Shown here: in pieces, positions 1-26,975 of the stretch
Layout of the letters: each line of letters starts with the position of its first letter
How positions within the stretch are numbered: the first letter of the stretch is position 1
IMG/VR virus record: IMGVR_UViG_3300022223_000281
Coordinates: 1 to 26,975 of that record
DNA: 26,975 bases
Origin: a virus
Reading direction: 5' to 3' (one strand)
Position numbers and translations under genes: made by a program
The notes under the pieces: model-generated
Told to the model about the DNA's origin: nothing
The model's database searches: none
What the model saw: only the letters and a program-made list of their open reading frames with translations

Positions 1-1557
1 TTATTCATATTTAATGAACATCGGTGATAAGTTAATATAAACCAGAAAATTATATGAGAATGTGAACGTAGCCCGGGAACTTCGGTTTAGCCCGGTAGAG
101 AATAAATGTTTCGCCGATTGTAGTGGACAAGCATGGCGGGCTTTGGACCCGTCGACGGGAGTTCGAATCTCCCCCGGGCTACCACTCTCTAGGTGCGAAT
201 TTATACTTTTTTGGCTTTGATTTTCGCGTATTTCTTTGAGCATTTGTTGCTTCAACGCTGTGGTGAGTTGCTGTAGCTGACCTTGTTCAAGCTGGCTTTG
301 ATCTATGACTGTTCTGTGGGGCTCAGTGAGGGCTTTCTTGGTTAGGATTTCCTCTGGGTTCAGTCCCCATGCTCTTATGATTTCTTTGAGGGCGTCGATT
401 TTGCTTATGCGTGTTTTGGGTTTTATTGATAGGCCTGAGGCGATGTAGATGCCTCTTAGGAATTCGATGCCTTTCATTTTGATGTCGTGGTATGTGCTTA
501 TGGTGTGGCCCATCATGTATTCGATGTAGTCTCTGTCTACGCCTAATGCTGCCATTTGGGTTCGGAAGAATTTTCGTATGCTGTGGGCTCTTAGTTCGTA
601 TCGTCTTCCTAGGGTTTTTCTTGGGACTAGTCCGGCTTTGAGATAGAGGTTATGAACTATGCGGTGGATTGTGCCTGGTTCTAATGGTCTTGGGTATCGG
701 TTTTGTTTGTTCCGTATTAATGGAGTTTGGTCATTGATGTTTTCTGGCGGTATCTTTCCACAGGGGCTTCCTTGACGACGAAGTTCTAGATAGGCTTTGA
801 GGTATTGGGCTACTTCTTGGGCTAGGAATGTGTCATAGTCGTGGTATTTGCCTTTGGTGATCTCGGCTTCGACGTGGATGTGGATGGGTGTCCTCATCTT
901 TTCGAGGTCCCGTTGGACATGGCGGTATTGAAGCTTGACTAGGGTGCCTATGCGGAAGCCTCCCAGTGCGAGCATTGATGTTATGATTTTTTCGCGTATG
1001 TCGGCCAGCTCTATGATGTATTGAAGCTCTTCTGGTGTTGGTGCTCTGTCGCTGTAAACCGTTCTTTTTGGTAGGCTGTAGGGTAGTTCAAGTTTTAGTC
1101 GGTTGCAGCGGAATAGTGCTTTTACACCTTTAACGTGGTTGGACACCGTTCCTGGTGCTAGGTCTTCTGCTTGTAGGCATCCTATGAAGTCGTCGAGTAG
1201 TCGGCTGTATTTGGCTAGGGCTTTGGGGTTTGGGTCGCCGTCTTGGTCTTGGCAGTTCTCTATGAGTTGGTCTGGTTGGGTGTTTGCCCATTGGCAGAAG
1301 CGGTGTAGGCCGTAGATGTATTGGTAGAGTGTGGCTGTGCTTCCGGTGCGGTGGCGCAGGAGATGTTTGGCCAGCTCTAGCGTGGAGATGTTTTCAAAGG
1401 TGAAGGGAACTAATCTTGGCATTTTCCATGAGAGGCTATTGATGACGTATTGTTGGAGTTTTTCGTCGGCTGCGTTTCTGGGTTCAGGCACTGTTAGCGT
1501 TAGTGGTTTTTGAAGTTTGTAGCCGCGGGGGCTGTGGGTTACTGTTATGGCTTTCAT
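1..1557 (-). CDS. int: Tyrosine recombinase (integrase), C-terminus overlapping a tRNA att site
   Basis: Site-specific recombinase that would integrate and excise the element at the tRNA-Gln gene. The N-terminal half (about residues 60-160) looks like a SAM-like core-binding domain. The catalytic domain shows Arg202 (GGFRIGTL), Lys235 (TKGKYHDY), His325-x-x-Arg328 (HSIRKF) and His351 (MMGH). The nucleophile is probably Tyr356 or Tyr371; the usual H-to-Y spacing does not settle which. From about residue 458 the frame (SGSPGEIRTPVDGSKA) simply translates the tRNA-Gln 3' half on the complementary strand, and the last roughly 38 residues look like non-conserved read-through. The catalytic residues all lie before the att core, so recombination should change only the tail. 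The ATG at 1557 is preceded by GGAG with 8-nt spacing. The stop codon is exactly at the window edge. The family call is firm; the exact subfamily is not known. Confidence 0.93.
   Translation of the reverse strand: MKAITVTHSPRGYKLQKPLTLTVPEPRNAADEKLQQYVINSLSWKMPRLVPFTFENISTLELAKHLLRHRTGSTATLYQYIYGLHRFCQWANTQPDQLIENCQDQDGDPNPKALAKYSRLLDDFIGCLQAEDLAPGTVSNHVKGVKALFRCNRLKLELPYSLPKRTVYSDRAPTPEELQYIIELADIREKIITSMLALGGFRIGTLVKLQYRHVQRDLEKMRTPIHIHVEAEITKGKYHDYDTFLAQEVAQYLKAYLELRRQGSPCGKIPPENINDQTPLIRNKQNRYPRPLEPGTIHRIVHNLYLKAGLVPRKTLGRRYELRAHSIRKFFRTQMAALGVDRDYIEYMMGHTISTYHDIKMKGIEFLRGIYIASGLSIKPKTRISKIDALKEIIRAWGLNPEEILTKKALTEPHRTVIDQSQLEQGQLQQLTTALKQQMLKEIRENQSQKSINSHLESGSPGEIRTPVDGSKARHACPLQSAKHLFSTGLNRSSRATFTFSYNFLVYINLSPMFIKYE
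117..184 (+). tRNA. tRNA-Gln(UUG), 3' part including D-arm to CCA; attachment site core
   Basis: Visible parts are a D-arm segment (118-134), an anticodon stem 136-140/148-152 with 7-nt loop 141-147 and anticodon TTG at 143-145, a T-stem 157-161/169-173 with loop TTCGAAT, the 3' acceptor strand CCGGGCT at 174-180, then A and encoded CCA to 184. The matching 5' acceptor AGCCCGG is not directly adjacent to the D-arm. It occurs further upstream, twice (70-76 and 89-95). So this is either the virus-carried 3' part of a tRNA gene (attP or a truncated att end) or an intact tRNA with a non-canonical intron. I could not draw a convincing bulge-helix-bulge. The location inside the integrase frame supports its role as att core. 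Confidence 0.8.
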
Positions 1558-1583
1558 TGTTTTCGCTCCGTCCCTTGTCCGTT

Positions 1584-1934
1584 TTACTCCGGCTGAGTTT
1601 TTCGCTTCGCGTTCTGAAGCGCATACTCAGCGTTTCTAGTTATGTCGTTTCGAGAAATTAAAGGCCAGCTTGAAATGTTTTGTAATGGTAATGCACGTAT
1701 TTCTAGGACGCAACTTTTCAGTAGCACCAGTCCGCTGGCTGTGCCGTTTGCTTGTTGAAGATTTTCGATGGTTCTGTCATGTTGGATGCATATGAGTTCT
1801 TTGTTTTCTTGGGTTAGCCATCCTATGGTTTCGCGTTCAGCAGGCTGGTCTAGGGCTTCTGGTGTGTTTCGGAAGAGAACGTGATCCAGATAGCGGATGT
1901 AGACCGCTGAACCATGCGGGATGGCATGACCCAC
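1584..1934 (-). CDS. Conserved-looking archaeal protein of unknown function
   Basis: A 116-residue soluble protein without signal peptide or membrane segment. The N-terminal part (YIRYLDHVLFRN, then RETIGWLTQENKELICI) followed by SGLVLLKSCVLEIRAL resembles small proteins I recall from archaeal chromosomes and mobile elements, but I know no function. The start is GTG at 1934 with AAGGTGA seven bases upstream. It lies 26 nt upstream of the integrase start and 43 nt downstream of the next minus-strand gene, so it is probably cotranscribed with both. The C-terminal 15-20 residues are basic and probably disordered. Confidence 0.7.
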   Translation of the reverse strand: MGHAIPHGSAVYIRYLDHVLFRNTPEALDQPAERETIGWLTQENKELICIQHDRTIENLQQANGTASGLVLLKSCVLEIRALPLQNISSWPLISRNDITRNAEYALQNAKRKTQPE

Positions 1935-1977
1935 TTAGATTTCACCTTCTCTTGTTCATTACTCGCCTCCCACCGGT

Positions 1978-2220
1978 TTACTTGAAGAACATCTCATCTC
2001 TGACGTTTTCGCTCACTTTCACGTATCTCTGAGAATTGCAGAAACTTAGAATACGGTTGAGCAACGGATCCTTTGCACTTTCAAATTCGTTCTTAAACCC
2101 CAGTCTGCCTACGGCTACGCGAACTTCTACTCCTGTTGCACTGTATAGGATCTGATAGTAGCCTTGTTTGTCCCCAGCATACTCCTCTAGAACTTCCCAA
2201 TCTTCAACCAAATTGACCAA
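1978..2220 (-). CDS. Small hypothetical protein
   Basis: An 80-residue acidic protein (MVNLVEDWEVLEEY...) with no recognisable domain, membrane segment or cysteine motif. The start is TTG at 2220, supported by a strong GGAGGTGA ribosome binding site about 7 nt upstream. It opens the integrase-proximal gene group, and the roughly 120 bases before it contain two inverted repeats (2244-2262 and 2277-2296) that could serve as operator or as the end signal of the preceding regulator gene. The ribosome binding site and clean frame argue for a real gene. I cannot assign a function. Confidence 0.65.
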   Translation of the reverse strand: MVNLVEDWEVLEEYAGDKQGYYQILYSATGVEVRVAVGRLGFKNEFESAKDPLLNRILSFCNSQRYVKVSENVRDEMFFK

Positions 2221-2243
2221 AAGGTCTCACCTCCAAACTATGT

Positions 2244-2296
2244 CACTTCAAAAGTTTAAGTGATTTCTGGCATCAGCAAAGCGATTATTCGCTTTG
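2244..2296. promoter_or_regulatory. Two inverted repeats between regulator gene and 80-residue gene
   Basis: CAAAGCG at 2277-2283 and CGCTTTG at 2290-2296 form perfect 7-bp arms around a 6-nt loop. CACTT at 2244-2248 and AAGTG at 2258-2262 form a second, shorter repeat. The pair lies 47-100 nt past the stop of the minus-strand winged-helix gene and just upstream of the TTG start at 2220. It could be an operator for the neighbouring winged-helix protein, or a hairpin ending its transcript. There is no T-tract to prove a terminator. Confidence 0.4.
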
Positions 2297-2342
2297 TAGA
2301 CGTCTGCAAAGTGACTATCAAGATTGAAGGATGTTGTGGGTT

Positions 2343-2732
2343 CTATTGTTCCAGATATCTGAAAGCCTCTAGGGCACTGATGATTCGATGGTACTCTGCT
2401 TTTCTGATGAACTTGTCTAGGTTCATTTGGTCTAAAGCAACGGCGAGTTCTGCTCTCGGCGTTAGTTGATAGAGTGCAGTTTCGGATCCTGGTCTTGTTT
2501 TTCTTTCGCCTACTTTCATGAGGTAGTCTATTTGTTGGAGTGCCTTCACTCTTCGGATTAAAACTGAATACCTGATGTGTGCCATGTCTTTTCGTTTTTT
2601 AAATTGTCTAAAGACGTCCCATGTTGTTTGCGGGCTTTTGAGGGCAAGGATGTGGAATATAGCCCTGTTGAGCTTTGCTTCTTTGCCTTTGAAGACTGAG
2701 ATTCTTCCGCGTGTCCTCTTTCTCTTCTCCAC
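2343..2732 (-). CDS. Winged-helix DNA-binding protein, probable transcription regulator
   Basis: A 129-residue basic protein. After a charged N-terminus (KRKRTRGR), residues about 22-90 read as a winged helix: an alpha-rich start (NRAIFHILALKSPQTTWDVFRQF), a recognition region (YSVLIRRVKALQQIDYLMKVG) and a wing ending ALYQLTPRAELA. Such proteins commonly regulate archaeal virus genes. The start is GTG at 2732 with GGTGAG 8 nt upstream. It is divergent from the ATPase gene at 3104 and faces it across a 371-nt control region, so it may repress its own and the ATPase promoter (inferred). Overlapping frames in the same stretch lack a ribosome binding site or domain logic. Confidence 0.78.
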   Translation of the reverse strand: MEKRKRTRGRISVFKGKEAKLNRAIFHILALKSPQTTWDVFRQFKKRKDMAHIRYSVLIRRVKALQQIDYLMKVGERKTRPGSETALYQLTPRAELAVALDQMNLDKFIRKAEYHRIISALEAFRYLEQ

Positions 2733-3103
2733 AAGCCATTCTCACCGTGGCCCGTTAACACAACGTATGCGTAGAAGTGGCTATTCGCCTTTTTACACAG
2801 GTTCTTGTATCGCAAAACCCTCGTGAAAATACAGCCTATCATTCGATGACCGCTCGCAAAATTTTCTCTGAGACCATATTTAAACAGAAAACAAAACTTC
2901 ATGTAAAAAACAGAGTGAACACCCCACCTGTCAGCCTAATTTTACGACGGTGCATTTTTCACCAGAACAATTTTACGAAGGCCAGAGTTTGCTTATATAT
3001 ACATGCATTCTCCAAAACTTTAAACTAAGACCAGAACTAGAACTCATAATGGAAAAGACCGAAGGACACCACTATAAAGGATATATCTGGTTAGGAAACA
3101 AAA
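2733..3103. promoter_or_regulatory. Divergent regulatory region with TATA boxes and direct-repeat operators
   Basis: This is the longest gene-free stretch, between the minus-strand regulator and the plus-strand ATPase. Towards the regulator, TTTAAATATGG (minus, 2885-2875) is a good archaeal TATA box with a long leader. Towards the ATPase, TTATATATA (2993-3001) and TATAAAGGATATAT (3073-3086) are two candidate TATA boxes; the second lies about 27 nt before the ATG and would give a leaderless transcript. Two direct copies of AATTTTACGA-x-GG (2938-2950 and 2969-2981), spaced 31 bp or three helical turns, sit just upstream of the first plus-strand TATA box. A 22-codon frame (3049-3117) overlaps the ATPase start and could be a leader peptide, but it lacks a ribosome binding site. 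Confidence 0.55.
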
Positions 3104-3952
3104 ATGAGAAAGTATGAAGCGACATACGATCAATATGGTGAAGAAGTTACCTACACTGAGATACATACATGCCCTAAAAGAGACTTTCCCATAAAAATGA
3201 ACTGGTTCAACCCCGACGAAGCTATGAAAACAGGAACTTTCACATGTGGCTCTTCAGGGAGCGGAAAAACGGTCTTAAACTTCCACTTTGCCGATATGCT
3301 CATGGAAAAAGGCGTGATAGTCTACGTACTTGATCCAAGCCAAGCGTGGCAGAAAGGTTCAAGCGTACCCAATGTACGTCGCGTTGGCTATCCTTCAAAA
3401 GTCACGTTCCCAAACGGAAACTCGCTGGATGGAAAAACACTAGTCAAAAACGGAACAATATTCGACATATCATTCCTCACCTATCCGCAACGAGTAGACT
3501 TCACCGAAACAATCTGCAAGTGGATACTTGATGATCGAAAAAAATTGGCGAAGCCACCACCGACATTCGTGTTCTTTGAAGAATGTCAACTCGTTTTTTA
3601 TCAAGGCTCGATGCGAAGCCTCAAAAGACACAGCAATGCAGTAGAATTGGTGACGAATGGAAGAAACTTCAAGGTGAGATACGGCGCAATCACGCAGTTC
3701 GCTTCAATGGTTGATAAACTTCTCCTCAAGGTCACGCGCCAACGCTATCTAGGATACACGAGTGAGCCAAATGACGTAGAGTATCTCGAAGACATAATAG
3801 GAAAAGAAATGGCGAAAGAATTACCAATCTTAGAAGTCGGAGAATTCCTATATTCTTATCCAAGACGAGAACACAAACACACGCAAAGAATCAAGGTTCC
3901 GATGTTCCATAGAGAAAGCCCGAATATTAAGATTTTTCGACAAAACGGTTAG
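3104..3952 (+). CDS. HerA/FtsK-superfamily P-loop ATPase
   Basis: A 282-residue protein. Walker A is GSSGSGKT at residues 49-56, a Walker B-like run FVFFEEC is at 155-161, a Gln sensor is in AITQFAS (about 198), and nearby arginines (R187, R192) suit an arginine-finger role. The order matches HerA/FtsK-type DNA pumps. It is much shorter than cellular HerA and lacks the N-terminal HAS barrel. Such ATPases package DNA in tailless archaeal viruses or act in conjugation, DNA processing or defence. A separate terminase exists here, so packaging is not the obvious role. It is the only plus-strand gene and has its own promoter region. The ATG is preceded by AGGA at 7 nt. The next gene is convergent. 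The superfamily is clear; the specific job is unknown. Confidence 0.85.
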   Translation: MRKYEATYDQYGEEVTYTEIHTCPKRDFPIKMNWFNPDEAMKTGTFTCGSSGSGKTVLNFHFADMLMEKGVIVYVLDPSQAWQKGSSVPNVRRVGYPSKVTFPNGNSLDGKTLVKNGTIFDISFLTYPQRVDFTETICKWILDDRKKLAKPPPTFVFFEECQLVFYQGSMRSLKRHSNAVELVTNGRNFKVRYGAITQFASMVDKLLLKVTRQRYLGYTSEPNDVEYLEDIIGKEMAKELPILEVGEFLYSYPRREHKHTQRIKVPMFHRESPNIKIFRQNG

Positions 3953-4087
3953 ATAATGCCTTAATTCACGAAAATATGCATGCAGAACAGTGGAGGAGGC
4001 CACTAAGCTGATATAGGCTGGATTCCAGTATGTTACTGAGATGGATGGAGCCAGAATCTTTAGAAAGAGAAAATGAAAGAGCATGAA

Positions 4088-4567
4088 CTAACCCAGTATA
4101 TTTACTTTTAGAAAGGCTATCAAGGCTACCACATCCACTACCATGAAAAATAGAATGACACCAGGCCAGATCCATTTTCTCATTTCAAACCATGGTTTTC
4201 CTTCCAGTTGTTCTTTATGCATCTTTTCAGTCACAAAGCCTTTTCTTCTGAACTTCTCTATGATTTCATTCATGGTTTTCCGTTCTATATCGTTAACAAT
4301 TAAGGTCGAGCAGTGTAGGTAAAGTAAGCATGATAGCATGAAGAAAATAAATAGGAAAAGGGCGATTCCAATCGGAAAAAGATCTGCTTCAGGTTGAAAA
4401 CACCCCAGAATAATGAGAAATGAAACGGAAATCACTATGGAATCGGCCAGATACATTCTATTGTTTCTCTCTAACATTCCTTTCCTCATTAACTCATATT
4501 CTAAGCGTAGATTCGCCTTTTCATCTTCCTCTGTGACTCTCAGAAATTCTCTGGTTTCTTCAGACAA
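4088..4567 (-). CDS. Three-helix membrane protein of unknown function
   Basis: A 159-residue protein with an acidic, charged N-terminal 40 residues, then predicted transmembrane segments at about 41-57, 64-86 and 133-154, with a charged cytoplasmic-looking loop between the second and third. No family is recognised. The start is TTG at 4567 with AAGGAG about 9 nt upstream. It lies downstream of the nuclease-methyltransferase pair on the same strand after a 230-nt gap with its own palindrome, and is convergent with the ATPase gene. Membrane proteins in such virus cargo regions often act in superinfection exclusion or defence, but nothing in the sequence proves this. Confidence 0.72.
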   Translation of the reverse strand: MSEETREFLRVTEEDEKANLRLEYELMRKGMLERNNRMYLADSIVISVSFLIILGCFQPEADLFPIGIALFLFIFFMLSCLLYLHCSTLIVNDIERKTMNEIIEKFRRKGFVTEKMHKEQLEGKPWFEMRKWIWPGVILFFMVVDVVALIAFLKVNILG

Positions 4568-4690
4568 TTCTCATACTCCTTTCTCTATAGAAAATATGGA
4601 ATGCGTTCTCTATTAGTGTTTAGATGATAGATTCTTCAACGAGATTGCAATATGTGTCTTACGCTCAAATCGATTAATTCAAGAAATTCG

Positions 4691-4704
4691 ATTGCGCACG
4701 CAAT
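4691..4704. promoter_or_regulatory. Palindrome ATTGCG-CA-CGCAAT, possible operator
   Basis: A perfect 6-bp inverted repeat with a 2-nt centre lies in the 230-nt gap (4568-4797) upstream of the minus-strand membrane protein gene. A further near-repeat (AATCGATT, then ATTCGATT) lies just beside it at 4667-4692. The gap is AT-rich with no convincing reading frame. A dimeric repressor site is the simplest reading; no protein is linked to it by evidence. Confidence 0.35.
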
Positions 4705-4797
4705 TAACATCTACCTCTCTTTTACGGTTTACTAGGGAAATCTATTCATAGCATATTTTGAGCCTATACTGAACCCAGGAGGACCAAATCTGAAGGA

Positions 4798-7104
4798 CTA
4801 TACTTCTATGGCTTCCCCCGTAATGGTGGGGTCTTTCGAGAGAAGGCCATAAAGAATATTCAAGTCCACATCCAAACCTAGAATCTCATTGAACTTGTCG
4901 TCGATTTTTCTCCTCACTCTTGGCTCTCTGAACTCTTTAGGTAGAGGTCGTAGCTCGTCATTACGTATGTGAGAGTACAGATCCAGTAACTCCTTCACTT
5001 GTTTCTCGCTCAGCTTTCCAATGTCCAGTACAGGTAGTTTCCATAGAGGGGTCTTCTTGAATTTAATCCACGGTCCACGGGTTACTTCACTGAGCGATAG
5101 GAGATGTAGGGTTCCGTAAGTTGAGTTTATCCAAAGGGTCATTATTTTTGCTGTTTCGTCGCTGGTCAGTGTATAGCCTTTTGCTTTCACCTTCTTAGTT
5201 TGAACAGGCCACCAGACGTTCGATAAGACATTTTGTTTCGAGAGGATTGCAAGAACCCTGTAAGTAGGAAGCCACGCCCGCTCAACGATTAGCAGGTTGC
5301 CGCTCCGTTTCCAAAGCGCTCTGGCCATCTTGGCATTTTTTGGTTCTAGGGAAGCATTTGGATTTTGTTCTATGCACCTGACTTTCTTGGTTTCATGGTT
5401 CCAAAATGACTGATAAGGCTCTTGAGACCTGTAGGTTACTTTCCGAAAGGCCGAGTGAACCTGTCTCACGTCGGGTCCTATCTCCTCTGCAAAGGTGTCA
5501 AATGTGGTTAGGGGAATCCTGTTGACTATTCCTTGGGTGGGAAGGTAAAGGGTTCCTTTTCGAATAAGTGTCGTTATCCTATTTAACTCGGCCTGGGCGA
5601 AAAGGTTGTAGTGCCCAAATGCCTCTTCCACCAACCGGGTCGAGTAAACATCAGCGACTTTTTTCCCGTGAAGTTTGACGGAGAATGAAGAGGCGTTCGC
5701 GTTTTCTATGTCAGCAGGAGCAACGGCTCCATACAGTTCTGTCAATTGAGAACATATATAGACTGATTCTATCTCGTTTTCCGGCTTCCTGAACAAATTT
5801 ACAAAAATAGTGTAGCCACTATTTTCATCAACGGAGCGCTTCCGAGCCACTAAGAGTACCTCGCTTAGACTGGTATTTTCGCTGAAGTTCCAGTCGTTAG
5901 GACCTTGGAAGCTAGAGATGATGTATTCAAGGTGGTATTTTTCTAGGAAGAGTTCTCTGATCTTTGTCCAAGAGACGCCGGCAAGCACAGCCTTTGGCAG
6001 GACTAGGGCCAATCGTCCGCCTGCCGCAAGGTATTGGTCGCTTAGATGGACGAAGACGGCACCTAAACCTGCCTGCCCTATCCCTGTTAGTTTCTTTTCT
6101 TTAAGAAGACTGGAGAGAACCTTTTGCAGCTCTTTTCTCTCCTTTGATGGTAAATCGCCAAAGAGAAGGTTGCCTCCAACGCTTCTGGTGAATGGGGGGT
6201 TCATTATACACATGTGGAAGTTCGGCACCTTCTCTCCCTCTGCTACTTTTCTTTGACTCACGCCCACTCTCTCCGCTCCGACGCCTCCACATTGGAGCTT
6301 AACAGGTGAGATGTCCGGTGACTTGAGGAAGTCTGGACTACCTAGAAACACGTTTTTGTCGAATTTCCCTAGTTTTAAGGCGTATATTCGAGAGAGGTCA
6401 ACGGAAGTGGAAGGGTTATGGAGAGACAAGGTGGTCATAGCCAAGTGTGTTGCGTGTTGAAGGACATCAAAGCCCCAAAGCCCTTCCTCGATCATGTATT
6501 CGTGCAAGCTTCCCACATTGGGCTCTTCCGCTCTTATTCGATGTCGAGCCTCCAACTCCTTGTACAATGCCAAAAGCAGAGTCCCAGATCCACACGCAAA
6601 ATCTACCGCTTTCAATGGCTCCTCTCCATATTTTGGGGGGCTTTCCGTAACTTTGAGCGGGGAGGGAAGCGTGACCAAGAGCCTAGCCAGAAGACATGCT
6701 GCAGGGACGGACGTGTAGTATGTGGCGTAGTACTTGACTAGTTTGCCTAGAAGTAGTTGATGATACACCCTTCCCATTAAGTCATGTTTTAGTAGTGCGT
6801 GTGAAGAAGCAATGTCATAGGCTACGTCAAGTAATCGGCGCAGCTCCCGGTTAAGCATGGAAGAAGCTGGGAGGTGCCTAAGAATTTTAAGAGCCACTTC
6901 AAAGACGGGTTCGTAATCTATCTTTAGTATCTTTACCCATTCATCCTCGAGGGCTTTTTTAATGTTGCTTTGCGCTCTAATCTGAGATAATGTTTCTATT
7001 TTCGCCTTCAGGTTCGCCAGTACCTCATGAAAAATCATAGCGTCAGTTAGAATTAGCCCAGCTGTCGCCAACACCTTTAAGTCTTCTTGCGAAGCTTTGG
7101 GCAT
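4798..7104 (-). CDS. N6-adenine DNA methyltransferase (type I/IIG-like)
   Basis: A 768-residue protein. An alpha-helical N-terminal region (about 1-130, ending GRVYHQLLLGKLVKYYATYY) is followed by the SAM-binding motif VDFACGSGTLL (168-178) and the catalytic motif IV NPPF (302-305), in the order seen in N6-adenine methyltransferases of type I and IIG systems. The C-terminal half (about 400-768) is long enough for target recognition, but no separate specificity subunit is nearby. The ATG at 7104 has GAGGAG 9 nt upstream and lies 13 nt after the nuclease-like gene, so the two are cotranslated as a unit. It may protect viral DNA or form a restriction-modification pair with its neighbour. No helicase (HsdR-like) domain is present. 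The methyltransferase call is firm; the system type is inferred. Confidence 0.9.
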   Translation of the reverse strand: MPKASQEDLKVLATAGLILTDAMIFHEVLANLKAKIETLSQIRAQSNIKKALEDEWVKILKIDYEPVFEVALKILRHLPASSMLNRELRRLLDVAYDIASSHALLKHDLMGRVYHQLLLGKLVKYYATYYTSVPAACLLARLLVTLPSPLKVTESPPKYGEEPLKAVDFACGSGTLLLALYKELEARHRIRAEEPNVGSLHEYMIEEGLWGFDVLQHATHLAMTTLSLHNPSTSVDLSRIYALKLGKFDKNVFLGSPDFLKSPDISPVKLQCGGVGAERVGVSQRKVAEGEKVPNFHMCIMNPPFTRSVGGNLLFGDLPSKERKELQKVLSSLLKEKKLTGIGQAGLGAVFVHLSDQYLAAGGRLALVLPKAVLAGVSWTKIRELFLEKYHLEYIISSFQGPNDWNFSENTSLSEVLLVARKRSVDENSGYTIFVNLFRKPENEIESVYICSQLTELYGAVAPADIENANASSFSVKLHGKKVADVYSTRLVEEAFGHYNLFAQAELNRITTLIRKGTLYLPTQGIVNRIPLTTFDTFAEEIGPDVRQVHSAFRKVTYRSQEPYQSFWNHETKKVRCIEQNPNASLEPKNAKMARALWKRSGNLLIVERAWLPTYRVLAILSKQNVLSNVWWPVQTKKVKAKGYTLTSDETAKIMTLWINSTYGTLHLLSLSEVTRGPWIKFKKTPLWKLPVLDIGKLSEKQVKELLDLYSHIRNDELRPLPKEFREPRVRRKIDDKFNEILGLDVDLNILYGLLSKDPTITGEAIEV

Positions 7105-7117
7105 AATCGGGTTCTCC

Positions 7118-7711
7118 TCACCCTTTTCCTCTCAAATCCAGAGCTTCTTTAAGTCGTTGGATGTTAATATTGCCCAATGAGATTTTTCTGGCAAAAGCGT
7201 GGACGCGGGCGTCAAGTTTTTTGACGACTGGGCCCAGCACATCTTCCCTTACTGCCTGCTCGTATACTGTCATTAGATATGTGACGAGGTCTTGGAAGTC
7301 TACATCCTCTTGGAAGCTTTTCGGCTTAGTTTCTAGGCCCTCAATCCACTTCTCAAGACCCACTCGATCCGCAAAGGTCATAGATGCCACGTTAAATCGC
7401 CCTCTGACAAGCGCTTCCTTCACATCTTTCTGAGTAGCTCCCAAAGTTCTGATGCTAACTTGCGCATATTCCACCATTACGCAAATATCGCACAAGCCCT
7501 CGTCCAATCTGCCCTCGGCCTGTCTTAGAAGCTCATTCCGCTTTCCCGGCTTCTTTCCTTCCAGGATAATCCTGACGCCATTCACGTCGAGCAGGACATC
7601 AGGCCTCTTCTTCAAGACGACCTCGCCTAAAGCCTTCAATCCACGCTCGGCAAAGAGTTCAGCTAAAGTGACGTTTAGCGATTCTTCTCTTACCTTAGAA
7701 GACCAAGGCAC
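7118..7711 (-). CDS. PD-(D/E)XK nuclease-like protein, partner of the DNA methyltransferase
   Basis: A 197-residue protein. PD at 37-38 (KKRPDVLLDVNG) is followed by ILEGKK with Glu51 and Lys53, giving a PD-x12-E-x-K signature inside a strand-turn-strand pattern typical of the PD-(D/E)XK fold. The C-terminal 100 residues are helical. It is the first gene of a two-gene operon with the methyltransferase. The start is GTG at 7711 with GGAGG 7 nt upstream, and a TATA-rich promoter lies just before it. It may be the restriction subunit or a DNA-recognition partner; the fold is inferred from one motif only. It is smaller than type I HsdR and has no ATPase motifs. Confidence 0.65.
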   Translation of the reverse strand: MPWSSKVREESLNVTLAELFAERGLKALGEVVLKKRPDVLLDVNGVRIILEGKKPGKRNELLRQAEGRLDEGLCDICVMVEYAQVSIRTLGATQKDVKEALVRGRFNVASMTFADRVGLEKWIEGLETKPKSFQEDVDFQDLVTYLMTVYEQAVREDVLGPVVKKLDARVHAFARKISLGNINIQRLKEALDLRGKG

Positions 7712-7740
7712 GAGGCTTCCTCCGTTGTATTCTTCTCACA

Positions 7741-7755
7741 CCTTTAAATATATAA
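7741..7755 (-). promoter_or_regulatory. TATA-type promoter of the nuclease-methyltransferase operon
   Basis: On the minus strand TTATATATTTAAAGG is a strong archaeal TATA-like element 30-44 nt upstream of the GTG start at 7711. A start site about 25 nt downstream would leave a very short leader beginning near the GGAGG ribosome binding site (7719-7723). Between this element and the stop of the ATPase-acetyltransferase gene lies TCTCCTTTAGGAGA (7813-7826), a small hairpin that could end the virion transcript. Confidence 0.6.
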
Positions 7756-7862
7756 TTATGTCATGCAATCAAGAGCGTGAAGTTTCATATGCACCTAGCA
7801 TCTGGTCTAGCGATTCTCCTTTAGGAGATCCTGAAACCTTTCTCATATTGCGCACACTTAAA

Positions 7863-9323
7863 TCAGAGATCAGGGTTTTTCCAGAATAGGTAGACTTTTG
7901 TCTGGATGAGAAAGCTGAGGATTTTGATCATTCGCGCCAGTTTCTCTACGTCTGCACGGTCCACACAGTCGCAAAACTCGTTATGTTTCATGTAGGCGCG
8001 GCCGGTGGATGCTATGCGCTTTCGATAGACGCCTCCTGCCTTTGAGACGTGCTTGAAAACCGTTCTAACTTTTTTGATAAGGCCAGGGTCCTCTCTCATC
8101 CGGTGAATCGTATACTTGGTTGAGCCGAGCAACACTGGGTTAAACCCCAGACACCTCAGCTTCTCTACGCCTTCTAGGATCGCTGGTCGGGGCTTGCTTT
8201 CAGCGATTTTTGTCATTCCTGCGCGTTCGAAAAACGGATTGTACCGGGCCATAACTGCGGTTGTTTCCACGTAAGGCTTTCCAGCTAGAGGAAGCGTTTC
8301 ACGCACAAGCTTCACACCAAGCCCAATCGTACGATATTTCGGATGAACTACAACCCGAGCAATACATGTTAAAACTTGATTCACTTCATAAATCGTTAAC
8401 ACTCTCCCAAAAGCCTTTTTTCTCCCAGCCGTACGCACCGCTGGAGACCTGTAAACAATAACCCCGCAGAGCTCATCGCCACGTTTCAAAACAAAGATTT
8501 TCTGAGGGCACACAAGTCTTCGGCTGTCACGGTAATGGAAGCCAGCTAGCGTCTCATAGTCTTCGCGTGTGCCCTCTTCTATCCACATTTCTTTGACAAG
8601 TGTGCATTGTCGACCCCCTGGGGGTCGAGGAAAATACTTTACTTGGATCTCCTTGCCAAACCGTTTATGAATGTGCACTGTAGGCCTGAGATTCTCAAAT
8701 AAGTCGGTGTGCGTTGTAGCAGCAACAACAGCCTTACCCTCTTTCCGAGCTAGTTTCTGAACGTTGAAAGCCACTATTTTGGCGGTGTCACGGTCCAAGG
8801 TGCTGCAGAACTCGTCCGCGATCCACCATTGTTTATCAGACTCTAACAATTTTGCTATTTTGTAGCGGTATTTCTGGCCGTCGCTAAGCTCCCGAAAACG
8901 CCTAATAAAAAGAAAGGCATCATTCAAACCAGCTCTGCTCAGAAGCTCCAAACCCCCGCTTAAGTCTTTGCCAATAGTATCGATTAACGGCTTCTCGGGG
9001 TCAGGGTGGATATCCTCCATGTCTATTGCTTCGCTGCCCAAATCTTGCTCTATGGCTTTTAAGAGGACAGACTTGCCGCTTCCAGAATCGCCGGTGATAT
9101 ATACAATGTCCTTAGGTCCTATCTTCAACTCGACGTTATCATAAATCACGAATTTGCGATGTTCATCTACGCCTAAACCGAAGGCTTCAGCCACGCCAAT
9201 CGTTCTCGGCGTAATCTCTGTGGCGGTTTCATAAGCGATGTTGAAAACAAACTTTCCAGCTTTCCGGTCGTAACGTCTACGGAACTTTTGAATCTGGAAA
9301 AACTCTCGCTTGCGTCTTGTCAT
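7863..9323 (-). CDS. ABC-type ATPase fused to a GNAT acetyltransferase domain
   Basis: A 486-residue two-domain protein. The N-terminal domain has Walker A GDSGSGKS (78-85), an ABC signature variant LSDGQ (146-150), Walker B WWIADE (166-171) followed by the D-loop STLDRDT, and a His in ATTHTDL (about 205). It lacks membrane segments, so it is not a transporter subunit. Residues about 230-400 look like a GNAT acetyltransferase, with the acetyl-CoA loop in HPKYRTIGLGVKLV and PFFERAGM near the end. The gene overlaps the terminase stop by ATGA, so it is the last gene of the virion operon. Fusions of this kind beside terminase genes are known to me from tailed-virus genomes, without an established function. 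It may act in packaging, DNA handling or host modification. Confidence 0.85.
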   Translation of the reverse strand: MTRRKREFFQIQKFRRRYDRKAGKFVFNIAYETATEITPRTIGVAEAFGLGVDEHRKFVIYDNVELKIGPKDIVYITGDSGSGKSVLLKAIEQDLGSEAIDMEDIHPDPEKPLIDTIGKDLSGGLELLSRAGLNDAFLFIRRFRELSDGQKYRYKIAKLLESDKQWWIADEFCSTLDRDTAKIVAFNVQKLARKEGKAVVAATTHTDLFENLRPTVHIHKRFGKEIQVKYFPRPPGGRQCTLVKEMWIEEGTREDYETLAGFHYRDSRRLVCPQKIFVLKRGDELCGVIVYRSPAVRTAGRKKAFGRVLTIYEVNQVLTCIARVVVHPKYRTIGLGVKLVRETLPLAGKPYVETTAVMARYNPFFERAGMTKIAESKPRPAILEGVEKLRCLGFNPVLLGSTKYTIHRMREDPGLIKKVRTVFKHVSKAGGVYRKRIASTGRAYMKHNEFCDCVDRADVEKLARMIKILSFLIQTKVYLFWKNPDL

Positions 9324-10699
9324 CTCGGAATAACCTCTACGAAGGGTTCAGGTATCATCTCTACGGTTCCATACAATGCCAAGCAGGTAGCCCAGAAAAC
9401 ATCGTCATGTGTGCCCTGTGGATGGTTGAAAGAGATTGAGCCGTCTTTGCGGAGTTCAAACCTTTCCACGTTAAGCTCAGTCACAAACTCGCCCCGGTAA
9501 GGTCGTTCCCAAGTGAAATAGGGAAACCAAAACTTGTTGTTAATCATCCGCTGCTTCAAGAGAGTAGCCATCTCTTGCTTACGTGGCAAAGTGAAGCGGA
9601 CACCTTCCACGTTGTCGATTTCGCTGTTTTTCATGTCTTCAACGACATAGTCTTGGTTGGTGCTGTCCACACGGATCTTGGAGAAGCCTCCCCAACGGTC
9701 TTGGAGCGTTTTGACATAACCGATAACGCTTGCGTAGCTTGTGCCTAAAGGGAAAATTTTGAGGTGACGAAGGAAGAAGCGCTTCTTAACCTCTTCAATA
9801 ACTACGAGAGCACTGTAATCTTTCACACGGCCTAGGTCCAGCCCCGCATAAAGATTGCCTTTATAGAATTTCTCAAAATCCCACAGCTCTAATTCTTCGC
9901 CGAGCGTCTTTTCAGTTGCAATACATTTGGTTATAAGCGATTGACTTAACCATGCTGTCTCATCCTCTGCCCAATCAGCCTCCATCTCCCGTTTCCAACG
10001 CCATGGATCCTCGCCAAACTGTTTACGGATCTTCTCTAAGGTGTTCTTGTCTAAAGGTCCATCTGGCTCCATTGATTGTTTCCAAGTCACATGACTACGA
10101 GCAAAATCGCTAAACTCTTCGCTGTGGAAAATCTTGTAGAAAACAGAATCCGTGTTCCACGGCGTACTGCTGATCAAAACCTTGCCCTTCGTAGCGCTGA
10201 TCGTAAAAAGTATGGCAGTGTACATATCCCAATCATTAGGCGTGAAGTTGCATTCGTCCCAATAGAGAAGGTTTAATGTTGGTCCTCGAATAGTGTCCGG
10301 GTTGTTTGGAAAAGCCTCAATAATGCTGCCGTTAGAAAAATACAATACCGTCCGTTGCGGTTTAGGGCAAACATCATTCGGAAGTTTCCTCAAGAAATAA
10401 CGTATTCTGCGAATAATCAGTTTTGATTGACGCCAGCCGGGAGCAACAATTCCAATGTAAGCGCCAGGGTTTTTCAATGCAAACTGAAGCAAAAGAGACG
10501 AAGCGATCCAACTTTTCCCCGATTGACGGTTCCACCGCATAGCCGTAAACTGATTATTAACAAACTTTTCCGCAAGATCACGCTGATAATCCGTGGGCTT
10601 GAAACCCACCACTTGCTCAAAAAACGTCACTGGCTCCTCGCTAAGTTTTTCACGTTCCTTTTCAGCCTCAGCCCATATCTCGCTGAGACGCGACTTCAT
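9320..10699 (-). CDS. terL: Terminase large subunit
   Basis: DNA-packaging motor and headful or cos nuclease. From the ATG at 10699 the protein has 459 residues. A Walker A variant RWNRQSGKSW is at about 55-64, Walker B LLYWDEC at about 144-150, and a motif III-like ISSTPW follows. The C-terminal RNase H-like nuclease shows GLDLGRVKDYSA, a second Asp in RVDSTNQD and HDDVFWA. An upstream in-frame ATG (10813) would overlap the small terminase gene by 89 nt. The ATG at 10699 fits better, as it comes 23 nt after that gene's stop and has a modest GGCGTGA site. The gene lies between the small terminase and the ATPase-GNAT fusion, at the distal end of the virion operon, which is an unusual place. 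Confidence 0.95.
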   Translation of the reverse strand: MKSRLSEIWAEAEKEREKLSEEPVTFFEQVVGFKPTDYQRDLAEKFVNNQFTAMRWNRQSGKSWIASSLLLQFALKNPGAYIGIVAPGWRQSKLIIRRIRYFLRKLPNDVCPKPQRTVLYFSNGSIIEAFPNNPDTIRGPTLNLLYWDECNFTPNDWDMYTAILFTISATKGKVLISSTPWNTDSVFYKIFHSEEFSDFARSHVTWKQSMEPDGPLDKNTLEKIRKQFGEDPWRWKREMEADWAEDETAWLSQSLITKCIATEKTLGEELELWDFEKFYKGNLYAGLDLGRVKDYSALVVIEEVKKRFFLRHLKIFPLGTSYASVIGYVKTLQDRWGGFSKIRVDSTNQDYVVEDMKNSEIDNVEGVRFTLPRKQEMATLLKQRMINNKFWFPYFTWERPYRGEFVTELNVERFELRKDGSISFNHPQGTHDDVFWATCLALYGTVEMIPEPFVEVIPR

Positions 10700-10724
10700 T
10701 AAGTCACGCCTGGAGAAACGGTTT

Positions 10725-11156
10725 TTAGGATACAGTGCCCTTGGCTTTTTCAAGCTCAGTAATCTTCTTATCCATTTCCAGAAGTTGCGCTTCAATTTCA
10801 ACCCACTTTTCAAACTTCTCTAATACGCTATCGTACGTTTGAACGGCATCAACTAAAATTCGAAGACGCTGTAACTCTAACTTATCTTGACCAGATTTAC
10901 GAAGAGCCTCAATAGCACCAGCTAAAATCTTTATGGCTTGCTCATGCGTCAGCAGTCCCCTGCTTTCTATTGTAGTTGTTGTTGTTCTCTGAATTTTTTT
11001 CTGACCAACAACAACTCCCATCCTCTGAAGCTTCCTCTTTACGCCTAAAGGCTTCCGATTAAGTTCCTTAGCCAAAACATTAAAATCCGTTATACCCTTT
11101 TTCCACAGCTCAAGAAGTTTCGCCTCTTCCGCTCGGGTCCAATAATATTTACCCAT
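10725..11156 (-). CDS. terS: Terminase small subunit (probable)
   Basis: A 143-residue protein directly upstream of the large terminase. Residues 1-50 form a Myb/SANT-like helix-turn-helix (YYWTRAEEAKLLELWKKG, then FNVLAKELNRKPLGVKRKL), suitable for binding the packaging-initiation site. The C-terminal 60 residues are a long coiled coil (EIEAQLLEMDKKITELEKA), typical for oligomerisation of small terminases. The assignment rests on domain layout and position. The ATG at 11156 has only a weak upstream ribosome binding site. Confidence 0.8.
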   Translation of the reverse strand: MGKYYWTRAEEAKLLELWKKGITDFNVLAKELNRKPLGVKRKLQRMGVVVGQKKIQRTTTTTIESRGLLTHEQAIKILAGAIEALRKSGQDKLELQRLRILVDAVQTYDSVLEKFEKWVEIEAQLLEMDKKITELEKAKGTVS

Positions 11157-11163
11157 TTTTTAT

Positions 11164-11418
11164 TCACGTCTTCTGCGTTAAGAAAATGCCTGTTATGTTG
11201 CCGATGAGACCAGCTATAACCGTGAAAACTTCGGCGTTCCACTTGCCCAAAACAATCAGGTGCACAGCTTCGAGCCCGCTTAAACATGCAACCATGCCAA
11301 GACTGAAGTAGATACTATAAAGTAGCTTAGGGTCCGGCGGGATGTCAACGATTTGTGCTCCTCTTCCGCGCTTAACCGAGACCTTTCGAGTTAAAGCATT
11401 CTTTATGAAATTAGTTAT
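11164..11418 (-). CDS. Small two-helix membrane protein, possible holin; probable ATA start
   Basis: An open frame of 84 residues ends in TGA at 11164. Two hydrophobic segments are visible: LLYSIYFSLGMVACLSGLEA and VFTVIAGLIGNITGIFL. The N-terminal part is basic. After the in-frame TGA upstream there is no ATG, GTG or TTG before the first membrane segment. The best initiator is ATA at 11418, 8 nt behind AAGGTGA and overlapping the stop of the preceding gene. An internal ATG would delete the first helix. Position before the terminase genes and the two-helix topology suit a holin or other envelope protein. The coding nature is convincing; the start is inferred. Confidence 0.6.
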   Translation of the reverse strand: MTNFIKNALTRKVSVKRGRGAQIVDIPPDPKLLYSIYFSLGMVACLSGLEAVHLIVLGKWNAEVFTVIAGLIGNITGIFLTQKT

Positions 11419-11797
11419 GGTTTTTCACCTTTTGCTGTTTGTGACGCGTAAAACTTCGTCTGCCACCACGTAGAAAACTTGTGAAAAGCTGCTCAGCCTC
11501 TTCCAAAGAAACATGCTGCTTGTCGATAACCGTGACTTTCTCAGCCCAACCCACAGGAATAGCCGTGTAATCAATGTCGTAAAGTCCATCTGAATATTGA
11601 AAGTTGTTCTGAGCCAAAACAATATGCTGGTTACGTTTACCTAACAACCCTATGAAAACGCCCCAGCTTTTAACAGGGACGTCCACAGCTAAACCCATGC
11701 CCATACTTTTGCCTACAGACGCATCCGCCCAGTCGATTCTTACAAGATCACCTTTACAAACGCCTTCAAGCTGCTTTTTCAAAACTTGTCTTTTCAT
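11411..11797 (-). CDS. Conserved-looking protein of unknown function
   Basis: A 128-residue protein with a beta-rich core (GDLVRIDWADASVGKS, then VKSWGVFIGLLG and QHIVLAQNNFQY), likely a small barrel, then a helix (SLEEAEQLFTSFL) and a basic tail (RGGRRSFTRHKQQK). I recall similar proteins in archaeal genomes but know no function. The ATG at 11797 overlaps the stop of the preceding small membrane gene as TAATG, so translation is coupled. It is flanked on both sides by short membrane proteins, which suggests a shared role, perhaps in lysis or virion exit (inferred). Confidence 0.65.
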   Translation of the reverse strand: MKRQVLKKQLEGVCKGDLVRIDWADASVGKSMGMGLAVDVPVKSWGVFIGLLGKRNQHIVLAQNNFQYSDGLYDIDYTAIPVGWAEKVTVIDKQHVSLEEAEQLFTSFLRGGRRSFTRHKQQKVKNHN

Positions 11798-11919
11798 TAC
11801 TTTTTCTCAAACTCCTTCCGTTCTTTGCTGTGAAGCCACGCACTATGAATAGCTGCACCTGCGACAAGCCCTGCGATCAGAGCAATAACAACATTCCAAA
11901 ACTCAATCAATAACACCAT
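11797..11919 (-). CDS. Very small single-helix membrane protein
   Basis: A 40-residue frame not obvious by length: MVLLIEFWNVVIALIAGLVA followed by GAAIHSAWLHSKERKEFEKK. It has one transmembrane segment with a charged cytoplasmic tail. GGAG lies immediately upstream of ATG (11919), so the functional start may be the in-frame GTG (11916) or TTG (11910), the last having 9-nt spacing. Its TAA overlaps the next ATG as TAATG. It could be a holin-like or antiholin peptide, by analogy to the second membrane protein two genes on. Confidence 0.55.
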   Translation of the reverse strand: MVLLIEFWNVVIALIAGLVAGAAIHSAWLHSKERKEFEKK

Positions 11920-11922
11920 CTC

Positions 11923-12957
11923 CTACGGAATTGTTGCCAAACCAATTTGATTAAGTAAAGTTGCACTACTATATCCAGTGTAGAACATCAGAAATTTCTC
12001 TTCAACCATTATCAGCCCTGGCCCATTAACCTCAGATGCCTCCCATCCACTTCCTTTCTCTAAAATTGGGTTATAAGGCAGCTTGTAAAAATCCTCAAAG
12101 CCTTTGAAAGATATAGCTAACCCAATAGCCCAAGTAGAGCCATCGTGACCAGAGTATAGAGCGTAATAAATTCCCAAATTCCAAAAAGCAGATGAAAGAG
12201 CCAATAGATTATCATCCCAACTTCCAGCAGCTCCTTTAGGAACAATTTGAGCTCTATCTGTCCACGTTGAACGGTCATCACTTGTCATAGCTTTCAGAAT
12301 GTTTCCGTCTGTTCGGTATTGCATCCAATAAAGGTTGCCTGTTCTTAATACTCCCTGACATGGGTCTTGACAATCAGCGGGAATTGCGCAGTCTGCATCC
12401 TTACTCCAGTTAGCTGCAACGCATGGGTCATCAGCTAAATCACAGGAAAGAACACACATCTCATAATTCGCACCTTTAACAAACATAGTAAATTTGTTTC
12501 TGGGCAGGTCTACAACAACATTGGGATAACCAATTGAAGTTTTCCCTATATCTGTAGGGGTAACGATTGGCTCGTCAAAGCGGGTCCAGTTAGTCTTAAC
12601 AGTTGGGTCACTCGTTATGGGACATCGAGCTATACCAATCCTTGGATTAGCCCAACCGCTTTGTGCTCCCAGATAAACGATGTAGTAGTAGTTACCATAC
12701 CTGAAACAATTGGGATAAGCTACTTTGTGACTGTCGAATTTTCCAGAACGAACTTCAAAAAAGGGATTACCAGCATGTTTAACTGGTTTTCCTAAGGGAA
12801 CTCGAATCACGTGGGTGAATGTAGCTTCATCAGCCCAGTTCCAAGCACGATGTCCATGTAAACCATCAACTTTATCGGCATCCAGTCCCGAATCAGCACC
12901 TTGAGGTTTAATATCTCTTGGTTTATGTTTGTGGATGTCGTCAGCAAAAGCCATCAA
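11923..12957 (-). CDS. Tail fibre with beta-propeller (glycoside hydrolase-like) domain
   Basis: A 344-residue protein. The N-terminus contains DADKVDGLHG (26-35), a motif frequent in tailed-virus fibre proteins. From about 60 to the end the repeated pattern (NCFRYGNYYYIVYLG, then RIGIARCPITSD, then GYPNVVVDLPRNKFTMFVKG and so on) is that of a five-bladed beta-propeller of the GH43/GH32/GH130 type. Such domains bind or cleave surface glycans, so this is the likely receptor-binding protein or depolymerase. Catalytic acids cannot be assigned with confidence. The start is TTG at 12957 (GGAGG spaced 7 nt) or ATG at 12954. It is the last of the tail genes. Confidence 0.75.
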   Translation of the reverse strand: MMAFADDIHKHKPRDIKPQGADSGLDADKVDGLHGHRAWNWADEATFTHVIRVPLGKPVKHAGNPFFEVRSGKFDSHKVAYPNCFRYGNYYYIVYLGAQSGWANPRIGIARCPITSDPTVKTNWTRFDEPIVTPTDIGKTSIGYPNVVVDLPRNKFTMFVKGANYEMCVLSCDLADDPCVAANWSKDADCAIPADCQDPCQGVLRTGNLYWMQYRTDGNILKAMTSDDRSTWTDRAQIVPKGAAGSWDDNLLALSSAFWNLGIYYALYSGHDGSTWAIGLAISFKGFEDFYKLPYNPILEKGSGWEASEVNGPGLIMVEEKFLMFYTGYSSATLLNQIGLATIP

Positions 12958-13199
12958 GTAATATCCTCCGCTTCAATCGTTACGTTGTCCCCGTCGCCGT
13001 CGTAGTCATAGCGCAACCGTAAAATCTCAGTCGTTCCATGCCACAATTTTACACGTTTCAAAACCTTCGAGCTGCCGGTCCCTTCCCATTCACGCGTAAC
13101 CTTCGTTACGGTACCACTAATCATTGCAGCCCACAATAAGCCTTGAGCAATGGTTTTGAAAGCTTCTGGAGATTGACCCCAAGGAACCTCAGCCATCAT
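12954..13199 (-). CDS. Small tail-region protein of unknown function
   Basis: An 81-residue protein between the tail hub and the fibre. The N-terminal half is helical (SPEAFKTIAQGLLWAAMISG) and the C-terminal half is beta (VTKVTREWEG, VLKRVKLWHG, TEILRLRYDYDGDG). Its start overlaps the hub stop and its stop overlaps the fibre start, so the three are translated together. The start is one of two adjacent ATG codons (13199 or 13196), with GGGAG just upstream. It is probably a connector between hub and fibre (by position). Confidence 0.65.
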   Translation of the reverse strand: MMAEVPWGQSPEAFKTIAQGLLWAAMISGTVTKVTREWEGTGSSKVLKRVKLWHGTTEILRLRYDYDGDGDNVTIEAEDIT

Positions 13200-15367
13200 C
13201 TCACTCCCGCTTTTGTCCTCGCTAACCTCTCCACCGTGACTGTTCCAGATCTGAGGCCATACAAGTAGTCGGCGAGCAGAGGCTTCTCTTTCCCAAGCTC
13301 CAAAATAATCTCTAGAGTCTGGTATCTTCCTGACACTACATATTCAATGAAGCTAATCCTGAAGTCTGAGTTAACGTTGTCATTCGGAATTGTAACAAGG
13401 GTCTTGTCTGCTGGTAACAGTCGATCATTACCGTAATCCAAGCACGTTGTCCGTAGCGTAATGGATTCTGCGGGGTCCTTTAGATGCGCAAGCAAGGCTT
13501 TAGCTCTTAGCTCACATTCATGGTCACTGTGAAGCTCCTCGTCGGTCTCGGTTAATTCCCGTGGATCAATCCACACTTTTCCGTTTGCTGCGACCGTGTA
13601 GGTATTCCCAAGATTATTCACCATCGTAACCGTGTTTGTCACTGTGTTAACTGCTGAAACTTCATTGTATTCTCCAACATTATCATCTTTGATCCAAACA
13701 AAGTCTCCAACACTAAAGATTGAGGCATCAACTACGACAACGTCTTTCTGCCCCGAAGCCGCGTCAGAAGTCAAGGCACTTTGGCTTGAAGAGCCCTCTT
13801 GTGTGGCTTCCCACCGTTTGTCACCAAAAAACTGTCCATCTACCCAGTAATCTAAGACACTGGCATTCATCCGAATTTCTACTTCTATAATTTTGCTCCA
13901 ATTGAAGCCTGATTCTGCTCCCCACCGATCGGCGTTTTTGCGGCCTCCTCTAACAGAAATAAAGTGAAACTTCCCGTCATTAGTAACGCTTGAAATGGAT
14001 GTAGAAGCCTGTTTGAAATTACTGTCTCTTACAGAGATAATTCCACTTACGGTGACACTTGACCGAGTGAAAATATTGTGCGTGACATATTTGTTCATGT
14101 CTATGGGAGAATCCCAATGATATAACGCGCCACCCCAGCCGCCACCATCATTAACAGCTATTTTCACGCTGCGACTTCCAACTTCTTTGTTAGTTGCATC
14201 AGCTGTAATGGTTGTGCCTGCCGATGTGGGCCCCCAGCCGGGATAAACAATAACTCCCGTGTTAATTCCGTATGTATGCTGAAGATTATTTACGCAAACT
14301 AAATGATCTCCAGCAACTATGCTTTCCACTTCATTCTCTTCATAATCGGGATACATGTAAATCCAAATCTTATCACCAACTGCAAAGTCGGTGGTGCTTG
14401 TGACATAGAGATTCTTCTGGCCAGAGGCGCTTGACTGATCTACCTTCGACCCTTTATATGGAGTAGCCATGTCCGTGCCAAAATCTTTTGACGAATCGTT
14501 GCATTTTTCAGCGGCGCCATAGACGATGATTTTGTTCCTTACGCGGTGGATATCCTTGCTATAACGGCTATGCTCAATTTTCTCAGAGAGGCTTATGGGA
14601 CTTGTTTTGCTGTTTTTGGGAAAGAAGGCGAATTTACCGTCATACTCAACTCTGAAGTCGAAGCCGATGACGCCAGCCTTGTCAGCACTCTCAGCAATAT
14701 ACTTCAGAATGTCGAAAACGGGTGTGTTTTCATATTCCAAGAGAGTATAAGTCGTATCCGTGTCTTCAATTAACTCGGTTGAGTTGCGGACATGGCTTAA
14801 ACCCACGTAGTTGTCAATGAGGTCTTTGACGATGGCCTCTCCTTTTTGATTCTCGTAAGTTTTGGTCACTACTCGTCGGAAAATCTTCTCGCCACAGCAT
14901 CTTCCTCGCACCCGAATATAGTTTTCAACAGGTGTGGACTGCGGTTCAATTTCTTCAACTCGGCCCGTTAGAATGAGAGGGCAATTAACTCCTCTGCCGA
15001 TGCTTATGCTTCCGTTGTCACCAACGTTGATCGGATTCGTTACCGTGTATTTCTTATCAAAATTCTGTAGCAGGCAGTCGAAGCTTGAAACCTCTTTTGT
15101 GCAGCCGAGATGAACCCGTAACTCTAAGATGTCTCCTTGAGGAGGAGTAACAGAACCGAAAACAACTGCAGCTTTGGGGATTTCCACACTCAAACTGTAA
15201 GCCCAATATGTTCCAACCACCGTCGAATTTGCGTAGACGTTGCCAGACGTTGCTAGAGTGAAAGATCCAATGTTCGTTGAATTAAGCAGAATATCACCTG
15301 ATGTACCCTCCGTTTGAGGCTCAAATGTGCCGATTTCTGTAACGTCGTCGAGCCAGACTTTTCCCAC
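13196..15367 (-). CDS. Tail hub/baseplate protein with inserted lectin-like domain
   Basis: About 723 residues from the GTG at 15367; the frame also allows a TTG at 15382 inside the preceding gene. Counting from 15382, residues 60-290 (EILELRVHLG-type beta strands, AIVKDLIDNY, LKYIAESADKAG) and 610-728 resemble the phage tail hub fold (gp27/Tal-like). Between them lies a beta-sandwich with a WGAESGFNWSKIIEVEI and DYWVDGQFFG pattern (385-525), like a concanavalin/carbohydrate-binding module. It is bracketed by two copies of an ASGQK...VGD...WI module (314-382 and 533-606). It probably forms the tail tip and touches the host surface. The hub call rests on general pattern and position. Confidence 0.7.
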   Translation of the reverse strand: MGKVWLDDVTEIGTFEPQTEGTSGDILLNSTNIGSFTLATSGNVYANSTVVGTYWAYSLSVEIPKAAVVFGSVTPPQGDILELRVHLGCTKEVSSFDCLLQNFDKKYTVTNPINVGDNGSISIGRGVNCPLILTGRVEEIEPQSTPVENYIRVRGRCCGEKIFRRVVTKTYENQKGEAIVKDLIDNYVGLSHVRNSTELIEDTDTTYTLLEYENTPVFDILKYIAESADKAGVIGFDFRVEYDGKFAFFPKNSKTSPISLSEKIEHSRYSKDIHRVRNKIIVYGAAEKCNDSSKDFGTDMATPYKGSKVDQSSASGQKNLYVTSTTDFAVGDKIWIYMYPDYEENEVESIVAGDHLVCVNNLQHTYGINTGVIVYPGWGPTSAGTTITADATNKEVGSRSVKIAVNDGGGWGGALYHWDSPIDMNKYVTHNIFTRSSVTVSGIISVRDSNFKQASTSISSVTNDGKFHFISVRGGRKNADRWGAESGFNWSKIIEVEIRMNASVLDYWVDGQFFGDKRWEATQEGSSSQSALTSDAASGQKDVVVVDASIFSVGDFVWIKDDNVGEYNEVSAVNTVTNTVTMVNNLGNTYTVAANGKVWIDPRELTETDEELHSDHECELRAKALLAHLKDPAESITLRTTCLDYGNDRLLPADKTLVTIPNDNVNSDFRISFIEYVVSGRYQTLEIILELGKEKPLLADYLYGLRSGTVTVERLARTKAGVR

Positions 15368-15369
15368 AT

Positions 15370-15858
15370 TTAACCCCAACAAATCGCTTCTATTTCTTTA
15401 GGAAATCTTTTCGTTAAGAGTTGCAAAAGAGGAATGTATTTGGATAGTCTACCATGGACTTTTATTCTTTTACGAGTATAGTGGACATTAACATCACTAA
15501 AAACTAAATACAAGAGATTCTCTAGTGTTGAGATGTTCCACGTGTAAAGGTGAGTTTTTGTTTTGTCAGGATCATAGGCACTGGGTAGTCTTATAAGAAT
15601 GATTTTAGCAACTCGTTTCCATTCATTTAATGCTTTAAATGGGTTTTTCAAATGTTCAAGAACATGAATAGCATAAACTTTCTTGAAAGTTTTATCTCGG
15701 AATGGCAAGTTTTCAGCATCAGCTTTAATGAAATTCTTAATTCTTTTTGGATCGTAGGGTAATATAGATTGTTCTTTGTTATTTGGAAAAAGATCGATAT
15801 TAACGTCTCCTCTCGGAGTAGCTCCACAACCCACATCTAATGTTTCAAAGATTTCCAA
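15370..15858 (-). CDS. SAM-dependent methyltransferase (class I), inserted among tail genes
   Basis: A 162-residue protein. Motif I is LDVGCGATPRGDVNIDL (7-23), then IKADAENLPF (about 43-52), and HVLEHLKNPFKALNEWKRV, the usual helix after the acceptor strand of Methyltransf_11-type enzymes. It is short and its C-terminus is abbreviated. The start is TTG at 15858, with GAGG 8 nt upstream. The gene is visibly richer in A and T than its neighbours and is flanked by a direct repeat of a tail gene's start, which suggests a later insertion. The substrate is unknown; modification of a tail protein, a glycan or a host small molecule are all possible. Confidence 0.82.
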   Translation of the reverse strand: MEIFETLDVGCGATPRGDVNIDLFPNNKEQSILPYDPKRIKNFIKADAENLPFRDKTFKKVYAIHVLEHLKNPFKALNEWKRVAKIILIRLPSAYDPDKTKTHLYTWNISTLENLLYLVFSDVNVHYTRKRIKVHGRLSKYIPLLQLLTKRFPKEIEAICWG

Positions 15859-15860
15859 GA

Positions 15861-15911
15861 TTAAACCTCAAATATTCTGACTTCAGCGCCGTCAAGCCAA
15901 ACTTTACTCAC
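15861..15911 (-). pseudogene. Remnant or duplicate of the tail hub N-terminus
   Basis: A 16-codon frame, GTG start to TAA, reads VSKVWLDGAEVRIFEV. It matches the hub start VGKVWLDDVTEIGTFE. The preceding bases GGTTAAAT are identical in both places. At the DNA level the first 33 bases (15919-15887 against 15375-15343) agree at 28 positions, with differences mostly at third codon positions. It begins right after the stop of the 134-residue gene and ends just before the methyltransferase start. It is either a truncated paralogue left when the methyltransferase gene inserted, or a short leader retained for translational coupling. Confidence 0.65.
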
Positions 15912-15913
15912 AT

Positions 15914-16318
15914 TTAACCCTCATCCAGAATTATATCTTCTGTTCGATGTTGTTTTTCAATTCTTATGAAGGGAACTGTTTTTCCGTTTATCTGAGCACG
16001 TTTTGCTGGGGCATCAACACTTTCAGCTTTTTCACGTGCAATACTAAATCTTCCGATGATTGTTGGACTTTGAGAATGAGAAGGCAAAGTTTCTATCACT
16101 GAAGAGTGTTTAGAAATTCTTTCCAAATTTTCTGTAGTCACTATCTTTTCTGCAAGCTCATGGTCTGTTCCCCAAACTTCTACGATACACCATTTTTCTA
16201 TTTCATTGTATTCAAGCACTAACAGGTTCATGCCGTGTTCAAGCTCAATGTCCGGCTGAAGGCTTCCAGCCTTTCTGGAGCCCACGGTTTTAACTTTCAA
16301 AATTTTCCTTTCTATCAT
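15914..16318 (-). CDS. Tail-region protein of unknown function
   Basis: A 134-residue protein from the ATG at 16318, which has AAGGTGAG just upstream; an earlier in-frame start would overlap the lectin gene. The N-terminal half is beta-rich (ILKVKTVGS, MNLLVLEYNEIEKWCIVEVWG) and the C-terminal half is probably helical then extended (IGRFSIAREKAESVDAPAKRA). No family is recognised. Position between lectin-like protein and hub suggests a structural or assembly role in the tail tip. Its last codons (ILDEG, stop) run into the duplicated hub start GGTTAAATGTG. Confidence 0.6.
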   Translation of the reverse strand: MIERKILKVKTVGSRKAGSLQPDIELEHGMNLLVLEYNEIEKWCIVEVWGTDHELAEKIVTTENLERISKHSSVIETLPSHSQSPTIIGRFSIAREKAESVDAPAKRAQINGKTVPFIRIEKQHRTEDIILDEG

Positions 16319-16329
16319 CTCACTCACCT

Positions 16330-16899
16330 TTACAATTCTTGAAACTCTTTCAAAGACCAAATACCAAATTCTACGCCCGGAGCGGTTCCACCAGTATATG
16401 ATTCGATGTAGAGACTCATAGGATTCTGTGGAATATTCGTTGTATGCGTGGCTTTCAAAGCTCCGTCAACATAAAACTTGATTGAAGCCGAAGCCCATTC
16501 TATTTTAAACGTTTTTTCAGTTGTCCAATCCTCGCCAGGAAGATCGGTTTGAGTTGTTGTCTCATTAACCTTGTTTGCGACTGTATATGTTCCTCCTACA
16601 TTCTGGAACCAGATTAAACCTTCACCAGCCCAGCCGTGGTGATATTCGAAACCAAATACATGTATTCCTCGATTTGCTCCTGGATTCTTGATATAGGCTT
16701 TGCACTGGTAAGTTCCAAAGTCAAAAACTGCTCCAATTGTCCACAATGAACCATAAATATTGGTTGGAGCAACCGATGAAACTCTGGTGGTGTAGTAGCC
16801 ATCTGCGTAATAGCTGAGGGTATATTGACTTGTGCGGGTTGCCAGAGTCCATAAGGGTAACGCATCACGTAGTTTTTGTTTATCTATGTTTATGCTCAT
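16330..16899 (-). CDS. Concanavalin/LamG-like lectin-fold tail protein
   Basis: A 189-residue protein consisting almost wholly of a beta-sandwich. The pattern GAVFDFGTYQCKAYIKN, then FGFEYHHGWAGEGLIWFQ, then TFKIEWASASIKFYVDGALKATH is typical of LamG/glycoside-hydrolase-16-like modules that bind carbohydrates. There are no transmembrane parts or signal peptide. The ATG at 16899 overlaps the tape measure stop (ATGA). It is likely exposed at the tail tip for host glycan binding, in the same way as the inserted domain of the hub protein. Catalytic acids of a GH16 enzyme are not evident, so a binding role is favoured. Confidence 0.75.
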   Translation of the reverse strand: MSINIDKQKLRDALPLWTLATRTSQYTLSYYADGYYTTRVSSVAPTNIYGSLWTIGAVFDFGTYQCKAYIKNPGANRGIHVFGFEYHHGWAGEGLIWFQNVGGTYTVANKVNETTTQTDLPGEDWTTEKTFKIEWASASIKFYVDGALKATHTTNIPQNPMSLYIESYTGGTAPGVEFGIWSLKEFQEL

Positions 16900-17453
16900 T
16901 CAATTCCTCTCCTTCGAAGCTCCTCTTCCTCACCAGCCCGACGAATCGACCGAGTATAACCAGGCGTCTCCGCTGCAGCAGCATTATATCGCTCCACAGA
17001 AGATGTTGCAACATTCATTTGAGAAGCAAAATATGCCATAGCAGCCGCAGCCGCGATAATCACACCTATCCCGACACCGGTGAGGGCCAAGAACGTTGCA
17101 TGACTGATGTTAAGGGCGTTTTGAATTGCAGTAGCGACAGAAGTAACCGAGCTGAGAACCTGGATTGCACGCACAACGCCGCCTACTGCAGTCATGCTCA
17201 TGCCCAGAGTTCGCATCCAACTTGACTGTTCTTTGCTGAGAATGCCAAATTGTTCACCGAGGCGACCGATAGAAGCTGCACCCATCCCCAACGTTGTGAG
17301 GTCTCGAGCTGCCTCCTTGAAGCCAACAGACATAGATTCTGCGGAAGCCTTAACCTCAGCACTCATCCTTGCGGCGTCACTACTTATCTTACCGAACTCC
17401 TCGCTTGCCTCATTATAACAGGCAACGGTTATGGCTACCTCTTGAAAACTCAT
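16896..17453 (-). CDS. Tape measure protein, unusually short
   Basis: A 185-residue protein from the ATG at 17453 (GGGAGG spaced 7 nt, overlapping the previous stop as ATGA). It is helical throughout: an N-terminal coiled-coil-like part (EEFGKISSDAARMSAEVKAS), then a hydrophobic region (TGVGIGVIIAAAAAMAYFAS) typical of tape measure proteins, then a charged end. It follows the tail assembly chaperones and a gp10-like gene and precedes tail tip genes, which is the tape measure position. Tape measures usually exceed 500 residues. If it is complete, the tail would be very short, roughly 28 nm on the usual rule of about 0.15 nm per residue. No other candidate exists in the window. Confidence 0.7.
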   Translation of the reverse strand: MSFQEVAITVACYNEASEEFGKISSDAARMSAEVKASAESMSVGFKEAARDLTTLGMGAASIGRLGEQFGILSKEQSSWMRTLGMSMTAVGGVVRAIQVLSSVTSVATAIQNALNISHATFLALTGVGIGVIIAAAAAMAYFASQMNVATSSVERYNAAAAETPGYTRSIRRAGEEEELRRRGIE

Positions 17454-17821
17454 CCAGAAGCCTCCCTTATCGCCCAACTAACCGCTCTATGAACAGCATT
17501 CACCAACGCTTGCATTCTCAACTCAACAGCACGACTCAAGAAGCGACGGGCTTCCATGTACCTGGTTCCAAACTCCACATAACCTGCGTAATGAGCAGAA
17601 GCCCCCACCTTTAGGATCCAGTCTTCTATCTTGGCATAAATTGTGCTTCGCAGATATCCCGTTCTGACAGGACATAAAGCCCTAGCCACATTCGCAATCG
17701 TCTCGCCCTCGAAAGCTAGACCATAATGCACGTGCTCCTTCATGGCCTCATCTAACTGATTCAGTCTTGAACGCAACTCGGGTATTCCATCAAGCCTTAC
17801 ATTAAGTTCAGCAAATGGCAT
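17450..17821 (-). CDS. HK97 gp10-like virion protein
   Basis: A 123-residue protein. The core CPVRTGYLRSTIYA, followed by HYAGYVEFGTRYMEARRFLSRAV, is the hallmark of the HK97-gp10 family (phage head-tail/tail completion proteins). The start is ATG at 17821, overlapping the end region of the chaperone gene group. The family normally lies between head closure and tail terminator genes; here it lies between the tail chaperones and the tape measure. Its role at the head-tail joint is inferred from the family. Confidence 0.85.
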   Translation of the reverse strand: MPFAELNVRLDGIPELRSRLNQLDEAMKEHVHYGLAFEGETIANVARALCPVRTGYLRSTIYAKIEDWILKVGASAHYAGYVEFGTRYMEARRFLSRAVELRMQALVNAVHRAVSWAIREASG

Positions 17822-17832
17822 TCAGAATCTCC

Positions 17833-18030
17833 TCAGTTGCGACGTACATGCGGGCTTTGACGCTTAGCCTTCTCCACCTCTTCCCTAGTTTGCCGATCCA
17901 CCTCGTTAAGGATAACAAGAAATTCCTCAATAGTCTTAGCTGGTTGACGCTCAAGCTCTTCCAGGGTCCAACCAAACTCTTTGCACAAACGGAATTTCGT
18001 GAGGCTCGAATGTGGAGTTTCACGTCTCAT
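17833..18030 (-). CDS. Tail assembly chaperone T region, expressed by -1 frameshift
   Basis: The 65-residue frame from ATG at 18030 reads MRRETPHSSLTKFRLC, then EFGWTLEELERQPAK and a helical acidic-basic stretch. It has no usable ribosome binding site before its ATG. It lies in the -1 frame of the upstream chaperone gene and is reached from the A AAA AAC heptamer at 18048-18042, giving a continuous G-T fusion of about 180 residues from the ATG at 18374. The role, by analogy with lambda gpG/gpGT, is to recruit tail tube protein onto the tape measure. A third overlapping frame (17808-18023) was judged a shadow. Confidence 0.8.
   Translation of the reverse strand: MRRETPHSSLTKFRLCKEFGWTLEELERQPAKTIEEFLVILNEVDRQTREEVEKAKRQSPHVRRN
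17998..18024 (-). ncRNA. Stem-loop downstream of the frameshift site
   Basis: On the minus strand CGTGA (18024-18020) pairs with TCACG (18002-17998). An inner CTC/GAG stem is separated by a 2x2 internal loop, with a 7-nt apical loop. It starts 17 nt after the slippery heptamer, which is somewhat farther than the usual 5-9 nt. It may be the stimulatory element, though stability was only judged by eye. Confidence 0.4.
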
Positions 18031-18038
18031 CGCCCGGA

Positions 18039-18374
18039 TCAGTTTTTTCGCTCTTCTCTGGTCAAGCCGCAGACACGATTGACAGCCTTACTCAACAACT
18101 CACCAAGGCCCACTGGAACCCCATTTTCCTCGCTCAGCAACTTCTCCAATGTAATCGGGTTAGACTTAGGTTGCTCCTTCAAACTCGCGATAATTGTCTC
18201 CGCTTGGATAGCTACATAGTCTGAGGATACTACTTGCCCTGTGATCTGATGATATTTCGTGTGTTTCTGGATTATGCGGCTGCGCTTAGCCCATGTGATC
18301 TCTTGGAAGACGTATCGACCGACATATCCCTCGCCAAAGCGTTCGTCTATCTCAACCGTTTCTTTTCGCATCAT
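18039..18374 (-). CDS. Tail assembly chaperone (gpG-like)
   Basis: A 111-residue protein from ATG at 18374, or 110 from the adjacent ATG at 18371, which has better spacing to GGAGAGG. It shows VEIDERFGEGYVGRYVFQEITWAKRSRIIQKHTKY, typical for tail chaperones and related to phage proteins placed between tail tube and tape measure. The C-terminus (LGELLSKAVNRVCGLTREERKN) ends at TGA directly after A AAA AAC, where ribosomes can slip to the -1 frame to make the longer G-T form. Both forms are expected to bind the tape measure during tail assembly. The assignment rests on position, size and the frameshift signal. Confidence 0.82.
   Translation of the reverse strand: MMRKETVEIDERFGEGYVGRYVFQEITWAKRSRIIQKHTKYHQITGQVVSSDYVAIQAETIIASLKEQPKSNPITLEKLLSEENGVPVGLGELLSKAVNRVCGLTREERKN
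18042..18048 (-). other. Programmed -1 frameshift heptamer A AAA AAC
   Basis: In the chaperone frame the codons are CGA AAA AAC TGA, so the heptamer A-AAA-AAC is correctly phased for simultaneous -1 slippage on the final two codons, with the zero-frame stop immediately behind. After slippage the ribosome continues CTG ATC CGG GCG ATG AGA into the 17833-18030 frame. Tail chaperone pairs of long-tailed dsDNA viruses very often use this mechanism. Confidence 0.85.
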
Positions 18375-18486
18375 TAATCCTCTCCATAACTTTGATTCGA
18401 TTTTCAAGCGCAGTTTTCAGGTCCTCCACGATAAGTTCTTGAAATTCAAGTGGTAGCGCATGAAGTCTTTTTATCCATGAACCCAT
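18352..18486 (-). CDS. Small hypothetical protein upstream of tail chaperone
   Basis: A 44-residue frame: MGSWIKRLHALPLEFQELIV then a helical, charged end with VMERINDAKRNG. The ATG at 18486 has GGGAGTGG about 5 nt upstream, and the frame begins where the previous gene stops and overlaps the chaperone start by 23 nt. These features argue for translation. It resembles the small mostly helical proteins that accompany tail tube genes, but no family is recognised. Confidence 0.6.
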   Translation of the reverse strand: MGSWIKRLHALPLEFQELIVEDLKTALENRIKVMERINDAKRNG

Positions 18487-18487
18487 G

Positions 18488-18949
18488 TCAACCACTCCCT
18501 ACAATCACGATAGTGAAAGCGAACGCATCAATGCCCGATATCGTTGCACTAACATCGAGAACAAAGGTTATGGGAATAGAGCTGTCAACTGGAATTTCGC
18601 TTCCATCGTAATTCCAAGTCAGGGTTATGAAAGATGAAGCATTCGCCGGCGTCCAATCTTCCGTGAATAGGCTCAGAGTTATCGGAACATTGCTTTTGTT
18701 TTTGATGTAAGCTGAAAAATTCTTCTGTTCACCAGGCTCAACCATGCCCCAGTTAATGCTGGTTACCCGAACCGTCAAGTCAATGTCTTTGTAAACGTCG
18801 ACTCCGACCAGTTTTAGAGTTGCTGAACTTGGGATGCGACGTGTCCACTGCATAACCGCAACCGTCGAAACTATGCCGAGACATAACCCAAACACAGCTG
18901 CTAAAACAACTACGTGAACACAAAACTTCTTTTCCTTCAAGCACCCCAT
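18488..18949 (-). CDS. Membrane-anchored protein with Ig-like/TasA-like beta domain
   Basis: A 153-residue protein. A hydrophobic N-terminal helix (HVVVLAAVFGLCLGIVSTVAV, about 12-32) works as signal anchor. The rest is a beta-sandwich: TLKLVGVDVYKDIDLTVRV, then INWGMVEPGEQKNFSAYIKN, then VPITLSLFTEDWTPAN, ending FAFTIVIVGSG. The pattern is that of archaeal and bacterial surface-exported Ig-like or camelysin/TasA-type proteins. Its place between tail tube and tail chaperone is odd for an exported membrane protein. It could decorate the virion, line the host envelope for exit, or exclude other viruses. The start is ATG at 18949 with AGAGGAAGTGG just upstream. Confidence 0.7.
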   Translation of the reverse strand: MGCLKEKKFCVHVVVLAAVFGLCLGIVSTVAVMQWTRRIPSSATLKLVGVDVYKDIDLTVRVTSINWGMVEPGEQKNFSAYIKNKSNVPITLSLFTEDWTPANASSFITLTWNYDGSEIPVDSSIPITFVLDVSATISGIDAFAFTIVIVGSG

Positions 18950-18966
18950 GTCAAAACCACTTCCTC

Positions 18967-19791
18967 TCAGCTGATCGCCACGGTTTTGGCAACAAATGGC
19001 GCCTTAACAGCCACGAGATCCTCAATTCTGGTTGGTTTAGAAACGCTCTCCCACTTGCAGCCGCTGAAAGTAGCCTTATTGATTCCGCCAAGACCGAACT
19101 CTAGGCTGAACTCGTTATCGTTGATGGCGTCGTCAAACTCTTCATCCGTCTCAAAATCAAAAGTTAGCTCTCCTGAGAGATCTCTGTGTCGTGCAGCCAA
19201 GTACTTCAGCATGTAACCGTCTTGACCTCGAATCACTGGGATTCGTTTCAGGTTGTTGGCTATGACGAATTTGAAGTCGGTGACACGCTCCAGCGTTATC
19301 GTGTTCTTCTTGACGTAGCTTTCATAGAAAGGGATAGCCGCCTCATGATCGGTGTATGATGCGCCCGCTTTTGTGGTTAAAATCCCCGCGTTCCGTCCTA
19401 CAAAGCCAGTCGTTATCTTGAGGCAGTCCTCCACCGAACATTCAGCAGTCACGTTGTCTATTCTGCAGCCTTGGTACAGTAGCGCAAATAGGCTAGCGGC
19501 TTTTTCGTAGATGATTTCTATGCTGTAGGATTTTAGCAGAGTCAGGTCATCAAGAAAATCCGTGTGTGGGTGATAGTTCACTCTTAGATCGGCTTGTCTT
19601 AAGCCTCTTTTGATAAACTGCAAGTCTCTGGACCCTGTTCCGCGTACCTTGATATTACTTGGATTGAGTATCGGGTCCACGCTGATGACAGATCCTATTC
19701 CATGCATTGCGGGAGTTGCCGGTGTTACTCCATAGGTTGTCTCCTCAACATAGTACAGTTTTGCTTCATGGGCACCGTAAGGCATGCTCAA
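18967..19791 (-). CDS. Major tail (tube) protein
   Basis: A 274-residue protein. The N-terminus MPYGAHEAKLYYVEETTYGV and a beta-rich body with ISVDPILNPSNIKVRGTGSRD, FDFETDEEFDDAIN and a final FSGCKWESVSKPTRIEDLVAV resemble phage tail tube proteins (lambda gpV-like fold). Position between tail terminator and tail chaperones supports this. The translation start is TTG at 19791 or the nearby ATG at 19785; a GGAG lies 10 nt before the TTG. Polymerised rings would form the tail tube around the tape measure. Confidence 0.82.
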   Translation of the reverse strand: MSMPYGAHEAKLYYVEETTYGVTPATPAMHGIGSVISVDPILNPSNIKVRGTGSRDLQFIKRGLRQADLRVNYHPHTDFLDDLTLLKSYSIEIIYEKAASLFALLYQGCRIDNVTAECSVEDCLKITTGFVGRNAGILTTKAGASYTDHEAAIPFYESYVKKNTITLERVTDFKFVIANNLKRIPVIRGQDGYMLKYLAARHRDLSGELTFDFETDEEFDDAINDNEFSLEFGLGGINKATFSGCKWESVSKPTRIEDLVAVKAPFVAKTVAIS

Positions 19792-19812
19792 CTGTTCTCA
19801 ACTCCAATCATT

Positions 19813-20274
19813 CTAAGCTGTTCCTCCAAAACGATGCGTAACAACAAACCAAGTGACAGCCCACCAAGGAGGCCTAAACTGCAGGTCCTCACTTTCAGAT
19901 GGAGAAATTAAATCAACATAACTGAGGTTTCCGCCAGGAGCCTTACAGTTGGACCTTATGATGCGCTCTATTTCTCTGCGAAGTTTCCACCGCATCTTCT
20001 TGCCAGTTATCCCAGTCTTATCGATCGCCCAGCCCGTAATCCGATAAGCATCACGATAGAGGACCTTTCCCGCACCAATGGCTAGTTGCTTCACGTTGCT
20101 GCGACTCGGGTCTAAATCAATCGTGACTTGGGCATCATAGTTTTTGAACGCCTTACTGTTGAAGCCTTCCTGACTAACGTGGCAGGTTGCAGCCGTAACA
20201 TTATCGTCTTTCTTAACTGAAATGTTGTCCTTGATTAAAGTGAGAAGCGTGGTTTTAGGATCCTCTACGCTCAT
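19813..20274 (-). CDS. Tail terminator / tail completion protein (probable)
   Basis: A 153-residue protein between head closure and tail tube genes. The N-terminus has the helix KTTLLTLIKDNI, then beta strands around NYDAQVTIDLDPSRSN, IAGKV-like segments, and the C-terminal WKLRREIERIIRSN and PPWWAVTWFVVTHRFG. The size and place suit a gpU-like tail terminator, which caps the tail tube. The identification is by synteny; similarity is not strong. The ATG at 20274 overlaps the preceding stop (ATGA). Confidence 0.65.
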   Translation of the reverse strand: MSVEDPKTTLLTLIKDNISVKKDDNVTAATCHVSQEGFNSKAFKNYDAQVTIDLDPSRSNVKQLAIGAGKVLYRDAYRITGWAIDKTGITGKKMRWKLRREIERIIRSNCKAPGGNLSYVDLISPSESEDLQFRPPWWAVTWFVVTHRFGGTA

Positions 20275-20609
20275 GTCATCACTCGCCTACAGAGAGCGGT
20301 TCGATATTCCAGATTGCCGCGGAAAAAGTATGATTCTGGGGGTAGGATCTCCCACTCAGCGCTCTGCCAAACTACACGGTCTTTCTGTTGAATGTTCGCA
20401 GTCACAAAAATGCGAATATAGTCCGCCACGGAGTAACCAGGTTCAAAAGCTATTTCCTCTGCTCGAGCTTGCTCCACAATGGTCTTAATGTCTTCGGTTG
20501 TCCATATTATGGCCAAATCCCCGGTATCTGGATCAGCAGCGCCTTCCTGCCTTTTCTTCCAAGTAACCGTTATGCCTTCATGAGCTAGGATCTGCGGAAA
20601 ATAACCCGT
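20271..20609 (-). CDS. Head closure/connector protein, probable ACG start
   Basis: From the TTG at 20516 only 81 residues are read, but the frame is open back to the TAG at about 20619-20621. The added N-terminus (TGYFPQILAHEGITVTWKKR) looks like genuine coding sequence and resembles the start of phage head-tail stopper proteins (ILA..G..VT.KR). The only sensible initiator upstream is ACG at 20609, about 6 nt behind GGGAGGG. The 112-residue product has beta strands DYIRIFVTANIQQKD and VVWQSAEWEILPPES, typical of head closure proteins. The adaptor gene just upstream fits. The start is inferred. Confidence 0.65.
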   Translation of the reverse strand, partial: TGYFPQILAHEGITVTWKKRQEGAADPDTGDLAIIWTTEDIKTIVEQARAEEIAFEPGYSVADYIRIFVTANIQQKDRVVWQSAEWEILPPESYFFRGNLEYRTALCRRVMT

Positions 20610-20610
20610 G

Positions 20611-20973
20611 TTAAACCCTCCCTAGATAGGGCTCGCGCAACCTCTCAATCAACCGTTCAACTTCTCGGTAAAGAGTTTCAGCCTTTCCACTCTGAGAGGG
20701 CCCACTTGATTCAGCAACACTTAGAGAACCAATTCTATAGCTTAGACCAGAAGCAACTCCACCGCTTACGTAAACCAAGCAATAGATCGCCGCAAGATTA
20801 GTGATAGCAGCAGCTTCAGCCTGAGAGCAATTTGTATAATCAATGGTGAGCCCCGTCTCTTCCTCAATCGTAGCTTCAGAATCTTTAATCAGCTCAGTTA
20901 CCTTTGAATCATCGATATCCGTAGCAGAGAGCTTAACTCGATCCCGAACCCTATCAGGAGTGACAACTGCCAA
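20611..20973 (-). CDS. Head-tail adaptor (HK97 gp6-like)
   Basis: A 120-residue all-helical protein: TPDRVRDRVKLSATDIDDSKVTELIKDSEATIEEETG matches phage head-tail connector proteins (gp6/gp15-like), which join portal and closure ring. The C-terminal part LYREVERLIERLREPY is a helix. The start is TTG at 20973, with GGAG about 10 nt upstream. The neighbouring genes are a zinc-finger protein upstream and head closure downstream. A repeat-bearing 150-nt stretch upstream may hold a promoter. Confidence 0.82.
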   Translation of the reverse strand: MAVVTPDRVRDRVKLSATDIDDSKVTELIKDSEATIEEETGLTIDYTNCSQAEAAAITNLAAIYCLVYVSGGVASGLSYRIGSLSVAESSGPSQSGKAETLYREVERLIERLREPYLGRV

Positions 20974-21030
20974 ACACGTTCGGCTCCTAAATACATGTAA
21001 AATGAGGAAACAAGCTCAAATAAACAATTT

Positions 21031-21095
21031 GACGGAAAAAGATACGCTAAAAAAGATGTGCTAGAAAAGATACGCTAAGAAATAGACGGAAAAAG
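21031..21095. repeat. Three 14-bp tandem repeats flanked by GACGGAAAAAG copies
   Basis: Units GATACGCTAAAAAA (21041-21054), GATGTGCTAGAAAA (21055-21068) and GATACGCTAAGAAA (21069-21082) follow one another without spacers. The 11-mer GACGGAAAAAG stands on both sides, at 21031-21041 and 21085-21095. The block lies in the 149-nt gap between the 172-residue gene and the adaptor gene. Its place before a gene start suggests protein binding sites at a promoter. There are too few units, without spacers, for a CRISPR array. Confidence 0.6.
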
Positions 21096-21122
21096 TGGAA
21101 AAAGAAGAGCTTATTGTTTAAA

Positions 21123-21641
21123 CTATTTTAGACTCTTCTTCATCTTTCGATGTATATATTCCTTGAACCGTATTGCGGGGTTCCTCTCTGGCGGAATAAG
21201 GCGAAGGGCATCAATGATAGATATCCTGCTTCTATATCTCTCAACTATTTTCGATGTTTCTACTGTAACATCGCTTAATAGACGCAGTTTATCTCTAACC
21301 TCTTTCAATATCTCTTTAAAATTGCCTCTTCTCTTACCCCTGATAATAGTGTCAAAAATCAAGTGTTGAGCTCTTAGGTACTCCCTTAGTAAACTCTTCT
21401 CGTGCTTCGTGATGAGAGGTTTATCTATGAGAACTCTAGCGTGAGTATGGAGTATGGCTAGGTCATCGTAGTAGCTGCAGCGTTCTTGACGGCCATAAAA
21501 ATGGAATTCGCTTCTACAATTTTCACATGTGTCAAACGTAATCTTAACCTGACGATTTTCACTCGGGGAGTTGACCAGTCTCTCCTTGATGAAATTTCCA
21601 CAAAGGTCGCAGTAAAATTTAGCTAGATTTCTATAAACCAT
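21123..21641 (-). CDS. Zinc-finger protein of unknown function
   Basis: A 172-residue protein. The N-terminal region carries CDLCG (11-15) and CENC (39-42), a four-cysteine zinc site. A helical C-terminal region follows (EKSLLREYLRAQHLIFDTII, ILKEVRDKLRLLSDV), basic near the end. It may bind nucleic acid. It lies within the virion operon but is set apart by intergenic gaps on both sides (about 150 and 160 nt), suggesting a separately regulated gene. The ATG at 21641 has GGAGG 9 nt upstream, and this site is part of a hairpin. Confidence 0.68.
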   Translation of the reverse strand: MVYRNLAKFYCDLCGNFIKERLVNSPSENRQVKITFDTCENCRSEFHFYGRQERCSYYDDLAILHTHARVLIDKPLITKHEKSLLREYLRAQHLIFDTIIRGKRRGNFKEILKEVRDKLRLLSDVTVETSKIVERYRSRISIIDALRLIPPERNPAIRFKEYIHRKMKKSLK

Positions 21642-21651
21642 CTACCCATCC

Positions 21652-21696
21652 CTCCACCCAAGTGGAGCAAACCTGTGGAGAGTCCACTTTCTCCAC
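21652..21696 (-). promoter_or_regulatory. Array of CTCCAC/GTGGAG arms over the ribosome binding site
   Basis: On the minus strand four matching arms occur in order: GTGGAG (21696-21691), CTCCAC (21680-21675), CTCCAC (21667-21662), GTGGAG (21657-21652). The last arm contains the ribosome binding site of the gene starting at 21641. Hairpin CTCCAC-TTGG-GTGGAG would hide it. An alternative pairing of outer arms or GTGGA/TCCAC (21687-21683) is possible. GGATATAA around 21714-21707 is a weak TATA candidate. As DNA it could equally be a tandem operator at the transcription start. Confidence 0.55.
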
Positions 21697-21803
21697 CCCC
21701 TTAACGGTTATATCCTCATCATCTCCCTAAAAAAAATTGTGGAAAAGGAATAATTTTCACCAACCGATAAGTTAACAGAACCAAGAAGAGGAAAAGATAA
21801 TTT

Positions 21804-22193
21804 TTAGGCTTTTGCGCCGTGGGCTTTGATTGCTCGACGTACAACGTCTATGACAACTGCAACTATTACTGCTTCTCCCATGGGTAACGCTTGAGATGCA
21901 AGTATCAACATAGGCTCATAGAACAGCCAAGTTTCCGCTAACCTGCCAAAATCATATTCTACTCCGCGATCACGCGAAAGATTCTCCACGTACCCAAAGA
22001 TGTTAACGATTAACCCCACGATAACCCCGATAAGCATCGGATTCTCATACCACAGTTCACCGCCCTTCAGCAAATTCGTGAGAAGACCTTCAGCATCATT
22101 TATCGGAGGAATTACACCAAGGCCTACGAATAAGCCTACAAGCACGAATGCCACTGCAATCACGGCGCAAAGCACTTTCATCTCATACTTCAT
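21804..22193 (-). CDS. Three-helix membrane protein, holin-like
   Basis: A 129-residue protein from ATG at 22193 (GGAGGTGA about 10 nt upstream, within the preceding gene's 3' end). The transmembrane segments are at about 5-28, 52-69 and 92-116, with a charged C-terminus (DVVRRAIKAHGAKA). Three short helices and a place inside the virion gene block fit a holin or other envelope protein needed for exit. No endolysin gene was found in the window. Alternatives such as a portal-linked membrane protein cannot be excluded. Confidence 0.6.
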   Translation of the reverse strand: MKYEMKVLCAVIAVAFVLVGLFVGLGVIPPINDAEGLLTNLLKGGELWYENPMLIGVIVGLIVNIFGYVENLSRDRGVEYDFGRLAETWLFYEPMLILASQALPMGEAVIVAVVIDVVRRAIKAHGAKA

Positions 22194-22203
22194 TTTGATC
22201 CTT

Positions 22204-22473
22204 TCACCTCCCCTCACGTTCTAAGCCAGTATGACGGCATCTAGAACGTAACCATAAAAGACCGGAAGAGGTGATTTCATAGGGCGCGCGTTTATTTTTC
22301 TGGTGAACATAGCCTTGAGCTTTCAAGTCACGAAGAGCCTTACGGAACATGGCACCGCTAAAACTGTTGTCTCTAACAGCAACCTTCTCCAGATCAGTCC
22401 ATCTTTGACGCCCTTTCTCAAGCTTACCTAACAAAATCTCCCACAACCTAAACCGTTGAGACAAGGCACTCAT
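22204..22473 (-). CDS. Winged-helix DNA-binding protein
   Basis: An 89-residue protein that overlaps the portal stop by ATGA. LWEILLGKLEKGRQRWTDLEK, then SGAMFRKALRDLKAQGYVHQKNKRAPYEIT and SGLLWLRSR form the helix-turn-helix-wing pattern of MarR/PadR-like winged helices. It is small and basic. Lying inside the virion operon it could regulate late genes or help coordinate packaging; no target is evident. Confidence 0.7.
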   Translation of the reverse strand: MSALSQRFRLWEILLGKLEKGRQRWTDLEKVAVRDNSFSGAMFRKALRDLKAQGYVHQKNKRAPYEITSSGLLWLRSRCRHTGLEREGR

Positions 22474-23690
22474 TCTTCAATAGGCTCCTCTTCAGCTTCT
22501 TCCTCAGCCTTCTCAAGCGCCAAGCCCATGTCAACCAAAATCTTTCGAAACTCCTTAGCAGAAATTATGTCGGGTCTATCTCTTGCGATGTCTGCGAGTA
22601 TGGGCAACAACGCTTCAACATCAGGCTTCTCCGGTAATCCCCAATTAAGACGTACATCAGCCTCGACAACATCATGCCCAGATTGTTTGATAACAGGAGC
22701 AAAAACTTCACCTTCCACAATCCGCTCAATAAACCGCTGCAAAGCCATAACCTTACGCTCAGCCATCTCATCAGCAACGCGAGCAAAAGCTTCGGTAAAA
22801 CCACGCTCTGTAAACAACTTCGGAAGAGGAGTCTCCAATCCAAGATAAACTTGATTGCGGATATGTTCGACGTAAGATTCAAATCGACTACGAGGGTCCA
22901 CAAGAATAGTTTCAACTGAGGCATCCGACTGATTAGTCACATATCTTGCTCCTTCCCGGGGCATGTTCACAACTTTCTGCTGGATCTCTTCTATGTTACG
23001 GGCCTTCGGAAATTTCCACAGCTCTGTCGGACCAGCGTATTTCTTGATGATATCCGTCATCCCCTTCTCCATTCCAGCCTTCATAGCAACAAAAGAAGGC
23101 CGCGTTTCACCATCTGCTACTTTAAGTTCCATGCAGAGAACATGTAGTATCCCGGTGCCAAAAGCCTCTTGAGCTACAGGATTCCAGCGAAAATGAGTGA
23201 TTCGCGCAGGGTCCAGAGTCTTTCCACCATAGCTAAACGTCTGCTTGTAACCCTGAACCTCACCATACTTACCTCGTAAGATCTTGTCAACGCTCGTGAC
23301 CGGTAAAAGTGTGAGGGCCTCTAATCGTTCTGGTTCAATCTTCTCCCAGAAACTATTCCCCAAAGCAACAATCTCACGAGCTGTCGTCTGCAACAACCCA
23401 TCCAGATTCACATGCTCATTAAAGTCATCAACAACTTTCTTTGCCTCTTCAAATCCTTCAGCCGCTGTTGTGTAGAAGCCCATGCCCACCGCTTGATCAG
23501 CTAAAAAGTCAACTGCAGCCTTAGCCGCAGGATCCCGCATATAAAAGTCGACAAGAGTGTCAAACCCGATAGATGGAGTCTCACCGATTTTAGATTTCCA
23601 TGCAGGTAAAAGAACAGCTTCCGAGCGACTGATTAAACTAGTAAAACGGTCAAGAACTCGTCTCCCAAAACCTCTGAGATGTTTACTCAG
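22470..23690 (-). CDS. Portal protein, probable CTG start
   Basis: The first ATG (23540) yields 356 residues, but the same frame is open upstream to 23703 and codes for a plausible N-terminus (LSKHLRGFGRRVLDRFTS, then SIGFDTLVDFYMRDP). The only start that fits is CTG at 23690, overlapping the preceding TGA as CTGA, with GAGGTGA 7 nt upstream. The full product has 406 residues, normal for a phage portal. The body shows DPAAKAAVDFLADQAVG, TTAREIVALGNSFWEK, and the helical clip/crown region, ending in an acidic tail. The portal forms the dodecameric DNA entry ring. It lies downstream of the capsid gene, unlike the usual portal-protease-capsid order. Confidence 0.85.
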   Translation of the reverse strand: MSKHLRGFGRRVLDRFTSLISRSEAVLLPAWKSKIGETPSIGFDTLVDFYMRDPAAKAAVDFLADQAVGMGFYTTAAEGFEEAKKVVDDFNEHVNLDGLLQTTAREIVALGNSFWEKIEPERLEALTLLPVTSVDKILRGKYGEVQGYKQTFSYGGKTLDPARITHFRWNPVAQEAFGTGILHVLCMELKVADGETRPSFVAMKAGMEKGMTDIIKKYAGPTELWKFPKARNIEEIQQKVVNMPREGARYVTNQSDASVETILVDPRSRFESYVEHIRNQVYLGLETPLPKLFTERGFTEAFARVADEMAERKVMALQRFIERIVEGEVFAPVIKQSGHDVVEADVRLNWGLPEKPDVEALLPILADIARDRPDIISAKEFRKILVDMGLALEKAEEEAEEEPIEE

Positions 23691-23995
23691 CTTAACGTCA
23701 CCTCAACAGGCAATCTATCTGAATAATAAGGCGGTGTGTGTTTAGTGCAGACGTAACGGGTTGTTAAGGTCCACTCAGGCGGGCGACTGAAACCTTCTGC
23801 TTTAATGTCAGTTCCAGCCTCAATGCGATACGCTTTAGGATCCATGTCAGGCGTGAAAGGTGTCATCTCAGCCCCGCATAAGGGACAATACCGGTCACAG
23901 TCACAATCCTTAATGGTTCCTGACGACCGAGGCTGAACGTGCGTTCTACCACAACGAGGACATTTACCTCTAACCCAGCCTACTCTCGCACTCAT
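23687..23995 (-). CDS. Zinc-ribbon protein
   Basis: A 102-residue protein with CPRCGRTH (12-19) and CDCDRYCPLCGAE (32-44), cysteine pairs able to bind one or two zinc ions, followed by a beta-rich C-terminus ending DRLPVEVTLS. Its stop overlaps the probable CTG start of the portal gene. It is probably a small nucleic acid or protein binding factor in head assembly (by position). The start is ATG at 23995 with a weak ribosome binding site. Confidence 0.65.
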   Translation of the reverse strand: MSARVGWVRGKCPRCGRTHVQPRSSGTIKDCDCDRYCPLCGAEMTPFTPDMDPKAYRIEAGTDIKAEGFSRPPEWTLTTRYVCTKHTPPYYSDRLPVEVTLS

Positions 23996-24016
23996 TTTGA
24001 ACGCCTTAAAGGCTCT

Positions 24017-24115
24017 TTAATGGTTGGCTTTCTTTTCGAGTTTAGCGAGGCGATCCTTGACTTTGTCGATTTCAGCCGTCAGCTCAACGTTATCCAAGAC
24101 TTTCTTTTTGGTCAT
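24017..24115 (-). CDS. 32-residue coiled-coil peptide
   Basis: ATG at 24115 follows GGAGA at about 8 nt. The frame reads MTKKKVLDNVELTAEIDKVK then a Leu-heptad stretch (DRLAKLEKKANH), and stops at 24017. Heptad spacing with Ile/Leu and charged flanks gives a short amphipathic coiled coil. It lies between the capsid and zinc-ribbon genes. It may be a capsid accessory or scaffold-like peptide. Confidence 0.6.
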   Translation of the reverse strand: MTKKKVLDNVELTAEIDKVKDRLAKLEKKANH

Positions 24116-24149
24116 GTTTCATGTCTCCATAAAAAAGGGGAAAGAAGGC

Positions 24150-25085
24150 CTAGGCACCAGTGATTTTACCGATAGCGTTAGCCCGCATTGTATTGTAGAC
24201 CCAACGAGCCGTGATAGCAACGCCAGCCAGGTCTTTTACCGGGTCCTCATACTCTTCGGTAGTGATGTCCCTTCTCACGAAGAGCACGCCTGCATGTTTG
24301 CTGTCATCAAGCAATACTGTGCCACTTGGGACTCTTGTTGAGATCAAGACACGCATGCCAAGTAACGTTCCGATTTTTCCTGTAGGCGCCACTGCTGGAC
24401 CACCCCACTCCATAGCCTTCTGAATAGCCGTGTCCTTCAGCAGATCAGCAAACTCGCTGGGATGAACCGCTATAACATCAGCTGCGAAATCATCTGACAT
24501 GATTAAGTTAATCATGTTGACAATATCCGCATACGCCAGGGTTCCTGATGTTGCTGCTGCAGCGCTGTTCCCCGCATCCGTAATCATCTGGGTTATGATT
24601 TTCTCGGTTTCGAGGTCTGCCATGGCACGGCCTGCTTCTGCAAGCTGATATTGGATAACGTCCCATTCGGCGTCTTCGACCATTTCTCTGCTGATCAAGG
24701 GGCGAACCCCGTATTTCTTAGGCGTCAAAGTCACACTGTCATAGTTTTCTGTGCCAATAGGAATCTCGGCGCCTTCAGCTACGTCGTAAGCCTTGCTTAG
24801 TATCGCGCGTGGAATCTTTATGCTAGGCGCATCCTTCGCCATCACTTGGACAAGCTCTCTGCCGATTAAGTTAGGCTTCGCAGCTTCCCACACAATATCG
24901 AGTACCTTTGCAACTGCTTGGCTGCTGTCGCTAAGTAACGTTCGTCGGAGACGAGGGTCTTGACCCGTCAATACGGGAATCATTTTCTGCTGCAGCTCCC
25001 GATGAAGCTGATCCACTATTTTTCCGCTGAAACTTGTGTTGAGATGTTGTTCGAGACGTTCAACCGCTAAATTGGTTCTTTTCAA
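24150..25085 (-). CDS. Major capsid protein (HK97 fold)
   Basis: The likely start is TTG at 25085, 5 nt after GAGGTGG and 10 nt behind the preceding stop. A longer frame would overlap the decoration gene. The product is 311 residues. The first roughly 85 residues are helical and probably removed by the protease. Then come VAEGAEIPIGTENYDSVTLT, PKKYGVRPLISREMVEDAEW, a helix with LAEAGRAMADLETEKIITQM, GTLAYADIVNMINLI, and GTLLGMRVLIST, the classic order of HK97-fold coat proteins (E-loop, spine helix, P domain). The protease is encoded two genes upstream, consistent with assembly order. Confidence 0.92.
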   Translation of the reverse strand: MKRTNLAVERLEQHLNTSFSGKIVDQLHRELQQKMIPVLTGQDPRLRRTLLSDSSQAVAKVLDIVWEAAKPNLIGRELVQVMAKDAPSIKIPRAILSKAYDVAEGAEIPIGTENYDSVTLTPKKYGVRPLISREMVEDAEWDVIQYQLAEAGRAMADLETEKIITQMITDAGNSAAAATSGTLAYADIVNMINLIMSDDFAADVIAVHPSEFADLLKDTAIQKAMEWGGPAVAPTGKIGTLLGMRVLISTRVPSGTVLLDDSKHAGVLFVRRDITTEEYEDPVKDLAGVAITARWVYNTMRANAIGKITGA

Positions 25086-25095
25086 TCTGTCCACC

Positions 25096-25512
25096 TCACT
25101 TGCATACGAAAACGAGTATCCAGTCGTCTGCTGCCGCTGCTGCCTGCAATGCGATCCCCGCCTTTCTGCCATAGTAGATCGTGTACGTCGCCGTTCCCCC
25201 TTCATTCACAGCCTGATCGCTTAGCTCAATGGCTCTGCCGCTGGCGTCGCTCTTCACCGCCTTTCCACGAGTGATCGCTCCACCAGCCTTCATTTTGCAG
25301 ACTCCGTGAAGGCAGACTGACACTTTTTCGCCGCTAGAAGCGTCTTTCAAAGCTGTACCAATCGGGTCGCTGTCTAGGATTGCTGGCTGAACTTCCAAGT
25401 CTCCTGTTAGTCGCACGTAGGTGCCTTTGGTAACGGCTGCTGTTGCCTTGAAAAGCGAGACAATTTCGCCTTCGCTTATGAAGCCTTCCTCGTCGGGCCA
25501 GTTGTCAGTCAT
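25096..25512 (-). CDS. Capsid decoration protein (DUF2190-like)
   Basis: A 138-residue beta-rich protein with FKATAAVTKGTYVRLTGDLE, then SDPIGTALKDASSGEKVSV, GGAITRGKAVKSDASGRAIE and a last alanine-rich stretch, the pattern of DUF2190-type capsid cement proteins. It lies between protease and major capsid genes, the usual decoration position. The ATG at 25512 overlaps the protease stop (ATGA). Confidence 0.82.
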   Translation of the reverse strand: MTDNWPDEEGFISEGEIVSLFKATAAVTKGTYVRLTGDLEVQPAILDSDPIGTALKDASSGEKVSVCLHGVCKMKAGGAITRGKAVKSDASGRAIELSDQAVNEGGTATYTIYYGRKAGIALQAAAAADDWILVFVCK

Positions 25513-26975
25513 TGCTGGCCCTCCATCACTTCACGAAGCGACAGATTCTTAAGAGACTCTTCGTTGCCCTCGGGTTCCTGGGGCACAATAACTGCTCGGC
25601 CAAGTTTCTGCTCAACTTCGCCCTCATTGGTAGATGCCCCTGTTTTCGCTCCCAGAGCTTTCTCTAATGCTTGAATTTCTGAATCAAGCGCGTCAATTTG
25701 CTGTTGAAGCTTTGCTTTCTCTTCTTCTGTCGCGGCTTCCAGCTTCTCAGTCAAAGCAGCCTTCTGAGAGGTCAAATCGGCAATTTTCTGTTTTATCTCT
25801 TCGGCAGTTAGATCAACTGCTGGTTCAGCTTCTTCATTTGCACGTTCAATCTTGCCCAGTCGCTCGTCAAGGTTAGTCAGCTTGGAATCAATGCTTTGCA
25901 ATATTTGCGGAAGTGTTTTCTTCTCTGGAACTTTGAGATGTTGGTTTAGTCTGTCAAGTTTCTCCTCGAATTTCTCGAATTTTTCCTTAATTTCTTTTTC
26001 TTCCATACTGCTACTCTCCGTAGCACTCGACGGCGCAGGACTAACCTGAACGCCTATTGGCTCGGTTTGAGCGTGCTCTTTAATCCAAACTTCAGCTTGT
26101 TCACGGGTCCAGCCTTTCGCTTTCAAAAAGAGAAACGCAAAATCTTCCTCTGCCTCAGGCTTTTCTTGAAGACGTCCCTTAATCGCTTGGATTCCAGCTG
26201 CTAGGTCTCGCCAGCCTAAAGTGAAGAAGTCGGGCAAAAAGCCGTGAACGTCACGGATTGGCCATAAGATAAATTCTTGATCAGCTTGTTGCTGAAGTTT
26301 TTGCATAACCTGGATGCTGGTGCCAGAAATAGCTGGTACGGCCACTAGGCTTAATTCGGCGTTGTACAAGTCATGCGGAACTTTTCCATCCAAAACATCC
26401 AAACGAGTGTAGTTAGCTGCAATAGAAACGTGATTAATCAGGCGTTTACGGATCTTTTGCTGAGCCTCCTCATCGTAAATTTCAGCTTCATAAAAAAGTG
26501 TGTTCGAATCAGGATCCCACTCGCTTTTGGCGACTTTTCCAACAGCATTCATCGCCGAAACATGTTCATAATAAACAGGGGCTCCAAGAAGTTTCGCAGC
26601 AAATTTCTCCAACTCCTCAGGCGTCAAATCGTAATCGTTACGATCCAAACCAGCTATCGTTGCTACCCCAAAAATCCTCAACGGTTTATCCGTGATCTTC
26701 TGCATAATCTGGAAGGGCGATAACACGCTAACGTGTTCACGGACCCGCCCGCCTTGATGTTCCTTGAACCATGCCTTCGCTTTCTCTAAGGTCCACTTAT
26801 TCTTATCAAAAAGATAGCTCTGCACTTCAGTAGTGTCCTGACCCTTCGGCTTACCAATAACCGCTTTTATACGCTCTTCCTCAGAAAGCGCAATAGTGCG
26901 GAGACTGCCCTCTTGAAACTCGCTTGGGCTACGATGTCCAGAACGAATGGAATCAGCCGTAACTTCCCACGGCAA
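25509..26975 (-). CDS. Prohead protease fused to scaffold-like region
   Basis: A frame of 488 residues that reaches the window edge. The first codon seen is TTG at 26975; the true start may lie outside, though PWEVTADSIRSGHRSPSEF looks like an N-terminus. The protease core is at about 85-225: IFGVATIAGLDRNDYDLTPE, a putative catalytic His138 in YYEHVSA and Ser184 in NHVSIAANY, and ELSLVAVPAISGTS, as in HK97-type prohead proteases (U35). Residues 325-440 are charged coiled coil (scaffold or delta-domain type). Two WT-x-E-x-A-x-x-W-x-x-EH motifs lie at 61-73 and 289-301, flanking the protease. It cleaves the capsid protein and itself during maturation. Confidence 0.85.
   Translation of the reverse strand: MPWEVTADSIRSGHRSPSEFQEGSLRTIALSEEERIKAVIGKPKGQDTTEVQSYLFDKNKWTLEKAKAWFKEHQGGRVREHVSVLSPFQIMQKITDKPLRIFGVATIAGLDRNDYDLTPEELEKFAAKLLGAPVYYEHVSAMNAVGKVAKSEWDPDSNTLFYEAEIYDEEAQQKIRKRLINHVSIAANYTRLDVLDGKVPHDLYNAELSLVAVPAISGTSIQVMQKLQQQADQEFILWPIRDVHGFLPDFFTLGWRDLAAGIQAIKGRLQEKPEAEEDFAFLFLKAKGWTREQAEVWIKEHAQTEPIGVQVSPAPSSATESSSMEEKEIKEKFEKFEEKLDRLNQHLKVPEKKTLPQILQSIDSKLTNLDERLGKIERANEEAEPAVDLTAEEIKQKIADLTSQKAALTEKLEAATEEEKAKLQQQIDALDSEIQALEKALGAKTGASTNEGEVEQKLGRAVIVPQEPEGNEESLKNLSLREVMEGQQ

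Follow-up and report, generated by a model that had tools for sequence, protein, structure and literature searches.

The 26,975-base window, which is the whole stretch of DNA analysed, contains a small nuclease gene and an N6-adenine methyltransferase (MTase) gene that, judging by their homologues, correspond to a single type IIG-like enzyme divided in two inside its helical connector. This follows from the existence of fused proteins that hold both parts and from a split-nuclease profile that recognises the fused N-termini. With a probability of roughly 80%, the pair is a restriction-modification (R-M) enzyme of the type IIG lineage, its chain split in the helical connector, which the virus carries as cargo against rival DNA, an activity that we infer from homology.

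The window is virus record IMGVR_UViG_3300022223_000281 (IMG/VR). It encodes a tyrosine integrase, a terminase large subunit (TerL), and major capsid and minor tail genes, and represents an archaeal tailed virus or provirus. No terminal repeat of 15-60 bases was found in the 26,975-base record, and the record is probably incomplete. Both genes of the pair lie on the minus strand. The gene of the 197-residue nuclease (R subunit) spans positions 7118-7711 and has a GTG start, and that of the 768-residue MTase (M~S subunit) spans 4798-7104 and has an ATG start. These open reading frames (ORFs), their strands and their coordinates had been given correctly in a preliminary description of the DNA, which also stated that the nuclease is not fused to the MTase. 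The two ORFs are indeed separate and in different frames, 13 nt apart on the minus strand (7105-7117), at the site of the break relative to the fused form. Both can be taken to be real genes, since pairs with 58-61% amino acid identity are found in independent genomes and the differences between them are biased towards third codon positions. Inspection of the upstream region (7712-7862, minus strand) revealed, ahead of the GTG, a TATA-like stretch rich in AT (7743-7755) and a CCTCC/GGAGG that resembles a Shine-Dalgarno sequence (GGAGG at 7719-7723), so a putative promoter belonging to the operon itself is plausible. A 159-residue ORF with three hydrophobic stretches (4088-4567), 230 nt beyond the MTase gene, had been counted as part of the module. 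It has no relative in any locus compared and does not accompany the split pairs of L008, L010 and L064-L066, and on these grounds the membrane gene was rejected as a third component.

The 197-residue protein has the residues D38-x12-E51-x-K53 within RPDVLLDVNGVRIILEGKK, and its motif reads RPD38VLLDVNGVRIILE51GK53K. The predicted order of its elements (H9-24, E31-34, E40-43, E46-53, H58-70, E76-81) fits a PD-(D/E)XK core. The protein is homologous to the N-terminal part of the fused relatives, of which the split-nuclease profile recognises ~190 residues. D38 and E51 are invariant across 18 aligned nucleases. The protein is probably a PD-(D/E)XK-type nuclease with a C-terminal helical tail that matches the beginning of the helical connector in type IIG enzymes. 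Its model had no Foldseek match at E<=0.001 in the PDB; the top matches were family II pyrophosphatases, followed by Hjc, RecU and I-Ssp6803I, and being weak and mixed they were set aside as proof of a nuclease fold. A profile match to AF1548 (1y88) was marginal (E=0.0077), no family match was found in Pfam, NCBIfam or PADLOC, and the nuclease sequence by itself had no match in the PDB. Because the fold search gave nothing significant, the argument for a PD-(D/E)XK fold comes mainly from residue conservation and from the homologues in which this domain is fused. A protein of this size cannot accommodate a recognition domain as well and should therefore be directed to its targets by the MTase, unlike the nucleases of ordinary type II pairs.

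The 768-residue protein matched Pfam N6_Mtase above the curated cut-off (E=4.5e-8) and Eco57I below it (E=1.1e-4). With the ORFs and the catalytic motif of the nuclease, the N6_Mtase match bears out the earlier proposal of a compact nuclease and N6-MTase pair. The motifs are in gamma-class order (the SAM motif DFACGSGTLL, then the catalytic NPPF), and ~330 residues lie past the catalytic core. The layout comprises N-terminal helices (1-119), a catalytic core (~160-440), a target-recognition-like region (~440-690) and terminal helices. The AlphaFold model (pTM 0.77) matched CamA, M.BseCI, BpuSI and BrxX at E<=1e-12 over ~690 columns or more, covering both the catalytic and the specificity regions. 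Since M~S enzymes are matched across both regions, the C-terminal part of the MTase is most likely the specificity module. The best structural matches are the monomeric M~S MTases CamA and M.BseCI, and we know of no partner nuclease gene of the R-subunit kind for either.

The MTase is homologous over its full length to fused proteins. Searches of plasmids and phages with tblastn recovered relatives with both parts in one chain: a protein of ~950-1000 residues, composed of nuclease, helical connector, gamma-class MTase and C-terminal specificity region, is found in plasmids, haloviruses, phages and archaeal chromosomes, and fused forms are also present in Chloroflexota. For example, a Methanothermobacter plasmid encodes a fused relative of 956 residues. 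The proteins of Aminobacter MSH1 pUSP4 (WP_108610813, 947 aa) and Sulfuricystis pSTJ1 (WP_126447967, 971 aa) are 34% identical to the MTase over 97-99% of its length and have the nuclease domain at their N-terminus, but they are single chains on bacterial plasmids. Halorubrum and Haloferax viruses (HRTV-10 UBF19622, HSTV-4 and relatives) encode a 975-residue fused protein annotated as 'type IIG restriction modification enzyme', with 28% identity over the MTase (E=7e-33) and an N-terminal PD...EAK nuclease. Like the window pair it is carried by archaeal tailed viruses, but it is one chain and only ~16% identical in the nuclease region. Viral contigs searched directly with the nuclease and MTase sequences, or with a profile of four nucleases, gave no matches; the viral relatives were recovered with MTase profiles. 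Two fused groups lack the catalytic K, which is replaced by S in archaeal L024, L025, L045 and L047 and by E in L049-L052 and L004, and their nucleases may be altered or inactive. D and E are retained in both groups.

Eight intact or near-intact split pairs were detected. Apart from the window, these are found in Bathyarchaeota (L008), three further archaeal genomes of the same phylum (L020, L021, L022), Njordarchaeota (L009), Dehalococcoidia (L010) and a bacterial phage contig (L016). The preliminary description had relied on D38, E51 and K53; their equivalents are present in 8/8 split pairs, and K is replaced in the two fused groups named above, which are more distant. A maximum-likelihood analysis of 34 MTases united the split forms of archaea in one clade (n=6, SH-aLRT 100) and placed L010 and L016 apart from it among fused proteins. 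On this tree three changes between fused and split are required in total, of which at least two are forced by well-supported branches. The two genes overlap by 4 nt in L009, L016 and L021, are separated by a short gap in L008, L022 and the window, and overlap slightly more in L010 and L020; such 4-nt overlaps and close junctions imply that nuclease and MTase would be on one transcript. A survey of 398 genomes from the L008 phylum gave matches to the split-type nuclease (E about 1e-57 or better) solely where the split-type MTase is present too. The split is conserved and old.

Synonymous sites are saturated, and differences by codon position were used in place of dN/dS. In both genes the share of third positions is 0.61-0.69, against ~0.2 at second positions, and both are under purifying selection. 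Some chromosomal copies are decaying, and not every pair is active: in one archaeal genome (G375:C65; L027, L044, L087, L096) both genes of the split pair are broken by frameshifts or stops, and the copies in G058 and G343 contain stops. Decayed copies of this kind are as expected from the turnover of R-M systems. The codon data also bear on whether the MTase instead shields the viral genome from host restriction, with the small protein as an inactive or accessory remnant of a nuclease. Archaeal viruses often carry a lone MTase (PMC10848311, PMC8651126) and K53 was lost in some fused relatives; however, D38, E51 and K53 are intact in the window nuclease as well as in every split relative, constraint on the nuclease gene equals that on the MTase gene, and a separate nuclease gene is present in several independent loci. 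Self-protection is therefore an unlikely function of the pair.

Type IIG enzymes are defined by having R and M on a single polypeptide (PMC4081073, PMC3874165), and the type IIG organisations in Table 4 of PMC3874165 are R~M~S or R~M + S, without an R + M~S entry. The window pair has the type IIG order of parts (an N-terminal PD-(D/E)XK domain of ~200 residues, helical connector, gamma-MTase and C-terminal S module), as seen from its end-to-end homology with the fused proteins and the match of its model to BpuSI. Its cleavage domain and gamma-class MTase are not in a single chain: they are encoded by two ORFs in different frames, and are split in eight loci. The name that suits it best is two-subunit (R + M~S) type IIG variant: by descent and part order it is inside the lineage, and only its chain organisation sets it apart. 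The earlier view that the pair is neither standard type I nor type IIG was thus correct in that it is not type I and not a one-chain type IIG enzyme, but it missed the fused homologues, by which the pair is type IIG by descent. A type I system has an HsdR with an SF2 helicase motor and a separate HsdS. As the preliminary description had noted, neither is present beside the pair or among the window proteins searched, and 197 residues leave no room for a helicase; the S function itself is not missing, as it is predicted to reside in the C-terminal region of the MTase. Partner genes from the full sets of BREX (BrxZ/PglZ, BrxC etc.) and MADS (mad1-mad8) were likewise not recognised among the window proteins searched. 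Membership of type I, BREX and MADS was rejected.

It is very improbable that the MTase marks self on behalf of a modification-dependent defence system of several genes (MADS-, BREX- or DISARM-like), with the other genes as effectors. The MTase model resembles BrxX, and PADLOC gave weak matches to mad2, PglX and type I/II MTases, but the NCBIfam scores for mad2 (17.7) and PglX (19) compare with cut-offs of 720 and 900, and no further MADS, BREX or DISARM gene was found among the window proteins searched or among the recurring neighbours of split pairs, which were compared by length and N-terminus. Least credible of all is a degenerating remnant, a fused type IIG gene that was frameshifted and lost its function: decayed copies exist (G375) and the fused form is the commoner one, but the break point is identical and the start/stop junctions are clean in eight loci, both genes are under purifying selection and the split clade is supported. 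The split clade and the clean junctions also led to the rejection of a sequencing error or pseudogene.

The two-subunit type IIG reading can be compared with known enzymes. MmeI (type IIL/IIG) is composed of nuclease (1-155), spacer (156-300), MTase (301-620), target recognition domain (TRD, 621-825) and helices (826-919) (PMC4833311), and MmeI and BpuSI (type IIG) share with the pair the order of nuclease, helical spacer, gamma-MTase, TRD and helices (PMC4833311). The M~S model also matches BpuSI in structure. Unlike the pair, both MmeI and BpuSI are single chains, and sequence identity to them is negligible. On the MmeI plan, the break falls within the helical spacer: the nuclease retains helices 139-190 and the MTase opens with helices 3-119. 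The only precedent for a split type IIG enzyme found in the open-access literature is a proposal for Haloferax volcanii, where a PD-(D/E)XK fragment and an MTase~TRD protein (HVO_A0006/HVO_A0237) were suggested to form a split complex (PMC4389544); methylation by it was not detectable in later work (PMC5867850). There too nuclease fragment and MTase~TRD are on separate proteins, but the genes are 231 genes apart beside transposases and do not form an operon. R-M is known in archaeal tailed viruses (PMC8651126), and the known defence genes of archaeal tailed proviruses include R-M, DISARM, Dnd and pPIWI (PMC11705971). New here are the conservation of the split form and the fixed position of the cargo slot.

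Homology, the order of parts, catalytic residues, the conserved split and the cargo slot were established by the analysis; complex formation, cleavage, methylation, specificity and biological role are proposed as follows. With its C-terminal region the M~S subunit would bind a short asymmetric site, and it would methylate one adenine (N6) with AdoMet. The C-terminal helices of the nuclease would dock on the N-terminal helices of M~S, and the interface is likely formed by nuclease helices 139-190 and MTase helices 3-119. Two such complexes would then pair their two PD-(D/E)XK sites and, with no need for ATP, cleave DNA that lacks the modification, always equally far from the site. Provirus and host DNA would be marked as self, and other incoming viruses or plasmids would be destroyed. 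The pair could perhaps also act as an addiction module.

A wider proposal, which we put forward tentatively and at somewhat less than even odds, is that such pairs form an obligate two-subunit, ATP-free restriction class (R + M~S) that is conserved in archaea, Chloroflexota and phages and serves as interchangeable anti-competitor cargo of archaeal viruses; in it, a self-sufficient M~S would recruit a recognition-less nuclease. If so, DNA could be modified but not restricted as long as the R subunit is unbound. With a conserved R + M~S form, the empty cell in the table of type IIG organisations (PMC3874165 Table 4) is filled, and modification and restriction are separated at the level of genes. 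The split enzyme would also be a natural system for studying how the helical connector controls cleavage.

That the pair is virus-borne cargo, as suggested earlier, agrees with its location in a variable slot that relatives fill with other R-M or defence genes. In the window the slot spans 2221-7862, between a fused ABC-ATPase/GNAT gene (7863-9323) and a gene of 80 residues (1978-2220); in relatives the borders are constant and the content varies. TerL followed by the ABC-ATPase/GNAT protein is retained in related viruses (TerL identity 71-83%). A TerL relative is present in 63/78 further viral loci, most of which have the TerL-ABC/GNAT order, and flanks the ABC/GNAT gene in 22/30 loci from genomes of the L008 phylum. 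The ABC-ATPase/GNAT gene looks like a core gene of the virus group. It has 524 viral relatives and in most of them comes directly after the terminase large subunit. The 80-residue gene of the far border recurs in L082, L150, L218 and L220, with an integrase beyond it in L218. The slot between TerL-ABC/GNAT and the 80-residue gene plus integrase is a cargo hot spot in tailed viruses and proviruses of the L008 (Bathyarchaeota) phylum, a fixed site stocked with varied defence systems that is comparable to the hot spots of bacterial phages and satellites. L081 is a further slot locus in the hot-spot set.

Not every slot contains defence genes: R-M or defence genes were recognised in ~6 of the 21 viral slots visible over 3 kb or more, and in 4/19 genome slots. 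After the ABC/GNAT gene there is a D12 MTase with an HNH nuclease in L077/L153, an Argonaute in L082, an N4/N6 MTase with an AlwI-type endonuclease in L150 and a HEPN protein in L144. L215 contains a complete type I R-M system (TerL adjacency was checked) and L214 a type III R-M system with UvrD/PD-(D/E)XK. A SNF2/PLD helicase with a type IIG/DrmMI-like protein is found in L210, and an ORF pair similar to it by length and N-terminus in L211. In L163 (12581-15480) an m5C MTase, HhH-GPD and PLD proteins stand in a row, a trio that resembles an m5C R-M system with a mismatch-repair helper. The slot of L218 (993-5913) holds two large genes, which by their first residues only are like archaeal PEP carboxylase and P-type ATPase. 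Inside the window slot, on the opposite (plus) strand, positions 3104-3952 encode a P-loop ATPase with weak terminase-like PHROG similarity (2e-13). A distant relative of this ATPase (26% identity), which also matches a phosphoribosyltransferase domain, is encoded in the slot of L144.
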